From the NCBI RefSeq assembly GCF_000225345.1, contig NC_015977.1, positions 2,277,501 through 2,341,500 of the forward strand: a DNA stretch of 64,000 bases, written 5' to 3'. The notes under the pieces are model-generated. The model saw nothing but the letters and a program-made list of their open reading frames with translations, was not told the DNA's origin and made no database searches. A program made the translations under genes and the position numbers. Positions 1 to 64,000 of this stretch are shown piece by piece. Origin of the DNA: Roseburia hominis A2-183 (lineage in GTDB: Bacteria > Bacillota > Clostridia > Lachnospirales > Lachnospiraceae). The number at the start of each line of letters is the position of its first letter. Position 1 is the first letter of the stretch.

Positions 1-514
<514 letters not shown>

Positions 515-527
<13 letters not shown>

Positions 528-1486
528 ATATCACCGCTGGCCAATTTGTACTTTTTATACTGTTTGACCGCGAAGCAATCCGGCTTACGCTTTTCGAGCC
601 CGGCAAACATATAGTCCACCGCGTTCATAAAATCCTCGTCATCCTCCTTGACCTCCATGCCGGAAATCATATCCACAAGGGTATTCATGTTCCGATCCTC
701 GGCAGGCCCCTCGAAAATGATGTAGGCGATCAGAGCACAGTACAAAAGCGTTTCCGATTTCGTCCAGAATGGATCGCCTTCCTTGCCTTCGCCCTTGGTG
801 TTGGAAATCAGGGCATCCACGAATTTCAGAATATCGGCCTCGTTGCGGATATACGCCAGCGGGTTATAGTGCATGGATTTTGAAAAATCTATGCTGTTGA
901 ATACCTTGATTTTGTACCCGCGTTTTTGCAGGAAACCCCCGACCTGTCCCAGCACACCGCCTTTCGGATCGACCACCACATAAGAGGAATGAGCCTGTAA
1001 AAGCTGGGGCGTGAGCCAGAAGCGGGTTTTGCCGGAGCCGGACGAGCCGATAATGCAGCAATTCAAGTTTCTGGCATTTGCGGGGATTTTCGGGCGGGTG
1101 TTCATCGTGAGAAACTCTGTCCCGGTCAAAATCACGTTGTTTTCAAACCTTGGATCAACAAACGGTTTGATGTCTTTTTCCGTTCCCCACCGGGCGCTGC
1201 CATATTCTGCATCCCGCCGAAACTTCTTAGCGTTCTTGCTTTTGAAATAGATCAGCAGCCGGAAACCAACTGCGCCTACAATACCGACAAGCCAATCCAG
1301 CGGAGCAAGACCGGGTGCAAAGTCAGCAAAGGCCGGGCCAATCGTCTGGCCCAGCCCGATGAGCTTATGTGCAAAATCGTTACCCGCCGCCAGCCGGTAG
1401 GCCGTTCCCAGCTTGAGGAACGCCCACAGGATGAACAGATAGGGAATGTTCAGAATGAGATATTTTCTAATCTTATCTGTCCTCAT
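515..1486 (-). pseudogene. VirD4/TraG-type conjugative coupling protein, C-terminally truncated
   Basis: Type IV coupling proteins are membrane-anchored hexameric ATPases that bring the relaxosome to the mating channel. This copy has two N-terminal membrane segments (about residues 9-30 and 55-75), the linker YGSARWGTEKDI, Walker A GSSGSGKTR and VVVDPKG, but it ends at about 323 residues after KYKLASGDICSK. Full-length relatives are near 600, so the Walker B half is missing. The ATG at 1486 is chosen over 1504 because AAGGAGGTGG lies just before it. The gene overlaps the end of pcfB by 14 nt. Loss of the C-terminal half beside a recombinase suggests disruption by insertion; a programmed split is less likely. 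Confidence 0.8.
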
Positions 1487-1952
1487 GGGCCACCTCCTTT
1501 GCATGTTCTTTCTGTTTCGGCTTTTCTTTGGAAAGCTGATCCGCCGCCTGTTGCAGTTGTTCTCGGATGGGAACTCGGTTCGATTTTGCTTTGCTTAACA
1601 CCTTCCGGGAATACTCAGAAAAGCAGGCGGTCATTGCGTCTGCCTGTCCAGCCTTGAAAAACAACAGGTATTTGTCCGGCCCGGTTTTATAGAACGCATA
1701 GTCTACATTCCATTTCCGGGCCACACGGTCAAAGGACTTGGCATCCCCGGATAGCTCGATGCTGTTTGTGGATGTACCGTGTGCCATGAGCTTTCGCACA
1801 CTTTGCTTGCCGTGTGGTGTTTGCCGCCCACGGTATGCCTTGCGGATCTTCCGCCCCACCATACCCAGCACATACGCCAGTCCCCGCGCCGTCAGCTTGG
1901 TTGTTTTTACGGATATGGCTATCGTGCGCCGGGAAATATCTTCATCAATCAG
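1473..1952 (-). CDS. pcfB: PcfB family (DUF3801) conjugation accessory protein
   Basis: PcfB-like proteins are encoded next to the coupling protein on Gram-positive conjugative elements and help dock the relaxosome. The frame contains ISVKTTKLTARGLAYVLGMVGRKIRKAYRGRQ and a charged C-terminal tail rich in Lys, Glu and Gln. The reading frame upstream of the first ATG (1871) encodes a conserved-looking N-terminus, bounded by an in-frame TAA. The only start placed correctly after GGAGG is CTG (1952) or ATT (1949), where I would expect CTGATG. A point change may have removed the ATG, leaving a weak non-canonical start. An ATG start at 1871 would give only 132 residues. Confidence 0.75.
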   Translation of the reverse strand: MIDEDISRRTIAISVKTTKLTARGLAYVLGMVGRKIRKAYRGRQTPHGKQSVRKLMAHGTSTNSIELSGDAKSFDRVARKWNVDYAFYKTGPDKYLLFFKAGQADAMTACFSEYSRKVLSKAKSNRVPIREQLQQAADQLSKEKPKQKEHAKEVAHEDR

Positions 1953-1971
1953 TTACACCGCCTCCTTCCTT

Positions 1972-1987
1972 GGGACAATTTGTCTCG
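1972..1987. promoter_or_regulatory. Dyad GGGACA-N3-TGTCTCG, copy 1 (possible ParB site)
   Basis: A 16 bp near-palindrome, GGGACA ATT TGTCTCG, lies between ardA and pcfB. The same pattern recurs at 3312 and 4338, only within this element fragment. Function is inferred. Confidence 0.5.
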
Positions 1988-1995
1988 AAGTACCG

Positions 1996-2709
1996 TCACC
2001 GATCCCCACGGTCTTTTTTCTGCATTTGACGGTAGCCCTCCAGCGAAGAACCGTCTATGATTTCCTGATAGGCGGCCATTTGCTCCCGGATAGAGAGCTT
2101 CGGGAAAGAGAATACCTTATGTTCCTTGGGAATATCCTGCAAGCCGTGATACACTTCCACGAAATGATCGCTTTCTTTGACAACATAGCCGCCCGGGGCA
2201 AAATGGCCGTTTTCGTGGATGCAGGCATCCCGGCCATACGCCTCATAATCGAAATACGGTTTTACCTGATCCGGCACATCCAACATTTCCAGATCGTCCA
2301 CATAAATGCGCCCCAGCGTTTCCTCATCGGATACGCCGGGGTAAAAGCCGTAACAGTCCAGATTTTGTGTCAGATTGATGATGTCCCGCACCGAAGAACA
2401 GTGATCGCCGCTGTCGAGGACGGCCTCCAGTGTTTCCAGCTCCGATGAGGTAAGCTCGGAAAGCAGGCAGGCCAGATGATTAAGCTCGTCCAGATTTTCA
2501 TACTCGCTCAAATGGTCATAGAGCCCCAGCACATCCCCATCGAAAGAGGTAATAAAAATTTCCTGATAGCGGACGCCATCCACGCCGATCCGTTTCAAAA
2601 GAGCCTCCACCTCCTGGGCGGTTGTGGGAAATTTCAGTGTTTCACCCACAAGCTGGCCCTCGCTGTACTTTCCGGCGTTGGTAACGTAGGCTTCAAACAG
2701 GGTTGCCAT
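1996..2709 (-). CDS. ardA: Antirestriction protein ArdA
   Basis: ArdA proteins are acidic DNA mimics that inhibit type I restriction enzymes when conjugative DNA enters a new host. The 237-residue product begins with the family-typical EAYVTNAGKY-EGQLVGE-LKFPTT stretch and is rich in Asp and Glu throughout (LTSSELETLEAVLDSGD, YVDDLEMLD). A short basic tail (MQKKDRGDR) closes it. The start overlaps the stop of the preceding gene as TAATG, so translation is probably coupled. Length and order (parB, DUF gene, ardA, pcfB, traG) fit Tn1549-like elements. Confidence 0.88.
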   Translation of the reverse strand: MATLFEAYVTNAGKYSEGQLVGETLKFPTTAQEVEALLKRIGVDGVRYQEIFITSFDGDVLGLYDHLSEYENLDELNHLACLLSELTSSELETLEAVLDSGDHCSSVRDIINLTQNLDCYGFYPGVSDEETLGRIYVDDLEMLDVPDQVKPYFDYEAYGRDACIHENGHFAPGGYVVKESDHFVEVYHGLQDIPKEHKVFSFPKLSIREQMAAYQEIIDGSSLEGYRQMQKKDRGDR

Positions 2710-3050
2710 TAGCGGCGGCCCTGTCCCTTGACGGTCAGGATGCCCTCAAGGGTTGTTGCCGTAATTCCCAGCCGCTGGGCCACGGCAATATCATTTTTCA
2801 TGGCTTCGGTCATACTGTGCCCGCAAACAACCAGCACATGAGAACGGCGGAGCAGGTCACGGCTCATGTCGATGCCGCTTTTATGCTCCTCGGGAACAGC
2901 ATCATTGAGAAACAGGGGCAAGTACAAAGGCGGACAAATAGGAGAAAAGCCTGCCTCATACACGGTGCGGCAATACTGCGCCGCCAGTTCTGCGTTTTCG
3001 CTATCGCCGCCGAGCCATGCAGCGGTGATATAAGCAAGGGGTCGTTTCAT
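2709..3050 (-). CDS. DUF7768-like (nucleoside 2-deoxyribosyltransferase-like fold) protein
   Basis: A 113-residue protein beginning AYITAAWLGGDSENAELAAQY, with CPPLYLP, DMSRDLLRRSHVLVVCG and a Met-rich end. The pattern of an N-terminal strand followed by a small helix and the SHVLVVCG strand resembles DUF4406/DUF7768 proteins, which share the nucleoside deoxyribosyltransferase fold. No enzymatic role is established to my knowledge. GGAGG precedes the ATG at 3050 and its stop overlaps the ardA start, so it belongs to the same transfer operon. It may act on nucleotides or be an accessory antirestriction factor; both are guesses. Confidence 0.6.
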   Translation of the reverse strand: MKRPLAYITAAWLGGDSENAELAAQYCRTVYEAGFSPICPPLYLPLFLNDAVPEEHKSGIDMSRDLLRRSHVLVVCGHSMTEAMKNDIAVAQRLGITATTLEGILTVKGQGRR

Positions 3051-3138
3051 CGTTCATACCTCCGATATTTTAATAAGAAAGTTCAACCCAAACCCCACGC
3101 CCTTTCCCAGTCTTGGGAAAGGGGGCGGCTCTGGAGGA

Positions 3139-3279
3139 TATACCCCCGCCGCTTGCCGGGGAAATAGCACAGCCGGGGCAGACCGTCAAGGGCGAGCCGC
3201 CGAAAACGGCGGTGCGCTGCACCCTTGACGGCCCACTCCCGGCTGTACTAAAAAACAGGCGGCGACGGGGGATATATAC
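3139..3279 (-). ncRNA. Candidate structured RNA: four nested stems
   Basis: Between parB and the DUF7768-like gene the sequence folds back on itself in layers. The stems are CCGCCG-AAAA-CGGCGG (3197-3212), CCGTCAAGGG/CCCTTGACGG (3183-3192 with 3222-3231), CAGCCGGG/CCCGGCTG (3170-3177 with 3238-3245) and an outer TATACCCCCG / CGGGGGATATA arm pair (3139-3148 with 3266-3276). No gene is supported here. Such long nested pairing suggests a structured untranslated RNA within the operon, or an origin-like site. The strand is inferred from the surrounding operon. Confidence 0.55.
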
Positions 3280-3311
3280 CACCAGAGCCTCTGCGCGAGG
3301 GCGGGGCCCTC

Positions 3312-3327
3312 GGGACAAAGTGTCTCG
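3312..3327. promoter_or_regulatory. Dyad GGGACA-N3-TGTCTCG, copy 2 (possible ParB site)
   Basis: GGGACA AAG TGTCTCG lies 7 bp beyond the parB stop codon. It matches the copies at 1972 and 4338 in both arms. Confidence 0.5.
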
Positions 3328-3333
3328 AAGTTG

Positions 3334-4782
3334 TTACTTGTCAAGTTCCTGCTTTTTCGGGGCTTTTGCCAGCTCCGGCGGCTGTTTTTCTTTCCAGTCA
3401 TCCAGCAGGGACATAATCTGTTCTTTCATTTTGGCGGGAGTGACCTCCTTGCCAAAATACTTTTCCAGTTCCGCAGTAGAAATAATCACGCCTCGATCCT
3501 CCTTTTTCTGTTCTGATAAGATACCGTCAATGACATCGCCGTTGAGCTTGCCTTCCTTATCCAGCTCCCGGAGCCGTTTGGCCTGGGCCAGCGAGGGCGA
3601 AGCCTGCTCCCCGTCAATGGAAACAGCAATAAGCCTCTGATTTTTCGGTTTGATGTAGGAAAGCTCCACGGCAGGCATGAAGCCCATCTTTTTATCGTCT
3701 ACCTTATCCAGAAGCTCCGGCACAAGGGAGTTGAGCCGCAAGTAGCGCATGACCTTTTTATAGTTCATTTCATGCGCCTCGCCTACAATCTCAACCGAGC
3801 GTTTCCCGACATCGCCTTCCGCAACACCTTTCAGCCGCCCGCCCTGATGCTTGATGTCCTCAACCTCGAGTTCCAGCAGCGCGGCCAATTCGCTGGGGAG
3901 CATCCCGTCACGCTGCTTGTTGCTGTCCTTCATGGCCTGTACCGCTTCGTGGTCGGTCATTTCACGGACGATAAAGGGCATTTCCTCCAGTCCAGCCAGC
4001 TCACTGCCGTGGGTACGGCGATGGCCCGCTACAATTTCATAGCCGTTTCCATCTTTCTCCGGGCGGGCAAGACCGGGAACCATTACACCGTTTACGCGGA
4101 TAGAAGCAACGATTTCCTGCATCTTCGCATCGTCCCGTACCTTAAAGGGGTGCGGACGGAATGTGTGAAACGGATGAACCTCGGAAAGTTTCAGATAAAC
4201 CAGCTTGCCTTCCTCAACCGGGCGGGGCGGTGTAGTCGGCTCGGGAGCCGTCTGTTCCACAGCAGCAGTTTCCTTCAGTGCCGTATCCTGTGCGGGCTTA
4301 ATGGGCTCCTTGGCATCCGGGGCCTTTCCATCGCTTCGGGACACTTTGTCTCGTTTGGACGGCTTGGGCTTGTCAGGGGCCGCCTTATCCGCCTTGGGTG
4401 GGCGGCCCTTGCGGGCCCCAGCCGATTTCTCCGATTTTTGATTTTCAGTCGCGGCCTTTTCTGCTTTCGGCGGACGGCCACGGCGCGGCTTTTTCGGTTC
4501 CTCCGTATTGGTGGGCTGCTGTGTTTCTCCGGGGGCTGCCGCCTCCGGCGCTTCGGGGGTTTCCGCCTTTTCGACTTCGGCGCGGGCGTTCTGTCTCTTT
4601 TCTGCCATAAGCTCATTGATTTTGTCAAAGGACACAACCACATCGCCGGGCTCAGGTATGGCAGGCCCGGTCTGTTCCTGCTGGGGTTCAGATGCTACGG
4701 CCTGTTCGGGTGTGGCGATAGGCTCGGCGGCCTCCGGGGAAATATTCTCCGCAGGGCCAGTATTCAGTTTTTCATCGGCCAT
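3334..4782 (-). CDS. parB: ParB/RepB/Spo0J-type partition protein with long basic N-terminal extension
   Basis: ParB proteins bind centromere-like sites and, with ParA, maintain or regulate mobile DNA. This 482-residue protein has a low-complexity N-terminal third (residues about 1-190; Ala/Pro/Glu/Lys-rich with AT-hook-like RGRPPK repeats). A ParB nuclease-fold domain (LKLSEVHPFH-FRPHPFKVRDD, then YEIVAGHRR) and a helix-turn-helix region with MRYLRLN-LVPELLDKVDD follow. AAGGAGG precedes the ATG. No parA lies upstream within the element fragment; the sequence changes character at about 4.9 kb. One of the three GGGACA-N3-TGTCTCG dyads is inside this gene. Confidence 0.85.
   Translation of the reverse strand: MADEKLNTGPAENISPEAAEPIATPEQAVASEPQQEQTGPAIPEPGDVVVSFDKINELMAEKRQNARAEVEKAETPEAPEAAAPGETQQPTNTEEPKKPRRGRPPKAEKAATENQKSEKSAGARKGRPPKADKAAPDKPKPSKRDKVSRSDGKAPDAKEPIKPAQDTALKETAAVEQTAPEPTTPPRPVEEGKLVYLKLSEVHPFHTFRPHPFKVRDDAKMQEIVASIRVNGVMVPGLARPEKDGNGYEIVAGHRRTHGSELAGLEEMPFIVREMTDHEAVQAMKDSNKQRDGMLPSELAALLELEVEDIKHQGGRLKGVAEGDVGKRSVEIVGEAHEMNYKKVMRYLRLNSLVPELLDKVDDKKMGFMPAVELSYIKPKNQRLIAVSIDGEQASPSLAQAKRLRELDKEGKLNGDVIDGILSEQKKEDRGVIISTAELEKYFGKEVTPAKMKEQIMSLLDDWKEKQPPELAKAPKKQELDK
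4338..4353. promoter_or_regulatory. Dyad GGGACA-N3-TGTCTCG, copy 3 (inside parB)
   Basis: GGGACA CTT TGTCTCG lies within the parB reading frame, where it encodes part of a Lys/Ser-rich linker. parS sites are often found in or beside parB genes, which is why a ParB role is suggested for this dyad family. Confidence 0.5.
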
Positions 4783-4869
4783 TTACGATCCTCCTTTTCG
4801 TTAAAGTTGCACAAATTTGAACGCTAAAATTTTGTAGTTATTTTTGCGCCTCCTTTCCGTCTATCCACG

Positions 4870-4910
4870 CAAAAAAGCCGCCCGTTTCTCATGCCGGACG
4901 GCTTTTTGCG
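4870..4910 (-). terminator. Bidirectional rho-independent terminator upstream of parB
   Basis: AAAAAGCCGCCCG and CGGACGGCTTTTT form a GC-rich stem (one mismatch) with A and T tracts on the two sides. Read on the minus strand it would end a transcript from the right, perhaps a lost upstream gene of the element. Confidence 0.7.
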
Positions 4911-4917
4911 TAATGTG

Positions 4918-5037
4918 ATAGATCAAATATTATTTTTTCTGGTTTGCAGGCTCCGAAAAGCCTTGTATTTACAGTGTTCCTAATAGGAAGTAATCATAGT
5001 TTCTGTCAATTATATATTTTTCATGTATTTGATCTAT
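4918..5037. repeat. 12 bp inverted repeat at the element/chromosome transition
   Basis: ATAGATCAAATA (4918-4929) and TATTTGATCTAT (5026-5037) are perfect inverted copies 96 bp apart. They lie where the GC-rich element meets the rubrerythrin gene. No open frame or promoter is evident between them. They could be element-end or recombinase binding arms; this is inference from position. Confidence 0.4.
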
Positions 5038-5089
5038 AAATTTTGTGAAATATTACTGATACGAAACGCTCACAAATCGCCAGACACTT

Positions 5090-5632
5090 CTACGCTCCCC
5101 TGACATCCTCCCGCACCTCATAATACCCCTGTGGATAATGACAGGCAGGACAAACCTTAGGCGCACTGGTTCCGACCACAATATGCCCGCAGTTCCGGCA
5201 CTCCCACACTTTCACACTGCTTTTCTCAAACACCGCCTGTGCCTGCACATCCCGCAGGAGCTCCCGGTACCGCTCTTCATGCATTTTCTCAATCGCGCCA
5301 ACCATGCGAAATCGCGCTGCAAGCGCCGCAAAGCCTTCCTGCTCCGCCGTTTTTGCAAAATCCTCATACATGTCTGTCCACTCATAGTTCTCCCCGTGGG
5401 CTGCGGCATCCAGATTCTTTCCCGTATCGCCGATCAGTCCCAGTTCCTCGCCCCACATCTGCGCATGTGCGCGCTCGTTATCCGCCGTCTTCTCAAAAAT
5501 CGCGGCAATCTGCTCATAGCCTTCCTTTTTTGCGATCTCCGCAAAAAAAGTATAGCTGTTTCTCGCCTGTGATTCCCCTGCAAACGCTGCTTTCAAATTC
5601 TTTTCCGTCTGTGTTCTGGCATACTTGTTCAT
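5090..5632 (-). CDS. rbr: Rubrerythrin
   Basis: Rubrerythrin is a cytoplasmic diiron protein that reduces hydrogen peroxide in anaerobes. The N-terminal ferritin-like four-helix bundle carries the carboxylate ligands ([29 protein letters not shown]). The C-terminus has a rubredoxin-like iron site with the cysteine pairs CRNCG and CPAC. At 180 residues it is the usual length. The ATG at 5632 follows ATGGAGGATT; the ATG at 5644 overlaps that ribosome site and is unlikely. It is transcribed alone, with a 0.9 kb repeat-rich intergene upstream. Confidence 0.95.
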
Positions 5633-5670
5633 AGAATCCTCCATTTTTTCACACGATCTCTCGCTCTAAC

Positions 5671-5790
5671 TCTTTGCTCCAACTTCTGGCTTCAGCTTTT
5701 TGCTCCTGTCTTTTACTCCAACTTCTGGCTTCAGCTTTTTGCTCCGACTTTTACTCCAACTTTTGGCTTCAGCTTTTTGCTCCTGCTTTT
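5671..5790. repeat. Three imperfect tandem repeats of 38-39 bp
   Basis: The core CTCCAAC-TTCTGG-CTTCAGC-TTTTTGCTCC recurs three times (beginning near 5678, 5717 and 5754) just upstream of the rubrerythrin ribosome site. Further C/T-rich degenerate units run to about 5850. Open frames through it are low complexity and not credible. Function unknown. Confidence 0.8.
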
Positions 5791-5976
5791 TGCCTCAACC
5801 TTTCATTCCTGCCTGTTGTTCCTGCCTGCTGTTCTTGCCTTTGCCTTATTGCGCTAGTATGTCCGATCCGTCGGAATTTATTTATCCTGCCGGCAAACTT
5901 TTTGACGGCTTTTTTCTATTCCCACAAACCTGTTCTTCAAATATTTCTGGGGTCTTCCCTGCCTGCATAGCAATGT

Positions 5977-6228
5977 GCGGGTCTGACACGGCTTTTTTTC
6001 TCTCTCAGACCCGCAATAGCATATTTTTTTGCGTTATGTAAATTTGTTTTCCTTCTGTTCGGGTCTGATTCGTGAAAATCAATCTCCCAGACCCGTTTTT
6101 TCTGCTTTTTCGGGTCTGGCACGGCTTTTTCTTCCTCCCAGACCCGCAAGAGCTGATTTTTCGTTTCTTTTTCCCTCTTGCAATGGCATTTTCGGGTCCC
6201 GCAAGTCTTTTTTCCTTCTGTAGACCCG
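5977..6228. repeat. Array of four CGGGTCTG...CAGACCCG hairpins
   Basis: Four successive inverted repeats share the stem CGGGTCTG/CAGACCCG: 5978-5985 with 6006-6013, 6060-6067 with 6088-6095, 6111-6118 with 6139-6146 (all with 20 nt loops), and a weaker CGGGTC/GACCCG pair at 6193-6198 and 6223-6228. Loops are pyrimidine-rich on the plus strand. A related hairpin family occurs at 27.4-27.6 kb. From 6360 to 6550 there is also a 21 bp direct repeat (6428-6448, 6493-6513; one mismatch) and nothing else recognisable. Confidence 0.75.
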
Positions 6229-6324
6229 CAGTAGACTGACAAGCTCCTCCATACTTCCATTGACCCGAAAAAAGCAAAAAACAGGTCATCTATCAAACTG
6301 GAAAAAAATTGCACCTGGCAGGCA

Positions 6325-6358
6325 GAAAAAACAGCCGGCGCAGAATGCGCCGGCTGTC
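6325..6358 (-). terminator. Rho-independent terminator downstream of enolase
   Basis: A perfect 12 bp stem (ACAGCCGGCGCA / TGCGCCGGCTGT, loop GAA) is followed on the minus strand by a run of Ts. It lies about 200 nt beyond the enolase stop. Confidence 0.85.
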
Positions 6359-6554
6359 CGTACATTTCCCTTTTCAAAGTTTTATTTTTTCTGCAGACTT
6401 CTTTTCTTTCTGCACTGTGGCTGTCTACACTGCCGCCACGCCAAGTCCTGATAAGCTGCTCAAGCAGTCTCCTCCTGCTCATCTGCAGTCTGCACTGCCG
6501 CCACGGCAAGTCCCGAAACGATCCGCTATCCCGATCCGGGCTCACTCCCTAAGA

Positions 6555-8054
<1,500 letters not shown>

Positions 8055-8058
8055 TATA

Positions 8059-8110
8059 GTTAGTCACGCCTAACTGTCGTCATTATAACGGTTGGCGAAA
8101 AAGATTGCAA
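8059..8110 (-). promoter_or_regulatory. Promoter with GTTAG-N6-CTAAC operator, upstream of enolase
   Basis: On the minus strand TTGCAA (8105-8110), a 17 bp spacer and TATAAT (8082-8087) form a good sigma-A promoter. Directly downstream, GTTAG TCACGC CTAAC (8059-8074) would overlap the transcription start. The same operator and placement occur at the ZIP and DUF3793 promoters. Confidence 0.65.
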
Positions 8111-8182
8111 CCCCGGATGTTGATACTTTTTCTCATTGCGGATTCTCCGCCGGATAAGAACGCCCTTTCCCTTACTGCACCG

Positions 8183-8398
8183 CTACTCCGCCGTCATCTT
8201 CATCTGACGGATATTTTGGAAAAATACTTCAAGCTTTGCCAGCGATCCGACCAGCGACATCGAAAGCATCACCGCAAGCGCCGCCTGCGCCCCGGTAATG
8301 CTGACGCGGTCCGCCAGATACAGGCTGACCGGAAGCGTACTGCATCCTTCGCTCTTCGCCAGACACTGCATCTGCTCCTCATTCCGGTAAGTCTCCAT
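8183..8398 (-). CDS. Small hypothetical protein with one membrane helix
   Basis: A 71-residue product, not recognised. It starts METYRNEEQMQCLAKSEGCS and has a hydrophobic stretch around residues 33-55 (QAALAVMLSMSLVGSLAKL) that could be one membrane helix, and a Met/Lys-containing tail. The ATG at 8398 follows AAGGAGAGAG. It lies downstream of the HMA protein gene on the same strand with a 190 nt gap, between two metal-box promoters, so a role in metal homeostasis is possible but unproven. Confidence 0.5.
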   Translation of the reverse strand: METYRNEEQMQCLAKSEGCSTLPVSLYLADRVSITGAQAALAVMLSMSLVGSLAKLEVFFQNIRQMKMTAE

Positions 8399-8590
8399 CG
8401 TCTCTCTCCTTTTTACCGTGTGCAGCATGGCTGCCCTCTGCGTCAGAACAGGAATACCATAACAAACAGCAACTCATAAAATACGCCCTGCCCGGGATTC
8501 CTCATAAATAAAGCTCCGGTTTCACACCTTCGCACCTATTCACTAAACGGAATACCCCAGACAGGGCGCTCTATCCAGACATCCTTTTTC

Positions 8591-8854
8591 TTACTTTTCA
8601 TGACGGAATGCGGAAAAAAGTCCCTTCTTTTCGTAAGGTTCCCTCGTCACAGTTCCCATCTCATAGCCGGTCTTGTCGATGACTTCCTTTAACTTTGCAT
8701 CATCAATGTCCTGTTCGGTCAGAATGACTGTCTCCCCTTTTGCATGGGAAGAGGTCACCTTCTTCACCGGAAACGCAGCCCTCACTGCCTCATTCACATG
8801 TGCCTCGCACATTCCGCACTGCATGCCATCCACTTTTACCACAATTTTTTCCAT
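8591..8854 (-). CDS. Heavy-metal-associated (HMA, CopZ-like) protein
   Basis: A small soluble metal carrier with the HMA ferredoxin-like fold. The metal site is GMQCGMCEAHV near residue 10, a CxxC motif, followed by KKVTSSHAKGETVILTE and a second beta-alpha unit (LKEVIDKTGYEMGTV). The 87 residues include a short basic tail (YEKKGLFSAFRHEK). GGAGGAAG precedes the ATG. It begins 18 nt after the alpha/beta hydrolase gene, so the two are co-transcribed, probably from the metal-box promoter of the ZIP transporter. Cargo could be copper, zinc or iron; the sequence does not decide. Confidence 0.85.
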   Translation of the reverse strand: MEKIVVKVDGMQCGMCEAHVNEAVRAAFPVKKVTSSHAKGETVILTEQDIDDAKLKEVIDKTGYEMGTVTREPYEKKGLFSAFRHEK

Positions 8855-8872
8855 TGCTGTTCTTCCTCCGTA

Positions 8873-9655
8873 TTACTTCTGTCTGCATATATCCTCTATC
8901 AGCTCCACCCATTCCTTCGGATGTACTGCAAGAAGCTCCTCATGCTGCATGTCCAGTTCATGCAGTACCGGGTGCGCAAAATGCCTGTGATAGCGCGCCC
9001 GGTATTTTTCTCCCATCTTTAAGGCATATAAAATGTGGATCTCGGTGCCCGCCGGATCGATCGCATCCGGCAGCGGCGTAATCAGATCCGAATAAAACTG
9101 ATTGCGCAGGCTCTCCTTTGTGATAAAGGAGAGATCCACACCGGCGCCGCGCATCATGCCGATAAACGCATCCACATATCCGTCTCCCGCCTTGCGCCAC
9201 TTCTCCAGCTTACGGTTTAAAAACGGAAGCCGAAATCTGCCGGTCGTAAGAAACGGATAAATCATCGGCAGCATCAGGGCTGTCATCAGCTTCGCCGGCA
9301 GTTTTGCAGACTGATCCAGATCCGAACCGCCGAGAATGCCATAATCCATATGAATCACTCCGCGTGCTGCCATAAGTCCAACGAATGACCCGCCGAGTGA
9401 GCAGCCGTACGCCGCACAGATTTTCCCGTCATAGTGTTCCTTAATATATTCCTCGATCTTCGCCGTCTCCTCGATCATCGTGGGAAACTGCGTCTGTTCC
9501 GTCTCGTCAAACCCGTCGTAAGAGACGCACGCCACCCGGAATGTCTCCGCCAGCGGCTCGATCACCTTTCCAAAATTGCTGCGCCAGTAACAGCCGGTTC
9601 CCGGCAAAAGCATGAGAACTGGCTTTCCCTGCTCTCCAACTTCATATACTTTCAT
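8873..9655 (-). CDS. Alpha/beta hydrolase
   Basis: A 260-residue serine hydrolase-fold protein. Visible features are the oxyanion strand VLMLLPGTG, the nucleophile elbow GCSLGG (about residue 104) and the late strand IHILYALKMGEKY. The catalytic His could be in RHFAHPVLHELDM. The substrate cannot be told. It is placed between the ZIP transporter and the HMA protein, 99 nt after the former and 18 nt before the latter, so it shares their presumed metal-responsive transcription. CAGGAGTGGG precedes the ATG. Confidence 0.85.
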   Translation of the reverse strand: MKVYEVGEQGKPVLMLLPGTGCYWRSNFGKVIEPLAETFRVACVSYDGFDETEQTQFPTMIEETAKIEEYIKEHYDGKICAAYGCSLGGSFVGLMAARGVIHMDYGILGGSDLDQSAKLPAKLMTALMLPMIYPFLTTGRFRLPFLNRKLEKWRKAGDGYVDAFIGMMRGAGVDLSFITKESLRNQFYSDLITPLPDAIDPAGTEIHILYALKMGEKYRARYHRHFAHPVLHELDMQHEELLAVHPKEWVELIEDICRQK

Positions 9656-9754
9656 CTGTTCCCACTCCTGTTTCTATGGTATATTTTTCGGAATCTTTTC
9701 TGGCGTTTTCATACCCAGCAGACACAAAGCCATCCGCCCGTTCTAATAAAAGTG

Positions 9755-10537
9755 TCAGCCCAGCGCCACATCGAGCATCATCATGACGCTGAATCCCACC
9801 GCAAAAAATATCGTGCCGACATCCGAGTGCTCTCCCTGCGACATCTCCGGAATCAGTTCCTCCACGACCACATAGAGCATTGCCCCCGCCGCAAAACTGA
9901 GCAGATACGGCAGTGCCGGGACAATCAGTCCCGCCGCCAGGATCGTGAGAATCGCCCCGATCGGCTCCACAATCCCCGAGAGCACGCCTCCTAAGAATGC
10001 CTTCGGCTTTCCGGTTCCCTCCGCCCGAAGCGGCATGGAAATAATCGCCCCCTCCGGGAAATTCTGAATCGCGATTCCAAGCGACAGCGCCATCGCGGCC
10101 GCCGCGGAAATCTGGGTGCTGCCCGCCAGATACCCCGCATACACAACGCCGACCGCCATGCCTTCCGGGATATTATGTAATGTGACGGCAAGCACGAGCA
10201 TCGTCGTGCGCTTCAGCTGGCTCTTCGGTCCCTCCGCACTCTGGCTGTTACGGTGCAGATGCGGGATGATATGGTCGAGCAGAAGAAGAAACAGGATCCC
10301 ACACCAGAACCCTGCGACTGCCGGCACAAACGCCAGCTTTCCCATATCGACAACCTGCTCCATCGCCGGAATCAAAAGACTCCAGATCGACGCCGCCACC
10401 ATCACGCCTGCGGCAAATCCCGTCAGCATACGCTGCAGCCGGTCTCCCATCTCCTTTTTCATAAAAAACACGCACGCCGCGCCGAACGATGTTCCAAGAA
10501 ACGGTATCAATATTCCGTAAAATACACTCCAGTTCAT
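9755..10537 (-). CDS. ZIP family metal transporter
   Basis: ZIP proteins move Zn2+, Fe2+ or Mn2+ into the cytoplasm through an eight-helix membrane bundle. This 260-residue copy has the signature helix-IV metal site HNIPEGMAVGV and the helix-V partner FPEGAIISMPLR, with eight hydrophobic segments and a short His-containing variable loop (LDHIIPHLHRNSQSAEG). The ATG at 10537 follows AAGGAGGCTTGCAA; the TTG at 10543 is too close to the ribosome site. It heads the unit ZIP, hydrolase, HMA. The metal-box promoter just upstream suggests repression by a metal-loaded regulator. Confidence 0.92.
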   Translation of the reverse strand: MNWSVFYGILIPFLGTSFGAACVFFMKKEMGDRLQRMLTGFAAGVMVAASIWSLLIPAMEQVVDMGKLAFVPAVAGFWCGILFLLLLDHIIPHLHRNSQSAEGPKSQLKRTTMLVLAVTLHNIPEGMAVGVVYAGYLAGSTQISAAAAMALSLGIAIQNFPEGAIISMPLRAEGTGKPKAFLGGVLSGIVEPIGAILTILAAGLIVPALPYLLSFAAGAMLYVVVEELIPEMSQGEHSDVGTIFFAVGFSVMMMLDVALG

Positions 10538-10555
10538 TTGCAAGCCTCCTTTTCA

Positions 10556-10602
10556 GTTAGCTTTTACTAACCTTATTTTATCAATCACTTCCTATTTGTC
10601 AA
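10556..10602 (-). promoter_or_regulatory. Promoter and GTTAG-N6-CTAAC operator of the ZIP operon
   Basis: TTGACA (10597-10602), a 16 bp spacer and TAAAAT (10575-10580) are followed by GTTAG CTTTTA CTAAC (10556-10571), so the operator lies between the -10 box and the ribosome site. Confidence 0.7.
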
Positions 10603-10654
10603 GCCTCCCGCCAGTTCCGGCGCAAAATGTGCGGCAAAAAAAAATTTCCATGAT

Positions 10655-10690
10655 ACAAAAACGGACACTGAATCTTCTTCAGTGTCCTCC
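10655..10690 (-). terminator. Rho-independent terminator of the DUF3793 gene
   Basis: GGACACTGAA and TTCAGTGTCC (10663-10672, 10678-10687) pair perfectly. On the minus strand GTTTTTG follows. Confidence 0.85.
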
Positions 10691-10698
10691 CATCACTT

Positions 10699-11328
10699 CT
10701 AACCTGCACATTCCTGGTACAGCGTCTTTTGTCCGGTCCCGCCGAAGATATCCATAATATCCGCCATTCCCACTCCGTAGGAAAGCAGCAGTACCAGATT
10801 TTCTTTCGCGTACTCAAACCGCTGGAATAGCTGCTGCTTCTGTTCCAGGTTCTCATATACCTTCCAGTACCCGGTGCAGAGATAATCTCTTCCCTGATGC
10901 TCGATAAACCCTCTCACATCCTCCACCGGATAACCCAAAAGCAGTCCCATCTCATGAGGGAAATCCCTGCGCTCCTGCATGTACCTGCGGTAACGCATCC
11001 GGAAAACAGGAAGCACCGCCTCCAAGGAAGTATCCTGATATCCCAGTTTATGCAGCATCCTTTTCACCTGTTCCTGTTCCATGTATTCTTCCAGGCTTTC
11101 TCTTCGGTATAAGAGCACAGCCGCTTTTCTGCCGGTTGAAAAAAGCACATACATGGATATTCCGGTATCCCGGATCAGCTCCCGAACCTGACATACTCCC
11201 TCACACGGAATATTGAACAGATTCGACGGCTTTAAGCCTGCGATTAACGGCGCACACTGCAGTGCAAGCTGCAATTCCACATCTTTTGGCTCCATCTGCT
11301 GCAAAATCTCCCATGTCTCACGACTCAT
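10699..11328 (-). CDS. DUF3793 family protein
   Basis: A 209-residue protein of a Firmicute family without an assigned activity. Family hallmarks visible are CAPLIAGLKPSNLFNIP, the FPHEMGLLLGYPVEDVRGFIEH block and CTGYWKVYENLEQ. From memory, members are often encoded near iron transport or flavodoxin genes. Here the gene has its own promoter with a GTTAG-N6-CTAAC operator and its own terminator, next to the ZIP operon with the same operator. That supports a role in metal-limited growth. CAGGAGGG precedes the ATG. Its N-terminal half has no recognised catalytic motif. Confidence 0.85.
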   Translation of the reverse strand: MSRETWEILQQMEPKDVELQLALQCAPLIAGLKPSNLFNIPCEGVCQVRELIRDTGISMYVLFSTGRKAAVLLYRRESLEEYMEQEQVKRMLHKLGYQDTSLEAVLPVFRMRYRRYMQERRDFPHEMGLLLGYPVEDVRGFIEHQGRDYLCTGYWKVYENLEQKQQLFQRFEYAKENLVLLLSYGVGMADIMDIFGGTGQKTLYQECAG

Positions 11329-11359
11329 GCCGATCCCTCCTGTATCAACGATCTTTTGA

Positions 11360-11411
11360 GTTAGTCTCCTCTAACTATCTGTATCATATACGACATCAGG
11401 CATCTTGTCAA
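11360..11411 (-). promoter_or_regulatory. Promoter and GTTAG-N6-CTAAC operator of the DUF3793 gene
   Basis: TTGACA (11406-11411), a 17 bp spacer and TATGAT (11383-11388) are followed by GTTAG TCTCCT CTAAC (11360-11375). Confidence 0.7.
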
Positions 11412-11714
11412 GGATCAAAAGAATTGTCGCAATAAGCATAGACTGCTTTTGAGTGATAAGTAATATTATTAGAAACACACTTGGAGATTTCATGTGGAAA
11501 TGCAGGTGGAATATTCGTCTGGAAATGCTGTAAAATCAAGCATTTCCCGTCTTAAAAAATGTATTATATCATCTTTTTGCGCTGCTTTCTGCGCATCTGA
11601 AGTTCCGCAGGAACTTCCAATATGAATCCGATATGATTCATTATATCATCCACACATGAAATCAAATACATAGCACTGTAAAATCAAAGTAAATATTTCG
11701 ATCAACAGAACCTT
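11412..11714. other. Intergenic region, AT-rich, with one hairpin
   Basis: No gene is supported. It contains a perfect GAAGTTCC-GCA-GGAACTTC hairpin (11599-11617) without a T tract, and short repeats of ATTTC and CATGTGGAAAT. Base composition drops here relative to the metal genes, marking the edge of the lactose block. Confidence 0.5.
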
Positions 11715-12515
11715 TTATGACAACATCTCTTTCACACAGGTACTTCGATAATCACTTGGTGATATTTTATATCTTTCTTTAAATACTCGGTTAAACGTTC
11801 TCTGACTTTCAAATCCACTATCCAGACAAATATTTGTAATAGAATCACTCGTATTTTCCAAACGATGGCATGCATAGTTCAGCCTTGCATCGTTAAGATA
11901 TTGATTAAAGTTTCTATGAAATGTCTTGGAAAAGAGTCTGGATAAAACATATTTGCTCACGCCCAGGTCTTTTGCCATCTCTTCCAACGAAAACTTCTTC
12001 TTGAAATTTGCTGATATATAGGAAACTGTCTGGTAAATAAGATCGTTGCTCCCCACACTGCTCTTTTCTACCAAGTTTAATTTTCCTATGCAGCGTGCCA
12101 ACACAATTTGAAAATATGCCTGTGCAACAGTAATATCCGACTGTTCTGTCTCTAAAATTGCATTTATAACCCTATATACCTCCGGTTCAACCTTTTCCGC
12201 TTTGATGATTGGGTATTCAGGAGCCATGGATTGCATGATATCTGCAAATTTGGCTATCGTAAATGGCGATGCAATCAGATAAGTCGCTTTATTTACACCG
12301 GGTGTCAGTACCTGATAGTGATGAATAACATCTGGAAATACAAAGCCTATATCTCCTTTTTCCATATGGTATAGTTCCTGTCCGACACCAAGTTCTAATG
12401 ATCCACTTGTTACACAAACGATCTCCAGTGCATTATGAAGATGTGGTTCAATATGTTTTGACTTCCTATTTATTGCTATAATCTCCTCTTTTGTGTCAAC
12501 ATATTTTAACTGCAT
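11715..12515 (-). CDS. AraC family transcriptional regulator (cupin sensor)
   Basis: A 266-residue regulator. The N-terminal cupin domain (HIEPHLHNALEIVCVTSG, HMEKGDIGFVFPDVIHHY) probably binds a sugar. The C-terminal domain has the two AraC helix-turn-helix units (SLEEMAKDLGVSKYVLSRLFSKTF and ITNICLDSGFESQRTFNRVFKERY-ISPSDYR). The ATG at 12515 follows AAGGGGAG; the in-frame extension to 12632 overlaps the opposite-strand small ORF and lacks a ribosome site. It sits downstream of the permease gene, so it probably belongs to the lactose locus, but a second AraC regulator lies divergent from lacZ. Confidence 0.88.
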   Translation of the reverse strand: MQLKYVDTKEEIIAINRKSKHIEPHLHNALEIVCVTSGSLELGVGQELYHMEKGDIGFVFPDVIHHYQVLTPGVNKATYLIASPFTIAKFADIMQSMAPEYPIIKAEKVEPEVYRVINAILETEQSDITVAQAYFQIVLARCIGKLNLVEKSSVGSNDLIYQTVSYISANFKKKFSLEEMAKDLGVSKYVLSRLFSKTFHRNFNQYLNDARLNYACHRLENTSDSITNICLDSGFESQRTFNRVFKERYKISPSDYRSTCVKEMLS

Positions 12516-12624
12516 GAAATACTCCCCTTTGCAACATTTGTCTATATCTTCTTTCGATTTGGCAAGCAATCCTTTTACACCTATCTTATAATCAACTTGT
12601 AAATAAGGAAAGGAGGAATTGCAA

Positions 12625-12702
12625 ATGAGCAACCTAAAAAAATATCTGAATGACCTTTTAGTATTCTACACTGAATATTTTGAGCATCCTTACCATGTAT
12701 AA
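12625..12702 (+). CDS. Possible 25-residue small protein
   Basis: An ATG follows a near-ideal ribosome site (AAAGGAGGAATTGCAA) and opens 25 codons: it begins MSNLKKYLND, continues with LLVFYTEYF and ends EHPYHV before TAA. TATAAT lies at 12587-12592 and a plus-strand terminator at 12744, so a complete transcript of about 170 nt can be drawn. The peptide is amphipathic and unmatched in memory. It is divergent from the AraC gene. It could be a small membrane-active peptide, a leader, or the coding part of a dual-function RNA. Confidence 0.45.
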   Translation: MSNLKKYLNDLLVFYTEYFEHPYHV

Positions 12703-12713
12703 ATACTAAAAGG
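12654..12713 (+). repeat. 12 bp inverted repeat spanning the small ORF's 3' half
   Basis: CCTTTTAGTATT (12654-12665) and AATACTAAAAGG (12702-12713) pair perfectly around a 36 nt loop. The second arm begins in the stop codon, so translation and folding would compete. Confidence 0.65.
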
Positions 12714-12743
12714 ACTATTTTGTGAAAACTGAATATTTTCTTA

Positions 12744-12778
12744 AGGCCATTTCACAAAAATGAAGTGGTCCTTTTTTA
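12744..12778 (+). terminator. Plus-strand rho-independent terminator
   Basis: AGGCCATTTCA and TGAAGTGGTCCT pair (with G-U) around CAAAAA and are followed by TTTTTT. It would end the small transcript beginning near 12.6 kb. Confidence 0.65.
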
Positions 12779-12866
12779 TTTTCAAAATACAGTTCTATCA
12801 CTTTATATATAGAAAAAAGCACTGTCCCATCGAGCAACGACCAGACAACGCTTTCTCCTGTCAATT

Positions 12867-14264
12867 CTAATTTATGTCTAATGCATCTGTTACTTCATCT
12901 GCAGCAATTCCTTTTTCTGCTTTCAGTTTTTTATTTGCATCTTCTACATTCATTTTTGAAAGTACAAACATAATCAATACATCAAAGATTAACGGAAGCC
13001 AAAGATACATGAACTGCATCATATCAAGTGCAGACTGTGGCTGAGTTGCATTTGTTCCGACATATCCACTAAACTCAAGCATCCATCCAACAACAGCGGT
13101 TCCAATACCTCCACCAATTTTTACACCAAGAGAAGTACAAGAGTACATCGTTCCGTCAATTCTCTTTCCCTGCGTAAGATAAGTGTATTCAGAGCAAGAT
13201 GCGATAACTGCATTCATATCTCCCTGCCATGGTCCCTGACCTAAGGCTGCAAGAGCTGTAAATGCCATCATCAGCGGAACACTGCCCATATATCCGGCAA
13301 CAACAACAAGTGCTCTACCGATGACTGCTAAGACGTAGCCTCTTAAGTTCAGTTTATACATACCTTTCCACTTACCAACTAATGTCGGTGTGAAAATCAG
13401 GGCAATGATCAGTGGAATATTTACTGCCCATGCAAATTGTCCAAACAAATTCTTATTTTTCAGTACCCATGTCATGTAATAAATACCAGCTCCAATCATG
13501 GCACCATATAACTGCTGTAAAATATATGTTCCACAAATCATCATGTAATATTTGTTTTTGACAAGAAGCTTGAATGCCTGTACCATTCCATACTTTTCAT
13601 TATCATTCTTTACTTCTCCTTCATTAAGTTCTTCCTCCGGAAGTTCCTTAACAGAAAGTGCTGAAATCGTATTTACGACCAGACCAATGATTGCATAGAT
13701 AATAGCAACCGTTCTCCATGCCGCAGCATCTCCACCACATTTATCTACAAATCCAACTGTAATCGCCTGAATCAGAAGACTTGTTGAAAATGCAAAAATA
13801 AAACGGTAAGATCCCATCTGTACACGCTCTTTGCTGTTCTTTGTAATCAGTGACGTAAGTGCTGAATAAGCAATATTGTTTGCTGTATAAAACACACCAT
13901 TTAACAGTGTATAAGAAATAAAGAACCATGCATATTTAGCCGTTGTTCCCAAACTCACCGGTACTGCAAAGCAGCAGACCAGCGTAATGGCACAACCAAT
14001 ATATCCGTATAGCATCCAGGGTTTCGCTTTTCCCATTTTACTGTGTGTTTTGTCAATCATTGATCCAAAAAATATATCCGTAAAACCATCAAATAGTTTT
14101 TATACGGCAATCAGGGTACCCACGACACCTGCAGCAAGTCCTACCGAGTCCGTCAGATAGACCATCATAAAAGATGTCAGGAACGCATAGACTACATTAC
14201 CTGCAATATCACCTGATCCGTATCCAATTTTGTTATACCATTTCAAATACTTTTTTTCTTCCAT
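12867..14264 (-). pseudogene. GPH (MFS) family sugar:cation symporter, interrupted by a nonsense codon
   Basis: GPH permeases import lactose and related glycosides with H+ or Na+. The frame opens at 14264 (GAGGAG upstream) with MEEKKYLKWYNKIGYGSGDIAG and runs 54 codons to LIAV, then TAA (14100-14102). The same frame continues KLFDGFTDIFFGSMIDKTHSKMGK, the conserved GPH cytoplasmic loop, to a normal C-terminus at 12867. A Ser codon (TCA) changed to TAA would explain it. Without the stop the product would be about 465 residues with 12 membrane helices. It directly follows lacZ, so this is the expected lactose importer. An ATG at 14060 could restart translation, but the first helices would be lost. 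Confidence 0.85.
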
Positions 14265-14422
14265 AGAATTCTTTTGCTCCTCATATTCATTGCACTTAGA
14301 ATCTCAAGATGCCTAATTCTAAATTTTTCTTTTGTTTCGTTTTTGTCTGATTGCTCTGTATATCCGGACTTTACATTACAATCAGACTCTCTTTCCTTGT
14401 TTACGGGTTACATGAAACTTTA

Positions 14423-17400
14423 TTACCCCTTTACATACGGTATCAGTGTAAACTGAAACCGGAATAATACATCATCAAATCGGTACTGCTCCAATACAAC
14501 TGGACCACAACTATTAGAACCAATGCCATTTAATGCGTAGTCAACACAGAATACTACACTATCTGATTCTATTAATTCATAATTATGCGTTTTCTTCTCA
14601 AGTTCTTCCTGTGTATAATAAGAAGCATTGAATGAAAATGCCTTTTCTGCGGATGCCACAATTCCATATCGGCTGTTGTTAAGCTCTACATATTCACAAT
14701 CATAATGGCTTCCATTTTCCTGTGGACGGATATAGTCCTCATGTAAATCCCCTACATCTGCCCGGTACAAACCGTGGCTCGCAGCCTGATGTTTATCACA
14801 ATAACTTTCCTGTGGTCCCATTCCAAAGTATCTTACAGCTGAAAGTTTTTTATCCAGGAACATCCTCACACCAAATCTCGGAAGATCCGGGAATTCATCG
14901 TCTTTTGTTACTGCAATATCTACATCAATCTTTCCAGCAGCTTCTATTTTCCATGTAATCGTCACATCAAGAATCTTCTGTACTGTCTCTGCCACAACGG
15001 AAGCATGGCTTGTAATCTTCACACCATGTTTTCCCTGCACAACCTCTGTCGTATAGGCTCTTGTGTAAGCCTTATCATAGTGGGCTTTCTTCCATTCAGA
15101 CTTGATGTACATATCGTTATCTGTTGGAGCTCTCCAAATATTTAATTCCATCGGATGGTTCAAGTATTCCCGCCCTGCGAATTTCATCTCTGTAAAGAGT
15201 GCAGTACGTTTGTCTATGGTATAAGCAAATTCACGCCCCTTGATATGAATCTGTGTATCATTTTCATTTACCTGTAATTCAGAGTCCACTACTGTTTTTG
15301 GTTTCCATTTCTCTGCAAGTTTACATTTTGTATCCTCTTTACTTACCTCAATTTCATCAAATCCAAGAATATGGTCTTCATCCAACAGTGGCAATTCTTT
15401 TTTCAGATGATAAATAAGTTTTAAATAACATTTCCCATTCTCTGGAACATTGATCTTCAGGTTTGTTTTTCCTTCCCCGTGTGGTGCCACAGAAAACTCC
15501 GGAAGTATGCCTTTGCTGATCACAAGACCATCCTGTGTCAGTTCATAACTGATCTTCACATAATCTTTCAAGTCATCAAAATCCATGTAGTTATGAAGCA
15601 CCAGTTCTCCGCTTTCTTTGTTATAGGAAATAACTCTTGCCGGGCGATAAACATTCTTGTATTCCAAAAGTCCTGTATGTACCGTTCTGTCCGGATATAC
15701 TAATCCATCCATACAGAAGTTGCCATCATGAATTTCTTCGCCATGGTCGCCCCCATAAGCATAGATTGTCTTTCCATTCTCAGCAGTTCCATGGGCAATC
15801 GCATGGTCACACCATTCCCAGACAAAGCCGCCGCACATTTTATCATTATCCTGAATCATCTGGAAGTAATCTTCAAAATCTCCAGGTCCGTTTCCCATGC
15901 TGTGACAGTACTCTACCAAAAGGAAGGGTTTGCTTCCATCTTTATCCAGATATTCCTGAATTTCGGAAAGCGCTGGGTACATCCGGCTGTACACATCCAG
16001 ATTGCTGTAATCATATGTTTCATCATAATTACGGTATCTTGCACTCTCATATTGTGTGATGCGGTCTGGATCATAATTCTTTGTCCATTCCAGTGCTTTT
16101 TCAAAGTTGCAGCCATAAGCACTCTCATTTCCCATTGACCACATGACAATACAGAAACGGTTTTTGTCACGTTCCACCATGAGTTTTACGCGATCAACGA
16201 TTGCCTCTTCCCATACCGGATCATCTGCAATCTTCTCATTCCATCGCTTGAACCGATTGTAATCGGTGTCTTCTTTTCTGTAAATCATAAATGGACCATG
16301 AGCTTCAATATCTGCTTCATCTATCACCATGAATCCATACTTGTCACACATTTCATAGAAAAATGGTGCGTTCGGATAGTGGCTGGAACGGATCGCATTA
16401 AAATTATGCTGCTTCATTAACGTAAGATCGGTTGTAATCTGTTCCAGACTGATTGTAAATCCCGTAACCGGATCGGAATCATGTCGATTGACTCCACGGA
16501 ATTTAATCTTCTGTCCATTTAGATAAATGACCTGGTCTTTAATCTCTATCTTTCTTAATGCAATGTGATCCACAATTACTTCATTTTCTGTTTCAAGAAT
16601 CAGTTTATACAGATATGGATTTTCTGTATTCCAAAGTTCCGGACTTGCGATTTCTAATACAGCTGTTCCTTCTTCAGCAATACTTCCTAGTGCTACAACT
16701 GCTCCGTTTCTATCTTCAATCGAAATTTTTACATTTAACGGAGAGTAGAATTTCATTTCAATTTCTACTTTCGCAAGCATATCCTCAATTCTTGTTTTAA
16801 TATGATAATCACTGATTGCCTGTTTTGGGCGTTTCAAAATGTACACATCCCGGAAAATACCACTCATACGGAATTTGTCCTGATCTTCCAAATAGGAACC
16901 ATCACACCACTTCATTACCAACACTGCCACCGTATTCGTTCCATCCTGAAGTACATCGGTAACATCAAACTCACTGGTCATATGCGAAACCTGGCTGTAT
17001 CCTATGTAAGAGCCATTGATCCATACGTAAAAGCAACTGTCTACTCCTTCAAAGTTCAAAAAAGATTTTGGCGCTTTCTCATCTCTACTGTACTCAAAAG
17101 TATGTACATAGGCTCCACACGGAATGTCCTGTGGCACATATGGTGGATCAAACGGAAATGGATACCGGATGTTTGTATACTGGTGTGTATCATATCCAGC
17201 CATCTGCCATACACTTGGAACCTGAATCTCATCAAAATTTTCTGTATCATAATTCTTCTCAAAGAAAGAATCCTGAATGTCATAGATGCTGTTAAAATAC
17301 TGGAATTTCCAAGTTCCATTCAATAACTGCATACGATCTGACTCTTCTCTGTGTTCCACCAAGTTATCCATTCTTCTGGATGCCGGAATATAATAGGCTC

Positions 17401-17461
17401 TGGCTGGCATTGTGTTTTCGTGCAGTACGCTTAGATTTTCATAATAACGTGGTACGATCAT
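14423..17461 (-). CDS. lacZ: Beta-galactosidase, GH2 (LacZ type)
   Basis: A full-length 1012-residue LacZ-type enzyme that hydrolyses lactose inside the cell. In order: jelly-roll domain (residues about 40-210; SVWQMAGYDTHQYTN, PYVPQDIPCGAY), Ig-like domains, the TIM barrel (FRGVNRHDSDPVTG, RSSHYPNAP) with acid/base Glu in GNESAYG (about 442) and nucleophile Glu in LVEYCHSMGNG (about 514), and the C-terminal beta-galactosidase small-chain domain (GPQESYCDKHQA). No signal peptide. GGAGGAGAG precedes the ATG. The broken GPH permease gene follows 158 nt downstream; an AraC regulator is divergent. Confidence 0.96.
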   Translation of the reverse strand: MIVPRYYENLSVLHENTMPARAYYIPASRRMDNLVEHREESDRMQLLNGTWKFQYFNSIYDIQDSFFEKNYDTENFDEIQVPSVWQMAGYDTHQYTNIRYPFPFDPPYVPQDIPCGAYVHTFEYSRDEKAPKSFLNFEGVDSCFYVWINGSYIGYSQVSHMTSEFDVTDVLQDGTNTVAVLVMKWCDGSYLEDQDKFRMSGIFRDVYILKRPKQAISDYHIKTRIEDMLAKVEIEMKFYSPLNVKISIEDRNGAVVALGSIAEEGTAVLEIASPELWNTENPYLYKLILETENEVIVDHIALRKIEIKDQVIYLNGQKIKFRGVNRHDSDPVTGFTISLEQITTDLTLMKQHNFNAIRSSHYPNAPFFYEMCDKYGFMVIDEADIEAHGPFMIYRKEDTDYNRFKRWNEKIADDPVWEEAIVDRVKLMVERDKNRFCIVMWSMGNESAYGCNFEKALEWTKNYDPDRITQYESARYRNYDETYDYSNLDVYSRMYPALSEIQEYLDKDGSKPFLLVEYCHSMGNGPGDFEDYFQMIQDNDKMCGGFVWEWCDHAIAHGTAENGKTIYAYGGDHGEEIHDGNFCMDGLVYPDRTVHTGLLEYKNVYRPARVISYNKESGELVLHNYMDFDDLKDYVKISYELTQDGLVISKGILPEFSVAPHGEGKTNLKINVPENGKCYLKLIYHLKKELPLLDEDHILGFDEIEVSKEDTKCKLAEKWKPKTVVDSELQVNENDTQIHIKGREFAYTIDKRTALFTEMKFAGREYLNHPMELNIWRAPTDNDMYIKSEWKKAHYDKAYTRAYTTEVVQGKHGVKITSHASVVAETVQKILDVTITWKIEAAGKIDVDIAVTKDDEFPDLPRFGVRMFLDKKLSAVRYFGMGPQESYCDKHQAASHGLYRADVGDLHEDYIRPQENGSHYDCEYVELNNSRYGIVASAEKAFSFNASYYTQEELEKKTHNYELIESDSVVFCVDYALNGIGSNSCGPVVLEQYRFDDVLFRFQFTLIPYVKG

Positions 17462-17570
17462 AAATAGCTCTCCTCCAATACATATACTTTTTTGTTCTTT
17501 GTTTTCCTAAAGCAAACCTTATACTTTACTTTTTGTTTACGTTCCTTAGTTATGCTATATATAGCTTATC

Positions 17571-17614
17571 CTAATCCGCAAAATATGTCTATGAATTGGA
17601 TTAGACAAAATATG
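17571..17614. promoter_or_regulatory. Candidate AraC operator between lacZ and its regulator
   Basis: CAAAATATG occurs twice in the same orientation (17579-17587 and 17606-17614), 27 bp apart, and CTAATCC/GGATTAG (17571-17577, 17597-17603) flank the first copy. Direct half-sites in a divergent intergene suit an AraC-family activator. Confidence 0.45.
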
Positions 17615-17660
17615 CACTAAATGATACAATGATAAAAAGTACGAAAAGAGGTGCTGTCCT

Positions 17661-18524
17661 ATGTATTTGAACACCGGTTATTTGAACCACTCACATATGG
17701 ATTTCAAAGACAAAAGTCGTCCGCTGATTGTCGGTAGCTGTGGTACTTACCGTCTTTCCAGACATCCCAAACTTCCGACCTACCGTCCAAGGGGTCGTCT
17801 GGATTATCAGATTATATATATCACTGCTGGTTGTGGGCATTTTCATTTTGATAATGTAAATAATGAAACGATTGTTCCAGCCGGCAACATTGTACTGTAC
17901 AGACCGAAAGAACTCCAAAAATATGAATATTACGGAGAAGATAAGACAGAAGTATACTGGATTCACTTCACAGGAAGCAATGTGAAAAATATCTTACGTC
18001 AATATGGGTTTCCGGATAAAGAACGTGTCTTTCAAGTGGGTACATCTAATGAATATGAACAAATTTTCAAACGTATCATTATCGAGCTCCAACGCTGTCA
18101 AGACAATTATGAGGAAATGCTTGTCCTTTTGCTACGTCATCTTCTGATCAGTTTCCACCGGGAACTGACAAGAGAGCACATATTAAAAAATGAATATCTT
18201 GATTATGAGATGGATAATGCTGTTACCTTTTTCAGTGAAAACTACAATCAAAATATCAATATTGATGATTATGCTGCCTCACGAGGCATGAGTGTCAGCT
18301 GGTTTATCCGAAATTTCAAAAAATATACCGGTTCTACACCAATGCAATTCATTGTGGGAATCCGCATCAACAATGCTCAGATGTTACTTGAAACAACAAC
18401 TTATTCCATCAATGAGATTTCTAAGATTGTCGGATATGATAACCAGCTTTATTTCAGTCGGCTTTTTCACAAGTTGAAAGGATATTCGCCGAGAGAATAC
18501 CGAAAGCTGAGAAACAAATTCTGA
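17661..18524 (+). CDS. AraC family transcriptional regulator, divergent from lacZ
   Basis: A 287-residue regulator. The N-terminal cupin (RGRLDYQIIYITAGCGHFHFD, VPAGNIVLYRPKELQKYEYY, VYWIHFTGS) resembles the MsmR/arabinose-binding sensor group. The C-terminal domain has NINIDDYAASRGMSVSWFIRNFKKYTG and SINEISKIVGYDNQLYFSRLFHKLKGYSPREYR, the second AraC recognition unit being canonical. AGAGGTG precedes the ATG. Divergence from lacZ across a 199 bp region with direct repeats makes it the likely lactose-locus activator. Confidence 0.93.
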   Translation: MYLNTGYLNHSHMDFKDKSRPLIVGSCGTYRLSRHPKLPTYRPRGRLDYQIIYITAGCGHFHFDNVNNETIVPAGNIVLYRPKELQKYEYYGEDKTEVYWIHFTGSNVKNILRQYGFPDKERVFQVGTSNEYEQIFKRIIIELQRCQDNYEEMLVLLLRHLLISFHRELTREHILKNEYLDYEMDNAVTFFSENYNQNINIDDYAASRGMSVSWFIRNFKKYTGSTPMQFIVGIRINNAQMLLETTTYSINEISKIVGYDNQLYFSRLFHKLKGYSPREYRKLRNKF

Positions 18525-18596
18525 AATCCCACGATGTGGTCTTCTTTCTGATAATATTACTTATCAAAGCAAAGCACGATATGCTTATTGCGCCTG

Positions 18597-19103
18597 TTAC
18601 GGGAGCAGTCCCTGCTCCTGCATCTCACGCGCCACCTTCACATATTCCCGGCTGTTGCGGTAAATATCTTTTTTCTCCGCTTCCGTCAGCTGCCGCACGA
18701 CCCTCGCCGGGCTTCCGAGCACCAGCGATCCATCCGGCACCCGGGTGTGCTTTGTGACAAGGCTTCCCGCCCCGACGATACAGTCACAGCCAATCTCCGC
18801 TCCATCCAGGATCGTCGCCGCCATCCCGATCAGCGTCCGGTCGCCGACCGTGCATCCGTGGACAACCGCCTGATGCCCGATGGTCACATTGTCACCAATC
18901 ACCACATCGCCCTCGATGCTCGCATGAATCGTACAGCTTTCCTGAATGTTTGTCTCTCTTCCGATCGTGATGGTTCCCTCATCCCCACGCACGGTGGAGT
19001 AAAACAGCACACAGCTGTCCTCCCCGATCGTCACGTCTCCGACCACCATCGCCTCGCGTGCAATCCGCACACCTGGAAGGTCTGTAATCCGCTTATAGTT
19101 CAT
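18597..19103 (-). CDS. Gamma-class carbonic anhydrase-like protein
   Basis: A left-handed beta-helix protein of 168 residues with hexapeptide repeats (IGEDSCVLFYSTVRGDEG, IGDNVTIGHQAVVHGCTVG, IGMAATILDGAEIG). His residues in CTIHASIEG and GHQAVVHGC are the expected zinc ligands. The family (YrdA/PaaY-like) interconverts CO2 and bicarbonate or acts as an acyltransferase-like protein. The ATG at 19103 follows AAGGAGTG; the longer frame to 19250 overlaps the upstream gene. It starts 14 nt after the HEPN-containing ATPase gene, so it may be read through from that operon. Confidence 0.9.
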   Translation of the reverse strand: MNYKRITDLPGVRIAREAMVVGDVTIGEDSCVLFYSTVRGDEGTITIGRETNIQESCTIHASIEGDVVIGDNVTIGHQAVVHGCTVGDRTLIGMAATILDGAEIGCDCIVGAGSLVTKHTRVPDGSLVLGSPARVVRQLTEAEKKDIYRNSREYVKVAREMQEQGLLP

Positions 19104-19116
19104 TTTTCCACACTCC

Positions 19117-21021
19117 TTATACCAGCTCCGCATTGAACTTCTGTGCATTTTCATCCCAGCGGGTAAGACGGATCCTCTGATCTTTGCCAGCGAGCATGCG
19201 CGCCGGTGTCCCCCTGCCAAGAAGATATTTTTTCGACAGCGATGCTCCATGTGAAGTGCCCGCGATCACGCCGCGCAGCACACCGGTCGTCGTTGCCTCC
19301 GTCTGTGTCAGCGTTACTGTCTGACCGATCATGGACTCATGCCAGGCTCCCGTACCGCCCGCCGGCTGTGACGGCTTCTCAGCGGATGCCTCTGCCGCAG
19401 TGCCGAATGCCTCTGCCGTCCGCTGTCCTCCTGCACATTTGAAATTTTCCAGTATAAATTCACAAATCTTGCGCAAATCATGGCGTCCCGACTCGTTTAA
19501 TATCTCCAGATTCAGATGCGCGGATGTATTGCGGCAGTTGTTTAAGCTGTACATATCCTGCTTTAACTCATCAAGAGACGAATACAGGCTGAAATACTTT
19601 TTCATAATATCCCAGTGTTTGCGGATAATCTGAAAGTAATCATTAAACGCGAGCACATTCAGCTTGGAGATGATAATATTTCTCTGATCCGCCTCGTTCT
19701 CGGTCGCAATCCGGCGCAGATTTTCCAGATAATCATCCTTTCGCTGCACATCCTGACCGAGTACCGTCTCCCATTCTTCCGAGTATTCCTTACTGAGTGC
19801 CCGCATCAATACGTCGCGGATGCTCCGCTCCGTCTGCTCTAACATTGCTGCGAGCGAATCCAGTTCATCCAAAACAGCAAAATCCTTCACAAAATCAACA
19901 AAATACGGAGAGATCGGCTCATATACCAGTTCTCCCTTATCGCGGTAATCCGTGAGACCCGCCAGTTCAAACACATTTTTTTCAGACTTCTCCACACGGG
20001 TCACAAATCCATAGTCATACAGCTTTTCCACCCACTCGTTAAGCTTTTCGGAATATGCAGGGCCGATAAACTTTTCAATGAAGATGCCCATGCTGCTTCT
20101 GGTCTTGCTCTGATTCACATACTCTGTTCTCATGAGTGTACACATACGCTCATACGCCGTCTTGATGAAAGCTCCCCGCTCCCGGAAAATCCATCCGATG
20201 TCAACAGGACTCCCGTCCAGATTCTCGATTTCATCCCGCATCTGCATCAGCAGCCCCGGCGACCGTCCGCACAGACAAAGGATCTGCTGTCTTTCCTTCT
20301 CCTCCAGAAGACCGCACGGCATATCCCTGTAGAAGTTAAAATACTCTTCCAATTCCTCATTGGAAAAACCTTTCAGTGCCAGTGCCGGAAACGCATCCTG
20401 AAAATTCGACCCCTCCTGCATATGATGCGCGATCGTGCTCACGCTCCGCCTGGAGATCGTAATGATCGACAGATTCAGCCGGTTGGCGCCCTTTGGCGTC
20501 AGACCAAACAAGCGCTGGAAAAACTGCCCGTCCTTGAAGATTGCCTGTGCCCGGTCAAATTCATCGATTGTCAGAATCATCCGGATTCCAAGCTTTGTAT
20601 AATATTCAAACAACGAAGACAATTCTCTCGTAGCATTCATCTTAAAGACGACGTCATCCTGATGCCCGATATTTTCTTCAAAGAACTGATAGGATTTGAG
20701 GATTTTCTCCACCAGCCTGTCATTTGGCACAGGTGCATCGCGAAGCTCCTCTTCCCCGATGGTATCAGAAAATTTTAGAATCAGTACTGTCCAAAACTGC
20801 CAGAACGAGGTTCCTGCCTCCAGCACCGTATTAAAATAGTAGGTGTGCGGCTTTGCCGCCCTCTCCAGTTCGTCGCTCAGGTGCCGGATCAGTGTCGTCT
20901 TGCCGATGCCGTTTGGTCCAATCAGCGAATAACACTTGCCATAATCTCCTTCCTCCACGAAGAAGACCTTTTTCCTCAGTATCTGGCTGACCTCCTTTCG
21001 TTCAATATATAATTCACCCAT
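19117..21021 (-). CDS. AAA-type ATPase with C-terminal HEPN-like motif (partner of the 2040-residue protein)
   Basis: A 634-residue protein I cannot assign to a named family. The N-terminal P-loop ATPase has Walker A GPNGIGKTT (residues 35-43) and Walker B MILTIDEFD (about 148-156), then LSIITISRRS, reminiscent of STAND/ORC-like ATPases, and a winged-helix-like region. Around residue 497 a helical segment carries CRNTSAHL, matching the Rx4H motif of HEPN RNases. A Gly/Ala-rich linker leads to a C-terminal beta-rich domain (IGQTVTLTQTEA...IRLTRW). The start overlaps the stop of the upstream giant gene as TAATG, so the two are translationally coupled. An RNA-targeting effector switched by nucleotide is the inference; the HEPN call needs a profile search. 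Confidence 0.75.
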   Translation of the reverse strand: MGELYIERKEVSQILRKKVFFVEEGDYGKCYSLIGPNGIGKTTLIRHLSDELERAAKPHTYYFNTVLEAGTSFWQFWTVLILKFSDTIGEEELRDAPVPNDRLVEKILKSYQFFEENIGHQDDVVFKMNATRELSSLFEYYTKLGIRMILTIDEFDRAQAIFKDGQFFQRLFGLTPKGANRLNLSIITISRRSVSTIAHHMQEGSNFQDAFPALALKGFSNEELEEYFNFYRDMPCGLLEEKERQQILCLCGRSPGLLMQMRDEIENLDGSPVDIGWIFRERGAFIKTAYERMCTLMRTEYVNQSKTRSSMGIFIEKFIGPAYSEKLNEWVEKLYDYGFVTRVEKSEKNVFELAGLTDYRDKGELVYEPISPYFVDFVKDFAVLDELDSLAAMLEQTERSIRDVLMRALSKEYSEEWETVLGQDVQRKDDYLENLRRIATENEADQRNIIISKLNVLAFNDYFQIIRKHWDIMKKYFSLYSSLDELKQDMYSLNNCRNTSAHLNLEILNESGRHDLRKICEFILENFKCAGGQRTAEAFGTAAEASAEKPSQPAGGTGAWHESMIGQTVTLTQTEATTTGVLRGVIAGTSHGASLSKKYLLGRGTPARMLAGKDQRIRLTRWDENAQKFNAELV

Positions 21022-24000
21022 TATTCTCTTCCTCCGTTCTTCTGTAACATAAATTCCACAAACAATCCGGTATTGATCTTCACTCTTCCGCCGGATGTAA
21101 TGGAGATCACACGGCGTGCCTCAAGCAGATTCTTGGTCCGCTCGATCTCCTCCGTGCTATATCCCTGTTCTTCTGTGAGTTTCCGGTTGATCTCCTTCAT
21201 GTCGGACGTTCTCTGATCAAAGGATTTCACCGTGGCAAACGCCGCACTCTTCAGATACTGATACGTCTTGCGGCTTTCCGGATCTTCCACGCTGTCGCCG
21301 TCTTCCACCAGAAGGATATCAAAATCCGTCAGCAGCAGCTCTCTGATAAACTGCCGTACCATCTCTTCCACATCGCTGACGAGAATCCGTGATCTCGGAC
21401 AGCGGTCACTCACAAAGTAAGCAAACATCTGGCTGCACAGCCGCATCAGATACGTCGGATTACATCCCGACAGATCCAATAGCTTCTCCACCGCCCGTCT
21501 TCCAAGTTCCGTGTCGTATACGTCATACCCGAATGCCCGTTCCATCGGCTCCTTCACCAGCCGGACGGACGCCTCCTCATCCAGCGCCGCAATCTCCACA
21601 GACTTGGCAAATTCCGCCGTGTGGTTGAGTACGCCAAGGCTGTCAAATGCCCGCATCATCGCCTCATGTCCGATGATCACCTGAATAAAACCATACTGTG
21701 AAAATGTCTTGATAAAGTTCGGGATAGCCGCCAGGCTCTCATTTTTCTCTTTGTCTCTGCGTATCTCGCTCATGATGGTCGTACATAGAAGCGTAAATTC
21801 ATCCATAAACAGGAGAATCACATGTTCCCCGCCATCATACCGGAAAAACTCCCGGAAAAATCTCTCGAAGAGCGCCGCCCACGTCTCATTGCCTGCCGGA
21901 TCAAACAAATCCGGAATTTCAAGCTGATTCTGTCTTAAAAGCTCCACCACATCCGGATGATGATCGTAGATCTCATTTTCAAAGCGGGACAGAATATTGG
22001 CATAAAACGACCGCTTAAAGTAAGGAAGCAGTTCCACGCCGCCGGTTTCGTCCAGAATGTTATTAAAATTCAGCATGATCGCTTTTTGGCGCAGTTTCTC
22101 ATTGTCCTTGATATAATTTTTTATCTGATAGACCAGACTGGTCTTGCCGCTCTTTTTCTGTCCGTGGATAATGACTGCACTTCCCGGAATGAACTGTTCC
22201 TCTCCGTCTACGGTTCTAAGGATACTGCTTCTTATCTCGCGGCTCTCCTCCTCGCGCCCGAAGAACATCTTATTGTCTTCCAGCGGTTGTCCCTGCGACG
22301 GTTCCAGATACGGATTCTCTGCACCGGTATCCTTACCTTCCATCCTGCCGGTGCCGTACTGCAGTTCCAGATAATTGCCGGCATCCTCGCGAACCGTCTT
22401 TTTCTGCAGACTGCCGTTGCGGTCATTTTCCCCGGTCAGAAATGCGGTCGTGTATTCGTATTCCACGGACCAGCCGATATTTAAGCTTCCTGTATATCCT
22501 TCCTCCACGCTGATCGCAACCTCGACCGGGATCTGATCCCCGGCAGCCAGGTGCTTCTGTTCCAACACGATTTTAGAAGGAACGTCCACGCCCTCTGTGT
22601 AGGATTCCAAAATAATCCCGACGTTGTCCGCCGACTGGAGGTTCATATTTGCTGCTCCGTTCCCGACGATCAGCCAGAACGTCTTCTGTCCGTTCTCGAT
22701 CAGTTCCTGGTTCGGCTTGCACCAGATCTTCGGGCGGGTCTTCTCATCCTGATACATGGAGTTCAGCAGCTGTGCGATCTCTTTTTTCAATTTTGCAAAA
22801 ATGTTGGCGCCATCCGCTCCGTCCGTACACATCCACAGAATCTCTACCGCCTCTCTGCTCGGATGCTTCTTGATCTCTTCCTCCAGTTCGCGGATCTCCC
22901 GGTAGGCATCCCGCAGCAGGCGCTCCTGTAATGAAAATCCCGGCTGATTGGTGTAATCGCAGACGCTCATGCACGCCCTCTGCAGCTTTTCAAAGCGCGC
23001 TCTGTCATCCTTTCCCGCCAGCTTTAAAAAACGCACCTGCATGTTTAAAATCAGTTCTCTCACATCCGCAGAGATATTACTTCCAGAGAGGATTCCGGTC
23101 AGGTTTGCCGAAAAGCGGCTTCTGTCCTTCTTATAGCGCTCCCGCAAGGCCTGCAGCGCTTCCGCAAGGCTGGTCGTACGGATCATATCGTCAATCTGCA
23201 CCGCATATCGAAGCAGCTCATTGGTCAGCGTCGTATTCTTCTTTAAAATGGCGCAGACGGTCTCCATACTCTTCTGATCCAGCAGCATCATGTGGGAGAT
23301 AAGTTCACTCATCTGCCTGCAATTCTGGTTCAGCAGCGTCTCAAGTTGTCCGCGGTCTGCGGTCTTCCCTTGCTGTAAGTAGTTGGCAAGCTGCTCTCTC
23401 GTGCCGAAGTCCTGCAAAAACAGCTGATAGAGACAGTCGCCCATCGAGAATTGCGCTGCATTTTTCTTATTGCTCTTTCTGAGCGGATAACGCAGCAGAA
23501 CGGACAGGTAATACGTCTGCTCCCCGAATACCATATTGGCGTCCAGACCGATCTTGCGGCAGTTCTTCTGCAATGTGCCGATCAACAGTCTTCCGATCTG
23601 GTTCTCTCTGTCATATTTTCCACCCGCTTCCGCGCCATGCTCCAGCTCCACCTCCGGATAGGCAAGCGCGATTTTGGCAGCCGCAAAGGATTGCAGTTCC
23701 CCCGGCTGTCCGTGAAGAATATCCACTGCTCTCTGTGCATTCTCACTATTTTCCGGCATGCTCTGCTCGTTTAAGGTCACTCCCTTTAACAGCAGCTGGC
23801 TTAAATCCACCTGTTCCATACAGAACTTTGCCAGATTCTCGCCGATCGCATTTTCCAGCGTGACCGAAGCTTCATCCGCCTCGAATTCCTCCGTCTGAGC
23901 TTCCGGCTGTGCCTGTGCTCCTCCTGCCTCCACAAGTCGCGCCTCCAGTTCCAGTCCGTCCGCACCCGGTGCAAAAACAATCGCCGTTTCCTTATTCACA

Positions 24001-27000
24001 TATCCCGCCAGTATCTGTGAGGCACCGTAAACCGGATAATATTTCGTCGCGTTACGGTAACCCAGATAAATATCACGCCCCGCATCGTATTGGATGGTTG
24101 CCGTCTCTCTCTGACACCGGATCTCTATCACAGATTCTGCCAGAGACAGCACCGTCTGTCCCTCCTCCGCAAACACATGGTGCACACATTTTACAAATAC
24201 TCTCTGCCCGGTGAGCGTATGGCTCTTAAATGCCCGGTTGATCATACCGTCCGAGAGCACAGACATATAGTGTTTTGCCTTCTGGTCCACCACGATTGCC
24301 CGGTGCAGTTCATCGCACTGCGTGACCGTTCCCTCCTGCCAGCGGATCAATCCGCTGTAAGCTTCCGATATGCGGTGCACTTCCGTGATCCGGTTGTCCT
24401 CGCAGGCGAAAATAACATGCAGGCGTGTCACGTTCATCTGGCTCTTTAAAATATTGATGACGTTCGGGTCTGCCAGCGTCAGGGAAAAATTCATGACACG
24501 GTTGATCACCGCAATGCCTTCCTCCATATTAAAGTCTGTGACAACACCGAAACGGTAGATCTTCTGAATCTCATTTTTCAGGATCTGTTTTCCGTCCTTT
24601 ACACGGTAAAAATCATCCCCCACGCTGTCGATCACGTGGTAAGCCGCCGTGGAATCCGTCATCTCGAAGATCACACTCTCCCCGCTGCAAAGCTCCGGAA
24701 TATCAAAATCCACCTGTTCCGGTACGGCGGTGCCAAGCGTGGACATTACCTGCTCCACTTTCCGCACCTGCAATGCATCCGCCTCAATTTTAAGACAGAT
24801 ATACTGGTTCTTCGCAAAGGACGCCAACACCAGAACCGGATAATTATAATCAACGGACGGATGCTCCATGCCGGTTTTTTCATTTACCATTGTGCCGCCC
24901 GGCACATATTTTACCAGATAACAGTGCTTTGCTGTCTTTATCGTCTCTTCCGTTTCGATCTGTGCAAGCTCCGGATTGAAGATCGCAATCGCGCCGTCCG
25001 GTGCATACTCCTGATCTGTCACAAGCTTTTTATTGATATAGCAGTCGCTGATCAGCGCATAGTGTCCGTTGTAGAGAGAGATAATTCCGAGTTTCGGAGA
25101 AGCCCCCACATAGCGCGCCTCCTCCGTTTCCAGATATTCCACAAGCGGCAGTGTCTTTGAAACAATCTTTTTTGTCACTGCGGTCACCGCCACCGGAGCG
25201 GTTGACTTTTTCTCCGGATACGGATGTCCGGCACCGATCTTCACATCCTTCGCGCATGTCTTGCCATGCAGGGTATACGGGGTATATAAAACCTCGTAAT
25301 AATAACTTTTGGTATTCAGCTTCGGCATCGTCTCACAGTCAATGTCGGTCTGCTTGAAATAGACGGTTCCCTCCTTGTCCTCCAGATGGGCTTCCAGTTC
25401 TTCCTCCGGTACAATAAAACCGAACCCTGCACTGACCGGCTGCTTGATCATGTATTTTACGATATAACCGCGCAGTCTCTCCGGTTTGGATTCTTCCTGC
25501 TTCTCCTCTGCAATGACAGTCTTCTCTGAGATCAGAGCGACATCCTTCGCCGCGCAAAGCTTGCCCTTTAAAGTCTGCTCAAGCGTAAATGAAACCCTGC
25601 GCCCCAGAACCAGCTGCGATGCCTCACCGGCATCTGTGAGATTATTGACATGGAACCAGTATTCCCCGGAAATATAACCGGTACCGTTATCCGTGCGGTA
25701 AGCCGTAATGAGTCCCACATACCGCACCTGCGCGATATCTTCCGTCTGCAGAACCGTCTCTTCTGCGCCATCGTCTCCCGCAAGAAGCGTCAGTTTTTCA
25801 TCCGTGTATTCCTTCAGCTTTCCGGCAGTTCTCTCTCCATTCGAGAGCAGCACTTCCACGTCCTGTCCCACAAACTTCTTCGCATAAAAAACAGAGACCG
25901 GCAGCATCTTTACCTCGCCGTTCCTGTCAATCCACACTTTCGCATAATCCGCATAAGGATACATCTTCTCCAGCGTCACACTGACCGCCTCCTGCACCAC
26001 CTCACCCGGTTCTTTGGCGCAGGTGTAGGAAACCACGTAGATATTGCCCGGTTTGAATCCAAAGTCAATCTGCTCCTGTGAAAACATGACATTTCCGCGC
26101 GGCAATCCGGCGTTCTCCATCTTCGCATAATTCTGTGAGACATAGCAGTTCCCGATAAAGCCGTTCGTCCGGAGTGCATTCGGGAAAAATAAAATAATTC
26201 CCCTTCCTGTATACCCCGCTTCCGCCGGTTCTTCCTTTCCTGCCGCATTCACCAGCCGGACATCCTTGGCGATCCATTCGCAATCCGTAATTCCCGGCAC
26301 AAAGGAGACCTGATCTCCAACGTCGATCTGCGCTGCTCCGGAATGTTCCGGCACTCTGCACCAGAAACCATCTTCTGCATCCCGGCTTCCGACTGCGATC
26401 TTCCACGTATCCGTCTTCCCCCGGCTGCCCGGTTCCCGCACACGCACCACTTTCCCGCAGTAGCGGATTTCCTGCATATCGGCAAACGGAATCATGGACA
26501 CGCCCTCACCGATCAATACGAACATGGTGTCCGTCACAGCCGACACGACACCCTCCCGACAGCTCCCGTCCTTCATGGTGACATGCAGTGAATCGTTGGT
26601 CTCCGGAAGCGGGAAAATCTCCTTCACCCCGGCAAAATCGACCGGAACCTGTCCGCCGCCTGACTGCTCCAGCATCCCGGTTCCATCCTGCTGCAATCTG
26701 CCGACTAAAAATGTTCCATCAAAAAGGCTGTAAATTGCTGCCGTCCGGCTTAATTTTTCCGCGCAGATCTTGTGTATGTGCGATACCAGCCGGATGTCAT
26801 CCGCGCAGATCTTTCCGGATGCAAGCTTCAGATGGCAGGACACGGTACACGCAAAATCTCCATACCGCATGAGTTCCAGTTCCGCAGCATCACGGCAGGC
26901 TTCCGGCGCAAATGTAAAATTCCCGATCATTCCGGTATCACGCATCACATCATAATCTGTCAGTTCCCCTGCCAGCCGGATATCCGCCACATCCGAAAGC

Positions 27001-27143
27001 ATGATCTCCCTGCCCTCTACAGTGATCGTCTCCGCCGTGATGTTCTGCAGAATGCCTTCCGCCCTGCTGTCATCTTTCAGCGTCACTTCGACTCGGTTTA
27101 ATAAATAAATCCCGATCTCTCTGACCGTTATATCTTCACCCAT
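21021..27143 (-). CDS. Giant multidomain protein: tandem Sm-like/cold-shock-like modules plus C-terminal ATPase
   Basis: A 2040-residue protein not recognised as any described family. Residues 1-1010 alternate two small beta folds. The Sm-like units are VEVTLKDDSRAEGILQNI (about 11-60), LHVTMKDGSCREGVVSAV (183-230), VEVLLSNGERTAGKLKEY (424-476) and a diverged copy at 818-865. Cold-shock/OB-like units often end with a shared A(K/D)DV.L(V/I) signature (113-121, 292-299, 532-539, 631-637); two have GTGYISGEYWFHVNNL and GFGFIVPEE...VYFKQTD. Residues 1090-1560 are largely helical, and about 1560-1615 look like a beta sandwich. The end (from about 1620) is a P-loop ATPase: FGREEESREI, Walker A HGQKKSGKTS (about 1658), Walker B ILLFMDEF (about 1776), then a winged helix. 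AAGGAG precedes the ATG. RNA or nucleic-acid sensing is inferred. Confidence 0.7.
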   Translation of the reverse strand: MGEDITVREIGIYLLNRVEVTLKDDSRAEGILQNITAETITVEGREIMLSDVADIRLAGELTDYDVMRDTGMIGNFTFAPEACRDAAELELMRYGDFACTVSCHLKLASGKICADDIRLVSHIHKICAEKLSRTAAIYSLFDGTFLVGRLQQDGTGMLEQSGGGQVPVDFAGVKEIFPLPETNDSLHVTMKDGSCREGVVSAVTDTMFVLIGEGVSMIPFADMQEIRYCGKVVRVREPGSRGKTDTWKIAVGSRDAEDGFWCRVPEHSGAAQIDVGDQVSFVPGITDCEWIAKDVRLVNAAGKEEPAEAGYTGRGIILFFPNALRTNGFIGNCYVSQNYAKMENAGLPRGNVMFSQEQIDFGFKPGNIYVVSYTCAKEPGEVVQEAVSVTLEKMYPYADYAKVWIDRNGEVKMLPVSVFYAKKFVGQDVEVLLSNGERTAGKLKEYTDEKLTLLAGDDGAEETVLQTEDIAQVRYVGLITAYRTDNGTGYISGEYWFHVNNLTDAGEASQLVLGRRVSFTLEQTLKGKLCAAKDVALISEKTVIAEEKQEESKPERLRGYIVKYMIKQPVSAGFGFIVPEEELEAHLEDKEGTVYFKQTDIDCETMPKLNTKSYYYEVLYTPYTLHGKTCAKDVKIGAGHPYPEKKSTAPVAVTAVTKKIVSKTLPLVEYLETEEARYVGASPKLGIISLYNGHYALISDCYINKKLVTDQEYAPDGAIAIFNPELAQIETEETIKTAKHCYLVKYVPGGTMVNEKTGMEHPSVDYNYPVLVLASFAKNQYICLKIEADALQVRKVEQVMSTLGTAVPEQVDFDIPELCSGESVIFEMTDSTAAYHVIDSVGDDFYRVKDGKQILKNEIQKIYRFGVVTDFNMEEGIAVINRVMNFSLTLADPNVINILKSQMNVTRLHVIFACEDNRITEVHRISEAYSGLIRWQEGTVTQCDELHRAIVVDQKAKHYMSVLSDGMINRAFKSHTLTGQRVFVKCVHHVFAEEGQTVLSLAESVIEIRCQRETATIQYDAGRDIYLGYRNATKYYPVYGASQILAGYVNKETAIVFAPGADGLELEARLVEAGGAQAQPEAQTEEFEADEASVTLENAIGENLAKFCMEQVDLSQLLLKGVTLNEQSMPENSENAQRAVDILHGQPGELQSFAAAKIALAYPEVELEHGAEAGGKYDRENQIGRLLIGTLQKNCRKIGLDANMVFGEQTYYLSVLLRYPLRKSNKKNAAQFSMGDCLYQLFLQDFGTREQLANYLQQGKTADRGQLETLLNQNCRQMSELISHMMLLDQKSMETVCAILKKNTTLTNELLRYAVQIDDMIRTTSLAEALQALRERYKKDRSRFSANLTGILSGSNISADVRELILNMQVRFLKLAGKDDRARFEKLQRACMSVCDYTNQPGFSLQERLLRDAYREIRELEEEIKKHPSREAVEILWMCTDGADGANIFAKLKKEIAQLLNSMYQDEKTRPKIWCKPNQELIENGQKTFWLIVGNGAANMNLQSADNVGIILESYTEGVDVPSKIVLEQKHLAAGDQIPVEVAISVEEGYTGSLNIGWSVEYEYTTAFLTGENDRNGSLQKKTVREDAGNYLELQYGTGRMEGKDTGAENPYLEPSQGQPLEDNKMFFGREEESREIRSSILRTVDGEEQFIPGSAVIIHGQKKSGKTSLVYQIKNYIKDNEKLRQKAIMLNFNNILDETGGVELLPYFKRSFYANILSRFENEIYDHHPDVVELLRQNQLEIPDLFDPAGNETWAALFERFFREFFRYDGGEHVILLFMDEFTLLCTTIMSEIRRDKEKNESLAAIPNFIKTFSQYGFIQVIIGHEAMMRAFDSLGVLNHTAEFAKSVEIAALDEEASVRLVKEPMERAFGYDVYDTELGRRAVEKLLDLSGCNPTYLMRLCSQMFAYFVSDRCPRSRILVSDVEEMVRQFIRELLLTDFDILLVEDGDSVEDPESRKTYQYLKSAAFATVKSFDQRTSDMKEINRKLTEEQGYSTEEIERTKNLLEARRVISITSGGRVKINTGLFVEFMLQKNGGRE

Positions 27144-27374
27144 ACAAGCTACTCCTTCTACAACCCATCATGTATTTATGGTATTACAGCACCCGCGCTT
27201 TTGCAAGGAATTCTTTCCACGCAAACCGCCCGGAGATTCACGGTGCTCGTCAAATCTGCATACAGTCATACACTATAAATAATGTCTTTCTGCATTTCAT
27301 AATCTCCCGGCGGATTCATGCAACTTTCTGTACCATGGTTGTATTTATTCCGGCTGCTCTGTATTCTGAAACTT

Positions 27375-27492
27375 CGGGTCTACAGCCGATAAAATACGCC
27401 GTGAGACCCGTTTTCTGGAATATTTTGATCATTTTTTCTATCTGCTGGAGCGTTCTCGGGTCTACAGCCGATAAAATACGCCGTGAGACCCG
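27375..27492. repeat. Two identical 36 bp copies of a CGGGTCT...AGACCCG hairpin
   Basis: The segment at 27375-27410 recurs exactly at 27457-27492. Each is a hairpin with stem CGGGTCT/AGACCCG and a 22 nt loop containing ACAGCCGAT and ACGCCGTG. They lie upstream of the giant ATPase gene and belong to the same family as the array at 5977-6228. Confidence 0.85.
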
Positions 27493-27527
27493 GAATTTTA
27501 CAATTTCCGGGTCTCACGGCGTATTTT
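27473..27527. terminator. 23 bp perfect hairpin with flanking A/T tracts
   Basis: Positions 27473-27495 and 27505-27527 are perfect inverted copies around a 9 nt loop. The right arm ends GCGTATTTTTTG, so it resembles a plus-strand terminator, but no plus-strand gene precedes it. The left arm is the second half of the repeat at 27457, so two folds are mutually exclusive. Confidence 0.6.
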
Positions 27528-27590
27528 TTGCTTCCAGTGCCCAAAAGCCATGGATTTATCCCTCTTTTTCTCTCTTATCAAGCGGTTTTG

Positions 27591-27625
27591 GGGTCTCACG
27601 CAGCTATTTTTCCTCTGTAGACCCG
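27591..27625. repeat. Further GGGTCT...AGACCC hairpin
   Basis: GGGTCT (27591-27596) and AGACCC (27619-27624) enclose a 22 nt pyrimidine-rich loop, the same geometry as the copies at 27375 and 27457. Together with these elements the 27144-27770 intergene shows no gene. Confidence 0.7.
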
Positions 27626-27770
27626 CGCCAGCCTTCTCCAGGCTTTCTCACAAACGTTTTCTGCAATAAAAAATATGCCACGACACATTTTCGCACCAAG
27701 TGCGGTCGCCTGCGGCATGTCTCTCCTTCGCGCAAGTGTGCATCCTGCCCGGAGGGCTAAAAGCACCTTG

Positions 27771-29138
27771 TCAAGCGTCTTCCTGTACCGTAATATTCCG
27801 CACCCAGATATATTTTTTATAATGTAAGTACACAGCAGGAATCTTCACAATCTCGTCGAGGTTCACGATACAGTACACCACCATGACCGGCCATTTCAGC
27901 ACGAATGCCGCAAAGAAGCCAAACGGTACGGAAAAGCACCACATCGCCCCGAGATTCCCCTTCATGTCGAACTTGGAATCCCCACCGGCACAGAAGATGC
28001 CGTCCAGCACTGTCGTGTTGACCGACTGCGCCATGATATTGCAGCCACAAAAGATCAGCATGTACTGCAGATACTCCGCCGCCGTCTCACTGAGCGGTGC
28101 AAAACGCACGATCAAAGGCGAGATCAGCATCAGAAGACCGCCTGTGGTCATGCCGACCACGATTGCCATGCGCGTCAGCCTGCCGCCGTACACTTTTGCC
28201 TTGTCCAGCTCTCCGGCGCCCAGCAGGTTTCCGATCAGCACGCCCGCGCCGCCGCTGACGCCGCGGATCAGGCACGATAGCATATTCTTGGCGATCGTGG
28301 TGATGGAGTTTGCCGCCACCGCGTCGCTTCCCATGTGTCCCATAATCACAGAGTAGGACACGTAGGCGATTCCCCAGACGAGTGCAGCGCCGAGCACCGG
28401 CATGGTATAACGCCAGAAATCTTTTGTCAGAACGGCATCCGCCGCATGGAACATTTTCTTCCAGATGATCTGCACACGCCCGGACTGCTTCGTCTCCAGA
28501 TAACTCCAAACGAGCTCCACCAGACGGGCGGCAACCGTCGCGTAAGCCGCTCCCTGTATTCCTAACGCAGGAAGCCCCAACAGCCCGTAGATCAAGATCG
28601 CATTGCAGATAATATTCACAACGACCGCTGTACAGCTGATCCGTGAACTGACCGTGGCATAGCCGGTATTTTTCAGCAAAATCAGGTAAATCTGTGAAAT
28701 ACCGCACAGCAGATATGACAGGGACACCGCGCGCAGATAGACCGCTCCGCTCTCAATTAACGCAGGATCGGACGTAAAAATGCGCATGAGCACCTCGGGT
28801 GCCACCGCCGCAAACACGGTGAACGCACCGCTGAATATGAGATTGGTGCGCAGTGCAATCGGCATGACCTCCTCAATGGAAGCCGCGTCCTTTTTCCCCC
28901 AATACTGCGCTGCCATGATTCCGGAGCCGGCGGAGATACCGCTGATAAACAGATTTAAGACAAACTGGATCTGCCCTGCCAGAGACACCGCTGACAGGGA
29001 GGTCTGGCTGACCGCCCCAAGCATAATGGCATCTGTGGCGCTGACTAGCGCCAGCATAAACTGCTGCATCGTGATCGGCAGCACCAGAAGCTTTAATTTC
29101 TGGTAGAATTCATCGTGGAAATTGATTTTCGCAAACAT
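27771..29138 (-). CDS. MATE family efflux transporter
   Basis: A 455-residue, 12-helix MATE transporter of the NorM/DinF class, which exports cationic compounds or metabolites using an H+ or Na+ gradient. Features seen are LVLPITMQQFMLALVSATDAIMLG in the first helix, repeated MAAQYWGKKD in the loop after helix 2, and the second-half counterpart GVLIGNLLGAGELDKAK. The ATG at 29138 is preferred because AAAGGATG lies 8 nt upstream; the ATG at 29147 overlaps that site. It follows the GH78 gene by 122 nt on the same strand and may be separately transcribed. Substrate unknown. Confidence 0.92.
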   Translation of the reverse strand: MFAKINFHDEFYQKLKLLVLPITMQQFMLALVSATDAIMLGAVSQTSLSAVSLAGQIQFVLNLFISGISAGSGIMAAQYWGKKDAASIEEVMPIALRTNLIFSGAFTVFAAVAPEVLMRIFTSDPALIESGAVYLRAVSLSYLLCGISQIYLILLKNTGYATVSSRISCTAVVVNIICNAILIYGLLGLPALGIQGAAYATVAARLVELVWSYLETKQSGRVQIIWKKMFHAADAVLTKDFWRYTMPVLGAALVWGIAYVSYSVIMGHMGSDAVAANSITTIAKNMLSCLIRGVSGGAGVLIGNLLGAGELDKAKVYGGRLTRMAIVVGMTTGGLLMLISPLIVRFAPLSETAAEYLQYMLIFCGCNIMAQSVNTTVLDGIFCAGGDSKFDMKGNLGAMWCFSVPFGFFAAFVLKWPVMVVYCIVNLDEIVKIPAVYLHYKKYIWVRNITVQEDA

Positions 29139-29260
29139 AATTTTCATCCTTTACATGTATATCTCATGAGATTTTATCATCTATGTCTTGCCGCCGTCAA
29201 TTTCCTTTCTTGCCCTTTTTCAGGCAGATTCCGGATTTTTTTTTACATATCCTGCACTTT

Positions 29261-31468
29261 TTACAGATTCGGTCTTTTCACCGTCCACTCGTACGTTCCG
29301 GCAGGCACATTCTCACTTCTTCCATCCGGAAGGAGCACGACCGCCTCCACCGGCGTTGCAAGCCGGATATGACAGCCGTCCGCTTCGTACCGCCATGCGC
29401 TCTCGATCTTCCCTGCCACGGAAAGATAGCTTCCGGATACGCCTCCCAGGCGCTCGTCCGGATAAGGTGCAAAATGCAGTTTTGCAAAGCCCGGCTTTTC
29501 CGGTCTGATTCCAAGGATATATTGATAGTAAAACTCCCCGACACTGCCGAATGCGTAATGGTTAAAGGATACCATATTTTCACCGGAGCCCGCCATTTTC
29601 TCCTCGTTGACGGTTCCGTCCGGCTTTAGGGCATCCCAGCGCTCCCAGGTTGTCGTCGCGCCACATTTCACCTGGTACATCCACCCCGGACAGTTCTCCT
29701 GCAGTAATACATCATAGGCAAGTTTCTGCTCTCCCGCCTCCACCAGAAGCGGCAGTAAATGCTCCGTCGCAAAAAATCCCGTCTGCAGCCCGTTTTTACG
29801 GATGTTGGCAACAAAGTTTTTCTTGACCCGTTCCCGCAGCTCGCCCTCCGGCAGCACATATTTTAATGCCATGATGTAAGCGGACTGATAATCCTTCGCC
29901 ACGATTCCGTTTTTGCTCACAAATTTTTTGATATAAGCGTCCGTCGTCGCGGCAAGCTGTCTGCGGTACCGCGCCGCATCTTCTCGCTTTCCAAGCCGTT
30001 CTGCCGTCTCGCTGATGACCTTTAAATCATGCACGATGAACGCGTTTGACACCGGATTGTTGTGCATCGCCTGCCATGCGATTCCTTTTCCCATCGCAAG
30101 CCAGTCGCCTAATGACGGACCGATCCAGAGATTTTTCTTCCCCATCTTGCGGATCTCCGCCTCCACGAAAAGCTTCATGCTCTCATACTGGCGCGGCAGT
30201 GCCTCCTCGTCCCCGAACTGACGGTACATCATCTCCGGCAGAATCGTGACCGCATTGCCCCATCCCAGCATACTGATAAATCCGATCCCGGCAGGTCCCG
30301 TCTGCGGCACCGTGGCGCACACATATCCCTCGGTGTTGTCAAGCTGCCCCAGCTCCAGATCGCGAAGAAAATTTTTCCAGAACGCATCCGTATTGAAATT
30401 ATAAGCCCCTGTCAGCGCAAATACCTGCCCGTCCCCGGTATAACCCATGCGCTCATCCCGTTGCGGGCAGTCGGTCGGCACTTCCACATAGTTGGATTTC
30501 TGTCCCCAGACCTGGTTCTCATAGAGTTTCTGCACCAGCGGATTTTCACAGGAAAAATATCCGGTACGCTTCATCTCTGTGTGAAGTGCGTATGCCCTGA
30601 TCATCCCCGGCTGATATGCCGCACCGGAAAGTTCCATATAACGAAATCCCATATAAGTAAAGCGCGGGCGGTATTTTTTCTTCTCCGCACCTGCATGGTA
30701 GACAATCGTCGCCTTCGCTTTGCGCAGATTTGCGGTGTACAGGCTGCCGTCGGCATTTAAGATCTCCCCGTGCCGGATCGTAATTGTCTCATTTTTCAAA
30801 AAAGAAGGATCTATTTCTACAATTCCGGCAAAGTTTTGCCCGAAATCAAGGATCGTCACATCTCCATGCACCGTTGCCTCCCGCACCGGCATCTCATCCT
30901 GCAGACGCACTTCCGTAAGCGTCGGCTCCAGTGCGAACGGCGCCTCCTTTGTGTAGGCGGACGCATGACCGGTCACGTTCTCTCTTCCGTCTGCAAAATA
31001 AATCTCACCATCGTACTCTCCGGCATATTCATACGGGGATTCCAGTTCCTCCACCGTCTCGTCGGAGACAATCCTTCGGCTTCCTGCCGCATCCTCCAGT
31101 TCCAGAATCCATGCAACCGCCGGCTGCTCTCCGTATATCTGTGTCTGATTTTCGCAGAGAAAACGCCCGCAGTACCACCCCTGTCCGAGATAGACCGTCA
31201 GCGTATTTTCTCCTTCCCGCAACAGCTCCGTAACCTCGTGTGTCTGATAGAGCACACGTCTCGGATAGTAGGAAAATCCCGGTGCAAACATCTGGCTCCC
31301 GATCTTCGTGCCGTTTAATTCTGCTTCGTACACGCCGAGGGCTGTGCCGTAAAACACAGCTTTTTTGACCTGTGAAGCCGTAAATTTCTGCCGGTATACA
31401 AAAACCTCGCCCTCCCGGTATTCTTTTTCTGAAGTGATCCACTGTTTTCTTAATTCTTCCATCTGCAT
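29261..31468 (-). CDS. Alpha-L-rhamnosidase, GH78
   Basis: GH78 enzymes release terminal alpha-L-rhamnose from plant glycosides such as rutinosides. The product (about 735 residues) has an N-terminal carbohydrate-binding beta region (VFYGTALGVYEAELNGTKIGSQMFAPG) and the alpha/alpha-barrel with the family block VEVPTDCPQRDERMGYTGDGQ, which includes the catalytic acid Glu. TTWERWDAL and SFNHYAFGSVGEFYY complete the active-site region. No signal peptide, so it is cytoplasmic and depends on the permease of the same operon. Several ATGs lie within 12 nt; 31468 has the best spacing from AAGGA. It is the last gene of permease-GH2-isomerase-GH78. Confidence 0.93.
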   Translation of the reverse strand: MQMEELRKQWITSEKEYREGEVFVYRQKFTASQVKKAVFYGTALGVYEAELNGTKIGSQMFAPGFSYYPRRVLYQTHEVTELLREGENTLTVYLGQGWYCGRFLCENQTQIYGEQPAVAWILELEDAAGSRRIVSDETVEELESPYEYAGEYDGEIYFADGRENVTGHASAYTKEAPFALEPTLTEVRLQDEMPVREATVHGDVTILDFGQNFAGIVEIDPSFLKNETITIRHGEILNADGSLYTANLRKAKATIVYHAGAEKKKYRPRFTYMGFRYMELSGAAYQPGMIRAYALHTEMKRTGYFSCENPLVQKLYENQVWGQKSNYVEVPTDCPQRDERMGYTGDGQVFALTGAYNFNTDAFWKNFLRDLELGQLDNTEGYVCATVPQTGPAGIGFISMLGWGNAVTILPEMMYRQFGDEEALPRQYESMKLFVEAEIRKMGKKNLWIGPSLGDWLAMGKGIAWQAMHNNPVSNAFIVHDLKVISETAERLGKREDAARYRRQLAATTDAYIKKFVSKNGIVAKDYQSAYIMALKYVLPEGELRERVKKNFVANIRKNGLQTGFFATEHLLPLLVEAGEQKLAYDVLLQENCPGWMYQVKCGATTTWERWDALKPDGTVNEEKMAGSGENMVSFNHYAFGSVGEFYYQYILGIRPEKPGFAKLHFAPYPDERLGGVSGSYLSVAGKIESAWRYEADGCHIRLATPVEAVVLLPDGRSENVPAGTYEWTVKRPNL

Positions 31469-31499
31469 TTCCATCCTTATTCTGCCATCTCCCGCTCTG

Positions 31500-32345
31500 T
31501 CAGATCCGTGCGTTTAAAAACTGTGCGCTTACCTCCAGCGACCGCAGCGGAGAGTTATCCACCCAGTTTTTATGGCTTTCTAAAATCACGGCATCCACAT
31601 TCACGTTCTTTGCCTGTGCAATGAGTGCATCCAGATTCATATTGCCGCAGCCAAGCTCCATGCTGTCCGATTTTAAGATCGGCGTCATGGCAGGCTTCAA
31701 AAGACGAGTGCCGCGGTCATTGATATGATAAAGCTTCATTCTCGTGTCCAGTTTTTTCATCAGGGCGAGCGCATCCACGCCCGCCTCCGTCGGCCAGTAG
31801 GAGTCCAGCTCAAAGTTGACATATTCCGGATCTGTCTCCGAAAGGAGCAGATCATACGCCGTTTTCTGCGGCTCAACGTGCAGGAACTCACAGTTATGGT
31901 TGTGGTATAAAAGTTCAATGCCCGCCTCTTTCAAAATTTTTCCGGAGGTATTCAGATCCCGGCACAGCCCCTGCACCGCGGCTTTATCCGAGTAATCAAA
32001 GCGGTACATTCCCGTGATGACGACATATTTTGTGCCGAAGGCTTCTGCCTCTTTTGCAACCGTCTCCGGCTCCCGTCTGATCGTTCCAAGATCTTCATGG
32101 ATGCTCGTCACACAAAGTCCCGCTTCTTTTACGAGTGCATTCCAATCATAGCTTCCGCCTTTTCCGACCGGCATTCCTGCCGCCTTCGTGAGCATCCGCA
32201 CCAGAAAAGAGGTCGGCTTCACCATAAAACCGTTCAGTTCGATTCCGTCGTAGCCTGCCGCCCTGATCCGCCGCAGCGTCTCTGCCGTCTGCTTTTCATT
32301 TTTCGTTACTGTTCCAAGCATGATCTGCTGTACTGCTTTTTTCAT
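31500..32345 (-). CDS. Sugar phosphate isomerase/epimerase family protein (TIM barrel)
   Basis: A 281-residue xylose isomerase-like TIM barrel (AP endonuclease 2 superfamily). Conserved metal-site features are YDGIELNGF, SIHEDLGTI, LYHNHNCEF, VNFELDSYWP and LYHINDRG, with a terminal Glu in AVILESHKN. In glycoside clusters such proteins have been linked to keto-sugar formation or C-glycoside cleavage as well as sugar epimerisation; which applies here is not visible. AAGGAG precedes the ATG. It lies 25 nt after the GH2 gene and 30 nt before GH78, so it acts on sugars released by them. Confidence 0.88.
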   Translation of the reverse strand: MKKAVQQIMLGTVTKNEKQTAETLRRIRAAGYDGIELNGFMVKPTSFLVRMLTKAAGMPVGKGGSYDWNALVKEAGLCVTSIHEDLGTIRREPETVAKEAEAFGTKYVVITGMYRFDYSDKAAVQGLCRDLNTSGKILKEAGIELLYHNHNCEFLHVEPQKTAYDLLLSETDPEYVNFELDSYWPTEAGVDALALMKKLDTRMKLYHINDRGTRLLKPAMTPILKSDSMELGCGNMNLDALIAQAKNVNVDAVILESHKNWVDNSPLRSLEVSAQFLNARI

Positions 32346-32372
32346 TCCTCTGCGCTCCTTACTTCGTGTTCC

Positions 32373-34577
32373 CTAGTTCTTTGGAATTTTCTGCAATGCG
32401 TCGTTTAACGCTTTCATCTGCTCCTCGCTCACAGCGTCTCCCGCCTGCTTTAAGAGACTTGCCAGTGTCATGCGCTGCATCATCCGCTGCAATGCCGGGT
32501 TGTCCTTCACGCTCTCCGCCACATCGCCGCGGCTTGCGGAAGCCTGTGCCATCAGGCTCTGCACAATGGCGTTTGCCATCTCATTTTTCGCCAGTTCCCC
32601 CAGTGTATCGGAAATCGAATAGTGATCGGCTTTAAAATCCTCTTTGTCAAACCAGTTGACCACGTCGCCCTGCTTGTTGAAAATGTAATCCGGATTCGGT
32701 GTGTCCACTTTTCTCACTGTAATCTCATCGGTGCAGTCCCCGGACACTACCCGGATCGTGTGCGTTCCCGTAATCGGCACCCGGAATCTGAAGATGCGTG
32801 CACCTTCTTTCGTCTCTTTCTCTGCTCCGTCCACAAAGAGCGAGACCTTCTTCTGGTTGGAGTACACTTTGATCTCCGTCACATCCTCTGCACGGTCCGT
32901 GTACCTGCTGCCGCAGAGATGCACAAATGGGGCTTTGCTCCAGTATGCCTTGTATACATAGAACGCATCCTTTTTGATCCTGCGATCCATCGTCACAAGC
33001 CCTTTCTGGTTCTCGCCGTGCTTGCCACCCTCGTCGCGCCCGTCCGCAGCGAAATCAAACAGATTCCATACATGCGTTGCCCACAGATACGGGCGCTCCT
33101 CAATCATTTTTGCCATATGCTCGTGGTAAACGCACTGATATTCCTCCGTGTAATCGCCCCGCTCCGGATTCGCACTGTGGTACGCCGGATTCGCGTCCGC
33201 GCCGTATTCGGAGAGTCCGATCACCCGGTCGGGGTAAGTGCTGTGATATTCGTCAAAAAAGCTGTCGTTCTGTTCCAGTTCCCCGATGTACCAGCCAAAG
33301 TAGAGATTGTAGCTGTTCATATCCGGTATCTCCAGCATCGGGCTGTCCGTCTCTAACATAAAGACATCCGCCATAACCGTCGGACGCGTCTTATCCAGTT
33401 CATGACACAGATCATTTAATCTACGGTGATTCTCCAGCAGTTCTTCGTTCACCGCGCTTGCTGCCGTGATCTCATTGGAAAGTCCCCAGCAGACAATCGA
33501 CGGATGATGATAGTTCTGCACGATCAGCTCCTTCATCTGGCTTAACGTATTTTCGGTGCCGTCTGTCATGTGCATCGTGATATACGGAATTTCCGCCCAC
33601 ACAATGATTCCGTTCTCATCGCAGAGATCGTAGAACTCCTGCGCGTGCTGATAATGTGCCAGGCGGATCGTGTTGGCACCAAGCTCTCTTACAATCGCCA
33701 TATCCTCCCGGTGCATCTCGTATGTCAGCGCATTGCCCGCGCCCGCACGATCCTGATGACGGCTCACGCCGCGTAGCGGATAAGATCGTCCGTTTAAGAA
33801 AAAGCCCTCTTTGGGATCTATCTTAAAGCTGCGGCAGCCAAACGTCCGCTCCACGACATCACCGCCCGGAAGTTCTGCTTTTACCGTATACAGATACGGA
33901 TCCTCCACACCGTCCCAGAGATGCACATTTTTAAGCGCAAACACGGCTTTTGCATAACCGTTTTCCACGGGAACCGTCTGTGTCTCTCCCGCCACGGTGA
34001 CCGTCACGTCCGGTGCTTCCCCCGTCATCCACAGTTCCACCGTCACGTCTGCGTCCGCCTGTTTCTCTGCAGCGTCCAGAATCGTCACCTCCGGCGTCAC
34101 TTTCATGCCGTTTCCGCCTGCATAGTCCATCACAAAATGCACTTTAGGCACCGTCACCAGCTTTACCATGCGGTACAGCCCGCCGTAAAAAGTAAAATCG
34201 GCTTTCTGCGGATACACCTTTGTGTTGTCAGAGTTATCCACATATACTTCTAACAGATTGTCCTCTGTCAACTGCTCCGTCACATCTACCCGGAATGTAG
34301 AAAATCCGCCCTCGTGGTGGAACAGCTTCGTTCCGTTGACCACAACATCCGCCGTCATCGCTGCGCCGTTAAATTCCAGATACGCTCTTCCTCCCTTTTC
34401 CAGTTCCGGTTTTGCAAAATGACGCACATATTTGCAGGTTCCGCGATAATAATCGTTTCCGCCGTCCTGCCCGTCAACCGCGTTCCAGGTGTGCGGGAGC
34501 GTCACCGCTTCCCCGCTTTCACTCTGTGGATTTTTATAAAATGTCCAGTCTTTTTCCAGCACTATTGTATTTCTCAT
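32373..34577 (-). CDS. Glycoside hydrolase family 2 (beta-galactosidase/glucuronidase-like)
   Basis: A 734-residue GH2 enzyme, shorter than LacZ and closer to the bifidobacterial and Bacteroides type. It has the N-terminal sugar-binding domain (PHTWNAVDGQDGGNDYYRG, YLEFNGAAMTADVVVNG), the Ig-like domain and the barrel with RGVSRHQD, acid/base Glu in WGLSNEI (about 362) and nucleophile Glu in LSEYGAD (about 454). The C-terminal 100 residues after an Ig-like domain are helical (NEMANAIVQSLMAQAS). No signal peptide. It begins 30 nt after the permease gene. Substrate (galactoside, glucuronide or glucoside) is undecided. Confidence 0.92.
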   Translation of the reverse strand: MRNTIVLEKDWTFYKNPQSESGEAVTLPHTWNAVDGQDGGNDYYRGTCKYVRHFAKPELEKGGRAYLEFNGAAMTADVVVNGTKLFHHEGGFSTFRVDVTEQLTEDNLLEVYVDNSDNTKVYPQKADFTFYGGLYRMVKLVTVPKVHFVMDYAGGNGMKVTPEVTILDAAEKQADADVTVELWMTGEAPDVTVTVAGETQTVPVENGYAKAVFALKNVHLWDGVEDPYLYTVKAELPGGDVVERTFGCRSFKIDPKEGFFLNGRSYPLRGVSRHQDRAGAGNALTYEMHREDMAIVRELGANTIRLAHYQHAQEFYDLCDENGIIVWAEIPYITMHMTDGTENTLSQMKELIVQNYHHPSIVCWGLSNEITAASAVNEELLENHRRLNDLCHELDKTRPTVMADVFMLETDSPMLEIPDMNSYNLYFGWYIGELEQNDSFFDEYHSTYPDRVIGLSEYGADANPAYHSANPERGDYTEEYQCVYHEHMAKMIEERPYLWATHVWNLFDFAADGRDEGGKHGENQKGLVTMDRRIKKDAFYVYKAYWSKAPFVHLCGSRYTDRAEDVTEIKVYSNQKKVSLFVDGAEKETKEGARIFRFRVPITGTHTIRVVSGDCTDEITVRKVDTPNPDYIFNKQGDVVNWFDKEDFKADHYSISDTLGELAKNEMANAIVQSLMAQASASRGDVAESVKDNPALQRMMQRMTLASLLKQAGDAVSEEQMKALNDALQKIPKN

Positions 34578-34607
34578 CTATTCCGTTTTCCCTCTCTTTT
34601 CTTCTCT

Positions 34608-36101
34608 CTATTTCATTTCCTCAATCACTTTTTCCACTTCTGCCTGTTTTTTCTCCTGAATGCTCTTCTGTACTTCCTCCATCTTCTCTTTGGAGAGCGG
34701 CGTCTCGCGCATTGCGCAGAGCGTACATACCCAGCCAATCAGCGGGAGTCCGAAATACATGCTCATCGTCATCCAGAAGATTGCCGGTGTGGACGGGTCG
34801 GTCGGCTGTGGCATCGTGTGCCTGTAGCCGATCAATGCCACCAGACCGGTTGCAATCGCTGCAGAAAACGAGGATACTAACTTGTCAATAAAGCTGTATG
34901 TACCTGTCACTGCTGCCGGAATGAATTTACCACTGCGGTCTAACTCGTAATCAATGATGTCCGCCATCATCGCATTGCTTGACATCGTCACGCACATTTT
35001 TGCACCATTTAACACCAGGGTCAATAATACATATACAATCATCATAGGAAGCGTCGTCGCAATCAGGGTCGGATCAATGAAAATAAACAATACCACAAGC
35101 ACCGCCGCCACGGTGATGCACACATACGTCCACGTCACCATCGCCTCTTTATTTCCGTGCTTTCCTGCGTATTTCGCCCCGATAAACGCGAAGATGATCG
35201 AAGGAAGCATACCGATTACACTTAAGATTGTCCCAAGCTGCATATTGCCGATAATAATTCCGAACAGCATCGTCGTCACAACCGCCTGGCTTGCCGTCTG
35301 GCTCGCGATCTTATCCGAACTTGCCGCAACGATGAACGTCTGCAACGCACGGTTGGATTTGACCAGCTCCCACATATCTTTTACTTTTACCGGCTCCGCC
35401 TTCTTCTTGCTCGCCACGCCCACAAAATTTTCCGGTTTATCGATATCCGATACCGCGATGCTGCAGAGAAGTAATCCCACACCCGATACTGCCACGCAGA
35501 CGATGCAGGATGCTGCAAGCATCTCTACCGAATAGACATTTCCATATTTTGGGAGCAATATCACCGTAATCACGATGTTAAGAATCATCGGCACCAGATA
35601 GTTATAAGCTGTACTCCAGACGCCTACCATCGGGCGCTGCTTCGGGTCGTTCGTAAGCATCGCCGGAACGATCTGCGCTGTGACGTTGCACATCGTATAG
35701 CCGATCACATACAGGCAGTAGAGCAGCACGAACAGCACGATTCCATGTCCCTTTCCACTCGCCCAGCAGTACATGATCAGGACTGCCAGTGACTCGATCA
35801 GCCATCCTGCCACCATCAGAATCCTGATCTTTCCAAACCGCGTGTTCATCTTATCGATGATGATCGCAATGATCGGATCTGTGACGCCGTCCAAGATTCT
35901 TGTTGCAGTCAGGATAATGCCTACCACCGCTGTTGCAATGCCATACCCTTCGTTTGCCACATAGCTTGCCAGTCCAAGCAGCACATAAAAACACATTCCA
36001 ATCCCAGAACTGCATCCTGCAAGCGCTACCCTCCATGTCTTTGCACGGCGGTAGACAATGCCGTTTGTCTCCACAGACTGTTCTTTTTTCTTTCCAAACA
36101 T
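34608..36101 (-). CDS. GPH family glycoside:cation symporter
   Basis: A 497-residue, 12-helix permease of the glycoside-pentoside-hexuronide family. The conserved loop ILDGVTDPIIAIIIDKMNTRFGKIR between helices 2 and 3 is intact, in contrast to the interrupted homologue of the lactose locus. A charged C-terminal tail (KEKMEEVQKSIQEKKQAEVEKVIEEMK) may form a coiled coil. TGGAGGG precedes the ATG. It is the first gene of the minus-strand glycoside operon, divergent from the GH1 gene, and probably imports the rhamnosyl- or glucosyl-glycosides that GH78, GH2 and GH1 degrade. Confidence 0.93.
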   Translation of the reverse strand: MFGKKKEQSVETNGIVYRRAKTWRVALAGCSSGIGMCFYVLLGLASYVANEGYGIATAVVGIILTATRILDGVTDPIIAIIIDKMNTRFGKIRILMVAGWLIESLAVLIMYCWASGKGHGIVLFVLLYCLYVIGYTMCNVTAQIVPAMLTNDPKQRPMVGVWSTAYNYLVPMILNIVITVILLPKYGNVYSVEMLAASCIVCVAVSGVGLLLCSIAVSDIDKPENFVGVASKKKAEPVKVKDMWELVKSNRALQTFIVAASSDKIASQTASQAVVTTMLFGIIIGNMQLGTILSVIGMLPSIIFAFIGAKYAGKHGNKEAMVTWTYVCITVAAVLVVLFIFIDPTLIATTLPMMIVYVLLTLVLNGAKMCVTMSSNAMMADIIDYELDRSGKFIPAAVTGTYSFIDKLVSSFSAAIATGLVALIGYRHTMPQPTDPSTPAIFWMTMSMYFGLPLIGWVCTLCAMRETPLSKEKMEEVQKSIQEKKQAEVEKVIEEMK

Positions 36102-36396
36102 TTTTATACCCTCCAGACTTTTCCGTATTTTGCCGCTTCCGTATGTCTGCTATATCTGCGGCCTCTGTTTTCTATGGCTTTATTCTAGCCGGTCTTTTTC
36201 CTTTCTGTGTTTACAAATTCGTTGTTATGTACTAAAATTCATGTTATAAAATGATGTATTGCTATTTTTCTAACATTTTCACGATTTTGTAAACTCCGGG
36301 TTTTATAAAATCTTATATAGTAACATCAGATTACAAGAGATGCACAGGAAAAATACGGCTGACGCTGTATTTTTTCACTGCAGAATGGAGGATTTT
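36102..36396. promoter_or_regulatory. Divergent promoter region of the glycoside locus
   Basis: A 295 bp intergene between the GPH permease and GH1 genes. It is AT-rich from 36220 to 36330 (AAATGATGTATTGC, TTATATAG) where promoters would lie. No clear operator repeat was found by eye; the AraC regulator at 37718 is the expected binder. Confidence 0.4.
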
Positions 36397-37701
36397 ATGA
36401 GATTACCGGAACATTTTTTGATCGGGGCTGCCACAGCCGCCCATCAGGTAGAAGGGAACAACATCCGCAGCGACTTATGGGCGATGGAGCACATGAAGCA
36501 CACCAGCTTTTTGGAGCCGTCCTTAGACGCGGTCGATCACTACCACCGCTATGAGGAAGATATTAAGCTTCTGTCCGACGCCGGCTTAAACGCCTATCGT
36601 TTTTCGATCGAATGGGCGCGCATCGAGCCGGAGGAGGGCGTGTTTGATGCAGGGGCCGTCGCATATTACCACGACGTCATCGCCTGCTGCAAAAAATACG
36701 GTGTGGAACCGTTTGTTACCCTGCATCATTTTTCCAGCCCGAAATGGCTGATGACCAAAGGCGGATGGGAAGCTTCGACTACGCCTGCCGACTTTGCCCG
36801 CTATGTTCATTATATTATGGAAGAACTCGGCAGCGAACTGCACTATGTATGCACCATCAACGAGGCAAATATGGGCATTCAGGTCGCCGCAATCGCCGAG
36901 CGCTACAAGCGGCAGATGATGGCGCAGATGCAGGCAGCACAGACAGCGCCAAGGAGCGGCGACAGCGCGGACGGTACGGTGCAGGTCGGCATCAATCTTG
37001 AGAAAATGATGGAAAATCAAAAGGCAACCGCCCTTGAAAATATGGAAGTCTTCGGCGTGGAAAAAGTAGAAAACTTTACCTCCATGCGCACCAGAGAGGG
37101 CGATCTTCTCATCATGAAAGCACATGAGCTCGCCAGAAAAGAAATCAAAGCGCTCTATCCGGACATTAAAGTCGGTCTGACCTTAAGCCTGCACGACATT
37201 CAGCCGCAGGCGGGCGGCGAGGCGCGCGCAGCCTCTGAGTGGGATGAAGAATTTTTACACTATCTCCCTTATATTAAGGAGGATGATTTCTTAGGCGTGC
37301 AGAATTATACCCGCTCCCTGATCGGTCCGGACGGTCAGCTTCCGAATCCGGAGGGTGCCGAACTGACCCAGATGAATTATGAGTTTTACCCGGAAGCTTT
37401 AGAGCATGTTCTGCGCAGGGTGGCAGAAGATTTTCACGGTGACCTGTATGTCACTGAAAACGGAATTGCAACTTCCGATGACACCAGGCGCGTCGCTTTT
37501 ATCGATGCCGCACTTAACGGCGTCGCTGCCTGCATCCGCGATGGTCTCCCGGTAAAAAGTTATTTTCACTGGAGTCTCCTTGATAATTTTGAATGGCAGA
37601 AAGGCTACTCGATGACTTTTGGACTGATTGCGGTCGACCGCAGCACACAGACAAGACATCCGAAGGAAAGCCTGCGTTTCCTCGGAAGCTGGAACCGCTA
37701 A
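36397..37701 (+). CDS. Beta-glucosidase, GH1
   Basis: A 434-residue GH1 enzyme cleaving beta-glucosides or 6-phospho-glucosides in the cytoplasm. It starts LPEHFLIGAATAAHQVEG, has RFSIEWARIEPEEG, the acid/base Glu in CTINEAN (about residue 154) and the nucleophile Glu in YVTENGIA (about 352), and ends with the typical WSLLDNFEW and RHPKESLRF. The ATG at 36397 follows TGGAGG; the 19 upstream in-frame codons are probably untranslated. The AraC gene follows 16 nt later. It is divergent from the permease-GH2-GH78 operon. Confidence 0.94.
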   Translation: MRLPEHFLIGAATAAHQVEGNNIRSDLWAMEHMKHTSFLEPSLDAVDHYHRYEEDIKLLSDAGLNAYRFSIEWARIEPEEGVFDAGAVAYYHDVIACCKKYGVEPFVTLHHFSSPKWLMTKGGWEASTTPADFARYVHYIMEELGSELHYVCTINEANMGIQVAAIAERYKRQMMAQMQAAQTAPRSGDSADGTVQVGINLEKMMENQKATALENMEVFGVEKVENFTSMRTREGDLLIMKAHELARKEIKALYPDIKVGLTLSLHDIQPQAGGEARAASEWDEEFLHYLPYIKEDDFLGVQNYTRSLIGPDGQLPNPEGAELTQMNYEFYPEALEHVLRRVAEDFHGDLYVTENGIATSDDTRRVAFIDAALNGVAACIRDGLPVKSYFHWSLLDNFEWQKGYSMTFGLIAVDRSTQTRHPKESLRFLGSWNR

Positions 37702-37717
37702 AGAAAGGAATACCCAC

Positions 37718-38929
37718 ATGGACATCAAAGAACGTCTCTCTTTTTTTCAGGAAATGGTTCAATGTGAATACCCGCTTCATCTCTGGCACTACAGCCCGGA
37801 GTTTGAGCTGATCGAGACAGACTGTCCGGCAGAACTCATGCTGCCGGACATTATCTCCATGCTGGGTTTTTCCTCTCTCGTACTCGCACATATCGAATCC
37901 GGGAACCGCATGCCGCTGATTTTGGACACCGAGTTCGGACTTCTCTGGATCGCCGGTTTTGAGTATCAGGGCTTTGCGCTGCAGCAGATCCACATCGTCG
38001 GTCCTGCTTTTACCGGAAGCAACTCGCATCTGGTTCTGCGTAAAAAGCTGGATTCCTACCAGCTTACCGTCAAGCTGCGCTCTAAAATTGTAAAGCAGAT
38101 CGAGAGTGTGCCGATCATTCCGTCTTCCGTGCTGCTCTCCTACGCCATCATGTTTCACTGCGCCATTACCGGCGAGCGGATCACCGCGGATCTGATCTCT
38201 TTTACCTCACACAGCACGACAAGCGTTCCGGATGACTCGCCGCTTCTCTCCGGGGAGCATCCGGGCATCTGGATGGCGGAACAGACATTTCTCTCCATGA
38301 TCCGCGAGGGAAATCCGGAATACAAAAAGGCTCTTGCAAAATCCATGACCTTAAGCTCCGGCGTCAAGGCCGAGATCGGCGATTCACTCCGCATGAGCAA
38401 AAATAATCTGCTGGTGCTCCTAACCCTGTGCAGCCGCGCTGCGATCGATGGCGGTCTGAATCCCTCCATCGCATACACCCTAAACGATTACTATGCCGGG
38501 CGCATCGAGGAATGTAAAACGACTGCCGACACGACCAATTTAAGCCGCGAATTTCTCGATGATTACGTCCACCGTGTCCGCGCCGCAAAGGAGACGAATG
38601 CACATTCCAGGCAGATTCAGAACATCTGCGACTACATCAGTCTGCACATCCGCGAACCGCTCTCGATCTCTCTGCTCTCCGAACGGCTCGGCTACACGGA
38701 ATATTATTTTTCCCACAAGTTCAAGGAAGTGACCGGCGAGAGCGTGAATGCTTATATCCGCCGAAAAAAAATAGAAGAAGCAAAGCTTCTTCTATCGGGT
38801 ACCCGCATGAGTATTCAGGACATCAGCGATGAACTGTCCTTCGGCAGCCGCAGTTTCTTTTTCTCCAGCTTTCAGAAGGAGACCGGCATGTCACCGACGG
38901 CATACCGCGGGGAGCACTGTAAGGGGTGA
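37718..38929 (+). CDS. AraC family transcriptional regulator (YesN-like)
   Basis: A 403-residue regulator. The N-terminal 290 residues form a sensor region, possibly PAS/cupin-like (LIETDCPAELMLPDIIS, GLLWIAGFEYQG), not firmly identified. The C-terminal AraC domain is canonical: SISLLSERLGYTEYYFSHKFKEVTGESVNAYIRRKKIEEAK and SIQDISDELSFGSRSFFFSSFQKETGMSPTAYR. AAAGGAAT precedes the ATG at 37718, 16 nt downstream of GH1, so the two are co-transcribed and the protein probably controls both divergent units. Confidence 0.9.
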   Translation: MDIKERLSFFQEMVQCEYPLHLWHYSPEFELIETDCPAELMLPDIISMLGFSSLVLAHIESGNRMPLILDTEFGLLWIAGFEYQGFALQQIHIVGPAFTGSNSHLVLRKKLDSYQLTVKLRSKIVKQIESVPIIPSSVLLSYAIMFHCAITGERITADLISFTSHSTTSVPDDSPLLSGEHPGIWMAEQTFLSMIREGNPEYKKALAKSMTLSSGVKAEIGDSLRMSKNNLLVLLTLCSRAAIDGGLNPSIAYTLNDYYAGRIEECKTTADTTNLSREFLDDYVHRVRAAKETNAHSRQIQNICDYISLHIREPLSISLLSERLGYTEYYFSHKFKEVTGESVNAYIRRKKIEEAKLLLSGTRMSIQDISDELSFGSRSFFFSSFQKETGMSPTAYRGEHCKG

Positions 38930-38937
38930 GGGGAGAA

Positions 38938-39056
38938 CCTGATTGCCCCAACATTTCTTTTTGAACCGTTTATCCAGATCTATTTCCCGTATCACCTGCT
39001 CTTTCATTCCAGATTTTTGAGATAATCGTTCTTCTAAATCATCCTGTAGAGTAGTT
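38938..39056 (-). other. Possible short gene remnant
   Basis: The minus-strand frame here reads LQDDLEERLSQKSGMKEQV followed by a charged IREIDLDKRF-type stretch, without a start codon or ribosome site. It looks protein-like but is only about 40 codons and could be chance. No family recognised. Confidence 0.25.
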
Positions 39057-39060
39057 GATA

Positions 39061-40188
39061 TTATAGCAGACGAAATACCTGTTCCACGGAATCAGTAAGA
39101 TTCTCCATGGCTTTTTCCCGCTGCATGGCCTCCTCTAACGTGCACACCCCGCGCACGATCGGGAAAAATGCGTCGATGCCGTTGTCATTGCACGCAGTTG
39201 CTTCTTTTGTGACCGAACCGGCGAACGCAATCACTTTACAGCCATACTTCTTGGCAGCCCTCGCAACCCCCACGGGCGCTTTTCCCATTGCAGTCTGAAG
39301 ATCCAGCCGTCCCTCTCCGGTGAGCACAATCTGCGCTTTCTTTGCCTCCTCCTCAAAATGGATCACGTCTAATATCAGCTCGATTCCCGGAACCAGTCTC
39401 GCCCCAAGATAACTGATAAAGGCATATCCCATGCCGCCGGCTGCCCCCGCGCCCTCCCGGGCTGCATAGTCAACGCCGATCCGCTCGGCAGTGATCGCGG
39501 CGTAATGCTTCATATCCGCGTCGATACGCGGCATTTCCTCTTCCCGTATGCCCTTCTGCTTTCCATAAATATAGGTCGCCCCTTTTTCTCCGCAGAGCGG
39601 ATTCGTGACATCACATGCAATCTGAAAATCACATTCTTTCAGTTCCGGCATCAGATGCTCCAGTGAAACGAAATGTATTTTACCAAGCGCATCCGCTCCC
39701 TCTCCTGCTTCCTCTCCATCTTTGGTCAGAAACTTCACACCGAGCGCTCTAAGCATTCCGATTCCGCCGTCATTTGTTGCGCTTCCGCCGATTCCGATGA
39801 TGAATTTGCGGTATCCGCGCGAAACGGCATCCCGTATCATCTCGCCCACTCCATAGGTGGTGGCTTTTCCCGGATTTCTCTGCGCTTCCTCCACAAGCGT
39901 AATGCCCGCGGCCTGCGCCATCTCCATAACCACCGTCTTTTCATCCGCAAGGATTCCGTAGTAAGCTTTTACCCGGCTTCCCATCGGTCCCGTCACAGAC
40001 AGTTCCACTTTCCTTCCGCCCAGCCCCTCTATCAGGGCATCTGTTGTGCCCTCTCCTCCGTCTGCCAGGGGGCGGACCGTCACATTGGCATGCGGATAGA
40101 CGCGCAACACCCCGTCACGCGCCGCATTCCCCGCTTCCATGGAAGTCATACTCCCCTTAAACGAATCGATCAAAACCATTACATCCAT
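39061..40188 (-). CDS. glxK: Glycerate kinase (GlxK/GarK type)
   Basis: Phosphorylates glycerate, giving 2-phosphoglycerate in this family, which enolase can use. The 375-residue protein has the family marks VLIDSFKGSMTSMEAGNAARDG, PLADGGEGTTDAL, GIGGSATNDGGIGM, ACDVTNPLCGEKGATYIYG and VLTGEGRLDLQTAMGKAPVGVA. The ATG at 40188 follows AAGGAG; the GTG/ATG 24 nt upstream overlaps it. It appears monocistronic, with the next upstream sequence being the decayed defence island. Confidence 0.94.
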   Translation of the reverse strand: MDVMVLIDSFKGSMTSMEAGNAARDGVLRVYPHANVTVRPLADGGEGTTDALIEGLGGRKVELSVTGPMGSRVKAYYGILADEKTVVMEMAQAAGITLVEEAQRNPGKATTYGVGEMIRDAVSRGYRKFIIGIGGSATNDGGIGMLRALGVKFLTKDGEEAGEGADALGKIHFVSLEHLMPELKECDFQIACDVTNPLCGEKGATYIYGKQKGIREEEMPRIDADMKHYAAITAERIGVDYAAREGAGAAGGMGYAFISYLGARLVPGIELILDVIHFEEEAKKAQIVLTGEGRLDLQTAMGKAPVGVARAAKKYGCKVIAFAGSVTKEATACNDNGIDAFFPIVRGVCTLEEAMQREKAMENLTDSVEQVFRLL

Positions 40189-40278
40189 CTTTTTCTCCTT
40201 ACAGGCATGCAAACTGAGTAATTTTATCTTACATCAGTTTGGAGGTTTACACAAACTTTGGGATGCTCCCGTTGATGC

Positions 40279-41476
40279 CTAAAAATAAGCTTCAACTTCC
40301 TTTTCTGAATAGTACTTACTAAAAGTATGAAGTATGTTCTCAAATGTTTCTTCATTTAATCCATACAAGAGTGCTACTAATCTATCTATTTCTGCTATTA
40401 TTTGTTTTCTAGAAATTTTTCTCTTTATCGGCTAGATACTCACATCCGCAAATAAGTTATCCAGTCTTTGGTTGCTTGCGTATAACATTCTTATTCGAGA
40501 ATTAATATGCTTTTCAATTGTTGCTTTTTCTCCCATATAGACCAACTCTTTTTCAAATGATTTTGTATCCGGAATAGGAATCTGTTTAATAATTGTCTGC
40601 GTCAAATCAAGCCCCGCCATTTTTAATCTTACAATATAATCAAATACTACTGAATTAAATAATGCTAGTATGTGTAGCATTTCCTTCTTAGGCAAGCATC
40701 ATTAAGCAAGTTACCACTAATATTTTGTATATATGTGGACTCATACTCTATATTATTAGGTCTTGTCGATAACATTTTCCTTTTTAGCTCAACACATAAC
40801 CGTGCTTCTTTTTCAAGAACAACTGAAGAATAAATATTATCATTAACAGGAATTTGTCCAATATATCCGCCCGCTATTGTAAGTTTTGGAGACATCATTC
40901 TCACATAATATGCCGCTATTCTTGAATTCAAGAAAGCTAAATGTGCATATTCGTTTCCTTCAACAACTCTAATTCCTGGACCAGACGCAATAAAAATCTG
41001 ATTATCCAGCAAAACTCTAACATTTAACCCTGCTGTTCCTGTATCACTAAATAGCATTTGAGTATCACCAAAATATTTTACATTTCTTAACGCAGACCCC
41101 TTTTGAGACTTAATGTACTCTCCTTCCTTTCCCCATTTGACTACACTATCATTTAATCCCTGCCATCTGCAGTAACCTCCCCCATTACTTACAGCAACCC
41201 AATCCGTTTCACCAAAATGTTTCCAAAAATAACCCACAAGTTCTTTAGCATTACCTGTCGATGTTCCTTGCATTGGAACTGCAACATTTCGATATGGTTG
41301 CTTATTTGCTCCCATTACATTTAAGGTTCCTTTACCAGAAAAATCGTAACCATTCGGTCCAACTAACATATCTTGCCCAATATATAATCTACCTTCATTA
41401 CTAATTAGCTTATCAATTTTTTCTTTTAATGAAAATGAAGATAAATTGAGTATTTCAACATTATTATCTGAGCGTG
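40279..41476 (-). pseudogene. Remnant of an Eco57I/PglX-type DNA methyltransferase, specificity end only
   Basis: Three frames piece together a degraded C-terminus. From 41476 the frame reads SFSLKEKIDKLISNEG, RLYIGQDMLVGPNGYDFSG and the specificity-domain block ASGPGIRVVEGNEYAHLAFLNSRIAAYYV...GGYIGQIPV, ending at 40665. A shifted frame continues ALFNSVVFDYIVRLKMAG-LDLTQTIIKQIPIPD to a TAG at 40432, and the same frame goes on to EIDRLVALLYGLNEETFENILHTF, stopping at 40279. The catalytic NPPY half is absent. At least one frameshift and one nonsense codon are present. It resembles type IIG or BREX PglX specificity regions. Confidence 0.75.
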
Positions 41477-41647
41477 CAATTTAGATGCACAACCCTTGGC
41501 TTTCCGTTAAGCCTTGGATTCAAAAATGATGCAATGATCCCATATCGGGTCTGCACAAACGGCATACTGCACCTTGATGCACCTGCCACAGAAAAGATTA
41601 GAATTGATTTCATAGACGAGACTTTGATTGGCTTCGGTTTGATTTGA
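41474..41647 (+). other. Short plus-strand relic frame
   Basis: A plus-strand frame of about 57 codons without a good start reads LGFPLSLGFKNDAMIPYR and ends IDFIDETLIGFGLI before TGA. It looks like the tail of a protein and abuts the methyltransferase remnant, suggesting a rearrangement joint at about 41.47 kb. The rest of 41477-41847 shows no gene. Confidence 0.3.
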
Positions 41648-41734
41648 AGTCTGCTCTTTTCTATGGCACACATTGCTACCTGTAATTGTACCATAGTTTT
41701 TTTTCGGATAGATTTTCCAAAATCAAAATGGGCA

Positions 41735-41780
41735 GAAGAAAGCTCCCAAATCATATGTGACTTAGAGGCTTGATTCCAAC
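41735..41780 (-). terminator. Terminator-like repeat A
   Basis: On the minus strand CAAGCCTC pairs imperfectly with GGGAGCTTT and a T/C-rich run follows. It closely matches repeat B at 43818-43863 (GACTTAGAGG-TTGATTCCAAC, one mismatch in 22). It lies downstream of the 288-residue protein gene. Confidence 0.45.
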
Positions 41781-41847
41781 CATTTGTTTTCTCACTTACT
41801 AGTAACTGAGACAATAGTCTTGTACTTATTCATTATCTAATTTTTTT

Positions 41848-42714
41848 CTACTTCTTATTGTCCAAATAAAAATATATCCATCCATATTTTTTATCAAAAT
41901 CTATCTCCTTCATTATATCATATCCTGTACACACCACTGATACTGGATTAATTGGAATTGGCAATGGAATATTACTCACAACCCCTTTTACAATATTCTT
42001 AGTCACTTGAGGTCTAAAACGTTGTGCCATTTCAATTAAATCTTTTCTTACTATTTCCTCCAGAATATCTTGTCCTAGCTTTTTGTCTTCAATGCTTTCA
42101 CTCAACTCTGTAAGTTTTTTTCTAAACTGTGTCCAATAGTTGTGATGCCTTATCTCTATAATTTCATCCCATGAGTACTCAGAAATATCAGGTATTATTG
42201 CTGTAATAATATCGCTAAAATTACTATATCCCATATCTGTTGTACTTCCAAAAACTTTTCCCAACATCTGCTGTTCCATATCCATTGGCAAAAAAGTACA
42301 ATTCGCTTTTGCATTAAGCAAGGTCCAATATTTAACAGAATTCGCTATTCCAAAACCTTCCCATACTATTTCATGCATGGCGCCACCGTAAGTTTTAGGA
42401 CTTGATAATTCCTTTGCATATTTATCCTTCAAAACATCAGCAGCATCTTTAAAATAATCATCTTCAATTATTGATTCGTCCATAAAACTAATCGAAGGAA
42501 GTAGGGTTTCTGAAGATATTTGTACCTTCTTCATTTCCTTAAAAGTATCACTACTCCATTGTTCCTTTTCTGCTACATCTTCCATAACCTTCTCAACAAG
42601 CTCTTTGCCTGTTCCTAACAGCAAATTATCAAACCATAATGTTGCTAATTTCCCTTCCAGATTGAAATTCGCATTATTAATAGCTAAATTATTATAAGAC
42701 ATAAATGCTTTCAC
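41848..42714 (-). CDS. Hypothetical protein (288 aa), possible partner of the HEPN protein
   Basis: Not recognised. The product begins MKAFMSYNNLAINNANFNLEGK and includes PSISFMDESIIEDDYFKDAADVL, and EIIEIRHHNYWTQFRKKLTEL followed by helical sequence and a Pro-rich turn (NIPLPIPINPVSV) near the end. The mid-late helix pattern recalls DUF6236-like proteins, but I am not confident. A GTG at 42714 follows GAGGTG; ATG at 42702 is the alternative. It lies 67 nt downstream of the HEPN-motif gene on the same strand and may form a two-gene unit with it. Confidence 0.5.
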   Translation of the reverse strand: MKAFMSYNNLAINNANFNLEGKLATLWFDNLLLGTGKELVEKVMEDVAEKEQWSSDTFKEMKKVQISSETLLPSISFMDESIIEDDYFKDAADVLKDKYAKELSSPKTYGGAMHEIVWEGFGIANSVKYWTLLNAKANCTFLPMDMEQQMLGKVFGSTTDMGYSNFSDIITAIIPDISEYSWDEIIEIRHHNYWTQFRKKLTELSESIEDKKLGQDILEEIVRKDLIEMAQRFRPQVTKNIVKGVVSNIPLPIPINPVSVVCTGYDIMKEIDFDKKYGWIYFYLDNKK

Positions 42715-42781
42715 TTTTACACCTCAATTTCCAGTATACACAACCAAAACCTTGTAATTCTTTTTTATGAAAATAACTGTC

Positions 42782-43735
42782 TTACAAACTCACTTCTTGT
42801 TCCTCCCAGTTATAATATTTACAAAGATAAGAGTATACCCTTCTAATTGCAACAATCACATCCTGTATATCTTTTTGTAAGCTTTCAGTACAATAGCTAT
42901 CATCTATTTCCAGTCGATGTATTAGACCATGTCTTCGCTCCAAAATATCATTGACCTGTTCATACAGATTCTTTTTTCTATTATGATAAGGTTTCTTCAA
43001 TGCTTGTCCTATATCTAGCTTATTATCTAAAGCATGAAAATTTGAACAAATTTTTTGTATATTCTGAAATGATAATGTACTTGCAAAAACTTCTTCTACG
43101 GTCTTCTCTCCATTACTTATATCCACCATATCATATGGTGAAAATTTAACATTTAATATTTTTTCTTTCCGGTCAGAATATTTCAGCAATGCAATGTATG
43201 TTGTTCTGAAATATTCTTCAATTAAAGAACATAAATAAGTCGAATACACATTTGCATTAAACATGTTTGGAGTGGGAATTCCACTTATTTCATACATTGA
43301 TTTCTCTGCTTCTACATCACTAGGATACTTACTCAAAGTATGCTTTAAACTGCTGAAATTATTAAATAACCTCTCCACTGCAAAATAGCATCCGCTTTCT
43401 GCACCTTTGATAAGAGTAGCCTCTGGAAAATATCTATTCTTCCCATAATCACTTTCAAACGAGGCATCACAATATTGTTTTAGACACCTAATCGTTTCAT
43501 TCATCTTCTGCAGATCATATCCTACTGCAAAGTACTGACTTCTAACTCTGTATACCCATTCTTCCTCATTTTCGTCGCACAACCAGACATGAACACCAGT
43601 AAAAAACTTATAGTCATCATCATTACCACAATAAAAAGAATCCCCTCTTTTTTCATAATCCATCAGCATCAATAGTTTTTCAATGGCTAACTTAGTGTAT
43701 TTCTTCTTTATATGCACATATGCATCGTATCCCAT
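42782..43735 (-). CDS. HEPN-domain-like protein
   Basis: A 317-residue protein with a C-terminal helical domain containing ILERRHGLIHRLEID, an Rx4H motif (about R268-H273) set in the helix context typical of RiboL-PSP/MAE_28990-like HEPN domains. The N-terminal part (YDAYVHIKKKYTKLAIEKLL, FFTGVHVWLCDENEEEW) is a separate domain of unknown role, perhaps substrate-recognition. The ATG at 43735 follows GAGAAGG; the longer frame to 43762 lacks one. HEPN proteins are commonly RNases of toxin-antitoxin or phage-defence systems. Its neighbours (a toxin-antitoxin pair, TIGR02391 protein, methyltransferase remnant) fit a defence island. Confidence 0.7.
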   Translation of the reverse strand: MGYDAYVHIKKKYTKLAIEKLLMLMDYEKRGDSFYCGNDDDYKFFTGVHVWLCDENEEEWVYRVRSQYFAVGYDLQKMNETIRCLKQYCDASFESDYGKNRYFPEATLIKGAESGCYFAVERLFNNFSSLKHTLSKYPSDVEAEKSMYEISGIPTPNMFNANVYSTYLCSLIEEYFRTTYIALLKYSDRKEKILNVKFSPYDMVDISNGEKTVEEVFASTLSFQNIQKICSNFHALDNKLDIGQALKKPYHNRKKNLYEQVNDILERRHGLIHRLEIDDSYCTESLQKDIQDVIVAIRRVYSYLCKYYNWEEQEVSL

Positions 43736-43817
43736 ATTGGCACCTTCTCTGTTGTTTTTCACAATAATTGTACCATAGACTGTCTATTTCGGAAATTATT
43801 TTCCAGCGAAAACAGGA

Positions 43818-43863
43818 AGAAAAAACCTCCAAATCTTTGAAGACTTAGAGGTTTGATTCCAAC
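43818..43863 (-). terminator. Terminator-like repeat B after the toxin gene
   Basis: On the minus strand AAACCTC and GAGGTTT flank a 22 nt loop and TTTTTTC follows, a plausible terminator for the toxin-antitoxin operon. Near-identical to repeat A at 41735-41780. Confidence 0.6.
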
Positions 43864-43872
43864 AATTTTCGT

Positions 43873-44187
43873 TTACTTTTTCAATATATTCTGCCAATCA
43901 ACTTTGTTATATAAAATTCTGATTATGTACACTACATCATCCTCGCTGTCATAATGGTAAAAGATATTGTAATTATCAAAGCGCGTCATCCGCAAACCTA
44001 TTCTTCCCAAAAGTTCATCATCTACTAAAGGATGCCCTATCGGATATTCTCCCAGCCTTTCTGCAGCTTCGAGAATACCTTCCGTTATTCTTCTTGATGC
44101 TTGAGGATTACAAAGATCGACAAAAATATAGTACTCTATATCCAGCAAATCATATTCTGCCGGTTCGGTAAATACTACATTAGCCAC
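43873..44187 (-). CDS. RelE/ParE superfamily toxin
   Basis: A 104-residue toxin of the RelE/ParE fold: VVFTEPAEYDLLDIEYYI at the N-terminus, the SRRITEGILEAAERLGEYPIGHPL helix pair, RMTRFDNYNIFYHYDSEDDVVYIIRILY and a terminal VDWQNILKK. Members either cut mRNA at the ribosome or inhibit gyrase; the sequence alone does not decide. It overlaps the antitoxin gene by 8 nt, the usual arrangement. Confidence 0.88.
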   Translation of the reverse strand: MANVVFTEPAEYDLLDIEYYIFVDLCNPQASRRITEGILEAAERLGEYPIGHPLVDDELLGRIGLRMTRFDNYNIFYHYDSEDDVVYIIRILYNKVDWQNILKK

Positions 44188-44344
44188 GCTCTTCTCTCCT
44201 CTTCTTCAGTTTTTCTCTCACTTCATCAATCGTACTGGTTCTGCCTTCCTGCATTGCTTTATAGCCTTCACCAATCAATCTATATAATTCCAATTTTGCA
44301 GTATCTGATGTTTCTGCTACTACCTGCGGTTTCGTTGCCAACAT
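44180..44344 (-). CDS. Antitoxin of the RelE/ParE pair
   Basis: A 54-residue antitoxin. It begins MLATKPQVVAETSDTAKLELYR and ends with a charged helix TIDEVREKLKKRREERG, the part expected to wrap the toxin. No DNA-binding ribbon-helix-helix is obvious, but such antitoxins are short and divergent. The ATG at 44344 follows AAGGGTG; the frame upstream lacks a ribosome site. It precedes and overlaps the toxin gene. Confidence 0.8.
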   Translation of the reverse strand: MLATKPQVVAETSDTAKLELYRLIGEGYKAMQEGRTSTIDEVREKLKKRREERG

Positions 44345-44453
44345 ACAATCACACCCTTTCTTCTCATTCCTAGTATAGCATATCCTAATGCTCACAACAA
44401 TTGTTTTTTCCTAATTATATTATATGCTGTGGAACAACAAAACACTCGTCCAA

Positions 44454-45227
44454 CTATTTATGTAAAAAGGAAATTGTTGTCAAAATATCAATTGCGTCCT
44501 GCTCATTCACAATCCACTTTATCTTCAGTTCATGTGCCGTCACATTCCTTACCATATGTGTAATTCCGTTTAACATCTCTTTTAACCCATTTTGTGCATT
44601 CCTTTCCGAAGGTGTCTGCAATGAATTTATTGCCAGTCTGGGATTATTAACTACAAAAGCATTATTAAATAAATTGGAGTCGTCATCCTGCATCCCTGTC
44701 TTTTCTCTTACCTTCTCTGACAAACTCTTTGCAGCTTCAAAGATTGCATGAAAATAGTTCTCCTGTAAGTATTCTTCTTTACAGCACTTTATTACATCCT
44801 GATGAATATGTCTTTTTTGTAACTCGCTTACCAAATCTCTTGTCCGTCTTTCGACCTCCGATATTGTGGTTGCTGCCTCTATCTTTAACAGCTTTCTCTC
44901 ATTTGTCATCTGTAGCCCGATTAACATCAATGGTTTATTTATCTCTAATAAAATCTCATCATAATCACCATTTTGACCGTTAATGAACCTTACCGGTTTT
45001 AAGCTCTTTTTAATAAAATTAAGAAAAGCATTTGATGCTCCGTCTATTTCTTGTCTCGTTAAAAAAGTGTAGTAGATTCTTTTCCATTTTGTACTTTCAT
45101 TGCTTGTGTCCCTGACTCCGCATTCCCGAAAAATTTCGTTCATTTGGCTTCCTGTCATGCATTCTGCAACTATTCTAGATAACACTTCAACTTCTGAATT
45201 CGCAAGTTTTCTAATCTTCTCTGCCAT
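44454..45227 (-). CDS. TIGR02391 family (Ymh) protein, HEPN-like
   Basis: A 257-residue protein. The C-terminal domain has the TIGR02391 pattern: YFHAIFEAAKSLSEKVREKTG, LFNNAFV, NPRLAINSLQTPSERNAQNGLKEML and GITHMVRNVTAHELKIKW, the RNVTAH being an Rx4H HEPN-type motif (about R227-H232). The N-terminal half (EVEVLSRIVAECMTGSQMNEIFRECG) is a helical recognition domain often present. The third ATG (45227) is best spaced from AAGGGAG. Family members are frequent in mobile and defence regions; no partner is required. It follows the 40-codon frame at 45240 by 12 nt. Confidence 0.8.
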   Translation of the reverse strand: MAEKIRKLANSEVEVLSRIVAECMTGSQMNEIFRECGVRDTSNESTKWKRIYYTFLTRQEIDGASNAFLNFIKKSLKPVRFINGQNGDYDEILLEINKPLMLIGLQMTNERKLLKIEAATTISEVERRTRDLVSELQKRHIHQDVIKCCKEEYLQENYFHAIFEAAKSLSEKVREKTGMQDDDSNLFNNAFVVNNPRLAINSLQTPSERNAQNGLKEMLNGITHMVRNVTAHELKIKWIVNEQDAIDILTTISFLHK

Positions 45228-45239
45228 CATCATTCTCCC

Positions 45240-45362
45240 TTAATACCAATCCTGATACTGTGCCATTTCCTGCATCATATCAGATTCCCAATCTGCAACT
45301 GCTTCAAATTCACAATCACACCCATCACAAAAATTAAAAATTGCCTGCATAAACTCATACAC
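45240..45362 (-). CDS. Possible 40-residue small protein or gene tail
   Basis: A GTG-initiated frame with YEFMQAIFNFCDGCDCEFEAV and ending QEMAQYQDWY, just ahead of the TIGR02391 gene. The CxxCxC cluster is unusual. There is no strong ribosome site, so it could equally be the tail of a deleted gene. Confidence 0.35.
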   Translation of the reverse strand: MYEFMQAIFNFCDGCDCEFEAVADWESDMMQEMAQYQDWY

Positions 45363-45387
45363 ATTTTTTTAATCCAAATCAATATTA

Positions 45388-45500
45388 TCAAAACGATATT
45401 CCAAATGTTTCCTGTGTATATCCACTGTTTTCCCTAACAGTTTTCAACCTTTGCCCGATCCGTATGTTTAACTCTTTTTTCTGTTTTTCTCCATATTCAT
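45388..45500 (-). pseudogene. Remnant of an XRE-type helix-turn-helix regulator
   Basis: After GAGGTG an ATG (45500) opens MNMEKNRKK, then stops. Shifting frame at the A-run gives KELNIRIGQRLKTVRENSGYTQETFGISF and another stop. The segment NIRIGQRLKTVRENSGYTQE is the first helix of a Cro/C1-type domain, so this is a frameshifted and truncated XRE regulator. The following 270 bp contain only the hairpin at 45663. Confidence 0.65.
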
Positions 45501-45660
45501 GCTGTTCACCTCGCTTTACGTTAATGATAGCAACGCAAAGCGTCCGCAAACAGATTGTATCGCGTCTGTAATTATGTCGCGTCGCAACTTTCTCTCTAAC
45601 ATGAAAAGAGAGTAATAAACCCCCCGATTCATCACTCATCTCAACATTCTGTCATTTTTT

Positions 45661-45698
45661 GAAAACCTGCCAACACACTGCGGTATCAGCAGGTTTCC
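45661..45698 (-). terminator. Weak hairpin downstream of the galactanase remnant
   Basis: AAACCTGC (45663-45670) and GCAGGTTT (45689-45696) pair perfectly with an 18 nt loop. T tracts are short on the minus side and longer on the plus side, so termination of the galactan operon here is only likely. Confidence 0.45.
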
Positions 45699-45769
45699 TT
45701 CTTTTTTATTTATGTCTTAATTATTATGTTTCTTCCTTTTTCTTCTTCGCAGCAAAAAATACAATAGTT

Positions 45770-47429
45770 TTACTCTACTTTTCTTAATATAGCCATATCC
45801 AGGTTACACCAGTCATCAGCACCAGCAACGGAATAAACACCTATTTCCAATGTATTGTTTGTCACAACAATTTCATCTATACTGAAAATATTCCAGTTAA
45901 TATCACTTGTTTCTATCGTGGTATTAAGTTCATCTCCACCATAATTTTTAGCATAAAGCTGCAAAACATCCTGATCCCCGTTAGTCATCGCCCAAACAGA
46001 GAATTGATAAGTTCCATTTGGAATGTTTGTAAATGTTTTATATATCGAGCAGGAATAATCCGCATCATCCCAAAATGTTAATTTATAATTACCGTCATAA
46101 GCGCTTCCATATTCTGTCTTGACCGTATTCGAATCAGTTGTATCGCTCAGCCACACATTCCATCCACTCGGTGAAGTTGTTACTTCATTCTGCTCAAAGT
46201 TGATGTTTGTCAGCAGATTTTCACTTGGCTGATTCAAAACCTTAATAGATTCCAAAGCATTTCCATTAAAGTTAAAAAGCGTCATATTATCCCATGTATT
46301 ACTTGGCGTAACAGTATCGTTCTTATATGCAACTCCCGCTGAAGAAGCATATGTACCGCCTTCCACCGGAACCCATTCCGGCTCCCAATAAAAATATCCA
46401 ATGCCTTTATCATTCGGAACATTCAATATAACCGACTCTAAATCATTCATAAACTGAAACTGTCCTTCCACTGTTGCCGGGTATCCGCCGGTTTCTTCAT
46501 CTCCGCTGATAAAAACATTTCCTACACCATCGCCATCTTCCGTGGTCCATGCATATGCAGTTTCTACAACACATACTTCTTTATCATATGTTGTTGCAAG
46601 ATAGTTTAAATTATATTGCAACCCTTCCATTGTTCCGTGCCACATCGGATAATATGATAGTCCGAACACATCAAAATCAAGATTGGGTGCTTCTTCCAAT
46701 AATCCGCCAAAAAACCATGTATACAATTCATTCTTTCCACCCTGATCCAAATGAAGCACAATCTTTGTATTTGAAGCAGATGAATCCCTGACACCTGAAA
46801 TTGCCGACTGCAAAAGTCCTGCCAGTCCGGAAAAATCCTCATCTGTTCCAATTTCTCCATCTTCATGAAGGATTCCGGAAGATATTTCATTTCCAACCTG
46901 TACCATAATCAGGAACAATTCCCTCTGATGCAAAATTATTCAAAGTTGTTTTCATATATGAATACAATGTTTCTTTCAATTCCGAATATGATAAGTCCTC
47001 CCATGCTTTCGGTTTAATCTGATTTGCCGGGTCAGCCCAAAAATCACTTAAATGAAAATCAATCAGAATATTCATTCCCAAATTTTGGGCTCGTTTTGCA
47101 AGTGCCAGTGTTGTGTCATAATCATTGTTTCCACCACCATATGCATTTCCGTCTTCATCATAGGGATCTACCCATAATTTCAATCTTACATAATTTGCCC
47201 CATTATTATGTAAGATTGTCAAAGCATCATTCGCAACATTATTCTGATAATACTGTGCACCCAAATCTTCCAACATATCCAACGTTGACACATCTACTCC
47301 CCTTATAAAATCATCTGTCTCAACCGCCCCCGTGAGGGTTGATGCCTGCACCGTAACTGTCGATGCGCTTATAAGCTGTACTGCTGCAAGCGCAACTGCC
47401 ATAACTGATAAAAATTTGTTTTTTCTCAT
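45770..47429 (-). pseudogene. Secreted endo-beta-1,4-galactanase (GH53) with C-terminal CBM, frameshifted
   Basis: The frame from 47429 encodes a signal peptide (MRKNKFLSVMAVALAAVQ...VQA) and a GH53 barrel (FIRGVDVSTLDMLEDLG, GANYVRLKLWVDPYDEDG, IDFHLSDFWADPANQIKPKAW) up to EGIVPD. The frame then reads YGTGWK and stops. One extra base at about 46905 restores MVQVGNEISSG, the acid/base segment, in the next frame. That frame runs on through CVVETAYAW (nucleophile) to a CBM61-like domain (about the last 150 residues; NINFEQNEVTTSPSGW, GADDWCNLDMAIL) ending at 45770. The intact paralogue at 50549 reads PSMVQVGNEI at the same place. Either a real pseudogene or a base error. Confidence 0.88.
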
Positions 47430-47567
47430 AGAATCTCCTTTCTACTACAATGTATTTATGGTTAATATCCCTTACAGCCAGTAAGGAATTATCCATCTTG
47501 TTGCATAAGCTGTATATTGATGGAGCAATAGGTATATTAGCTTCCTTTCTCACTAAAAATTGTAATG

Positions 47568-48413
47568 TTATCCTTTAACGCCTCCAGCAACCAATCCATT
47601 CTGAATGAACCTCTGCAGACACATGAATACAATCATAATCGGCAGTGATGAAATAACTGCCGCGGCAGAAAACAGTGTCCAGTGTGCCGCAAACTGATCG
47701 CTGATGAATGACTGCAGCCCCAATGCCAGTGTCATCTTCCCCGGTGTCTGCAAAAAGATGGATGTAATCACATATTCGCTGTAAGTCGCAATGAACGAAA
47801 ATAAAAATATGACTGCCAACTGCGGCATTGCAAGCGGTATAATGATTTTATAGAATACCTGAAACTGATTCGCTCCATCCACCATGGCAGCTTCATCCAG
47901 TTCTACCGGGAGTCCGTCAATATATGATTTCAGCAACCAGATATTATAGGCACTTCCACCTGCCAGCACCAGAATAAGTGCAATACTGTTGTCAACCAAT
48001 CCGAACTGATAGATTAAGATATAATAGCCTGCCACTGCCATACTGTTCGGAAACACCTGTAGCACAAGCAGGGACATTAATCCATACTTTCTTCCAACAA
48101 ACCGAAGCCTGGCAAATGCATACGCTGCCAAGGAAGTAAGAATTAATTGAATGATCGCAACTATGAAGCAAAATTTTAATGAATTCAATACCCAAATTGT
48201 AAAATCGGTTTCCCGAAACAGTGTCACATAATGCTCCACACTGAATTTCTCTGGAAAAAGTGAGGACAGAAAAAAGCTATCTCCTGCTGAAAACGAAGAC
48301 ATTACAATCCATGCAACCGGAAACATCACAACAAGTATCGTAATCCAGATTACAATTCTGCTACCCCACAGGGTTCTCATTTCAGAGGCTGTCATTTTCT
48401 CTTTATATTTCAT
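47568..48413 (-). CDS. ABC transporter permease, MalG-like (galactan oligosaccharide)
   Basis: A 281-residue inner-membrane permease with six helices. The EAA loop, which contacts the ATPase, is visible as VELDEAAMVDGANQFQVFYKIIIPLAMP. The C-terminus IQNGLVAGGVKG is typical of MalG/GanQ proteins. The ATG at 48413 follows AAGGAGG and lies 1 nt beyond the upstream permease stop. No ATPase gene is in the operon, so a shared MsiK/MsmX-like ATPase elsewhere is expected. It works with the permease at 48415 and binding protein at 49334 to import galactooligosaccharides. Confidence 0.92.
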   Translation of the reverse strand: MKYKEKMTASEMRTLWGSRIVIWITILVVMFPVAWIVMSSFSAGDSFFLSSLFPEKFSVEHYVTLFRETDFTIWVLNSLKFCFIVAIIQLILTSLAAYAFARLRFVGRKYGLMSLLVLQVFPNSMAVAGYYILIYQFGLVDNSIALILVLAGGSAYNIWLLKSYIDGLPVELDEAAMVDGANQFQVFYKIIIPLAMPQLAVIFLFSFIATYSEYVITSIFLQTPGKMTLALGLQSFISDQFAAHWTLFSAAAVISSLPIMIVFMCLQRFIQNGLVAGGVKG

Positions 48414-48414
48414 G

Positions 48415-49326
48415 TTAATCAACCTCCTTAAATGCACCAGATAAATGCATATTAATCAGCGTAAAAGTACCGACAATAATAAAAATCAGCACACTAAACG
48501 TAGCAGACAGTTCATATCGGTTCGACCATGTTGTCATTTTATATGTCGTACTTGCAAGAATATCCGTATATCCTGCAAACTGATTATCAACCCTTGCCGG
48601 TCCACCCTGCGTAATCATATAGATATTTCCAAAATTATTAAAATTAGCTGCAAATGAGGAAATCACCAACGGAATAGACAATTTTGTCACCATCGGCAAC
48701 GTAATGCTCTTAAAACACTGAAATTTTGAAGCTCCATCCATTTTCGCTGCCTCATAGTATTCTGCCCCTATTGCCTGTAATCCTCCAAGACAAACATTCA
48801 TCATATAGGGAAATCCAAGCCATACATTTACAATGATCAGTCCTACTCTCGCCCATAATGCATTCGTCAACCACGGTATATTCCATGCAATCCCGATTGC
48901 ATGGAGAAGATTATTAATACCTCCGTACTGCTCATTTAACAATCCCTGCCATGCTAAGATTGCGATGGTAGACGGCAGTGCCCAGGGAACGATAAGAATC
49001 GCCCGATAAATTTTTGACTCCTTCATATGCGGGTTGTTCAACAGAATTGCAAGAATAAGTCCCATTGTATAGGAGCCTGCCGTACTGAATACGGCAAAGC
49101 ATATCGTCCATCCAAGCACTGGAAAAAACACATTCTTTATGCTCCCCGAAAATACGGTCAAGTAATTTACCAGTCCGACAAAGCTGTAATCATTCAAATG
49201 ATACATATTATAGTTTGTAAAAGACAAAATTACCGTATAGATAATCGGCAAGCATGTTACCAACAGTATAGATATCAGTGCCGGTGCCAAATAAGCATAT
49301 GCCATACCATTCTTTTTCTTTTTCAT
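48415..49326 (-). CDS. ABC transporter permease, MalF-like (galactan oligosaccharide)
   Basis: A 303-residue permease with six predicted helices, beginning MKKKKNGMAYAYLAPALISILLV. The EAA loop is EYYEAAKMDGASKFQCFKSITLPMV. It lacks the large periplasmic loop of enterobacterial MalF, as is usual in Firmicutes (GanP-like). The gene starts 7 nt after the solute-binding protein gene and is followed at once by the second permease. Confidence 0.92.
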   Translation of the reverse strand: MKKKKNGMAYAYLAPALISILLVTCLPIIYTVILSFTNYNMYHLNDYSFVGLVNYLTVFSGSIKNVFFPVLGWTICFAVFSTAGSYTMGLILAILLNNPHMKESKIYRAILIVPWALPSTIAILAWQGLLNEQYGGINNLLHAIGIAWNIPWLTNALWARVGLIIVNVWLGFPYMMNVCLGGLQAIGAEYYEAAKMDGASKFQCFKSITLPMVTKLSIPLVISSFAANFNNFGNIYMITQGGPARVDNQFAGYTDILASTTYKMTTWSNRYELSATFSVLIFIIVGTFTLINMHLSGAFKEVD

Positions 49327-49333
49327 ACCATCA

Positions 49334-50536
49334 CTACTTTCCCGAATTCATCAATTCAATTGCTTCTTTCAGCTGGGTAACCATATTATCCGTCGCCTCC
49401 TGCGGTGTTTGTTCCCCTGCCCACATAGACCTGATGTTATTCGTATGAATTGTCCAAAGCTGCCCCATTTCTGAAACAGTCGGCATTGGCTCACCGTTCT
49501 GAATCTGTGCGATAAATGCCTGTGTGTATTCGTTACTTTGTATTTCATCCAATTGCTGGTCTGCAAGCTTTGCCGGTATTCTGTCTCCGGATTCATACAT
49601 ACCCAATGCGCCATTTTCAATTAAGTACTGGATAAAATTCCATGCCTGCTCCTGATTGTTACTGCTGTTGCTTACAAAACTTACCTGAGTTCCTACCGGT
49701 GTCACAAAGGGCTGACCATTGAAAGTCGGCATCTCAGAAATCGCAAACGGTGTTCCTGCAGAAGTAAAGCCATCAATATCCCACGGTCCGCCAATATAAT
49801 AAGCACATTTTCCATTTTGGAAATTGCTTCTTGCAATATCAGCTGTAACATCTGCTGTAAGCAGATTATATTGGTTGCACAAGTCATTGATAAACCCATA
49901 TGCTTCCACAGATCCTTCATTTGCAAGACCAATATCGCTTGTATCATATGCGCCGTCTTTATAATCAAAGATATATCCACCGCATGCTCTCACAAACCCA
50001 AGATCATAATAAATGCTGGTAGCATCAAACTGGACGCCGCCGTTGTCAACCGCCTGCTCTACTAATTCCTCCCATGTTGCCGGAATTTCTGAAACCATAT
50101 CTGTATTATAAAATAATGCTGTTGTCTCTACCGAGAGCGGAGCTGCATACCTTTTTCCATCTACATAACATGCCTGAATGGCTGCATCCGAAAAATCACT
50201 ATCCGTATATAAATTCTGTGGCACTTCTGCCGTAAGACCTGCATTCACATAATCTGCAAGCTGATCATTTGGAATTCCCACAACTGCATCCGGTCCCGAA
50301 GAACTTTTTACTGCCTGCGCAAACTGCTGGACTGACGGTGACTGATGGATTACTTCTACCTCATAACCGTTCTGTTCTCCCCATTCATCTGCATATTGTT
50401 GTATGGTATCCACTTCCACGCTCATATTTGTCCAAATAACGAGTTTGGAATCTGCTGTTCCCAGATTGCCGCATCCTGACAGCATTCCTGCTGTCGTGAG
50501 TACCACAAGCATCGATAACATGATTTTTTTCTTCAT
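49334..50536 (-). CDS. Extracellular solute-binding lipoprotein (MalE/CycB-like)
   Basis: A 400-residue sugar-binding lipoprotein. The signal peptide ends in the lipobox LSGCG (Cys near residue 22). The mature part begins with KLVIWTNMSVEVDTIQQYADEWGEQNG, followed by GPDAVVGIPNDQLADYVNAGL and the MalE-like PFAISEMPTFNGQPFVTPVGTQVSFV. It lies between the intracellular GH53 gene (12 nt) and the permeases, so the ligand is probably a beta-1,4-galactooligosaccharide released at the surface. Confidence 0.92.
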   Translation of the reverse strand: MKKKIMLSMLVVLTTAGMLSGCGNLGTADSKLVIWTNMSVEVDTIQQYADEWGEQNGYEVEVIHQSPSVQQFAQAVKSSSGPDAVVGIPNDQLADYVNAGLTAEVPQNLYTDSDFSDAAIQACYVDGKRYAAPLSVETTALFYNTDMVSEIPATWEELVEQAVDNGGVQFDATSIYYDLGFVRACGGYIFDYKDGAYDTSDIGLANEGSVEAYGFINDLCNQYNLLTADVTADIARSNFQNGKCAYYIGGPWDIDGFTSAGTPFAISEMPTFNGQPFVTPVGTQVSFVSNSSNNQEQAWNFIQYLIENGALGMYESGDRIPAKLADQQLDEIQSNEYTQAFIAQIQNGEPMPTVSEMGQLWTIHTNNIRSMWAGEQTPQEATDNMVTQLKEAIELMNSGK

Positions 50537-50548
50537 GAACTTTTCCTC

Positions 50549-51622
50549 CTACATTGTTTTCATATTTACTAATGCACTGTTCGCATTCCCCTTTTCATCA
50601 AACAACGCCATATTCGCCATTGCATTTCCTGCTGTTTCTGTCTCTTTCATATATATGCTTCCGCTTTTGCTCGCCCATGTGCAGCCTTCTACTGGCAGCC
50701 ATGCCGGTTCCCAGTAAAAGACACCGATTCCCCTTGCACCCTTTACTTTTCTTACAGTTGCAAATAAATCTCTTAAAAAAGCTTCTTGTCCTTCCTGTGT
50801 TGCCGGATACCCGGTCATCTCCGCATGTTCCTTGGAATACACAATACCGTTACAGCCAAACGTTTCCGTTGTATAGCCTATGGATGTCTCTGCCACCAGC
50901 ACATCCTTATCATACCTGCTGCTGATATCATCCATATTGTCTAAAAGCTTATTTAAGCTTCCGTTCCAGTGCGGATAATACGACATTCCTATCACATCAT
51001 AATCCAATCTGTAGGGAGCAATCCGATCAAACCATTGCCGGTACATCTCGTTGTCCGTTCCAAAATCAAGATGCAGTACTATTTTAGCTTCTGGGCATTC
51101 CTCCCTCACTCCTTTGATGCCTGCCCAAAGAAGTCCTGCCATGCTTTCCGACCGGTCTACATATCCATCTGGCCAAAGCAGTCCTTTCGTAATCTCATTT
51201 CCAACCTGCACCATTGACGGAACGAGTTTTCGATTTTTCAGTGCCTTTAATGTATCAACGGTATGCAAATATACCGCAGTTTCGAGTGCTTCACCCGTTA
51301 ATTTCCTCCACGCTTTTGGTTTTATCTGTTTTGCGGGATCTGCCCAAAAATCACTATAATGGAAGTCCAGCATAAAATCCATTCCACTTTCCACCGTTCT
51401 TTTTGCGATTCCAATAGTCGTCTGCAGATCATTTCCACCACCTCCATAGGAATTTCCTTTCTCATCATAGGGATCTGGCCATATTCGGATTCGTACCATA
51501 TTAGTTCCACACTCTTTCAGTAGATGAAACAGATCTTCCTCTTTTTCATTCAGCCGATATGTCGCTCCACTATGCTCCAATTCCTTAATCATGGAAATGT
51601 CCATGCCTTTTATAAATTCCAT
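50549..51622 (-). CDS. Arabinogalactan endo-beta-1,4-galactanase, GH53 (no signal peptide)
   Basis: A 357-residue GH53 enzyme beginning EFIKGMDISMIKELEHSG, with VRIRIWPDPYDEKG, LDFHYSDFWADPAKQIKPKAW, acid/base Glu in MVQVGNEITKG and nucleophile Glu in VLVAETSIGYT. There is no signal peptide, so it should act inside the cell on imported oligosaccharides, whereas the frameshifted secreted copy would act on polymer. It begins 3 nt after the lipoprotein gene and is followed by the ABC binding protein. Confidence 0.93.
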   Translation of the reverse strand: MEFIKGMDISMIKELEHSGATYRLNEKEEDLFHLLKECGTNMVRIRIWPDPYDEKGNSYGGGGNDLQTTIGIAKRTVESGMDFMLDFHYSDFWADPAKQIKPKAWRKLTGEALETAVYLHTVDTLKALKNRKLVPSMVQVGNEITKGLLWPDGYVDRSESMAGLLWAGIKGVREECPEAKIVLHLDFGTDNEMYRQWFDRIAPYRLDYDVIGMSYYPHWNGSLNKLLDNMDDISSRYDKDVLVAETSIGYTTETFGCNGIVYSKEHAEMTGYPATQEGQEAFLRDLFATVRKVKGARGIGVFYWEPAWLPVEGCTWASKSGSIYMKETETAGNAMANMALFDEKGNANSALVNMKTM

Positions 51623-51625
51623 TCT

Positions 51626-52183
51626 TTACTCCTTCACAAGTGTCAAATCATCAATGGTTCCCCAGCCACCCGGAGCTGTTGAAACACGAATACCTACCGT
51701 AATTTTTCCATCTGTCGGCGTAATCCCGGAAAGCTCTGCCGTGTACCAGTTTACATATCCATTCAGCTCACCATCGACCTTCACTTCTTCGCCATCAACA
51801 ATCGCATAAAAATATGCCTGCGCATTTTCATCACCTGCAGCCTCTCCCTGAATGTGTGCAGTTAGTTTATAAGAACCGTCCTCCAATCCGCTTACTGTCT
51901 GTTCTGCTGAAAAATTCACATTGCTGCTTCCCGAATAAAAATGTAAAGACTGTACACCTTCAAAACAGTCTGTTTCACGGTCATACACATCCAGTTCCTC
52001 TGTAACGTCATCAATGTTTGTTACCGTCCATCCGGTAAAATCTGCTTCCTCAAAACTACCGTTTACCAAATAGTTTCCATTCGCATCTGCGGTTGCAGTC
52101 TTAGCTGCATCAGCCCCTCCACAACCTACCAGTGATGCCATCATCCCTGCTACCAAGAGCATTCCTGCCATTCTCTTCTTCAT
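51626..52183 (-). CDS. CBM-containing lipoprotein (beta-1,4-galactan binding, CBM61-like)
   Basis: A 185-residue surface lipoprotein: signal MKKRMAGMLLVAGMMASLVGCGG with the lipobox Cys near 21, then a single beta-sandwich (NYLVNGSFEEADFTGWTVTN, SLHFYSGSSNVNFSAEQTVSG, APGGWGTIDDLTLVKE). The GSFE..GW start and WGTIDDL end match the CBM domain at the C-terminus of the secreted GH53. It has no catalytic domain and probably captures galactan at the cell surface. First gene of the operon; candidate operators lie just upstream. Confidence 0.85.
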   Translation of the reverse strand: MKKRMAGMLLVAGMMASLVGCGGADAAKTATADANGNYLVNGSFEEADFTGWTVTNIDDVTEELDVYDRETDCFEGVQSLHFYSGSSNVNFSAEQTVSGLEDGSYKLTAHIQGEAAGDENAQAYFYAIVDGEEVKVDGELNGYVNWYTAELSGITPTDGKITVGIRVSTAPGGWGTIDDLTLVKE

Positions 52184-52210
52184 AAGCTTTCTCCTTTTCT
52201 TTTCTCAATC

Positions 52211-52243
52211 AATTATTTACTTATTTTTAGGTAAATTATTTAC
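52211..52243 (-). promoter_or_regulatory. Candidate LacI operator of the galactan operon
   Basis: GTAAATTATTTAC (52231-52243) is a perfect 13 bp palindrome about 48 bp before the lipoprotein start. A second ATTATTTACTT half-like copy lies at 52212-52222. A related site precedes the lacI-type gene. Confidence 0.55.
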
Positions 52244-52354
52244 TTGTTCAGATTGTATCATTCTTACACACAAATTTCAATAGAGACATATTATTTTGCA
52301 CTATATTAACAATTTTTGCATTCTATTTTTGTGCATATTATCCATTTACAGAAA

Positions 52355-52388
52355 CAAAAAAAGATGCCATGTTTTCTGGCATCTCTTT
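52355..52388 (-). terminator. Rho-independent terminator of the LacI gene
   Basis: GATGCCA-TGTTTTC-TGGCATC with A tract before and T tract after; on the minus strand it follows the regulator stop by a few bases and ends TTTTTTTG. Confidence 0.88.
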
Positions 52389-52392
52389 TATT

Positions 52393-53376
52393 CTAACAAC
52401 TCTTTCGAAAAATCGGAATTCCATTCACAAAAACCAATTTCGTCACTCTGCCCCCATACAGCACCCGATTCCTCAGCAAATCCAATGCTGTCTCGCAAAT
52501 ACAGGGAATATCTATATGAATGGTCGTAAGTGGTGGAGACATGTATTTTGCTATATTTAAATCATTGATGCTGAATATTGCCATCTGCTCTGGAACCAAA
52601 ACTCCCTCTTCATTCAATGCCTGCAGCACTCCGACCGCCAATGTGTCGCTTGCAATACAGAGTGCCGTCGGTAATGCTTTCTTTTTTAACAACTCCTTTC
52701 CCATACGATATCCGTCATCTACCGTAAACTTCTCTGAAATCAGAATATAATCTTCATTCAGACAACCGTAATAAGCTGTGCTTTGTCGAAAAGACCATTC
52801 CCTGATATCCATAGCCGGTTTCCCCGTATCAATGTTTCGGTCACTTCCTCCAATAAAACCAATAGATTTATGTCCTTTTTCAATAAAATAATCAACCATC
52901 TGCGTCACAAATGAATCCATGTTCGGCTTTACCGCATCAAACAGTTTTTCATCCGGCGAAGTTCCAATAAATACACCTTTTTTACATATCTTATAGAGCT
53001 TATTAATTTCTTTCCTGGCAAGCCAGCCAACTGCAATAAAAGCATTCAAATCCTTCGGAATCGCATCCATTCCGTCATTACGGTCATAAATGCTTAACTG
53101 AATATTCATCTTCTTTGCCTGTTTGATAATCTCTTCTCTGACCCCACGATAAAAATCATCCTCCAGTTCATCCTTATTATCTGTAAAGTATAATAAGGCG
53201 ACATTTTCGATTTTAGGATAAATAACTCTTTTTTTATATCCAAGTTTTTCTGCTGTTGAAAAAATTGCATCCCTTGTCTCATCACTGACCGATATTCCTT
53301 CATCATAATTCAGCACTCTGGAAACTGCTGCACTAGAGACACCTACAATCTCTGCAATTTCTTTTATTGTTGCCAT
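52393..53376 (-). CDS. LacI family transcriptional regulator of the galactan operon
   Basis: A 327-residue regulator: helix-turn-helix ATIKEIAEIVGVSSAAVSRVLN, hinge helix region FSTAEKLGYKK, and a periplasmic-binding-protein-like sensor domain (IGFIGGSDRN, PTALCIASDTLAVGVLQALNEEG, SINDLNIAKYMSPPLTTIHID). It lies directly upstream of the galactan genes on the same strand, with a terminator between. It is expected to repress them and itself through the GTAAAT-type palindromes, released by galactose or a galactobiose-like inducer. Confidence 0.92.
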   Translation of the reverse strand: MATIKEIAEIVGVSSAAVSRVLNYDEGISVSDETRDAIFSTAEKLGYKKRVIYPKIENVALLYFTDNKDELEDDFYRGVREEIIKQAKKMNIQLSIYDRNDGMDAIPKDLNAFIAVGWLARKEINKLYKICKKGVFIGTSPDEKLFDAVKPNMDSFVTQMVDYFIEKGHKSIGFIGGSDRNIDTGKPAMDIREWSFRQSTAYYGCLNEDYILISEKFTVDDGYRMGKELLKKKALPTALCIASDTLAVGVLQALNEEGVLVPEQMAIFSINDLNIAKYMSPPLTTIHIDIPCICETALDLLRNRVLYGGRVTKLVFVNGIPIFRKSC

Positions 53377-53421
53377 TCCTACTTCTCCATTTCTCCAAGT
53401 TATATGTTTTCACACTTCCAA

Positions 53422-53434
53422 GTAATTATTTTAC
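53422..53434 (-). promoter_or_regulatory. Candidate LacI autoregulatory operator
   Basis: GTAATTATTTTAC (53422-53434) is an imperfect version of the palindrome at 52231, 46 bp before the regulator's start codon. Confidence 0.45.
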
Positions 53435-53639
53435 ATAATTTTTTTACCTTGTCAAATATACTAAAACATAACTTTATATCTCTAAAAATCACTGCTTTCA
53501 TATAGTGATGCAACTAATTCTTTTGAGTATAAATAAAAAAACATTTTCAAATATTTACTGTCAAAAGTATCTCTTTACTCAGGTCCTTTATCCAAAGCAA
53601 TCCTGACATTTTTCTTCCTCCTGTTCTTTTGAAAATAAA

Positions 53640-53680
53640 AAAGGCAGTACCTATTTCATCTCTAAAATAAGTACCGCCTC
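53640..53680 (-). terminator. Rho-independent terminator downstream of recombinase 1
   Basis: GGCAGTACCTATTT (53643-53656) and AAATAAGTACCGCC (53665-53678) pair with G-U; on the minus strand CTGCCTTTTTTATTTTC follows. The 53435-53640 stretch holds no recognisable gene. Confidence 0.75.
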
Positions 53681-53786
53681 ACATATTCATCTGCTATTTA
53701 CTTTTATTTCCTCCTCTCTTTTTTGCTCAAATCACCCAAAAATCTCTTTTTTGCACCTATGCATCTATAAAAACGGGGAAAAAAAT

Positions 53787-53849
53787 AGGGCAAAAACTGG
53801 TCATTTTTCGTTCCAATTTTTGCCCTCAAACCACAACATCTTGTGGTTT
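53787..53849. repeat. Two palindromes beside recombinase 1 (possible att site)
   Basis: GGGCAAAAACTGG pairs with CCAATTTTTGCCC (53787-53825, one bulge), and AAACCACAA-CATC-TTGTGGTTT (53828-53849) is a perfect 9 bp-stem palindrome. Both lie within 80 bp of the recombinase stop, a common attachment-site position for serine integrases. Confidence 0.4.
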
Positions 53850-53865
53850 AACATGCCTATTTTTC

Positions 53866-55542
53866 TCATTTCCCACAATACTGCATCAGAACCACCGACT
53901 CAACGGTATTACCTTTTTCCCACAAGAGCCGCCTTACCTCTTGTCCATCACGATATATCGGGAAATTAAACTCTATCGACTTCAAAGGCATCTCTGACTC
54001 TCCATTAGGATATATCTGAATTTCCTTTATTAGATAAGTTATAAGGCTTTTCTTTTCCTCGTCACTTATTATATCATAGAGCTTTCCGAAATTCAGCATA
54101 AGCTTGTAAATATTGTCCATAGTAATTGCTTCCATTTCGATAGAACTTCTTCTCAGCTTTGCATCTTCAATCCGTTCTTCCAACTCGACAATCGTATCAT
54201 ACAATCCATCAAGCCTTAATGTCATGTCGTGGATTTTTCTTTCTCTGAAACGAGCATCAATAGGCAGATTATCAATCTCTCGCTCCAGACGGGCTTTATT
54301 CAAATCTACTTCTTTCAGCTTGCTCTCATAATTGGCAAGTTCCTTATCAATAGCAGTGGTATCAGTCTGTACGCCAATACGCTTTTCTATCTCTTTTGCA
54401 AAATATTTATCACTTACCAATTCTTTAACAGCTTCAATTACAAGTGGTTCAATGTCTGTTTTTCTAAGCGATGCCTTGTAATCACAATGATGCCCTCGCT
54501 CCTGCTTGTTCCTACCGCAGATATAATAGTAAACTTCTTTGTATGTGCCATCTTTATTCGTCCACGCATGTTTATTCGTATACATTGAGCTTCCACAAAT
54601 AGGACACTTTAATATTCCCGTCAACAGATGCGACCTGTCCTTACCTATTTTGGACGGCTGCTTAATTCCTGTTGCCATACGTTTTGTGTAAGCTTTTTGC
54701 CATAATTCTTCGCTAACTATTCCTTCGTGTTGTCCATCTTCCAGAATATAATCATCTGTATGAACCTGCTTATATTCATTTTTTGTGCCTTTTACCTTTT
54801 CTCGTGTTCTCCTGCCATAAGCAATCTTGCCACAATAGACAGGATTATCTAATATCAACCGTATGAAATGGCTGCTCCAAGTTTCTAATGTTCCATTCTG
54901 ACGGGGTATCTTTTTTATTCCTTGCAAATTAAGATATTTTGCGACTCCGCCAAGCCCTATGTCTGAATTGGCAAACTTATCAAATATAATTCGAATTGCT
55001 TCAGCTTCGGTTTCTTCTATTAAGAGCTGATTGTCTTTCAGATAATATCCATACGGAGCAAAACCGCCATTCCAACCTCCCTGTCTTGCTTTTTCTCTGC
55101 GTCCGTTCATTGTCTGTTCAATGATATTTTCTCTTTCAATTTCTGCAACCGCAGATAATACAGAAATTAAAAGCTTTCCGCTTGTCTGTGATGAGTCAAT
55201 ACCTTCCTCAATACAAATGAGATTTATTCCATACGACTGCACAAACTCCAATGAATTTAGAATATCTGCCGCATTTCTTCCAAATCGTGAAAGTTTATAA
55301 ACCAGAATATAATCTATCTCCAATCCGTTCTTTATATCAGAAAGCATCTTCTTAAAAGCAGGTCTCCCCTCAATAGATTTTCCCGATTTACCTGCATCTT
55401 CATATATACCAACAATCTCCATTTCCTCTCTGTCAGCAAATCGTTTCAGGCTATTCTTCTGCCCTTCAAGGCTATATCCGTCCACCTGCATTTCAGTACT
55501 TACTCTCGGATATAGAACACATTTCTTTCCTTCTCTGTTCAT
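53866..55542 (-). CDS. Large serine recombinase (integrase), 558 aa
   Basis: A complete large serine recombinase for element integration and excision. The catalytic domain starts CVLYPRVSTEMQVDGYSLEGQ (Ser about 15), with VYKLSRFGRNAADILN and SAVAEIERENIIEQTMNGR. The recombinase domain (GFAPYGYYLKDNQLLIEETEAEAIRIIFD), the zinc ribbon CPICGSSM...CGRNK...HHC and a long coiled coil (about 380-480) follow, as in Tn4451/phiC31-type enzymes. GGAGGTGG precedes the ATG. It ends a minus-strand string of element genes; terminator and palindromes downstream suggest the element edge is near 53.7 kb. Confidence 0.93.
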   Translation of the reverse strand: MNREGKKCVLYPRVSTEMQVDGYSLEGQKNSLKRFADREEMEIVGIYEDAGKSGKSIEGRPAFKKMLSDIKNGLEIDYILVYKLSRFGRNAADILNSLEFVQSYGINLICIEEGIDSSQTSGKLLISVLSAVAEIERENIIEQTMNGRREKARQGGWNGGFAPYGYYLKDNQLLIEETEAEAIRIIFDKFANSDIGLGGVAKYLNLQGIKKIPRQNGTLETWSSHFIRLILDNPVYCGKIAYGRRTREKVKGTKNEYKQVHTDDYILEDGQHEGIVSEELWQKAYTKRMATGIKQPSKIGKDRSHLLTGILKCPICGSSMYTNKHAWTNKDGTYKEVYYYICGRNKQERGHHCDYKASLRKTDIEPLVIEAVKELVSDKYFAKEIEKRIGVQTDTTAIDKELANYESKLKEVDLNKARLEREIDNLPIDARFRERKIHDMTLRLDGLYDTIVELEERIEDAKLRRSSIEMEAITMDNIYKLMLNFGKLYDIISDEEKKSLITYLIKEIQIYPNGESEMPLKSIEFNFPIYRDGQEVRRLLWEKGNTVESVVLMQYCGK

Positions 55543-55594
55543 CGTACCACCTCCATAAATTTATAGGGAAATGTGATATGTAAGGCTGCGTAAC

Positions 55595-55747
55595 CTACGC
55601 AGCACAATCCAATTCCTGCAAAACGGTCTTTCCATATTTTTCAACTATTTGCACCATAACATTGATAAAAGAATTGAATGTTTCGGTTTCATCTTTCAAC
55701 TGTTCGTTTTGTAGTTCTGTATTTTGAATTAAATTTTCATTTCCCAT
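55595..55747 (-). CDS. Small element-borne protein (50 aa)
   Basis: A frame with a strong ribosome site (GGAGGTATTCG) encodes a 50-residue acidic helical protein: MGNENLIQNTELQNEQLKD at the start, then FINVMVQIVEKYGKTVLQELD. Not recognised by family. It sits 52 nt upstream of the recombinase and is probably co-transcribed, so a recombination-directionality or accessory role is possible; this is inference from position only. Confidence 0.65.
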   Translation of the reverse strand: MGNENLIQNTELQNEQLKDETETFNSFINVMVQIVEKYGKTVLQELDCAA

Positions 55748-55857
55748 AAACGAATACCTCCGCTAAAGTTAAAACGGCTGTACCTCTAAATTATAGAAAT
55801 ACAGCCGCCATTTTACCAATGTGCAAATCTATCCCTCATACCTGCTTTACACTTTTT

Positions 55858-56703
55858 TCATATTTTTTTAAGTGCAACACTAATGGCAAGAGCCTTGTCA
55901 ACCCTTCTCTGCTTCTCGCCAATCTCTGCCACCTCCTTTCCTAACTGCTCATAGGCTACGGCAACCTTGCCGCTTTTGTCGTAAGCAAAAATACTTTTGC
56001 CTTCTGCGGTAGCTTCCACCGCACGGATAGAATGTGGTATCTCGGTATCAAACACCTTGATTTTCTGACCGTATGCACTTTTGACCGTTGCCGTAATTTC
56101 CTTAGAAATGTTGGTACGGGGCATTACCATAGTCATTAAGATACCGTCTATCCGCAGCTTTGGGTTGATTTGCCGCTTGACCATTGATACGGAGCGAAGC
56201 AAAAACTCCAGACCTTTAGCAGAGAGATAGTGGGGCTGTGTCGGGATAATTACACTGTCAGCCGCCGCCAGAGCATTGATGGTTATCATACCTAAGCTCG
56301 GCATACAATCAATAAGCACATAATCGTAATTCTTTTTAACCTCATTGACATAGGTTTTCAGCACACGCTCACGGCTCATTGCATTAATTAGCCTTACCTC
56401 AAAGCCCGACAGCTCAATGTTTGACGGAAGCAGGTCAACGCCCTCTCTGTGGTGGATAATACCCTGTGAAACATCAAGCGTTTTATCGTCTATGATGTTC
56501 TGCATTACAGTAGAAAGCGTTATGGGAATATTGTCTGGTCTGTTATAACCCAGAGCCATCGTAAGATTTGCCTGTGCATCGGCATCAATCAGCAGGACTT
56601 TTTTACCCTGCTGCACCAGACTTACACCCAGATTAACCGCTGTGGTTGTTTTTCCGACACCGCCTTTCTGGTTAGTCAGAGCAATCACTTTGCAATTTGA
56701 CAT
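55858..56703 (-). CDS. parA: ParA family ATPase
   Basis: A 281-residue Walker-type partition ATPase. Deviant Walker A KGGVGKTTTAVNLG (residues 13-26), the strand LLIDADAQANLT, YDYVLIDCMPSLGMITINAL and the family block VIIPTQPHYLSAKGLEFLL are intact. The C-terminus (AISVALKKI) differs from many ParA tails. AGGAGG precedes the ATG. No parB is adjacent: the next downstream gene is the 50-residue frame and recombinase. It may act with an unlinked ParB-like protein, control the element copy or simply be retained from a larger element. Confidence 0.93.
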   Translation of the reverse strand: MSNCKVIALTNQKGGVGKTTTAVNLGVSLVQQGKKVLLIDADAQANLTMALGYNRPDNIPITLSTVMQNIIDDKTLDVSQGIIHHREGVDLLPSNIELSGFEVRLINAMSRERVLKTYVNEVKKNYDYVLIDCMPSLGMITINALAAADSVIIPTQPHYLSAKGLEFLLRSVSMVKRQINPKLRIDGILMTMVMPRTNISKEITATVKSAYGQKIKVFDTEIPHSIRAVEATAEGKSIFAYDKSGKVAVAYEQLGKEVAEIGEKQRRVDKALAISVALKKI

Positions 56704-56773
56704 AGATGCGTCCTCCTTTCACATAGATTTAGCCACTTTGTCAAGGTAGCTATGTAAACAGTACCAGAGAACG

Positions 56774-56819
56774 CAAAAAAGCCGCCTACTCTTAAAATCA
56801 ATAAGAATAAGCAGCTTTG
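56774..56819 (-). terminator. Rho-independent terminator after the 60-residue gene
   Basis: On the minus strand AAGCTGC-TTATTCTTA pairs with TAAGAGTA-GGCGGCTT and is followed by TTTTTTGCG. Confidence 0.75.
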
Positions 56820-56828
56820 TAATTTGCC

Positions 56829-57008
56829 TTAGACATATTCAATTTTCATTCTCTTGGTCGGTGTATTTATGACCTTAAAAATAAGCTTGTCAACACAATC
56901 CGTATATCTGCCTTGCTGTATGCGCTGATTTTTTAACTCTACAAGGCTATGTATCAAAAGTTTTCTTTCGTGGCTATCCAAATACAGATGATTAAATTTC
57001 TCTCTCAT
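56829..57008 (-). CDS. Small conserved mobile-element protein (59 aa)
   Basis: A 59-residue basic protein, MREKFNHLYLDSHERKLLIHSL followed by LKNQRIQQGRYTDCVDKLIFKV. Near-identical short proteins are, from memory, common in Clostridial conjugative elements; function unknown. The ATG at 57008 is 7 nt after GGAGG. It is followed by its own terminator, separating it from parA. Confidence 0.7.
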   Translation of the reverse strand: MREKFNHLYLDSHERKLLIHSLVELKNQRIQQGRYTDCVDKLIFKVINTPTKRMKIEYV

Positions 57009-57079
57009 AAGCACACCTCCACTTCTTTAGCTTCATTATATTGGAAAGCATGAGAAAGGACAAATCTGCAAAAAGGGGC

Positions 57080-57120
57080 AAAAAATAAGCGTACCATTAT
57101 TTCTAACGATACGCTTTTTA
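57080..57120 (-). terminator. Terminator of the ABC three-component operon
   Basis: AAGCGTA (57087-57093) and TACGCTT (57110-57116) pair around a 16 nt loop; T tracts occur on both sides (TTTTTT on the minus strand), immediately after the ATPase stop. Confidence 0.75.
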
Positions 57121-57123
57121 GAT

Positions 57124-58740
57124 TTATTTATTGCTTTTCCAATTTTTGATAAAGAGTAATTTGTCTTTCGAAAGTTGTAATACTTTATGTTTATTTATAA
57201 TTTGTGCCGCTTTCTCATCATAAGAACTCAATTTATCAATAGCAACGAATATTTGCTTTTCACTTCTACTATATATTGAAATAATGTTTTCCATTGCAAC
57301 ATTTTCAATGTTTTTTAACAATGGCAAATCATGAGCTATAGCCGGCAAACGGGTTAATTCCAGCAATGAAAGATCAAATGATATCAAGTTAGCAAAAGCT
57401 GTACCTGTTCCAGTATCCCCCGCAGTATTAAACGAATATTTACTTCCGTGAATATTCAGTGTCGGTGCTCGCCTTCCATCAACATATATTTCTTTATTTA
57501 GCTCGTACATTTTGACATTTATTTCATTACATATTTCATCTAATGCCTTTTCTTTTAATTCACTTAAATCATCATTAGCCTGTGATATAGTCCCCTCCAA
57601 TTGTTTCTTCTTGGTATAGTATCCATTTTCATCATTAAGCTGTTTTATTTGTGCCACCAAATCAACCACTTCATCTACTGCTAATTTAGGTGCATCTTTT
57701 ATGGACAATTTCTGTTCAATTTCCTTATCTATTTCTATTATCTGATTATTAATTTCCTCGATTTTAGCTTTTAATTCCTTCTCTACTGCTACAAGTTCAC
57801 TCTTTAATATTTTATTTATATTTTTATGGAAATCCTCCACCTTATTAACCTGTTCTACATTAAAATCTGGAAAATAATACACAAATTGTTCTAACTCAGC
57901 ACTAATTTTCACAGGTTTATTCTTTATATTATTTTGTGTTCTTAGCAATCTGCTTTGATATGAGTTTAATTTAATAGTAAGTTGGCTTTTCTCCCTCTTA
58001 AGTTTTAATATTTCTTGAGAAACCATTGATTCTAAATCAAGCGATGTTGTTACAATTTCCTTCTTTATTTTTTCTAATCGTACGCTTAATTCTTCAATCT
58101 TTTTTTCATTTTTATTAAATAAACTTTTTGTGTTGACATTCGGCAAAAAATTCTTTTTTGCTGCATCAACCAATGTAGTTTTGTCACTTTTTAATTTTTC
58201 TATTTGCTCCTCATATGCTTTTAATGATTTATATTTATCAAACAATTTTAAAAGAGCTAATATAGATTTAGGTGCTGTTTCTTTTTCAAAATACTGGATA
58301 GGTTTTCTTTCATTTAAATTTTCCTTCCCATAAATTCTGAAATATCTACCAACAATATTTCTAAATGTTAACGATTCTAATTGACAATCATACTTTTCTT
58401 GCAACCATGCGGTAAATTCTTCCGTTGTTACACTCTGTAAAATTTCAAATTTCTCATTACAAATAGATACAAATTTGTATTCATTTGTACTTCTAATAAA
58501 ATAGTAATCCTTATTATCAAAATTAAAAATAAATCTGAAATCATGATGACCCAAATTATCTACTACATCATGATTTTTACTTATATAATCATCGCCTCCA
58601 AAAACAAAGTCAATAATCATAAGCATAGTTGATTTTCCTATCGAATTAGAAGCAATATCATCTCCTACAATGGCATTTAAACCCTCATGAAATACAATTT
58701 CTTTCTGCAAAAATATATTACAACTAATTTTTTTCAACAT
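57124..58740 (-). CDS. DUF2326 ABC/SMC-like ATPase of an ABC three-component system
   Basis: A 538-residue RecN/SMC-like ATPase (COG5293, DUF2326). The N-terminal half-ATPase has the family's stretched Walker A, GDDIASNSIGKST (about 26-38), and FVFGGDDY. A long coiled coil (about 180-400) separates it from the C-terminal half with IYVDGRRAPTLNIHG and the signature-like TAGDTGTGTAFANLISFDLSLL. Low GC, uniform with its two partners. It overlaps the middle-component gene by 17 nt. In the ABC-3C scheme this is the ATPase sensor that licenses the associated effector; antiphage or antiplasmid defence is the proposed role. Confidence 0.88.
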   Translation of the reverse strand: MLKKISCNIFLQKEIVFHEGLNAIVGDDIASNSIGKSTMLMIIDFVFGGDDYISKNHDVVDNLGHHDFRFIFNFDNKDYYFIRSTNEYKFVSICNEKFEILQSVTTEEFTAWLQEKYDCQLESLTFRNIVGRYFRIYGKENLNERKPIQYFEKETAPKSILALLKLFDKYKSLKAYEEQIEKLKSDKTTLVDAAKKNFLPNVNTKSLFNKNEKKIEELSVRLEKIKKEIVTTSLDLESMVSQEILKLKREKSQLTIKLNSYQSRLLRTQNNIKNKPVKISAELEQFVYYFPDFNVEQVNKVEDFHKNINKILKSELVAVEKELKAKIEEINNQIIEIDKEIEQKLSIKDAPKLAVDEVVDLVAQIKQLNDENGYYTKKKQLEGTISQANDDLSELKEKALDEICNEINVKMYELNKEIYVDGRRAPTLNIHGSKYSFNTAGDTGTGTAFANLISFDLSLLELTRLPAIAHDLPLLKNIENVAMENIISIYSRSEKQIFVAIDKLSSYDEKAAQIINKHKVLQLSKDKLLFIKNWKSNK

Positions 58741-58957
58741 ACTGTATCACCTGCAACCCCTCATTATATTTTATTTTGCCAAGAACATATAGAACGTCCA
58801 GAGCCAACATATATTCATTTAAATCTTCAAAATGAGTTTCCACTTGTTCGTATAACCCAATTACTGAAAAATCTGAATCACTAATCTTTTCTAAAATATA
58901 AACCGTTTTTGCCAGAATACAATCTTGAAAGCTTATTAGCTTATTCGGCAATATCAT
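58724..58957 (-). CDS. ABC three-component system middle component (MC6-like)
   Basis: A 77-residue helical adaptor between effector and ATPase genes: MILPNKLISFQDCILAKTVYILEK, then EDLNEYMLALDVLYVLGKIKYNEG. The start ILP.K.I.F..C.L is the pattern I associate with ABC-3C middle component 6; the subtype is less certain than the role. It overlaps the effector gene by 4 nt (ATGA) and the ATPase gene by 17 nt, so all three are translationally coupled. Confidence 0.8.
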   Translation of the reverse strand: MILPNKLISFQDCILAKTVYILEKISDSDFSVIGLYEQVETHFEDLNEYMLALDVLYVLGKIKYNEGLQVIQYVEKN

Positions 58958-59715
58958 GAAAACACCTCACAATCTTGTATAAAATATGCAATCACAATTT
59001 CACAAGCCCTTCTTGAATATGACCCTGTCTTTTCATTAAGCCAATCCACTAAAGAAGCATATACGAATTCTTGGTTAGGATTAATTTGCATAGTTTTGCA
59101 ATAGAATCCCTTTATTTGAGCCGCCAGGGTATCAAATTTATATGGTGTTACTTTGTCCATTTCAATAAATATCTTATGAATATAGTCAAAATAATCTACC
59201 ACATCGTTTTTAATGGTACGTTTTATTGCAAAAGGTAAGGTGTCGTTGGCTTTTTGCTCTATCTTCAAAGATTCATAACTTAACCGTACCAAGTCTTCCT
59301 CTAAAGATTCATCATTTAAATTCTTTAATATTTCCTTTATTTCTTCCTCTATATTAAAAAGTGCATATGTATTTTTTAGCTGTGCATCTTGCAACAATTT
59401 CTTTTTAAGTCTTACCCACGAGCGATATTCTTCTATAGTTCGTGGTGTATCAAATTTTTTATGACATATTCTACAGACCGCTATGACATTAGCCAGACTA
59501 TTAACGTCTTTACTCAAACGTTCCTCGTCTTTTAACAATTCGACTTCCTCTGGACGAGGATTCGCAGGATATATATGTGCCACTTCAAACATTTTAATAA
59601 TTTGTCCATTCTTGGTATTAGTTAATGGCTTTCCACAAATTGGACATCGCCCATCGACCTCATTAAATAATACCATTTTTTCATTATCACTAAAAATCCT
59701 TCGATTATCTCCCAT
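58954..59715 (-). CDS. HNH-endonuclease effector with ABC-3C C-terminal domain
   Basis: A 253-residue protein. The N-terminal HNH domain has two zinc-binding CxxC pairs (CPICGK; CRICHKKFD) and the catalytic VAHIYPANPRP. The C-terminal half (about 130-253) is the helical ABC-3C interaction domain (YFDYIHKIFIEMDKVTPYKFDTLAAQIKGFY, CEIVIAYFIQDCEVF). The ATG at 59715 follows AGGTGG; the upstream GTG is less likely. As first gene of the operon it is the presumed DNA-cleaving effector, held by the middle component and ATPase. Confidence 0.85.
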   Translation of the reverse strand: MGDNRRIFSDNEKMVLFNEVDGRCPICGKPLTNTKNGQIIKMFEVAHIYPANPRPEEVELLKDEERLSKDVNSLANVIAVCRICHKKFDTPRTIEEYRSWVRLKKKLLQDAQLKNTYALFNIEEEIKEILKNLNDESLEEDLVRLSYESLKIEQKANDTLPFAIKRTIKNDVVDYFDYIHKIFIEMDKVTPYKFDTLAAQIKGFYCKTMQINPNQEFVYASLVDWLNEKTGSYSRRACEIVIAYFIQDCEVFS

Positions 59716-59812
59716 GTTTACCACCTACATTTATAAAATCGTTACTATATTTAATCTTACCATATAGAACGGTAAATGTCGTTTTATAAATTTTATAACT
59801 ATGCACTAAAAA

Positions 59813-60260
59813 TTAGCTACATACGCCAAAATATTTCAATGCATCCTTTATCGCTTCCACTTTCTCCGCTGTCGGATGCTTCCTCGGCTGTTTCAATTCT
59901 TCTACCGCATTAGGAGCATCATACATCGGCAATCCTAAATCTCTCTTTACCTCTGCGATATATGCGGTATGTACTTTGAAGCCGTATTTAGCTTCTATGT
60001 ACTCCTTTATCATTTTGTAGGTCACTCGTTCCTTGGGCTTGTACTCTTCGGCTCTTTTAGCGATATTATCAAGCGGAACTTTTCCCTCACCTTCGCCAAA
60101 CTCAACTTTTACGTTGATATGTCCGTCTGGCTTTTTGTGGGAAAGCAGTACAACCGTCTCAACATGCAACGGCATCTTTGTTGGAACACACATTTTCTGC
60201 CTCGTGTTCTTCAAAAGAACACACATCTTTATCATTCAACAAGTCATGATTATCGCTCAT
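59813..60260 (-). pseudogene. Element-borne gene related to the C-terminal tail of RlmD-like methyltransferases, frameshifted
   Basis: With AAGGAGGAGC upstream, an ATG at 60260 opens MSDNHDLLNDKDVCSFEEHE and stops after 33 codons (60159). The +1 frame continues HVETVVLLSHKKPDGHINVK, then YKPKERVTYKMIKEYIEAKYG and RKHPTAEKVEAIKDALKYFG to 59813. The second part is the helical tail often fused to the end of 23S rRNA uracil methyltransferase-like proteins on Clostridial elements (from memory). Frames meet at GCCGTTGCATGTTGAGA, so a single base change would rejoin them at about 142 residues. No catalytic domain is present. Confidence 0.55.
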
Positions 60261-60281
60261 TTTTAAGCTCCTCCTTGTTGT

Positions 60282-61973
60282 CTACACAGCCTTTTCACAA
60301 AGATTCATATATCGGTCTCTGGCATATGGTATACTTCTGTCATCCATACCCTTTAGCACAAATGTCAGCTTATACGGATCAGCTTTGCCATCCTCTTCCA
60401 TATCACCGACAACGACTTTCTCCACAATGCTTTCAAATACTACTCTGTCAAATTCATCAAGTACATCAGCCCCTTTAAGCTTCTGCCTGATGAGTTTCAT
60501 CTTATCAGCAATATTCTTCTGTGATAATACGCAGTCAGAAAATAAATGCTTTTCTTCTTCACATTTATCCAACTTATTGCTAATCTCACTGTATTTATCG
60601 TCATAGGCTTCTTTAGAAATTTTATCATCCAGATACATATCAGTCAATTTTTTTCTCTTCTTTTCAAGCGAGGGAATCTCTTTCTCAATACGCTTCAATT
60701 TTTCTGTACTGTCGTCTTTGGATAATGTTTCTTCCACTGATGACAACACAGATTCAAGTACATCATCAAAATTCTCTGCAAGCAACTTAAACATCTCAAG
60801 AAACGCATTTTCGATAACCACTTCATCTACGGCTTTGCTATGTGGGCAGTTTGCAATTCCCTTATTCGTTGCCGTCCGGCATTTCCATACCGGCTTTTTA
60901 TGCTTTGTATCCTGATTATGGGAACGTCTGGTGAGATTAGTTCCACAGAAACCACACTGACACATACTGCTAAAAGCGTATTTTCTTGCAAACTTGATTC
61001 TCTCCGCATCTGATACATTTTCATTAGTACGATATCTGCTTTTTAAAATATCCTGAACTTTATCCCACTCTTCCTCTGAAATAATGGCTTCATGATGATT
61101 CTTCGTATAATATTTATTGGATTCACCGTGATTATCCAGACGCCTCTTTGATATCGGGTCTACTGTGTAAGTTTTTCCCATAAGCAAATCGCCCTTGTAC
61201 TTTTCATTCTTAAGAATTCCCCTAACACCGCTGTCTGTCCACTTAACATTGCCCTTTTTATTGACCTTACCAAGCCTCGTAAGCTCCTTCGCAATTCTAT
61301 ATGCACCATATCCCTGCAGATACAAATCATAAATCAGGCGAACTGTCTCTGCTTCTGCTTCATTGATAGTTATACTCTTATCCTCCGGGTTATAATCATA
61401 TCCGAGACATCCGTTAAATCCCATCAGCTCTCCTCTGGACATTTTCATCTGCACACCCATTGTCACATTCTGGGATAAAGACTCAACCTCATTCTGTGCA
61501 AGAGCAGATAAAAGTGATAACTGCATCTCACTTTCCATCTTTGATGTGTCAATATTCTCTTTTTCAAAAATTACTGTAACTCCCTTTACCTTCAGCATTC
61601 TGGTATATTGCAGTGTATCAACAAGATTTCGTGAAAATCTTGATACTGACTTCGTAATTACAATATCTATAAGACCATTCATACAATCATCAATCATCTT
61701 AAGAAACTGCTCTCTTTTCGTTGTTTTGGTTCCTGTGATACCCTCATCAGCGTATATCCCAACCATAACCCACTCTTTATTGGAATCTATCTTATCCTGA
61801 TAGTACTGCTTCTGTGAATTAAAGCTCTGTATCTGCTCTTCTCCATTCGTGCTGACACGGACATATGCTGCTACTCTTTTTCTTGTAATAGTAAGTGGCT
61901 TTCCCATCTTTCTGCGGTCTCTGATAACAGGACCATCCACTTTCTTTATTACTTCTACCTGTTTTTCATCCAT
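60282..61973 (-). CDS. Large serine recombinase 2, 563 aa
   Basis: A second complete large serine recombinase, clearly different from the first. The catalytic domain has RVAAYVRVSTNGEEQIQSFNSQ, ADEGITGTKTTKREQF and TKSVSRFSRNLVDTL. The recombinase domain includes GFNGCLGYDYNPEDKSITINEAEAETVRLIYD. A zinc ribbon (CQCGFCGTNL...WKCRT...CPH) and a coiled coil (EKLKRIEKEIPSLEKKRKKL) follow. The ATG at 61973 follows GGAAGGAGCG; the longer frame to 62030 is unlikely. It pairs with the SHOCT gene upstream. It may mobilise the segment holding the ABC-3C genes or the flanking NB-ARC gene. Confidence 0.93.
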   Translation of the reverse strand: MDEKQVEVIKKVDGPVIRDRRKMGKPLTITRKRVAAYVRVSTNGEEQIQSFNSQKQYYQDKIDSNKEWVMVGIYADEGITGTKTTKREQFLKMIDDCMNGLIDIVITKSVSRFSRNLVDTLQYTRMLKVKGVTVIFEKENIDTSKMESEMQLSLLSALAQNEVESLSQNVTMGVQMKMSRGELMGFNGCLGYDYNPEDKSITINEAEAETVRLIYDLYLQGYGAYRIAKELTRLGKVNKKGNVKWTDSGVRGILKNEKYKGDLLMGKTYTVDPISKRRLDNHGESNKYYTKNHHEAIISEEEWDKVQDILKSRYRTNENVSDAERIKFARKYAFSSMCQCGFCGTNLTRRSHNQDTKHKKPVWKCRTATNKGIANCPHSKAVDEVVIENAFLEMFKLLAENFDDVLESVLSSVEETLSKDDSTEKLKRIEKEIPSLEKKRKKLTDMYLDDKISKEAYDDKYSEISNKLDKCEEEKHLFSDCVLSQKNIADKMKLIRQKLKGADVLDEFDRVVFESIVEKVVVGDMEEDGKADPYKLTFVLKGMDDRSIPYARDRYMNLCEKAV

Positions 61974-62083
61974 AGAAAACGCTCCTTCCCTAAAATCTGT
62001 CTGTATAAAATAAATTGGCAGTAACATCATTTCTGCTACTGCCTACACTATAATTCAAAATATAAATGTTAACGAATGTGCGG

Positions 62084-62227
62084 CTATGCTGTCATAAAAG
62101 TTATAACATCATATTCACTCATAATATGAACTCTTGTTCTACTGTACTCATCTTCGGTAATCAGTCCCTTGCGGAAAATCCACCCAAGTACAGCCAGTTT
62201 CTTGGCTAATTCTAATTCTTTTGCCAT
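62084..62227 (-). CDS. SHOCT-domain small protein (47 aa)
   Basis: A 47-residue protein: MAKELELAKKLAVLGWIFRKG then LITEDEYSRTRVHIMSEYDV. The GLITEDEY core is the SHOCT motif; such short proteins often precede serine recombinase genes. It may help recombinase oligomerise or choose direction (inference). The ATG at 62227 follows GGGGGTG; the longer in-frame extension to 62338 lies in the structured leader. Confidence 0.7.
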   Translation of the reverse strand: MAKELELAKKLAVLGWIFRKGLITEDEYSRTRVHIMSEYDVITFMTA

Positions 62228-62339
62228 GTGTAAACACCCCCTTCTTAAAATACTAAACATATCACCTTCTTTTACCGAAATCTCAATTGTGATAATCATA
62301 CCGTTGAAAGATACTTCATTTGGCTTTCTGCATATCACA

Positions 62340-62505
62340 TGTTGTCAGTCTCACAGCTGACCTTTAGTCCCCCGAATCGCTTCGTGACCTGTGGGCTACT
62401 CCTGTTCGAGTCCGTTTCCCACCCTTGACGGAAGTGTCTTCACCCGCTCCGTTTCCTACCGGAAACATCTTCGCTGGTTCTGTTGGCATATGATAAAGCT
62501 CATTT
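62340..62505 (-). ncRNA. Candidate structured leader upstream of the SHOCT gene
   Basis: On the minus strand several short stems are visible: TTTCC-GGTA-GGAAA, GTGGG...CCCAC around a 22 nt loop, ACGGAG...CTTCCGT, and GTCAG...CTGAC. The segment is much richer in GC than its surroundings and has no credible ORF. It could be a regulatory leader of the SHOCT-recombinase operon or a recombination site. No known riboswitch class is recognised. Confidence 0.45.
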
Positions 62506-62530
62506 AGTTTTCAATGTGCAAAAAAGTTGT

Positions 62531-62558
62531 AGAACATATGTTTGTTCTATGTTATAAT
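62531..62558 (+). promoter_or_regulatory. LexA (SOS) box and -10 element upstream of the NB-ARC gene
   Basis: AGAACATATGTTTG (62531-62544) matches the Gram-positive LexA consensus CGAACRNRYGTTYG at 13 of 14 positions. TATAAT follows at 62553-62558. The box could also control the divergent SHOCT-recombinase unit. Confidence 0.7.
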
Positions 62559-62687
62559 ATTTATAGCCATTTCAGATATCTTCTGCTGTCTGCTGGCTAT
62601 GTTTTGTTGTGATAATGATAGTAAATTTTGAGAATGAAACACATTGACGACATGTTGACTGGAAGTTGACATAGACATGGAGAAAGT

Positions 62688-64000
62688 ATGAAAAATCAAT
62701 TGACATTTGCACATGTGACAGGTGCATTACTTGACAATAAAATAAAGACTTACCCACAGCACCGGCTTGTGCGTGACCTGTTTTCGCTCTGCCTGTTGGA
62801 TGAAGCCTCTGACTATGGTGAAGCTTCAGATGATAACATCACCTTCAGCCGCTGGTGTAATGGAGCAAGACCTGTTCCTGTAGATATTCTGAATGAATAC
62901 AAAAATGATACCGGGCGTAATCAGATGATTACGGACTTTAAGAACAAGATTATTCCTAATCTTATAAATGTTTCTAATACCAGATACTTGTTGGAAGATA
63001 TGATTAATAACAGCCGAAAAATAATTGGCATTACCAAAGCTGATGAATTAATTGCCATTGATGATAATGCCACATTTTTTACAGATGTTATGCTTTACGC
63101 CATATTATCTGACCATAACAGAAAGAACCTGTATTCACCGGAGCTTACTGACATTCTGCTAAGTAATCGTTTGCCGGCTGTTGTAAAAGAATTCATCGGA
63201 AGAAATGATGAGATAAAAGAATGTGGCAGACTGCTTGCTTCTGAATCCGTTGTTTTCATAAATGGAATCGCAGGAATAGGAAAAAGTGAACTGGCAAAAT
63301 ATTATGCCAGCAGGAATAAAAAGAAATATACCAATATCATCTACCTGTTTTATTCCGGCAGCCTGCGAAAAGACATTGCAGCCATGGAATTTTCAGATGA
63401 TACATCAGATATGGATGAGGATGCTCTATTTGACTCACATTACCGACTGCTACGCTCCCTGCATCAGGACAGCCTTGTGATACTGGATAACTTTAATGCA
63501 CTTCCTAAGGATGATGCTTTTTTCAAAGAATTTGTAAAGAATGATTTTGAATTGCTTGTCACGACACGCTGTGAAGTAAAACAATATGCTTCGATTAAGA
63601 TTAAAGAGATAGCATCTGAAAAAGACCTTTTACAGCTTTTTGCTTCGCATTGTCCTTATTCGGATGATGATACTGAAACAGTTAAACAGATAATAAGAGA
63701 AGTTCATTCCCACACCCTGACTGTCGTATTATCAGCTCTTTCACTTGCAGCAGGCGGTCTTGAGCCTGATGAATTACTGCATGAATTAAAGCAGTGTGGG
63801 CTTAATATCACAGATAGTGAAAATGTGGAATTATATAAAGATGGGGATTATTATGATGGGCTTATGATTGAACATTTGCGTATTCTTATGCAGATCAGCC
63901 GGCTTAACTCTTCTCAAACCGATATACTTAAGAACCTGTCAATCCTTCCGGTATCCGGCGTGTATAAGAATCATTTCAGGAACTGGCTGCAGCTCGCCTC
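62688..64000 (+). CDS. NB-ARC (STAND) ATPase, N-terminal part (runs off window)
   Basis: 437 codons are visible with no stop. The first 160 residues (TFAHVTGALLDNKIKTYPQHRLVRDL, FSRWCNGARPVPVDILNEY) are a helical N-terminal domain of unknown function. Then come FIGRNDEI, Walker A GIAGIGKSEL (about 192), Walker B SLVILDNF (about 264) and LLVTTR, the NB-ARC order, followed by helical and winged-helix regions. Such STAND ATPases act as ligand-triggered switches, in bacteria often in defence; the C-terminal sensor repeats would lie beyond the window. GGAGAAAG precedes the ATG. An SOS box lies 150 nt upstream. Confidence 0.88.
   Translation, partial: MKNQLTFAHVTGALLDNKIKTYPQHRLVRDLFSLCLLDEASDYGEASDDNITFSRWCNGARPVPVDILNEYKNDTGRNQMITDFKNKIIPNLINVSNTRYLLEDMINNSRKIIGITKADELIAIDDNATFFTDVMLYAILSDHNRKNLYSPELTDILLSNRLPAVVKEFIGRNDEIKECGRLLASESVVFINGIAGIGKSELAKYYASRNKKKYTNIIYLFYSGSLRKDIAAMEFSDDTSDMDEDALFDSHYRLLRSLHQDSLVILDNFNALPKDDAFFKEFVKNDFELLVTTRCEVKQYASIKIKEIASEKDLLQLFASHCPYSDDDTETVKQIIREVHSHTLTVVLSALSLAAGGLEPDELLHELKQCGLNITDSENVELYKDGDYYDGLMIEHLRILMQISRLNSSQTDILKNLSILPVSGVYKNHFRNWLQLA

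Follow-up and report, generated by a model that had tools for sequence, protein, structure and literature searches.

What do two overlapping genes, one encoding a giant protein and the other a second ATPase, do together in Roseburia hominis A2-183? We analysed them within a window, the whole 64,000-nucleotide stretch of DNA considered here. An earlier note on this DNA had proposed two coupled reading frames of 2040 and 634 residues joined at TAATG, and both frames and their junction were confirmed:

21021..27143, minus strand: gene 1, 2040 residues, ATG start; Sm/cold-shock array and C-terminal ATPase, as predicted
19117..21021, minus strand: gene 2, 634 residues, ATG start; predicted ATPase-HEPN-S1 protein
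21019..21023, minus strand: stop/start overlap TAATG of gene 1 and gene 2, one base common to both

The N-terminus of gene 1 is beta-rich and made up of four related tandems, each an Sm plus a cold-shock module, with additional small barrels:

26769..27116, minus strand: Sm-CSD tandem 1, residues 10-125; AF2 beta modules, SM-ATX at 17-37
26244..26597, minus strand: Sm-CSD tandem 2, residues 183-300; supported over part (183-236)
25524..25898, minus strand: Sm-CSD tandem 3, residues 416-540
24354..24686, minus strand: Sm-CSD tandem 4, residues 820-930; profile match at 849-886 only, AF2 strands

A profile of residues 416-540 matched residues 13-95 (i-E 3.3e-9), 183-236 (i-E 1.5e-4) and 849-886 (i-E 5.2e-5) of the same protein, E-values that refer to a search of 24 sequences, and gave two or three matches beyond the best (i-E<=0.01) in each of 24 gene 1 proteins. 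Profiles of five other segments were weaker, with at least two matches in 22, 18, 14, 8 and 4 of the 24. Controls on four of the six profiles, each with 240 shuffled and 24 reversed proteins, returned no match at i-E<=0.01 for three and one shuffled match for the fourth. Pfam DUF150_C, the Sm-like C-terminal SH3 domain of RimP, matched residues 422-474 over its cut-off (E 2.1e-7) and SM-ATX fell slightly under its own (E 2.6e-6); across the 24 aligned proteins, E<=0.01 was reached by LSM in eight, DUF150_C and SM-ATX in three each and CSD in two, and the GxG and H of tandem 3 are invariant in all 24. Strands predominate in the AlphaFold2 model of residues 1-1130 (mean pLDDT 82, pTM 0.35), to which CspA could be fitted over 472-538 and Hfq/Sm proteins as well. 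By fold and motif, gene 1 is predicted to contain Sm/LSM and cold-shock domains; the small RNA-binding-like beta modules proposed earlier are borne out by DUF150_C, the repeat profiles and the modelled strands, and the Sm/OB folds that were to be sought by structure prediction were indeed predicted.

The P-loop ATPase claimed for each protein is present in both:

21414..22316, minus strand: gene 1 ATPase, nSTAND1-related, residues 1610-1910
21039..21326, minus strand: gene 1 C-terminal region, residues 1940-2035
20242..21018, minus strand: gene 2 ATPase, residues 2-260; NACHT match 5.3e-8, over cut-off

In gene 1 the motifs are GQKKSGKTS at 1661-1669 and MDEFT at 1780-1784, and the P-loop is intact; all 24 aligned proteins retain the G/G/K of Walker A as well as the acidic box. 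AAA_16 is under its cut-off in the window protein (E 4.3e-5) and at E<=0.01 in 22 of the 24; Pfam nSTAND1 is absent from the window protein's matches at E<=1, and its relatives at loci L024 and L025 score over the nSTAND1 cut-off. These nSTAND1 matches, together with the NACHT match of gene 2, are the basis of our STAND assignment. Gene 2 has Walker A GPNGIGKTT, IDEFD at 152-156 and SRR at 190-192, with ATPase_2 and AAA_16 just under their respective cut-offs; none of G35, G40, K41 and D153 varies among the 31 aligned proteins (set A1), and Walker A is kept in 10 of 11 proteins of a wider set (A5). The exception, gene 2 of L026 (G776), was set aside, its 5' part at a contig end being judged by eye to be joined foreign sequence. 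The two ATPases of the pair are distantly alike (hhalign probability 49, E 1.8e-4). The gene 1 C-terminal region is perhaps a winged helix, going by the relatives L025 and L056, which match MCM_C (0.0044) and Cdc6_C (0.025), respectively, only weakly.

Beyond its ATPase, gene 2 has two further predicted domains:

19432..19866, minus strand: predicted HEPN domain, gene 2 residues 386-530; AF2 helical bundle
19516..19533, minus strand: putative HEPN active-site motif RNTSAH, gene 2 residues 497-502
19120..19353, minus strand: S1-type OB fold, gene 2 residues 557-634

As set out in the excerpted text of PMC3710099, the HEPN signature is Rx4-6H, in which the R is typically followed immediately by N, D or H; many families have an upstream acidic residue in Ex3[KR], and the motif sits at the end of helix 3 and the start of the loop. 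R497 and H502 of gene 2 are found in 31 of 31 (A1) and 11 of 11 (A5) aligned proteins, as are E398 and R402 of the Ex3[KR] element, and the residue after the arginine is N498 in 29 of the 31 and K in two. The RNxxAH motif noticed earlier, RNTSAH, occupies a helix end and the next loop in the AlphaFold2 model (helix 483-500, loop 501-503 with H502, helices 504-507 and 510-529), a helix order taken without superposition on a solved HEPN; pLDDT in this region is mostly >90, and 78 near the motif loop. Judged from sequence by the published motif criteria, gene 2 contains a HEPN domain (PMC3710099, excerpted text). The earlier HEPN claim holds for the motif, which is invariant, though no solved HEPN could be matched by fold. 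HEPN_Swt1 scored 18.3 bits on the window protein and 21.4 on the slice (3.2e-4) against a curated cut-off of 27.5, so gene 2 is not filed in that Pfam family; the same family reached E<=0.01 in 9 of 31 aligned proteins, and PADLOC PDC-M34B matched the HEPN region at 4e-5. Searched against the PDB, the HEPN slice profile gave eight matches, none to a HEPN, the best being a designed protein at the first helix (4.5e-4). Fold-search rows for gene 2 mainly cover model residues 202-285, the S1 part, and because the S1 domain filled these lists the missing HEPN rows mean nothing. This S1-type OB fold had been overlooked by the earlier note. A scan with PF18731 went over cut-off in 1 of 60 genomes, on an uninformative 283-residue protein.

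Gene 1 lies directly before a HEPN-bearing gene 2 at all four loci with upstream sequence (the window, L023, L024 and L025), spaced between a 1-nt overlap and a 12-nt gap, and the pairing persists to about 22% identity. The pair is found, own genome included, in 1 of 60 genus genomes, eight further genomes of a raw nine being uncounted as short P-loop matches (E 3.9e-4 to 9.5e-4). Family genomes yielded it in 4 of 397, and further profile scans in 2 of 391 and 1 of 299, again with the own genome; these three scans scored the first three or four candidates per genome, so remote copies may be missed. Its rarity in the family marks the pair as accessory. For 20 of 46 gene 1 matches, the longest contig is exactly as long as that of one or another of the 72 gene 2 matches. 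Six loci among the matches listed in genome contigs (L010-L015) extended over 21 to 95 residues near the P-loop and were dropped; three viral-contig loci, 37-44 residues near the P-loop, were likewise dropped, and a viral-contig scan for gene 1 gave none, each of these scans using two peptide patterns. Among phage records neither protein of the window pair nor L025 gene 2 had a match, and among plasmid records neither the window pair nor the L025 pair had one.

Ten window neighbours scanned (11.7-36.1 kb) included no defence genes, and belong to sugar metabolism or are otherwise metabolic or regulatory. The ten neighbours scanned at L023-L025 held no recognised defence gene, a WYL-domain regulator adjoins the L023 pair, and defence-like neighbours occur at L026 and L058 only. 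A hexapeptide-transferase gene lies 13 nt beyond gene 2; we left it out of the system because the next genes differ among relatives, being a WYL protein in L023, a response regulator in L025 and an ORF on the opposite strand in L024. The neighbourhood comparison suggested earlier shows relatives keeping the pairing, and in differing surroundings, not the constant housekeeping contexts without pairing that would have spoken against the earlier reading. An empty-site test by flanking genes in 31 genomes could not demonstrate an insertion site: the transferase is present in 12 and a MATE transporter in 7 (own genome included, at the limits set; relatives 40-54% identical), and in the three other genomes with both genes the two are separated by 81-94 kb or fall on separate contigs.

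Remoter relatives retain the ATPase pair with the N-terminus exchanged for a DNA methylase, next to the gene for a type I restriction R subunit, and can lack HEPN. Exchanged N-termini occur also in the relatives P0124 (CSD+TPR) and P0126 (NusA_N+S1+KH). This exchange had gone unremarked in the earlier note. A search of P0126 against plasmids returned 61 records, and the ten matches listed cover its NusA part only. The methylase-linked ATPase also has relatives on Rhodococcus plasmids; an incomplete gene table shows no partner of gene 2 type within 6 kb of them, which counts against universal pairing.

We suggest, with moderate confidence, that the pair is a two-component, RNA-sensing, ATP-switched HEPN ribonuclease device. 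Gene 1 would be the sensor, with an RNA-binding Sm/cold-shock array and, as the switch, its nSTAND1-like ATPase. The RNA bound would probably be single-stranded or abnormal, for instance phage transcripts or intermediates of translation and decay. Gene 2 would be the effector: its ATPase may dock on that of gene 1 and oligomerise, so that HEPN domains pair up into active dimers and cleave RNA that the S1 domain holds or presents, with translation shut down or the cell killed as the outcome. The predicted ribonuclease pair is probably immune in function. RNA-binding folds in both proteins (Sm/CSD in one, S1 in the other) support the ribonuclease device, as do the published HEPN signature, the intact ATPases, the pairing, the rarity and the exchangeable N-terminus. 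Against it stand the metabolic or regulatory character of the scanned neighbours, the lack of matches in phage and plasmid records and of true relatives in viral contigs, and the HEPN_Swt1 score under cut-off, with no solved HEPN matched. ATPase pairs without a recognisable HEPN, in G500 and at an Acinetobacter locus, also count against it, so HEPN may not be the only output.

The same neighbours would suit a role in stress or RNA quality control instead of immunity, in which the pair would detect stalled ribosomes or aberrant transcripts and go on to trim or degrade what it finds. The recognisable RNA-binding folds (Sm, CSD, S1 and RimP-like SH3) are of translation or transcription type, and over residues 1-346 the NusA core of P0126 shares about 50% identity with annotated NusA. 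We nevertheless think this rather unlikely, given the patchy distribution in genus and family and an exchange of N-termini that includes a DNA methylase beside a restriction subunit.

Two pairs bear on a still less probable alternative, that the locus belongs to broader two-gene STAND conflict systems with an ATPase-pair core and exchangeable sensor and effector, in which HEPN is one of several effectors, the cue may be DNA or protein and the Sm/CSD modules act on nucleic acid generally. G500 and an Acinetobacter plasmid locus, the latter with a methylase N-terminus, have the ATPase pair and no recognisable HEPN. A two-gene STAND operon, nSTAND2, with GT4 or HEPN effectors is also in print (PMC8195603, eLife 2021; excerpted account); like the pair, it has two neighbouring genes that both encode a STAND-type NTPase, with a HEPN RNase effector on one, and is described there as mobile with a predicted counter-invader role. 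Against this alternative, E398, R402, R497 and H502 are kept throughout the 31 aligned gene 2 proteins, and neither window protein matches a family named nSTAND2 at E<=1, in a library that may include none. The nSTAND2 operon is the nearest described system, and the pair is not a member of it because the effector-bearing STAND of nSTAND2 is inactive, with eroded NTP-binding motifs that are intact in 31 of 31 proteins of the window type; the excerpted description names no Sm/CSD array (PMC8195603).

That the HEPN is inactive and merely binds RNA, the pair being an ATP-driven RNA chaperone or remodeller, would fit the plentiful predicted RNA-binding folds of both proteins and the inactive state of some HEPN families (PMC3710099, excerpted text), but is very improbable given that the same four residues are kept in both alignments, the farthest members being about 20-30% identical; N498 is K in two proteins.

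The HEPN ribonuclease device we favour has further partial counterparts. Table 1 of PMC3710099 lists fusions of a Swt1-like HEPN with STAND-ATPase, TPR and S1 domains, a combination that shares with gene 2 an Abi2/Swt1-kind HEPN, a STAND ATPase and S1; compared by description only, that table row has fusions without a named Sm/CSD partner gene, and the words "cold shock" occur nowhere in the text of the paper. CoCoNuT type IV restriction shares cold-shock/OB modules, HEPN RNases and predicted RNA targeting, but in the excerpted account is built on McrB-like GTPases and coiled coils (PMC11090510, eLife 2024); gene 2 has no McrB-named match, its nearest approach to that class being AAA_5 under cut-off (E 0.0067), over residues 33-55 of the Walker A stretch only. 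DUF499 ATPase-HEPN proteins (Ava_2192; Hma/BREX-related) share a Swt1/Abi2-clade HEPN fused to an ATPase but, as excerpted, have it N-terminal, with methylase and helicase genes (PMC12839542, PMC3710099), of which the ten window neighbours scanned include none. Fly Unr (PDB 6y6e, 7zhh) shares tandem cold-shock modules, with structural rows over gene 1 residues 472-640 and 473-540. Its whole-array Foldseek match (E 1.5e-4) has a query-side TM of 0.07 and rmsd 17, so agreement is limited to single modules. Unr is not known to have an ATPase or an alternation with Sm modules. Searches of an open-access library, subscription papers lying outside it, showed no description of an ATPase-HEPN protein partnered by an Sm/cold-shock array; within that scope the earlier word "undescribed" fits this pairing, but not STAND/HEPN operons and Swt1-like fusions, which are in print.

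More tentatively, the locus may be an innate RNA receptor, in which Sm and cold-shock modules alternating along a giant array read foreign or aberrant RNA and the STAND-like ATPase pair licenses a HEPN-S1 ribonuclease, on a chassis with swapped sensors: RNA array, NusA decoy or DNA methylase. Such a bacterial receptor would be analogous in function to animal RNA receptors. If so, a multi-module RNA-reading protein would license a bacterial RNase without guide RNA, the ATPase pair would be a reusable switch for attached sensors and effectors, and the locus would offer a tractable case for nucleic-acid recognition by prokaryotic STAND proteins. R497 and H502, with the Walker residues, make the mechanism directly testable. 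Upstream, Rfam matches were to microRNA families under their cut-offs, and we took them to mark a hairpin alone.

Both open reading frames of the pair proved to have the positions and lengths that the earlier note gave them, and the TAATG overlap at their junction is likewise present. Gene 1 (window 21021-27143, minus strand, 2040 aa; an Sm/cold-shock array with a C-terminal nSTAND1-related ATPase) shares 1 nt with gene 2 (window 19117-21021, minus strand, 634 aa; an ATPase with a HEPN domain by motif and an S1-type OB fold). The genome is a single contig of 3.59 Mb, and ARAGORN found no tRNA in the window.

The pairing extends to relatives, with gene 1 immediately upstream of gene 2 at three loci:

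L023 pair: gene 1 of 2021 aa, gene 2 of 648 aa; 2-nt gap
L024 pair: gene 1 of 1750 aa, gene 2 of 536 aa; 5-nt gap
L025 pair: gene 1 of 1341 aa, gene 2 of 508 aa; 12-nt gap

By BLASTP the window's gene 1 matches those of L024 (6e-22, 25%) and L025 (2e-24, 22%), and its gene 2 that of L025 (1e-20, 22%); the contig size of the L023 genes 1 and 2 (37257) is also that of database matches P0030 and P0064, respectively. At a further locus, L026, the HEPN-bearing gene 2 lies at the end of its contig, and its partner is therefore out of view, so that the pairing holds at four of four informative HEPN loci, the window counted. Protein-database searches scored 7988 and 7997 candidates for genes 1 and 2; exactly the same longest-contig size as one of 72 gene 2 matches was found for 20 of 46 gene 1 matches, indirect but strong evidence that both genes lie on one contig. 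The remaining gene 1 matches are uninformative on pairing, because only those candidates were scored. Weighing against pairing as a general rule, two Rhodococcus plasmids carry a relative of the methylase-linked ATPase (described below) with no annotated partner nearby.

The ends of the two proteins change across the wider family. In G500, another scanned genome, the gene after a gene 1 C-terminus encodes an ATPase of 439 aa with no HEPN among its Pfam matches and, in its tail, one string, RELRAMH, lacking N, D or H after R. The compact L025 gene 1 as query returned 10 proteins, itself at the top; the domain scan covered six of these. By domain scan, database relative P0126 (1293 aa) carries NusA_N, S1 and KH domains before a gene 1-type nSTAND1 ATPase, and relative P0124 carries CSD and TPRs. 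Residues 1-346 of P0126 are ~50% identical to annotated NusA; the protein may be either a guarded NusA decoy or an artefact of assembly. A weak plasmid match (24.9%, E 4e-10) led to a methylase-linked locus:

L058, Acinetobacter ursingii plasmid, NZ_MH220285.1 4364-9890: methylase-ATPase gene and gene 2-type ATPase gene

Here a type I restriction R subunit gene precedes an N6-DNA methylase-annotated gene, which overlaps the gene 2-type ATPase gene. In hhalign comparisons the methylase-annotated protein aligns at its C-terminus with the ATPase and tail of gene 1 (prob 97.9, E 3.7e-13), and the downstream product with the ATPase of gene 2 (prob 95.6, E 1.2e-8); a motif search of the downstream product found no Rx4-6H string anywhere. 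Judging by these variants, the two ATPases seem to form the older core, around which sensor and effector parts change.

True gene 2 relatives are rare: whole-genome searches, with few candidates scored per genome, found them in 1/60 genomes of the genus (leaving out 8 short P-loop matches), 4/397 of the family, 2/391 of the class and 1/299 of the phylum, overlapping samples that each contain the window genome. A gene 1 profile scan identified 2/311 class genomes, the window genome and G500; a gene 1 relative is also present in G357, of the same family. The phage, plasmid and viral collections searched held no copy of the close family. Being rare yet conserved in its catalytic residues, the pair is probably an accessory element under selection; these two properties do not by themselves prove an immune role.

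The ten scanned window neighbours (11.7-36.1 kb) encode AraC regulators, MFS and MATE transporters, glycosidases, a hexapeptide transferase and a xylose-isomerase-like protein. Those scanned at L023-L025, also ten, have metabolic, transport or regulatory functions and include one WYL-domain protein; near L026 there is a DEAD/ResIII helicase that carries a PLD domain. The hexapeptide transferase gene (window 18600-19103) starts 13 nt past the stop codon of gene 2 and might share a transcript with the pair; other genes follow the pair at L023-L025. Beyond it, inverted repeats of 48 nt (11428-11475, 18545-18592; 83%) enclose 7 kb of 37.9% G+C (window 11428-18592: AraC, MFS transporter, beta-galactosidase, AraC). 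This stretch is a possible sugar island, mobile or acquired; window 18593-27143 has 51.5% G+C.

Among described systems the nSTAND2 two-gene operon comes closest; its effector-bearing STAND is reported inactive (PMC8195603), whereas both ATPases are intact here. No family named nSTAND2 is among the domain matches of either window protein. The make-up of gene 2 resembles the Swt1-like HEPN, STAND-ATPase, TPR and S1 fusions catalogued in 2013 (PMC3710099). As far as the open-access literature searched can tell, the new element is the Sm/cold-shock sensor.

In the best-supported account, which draws on domains assigned by sequence and prediction, motifs, pairing and rarity, the gene 1 array would sense RNA as its ligand and, through docking between the components, drive an ATPase switch. 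The switch would then license the gene 2 HEPN-S1 RNase, whose HEPN would cleave RNA, in a putative immune role.

The intergenic region preceding gene 1 (window 27370-27640) folds with a z of -8.6. It holds two copies of a 37-nt repeat (27374-27410, 27456-27492), a third, inverted copy (77%; 27591-27625) and a 26-bp hairpin (27473-27527). Genome-wide, at <=3 mismatches, the 35-nt repeat core occurs at the first two sites only.
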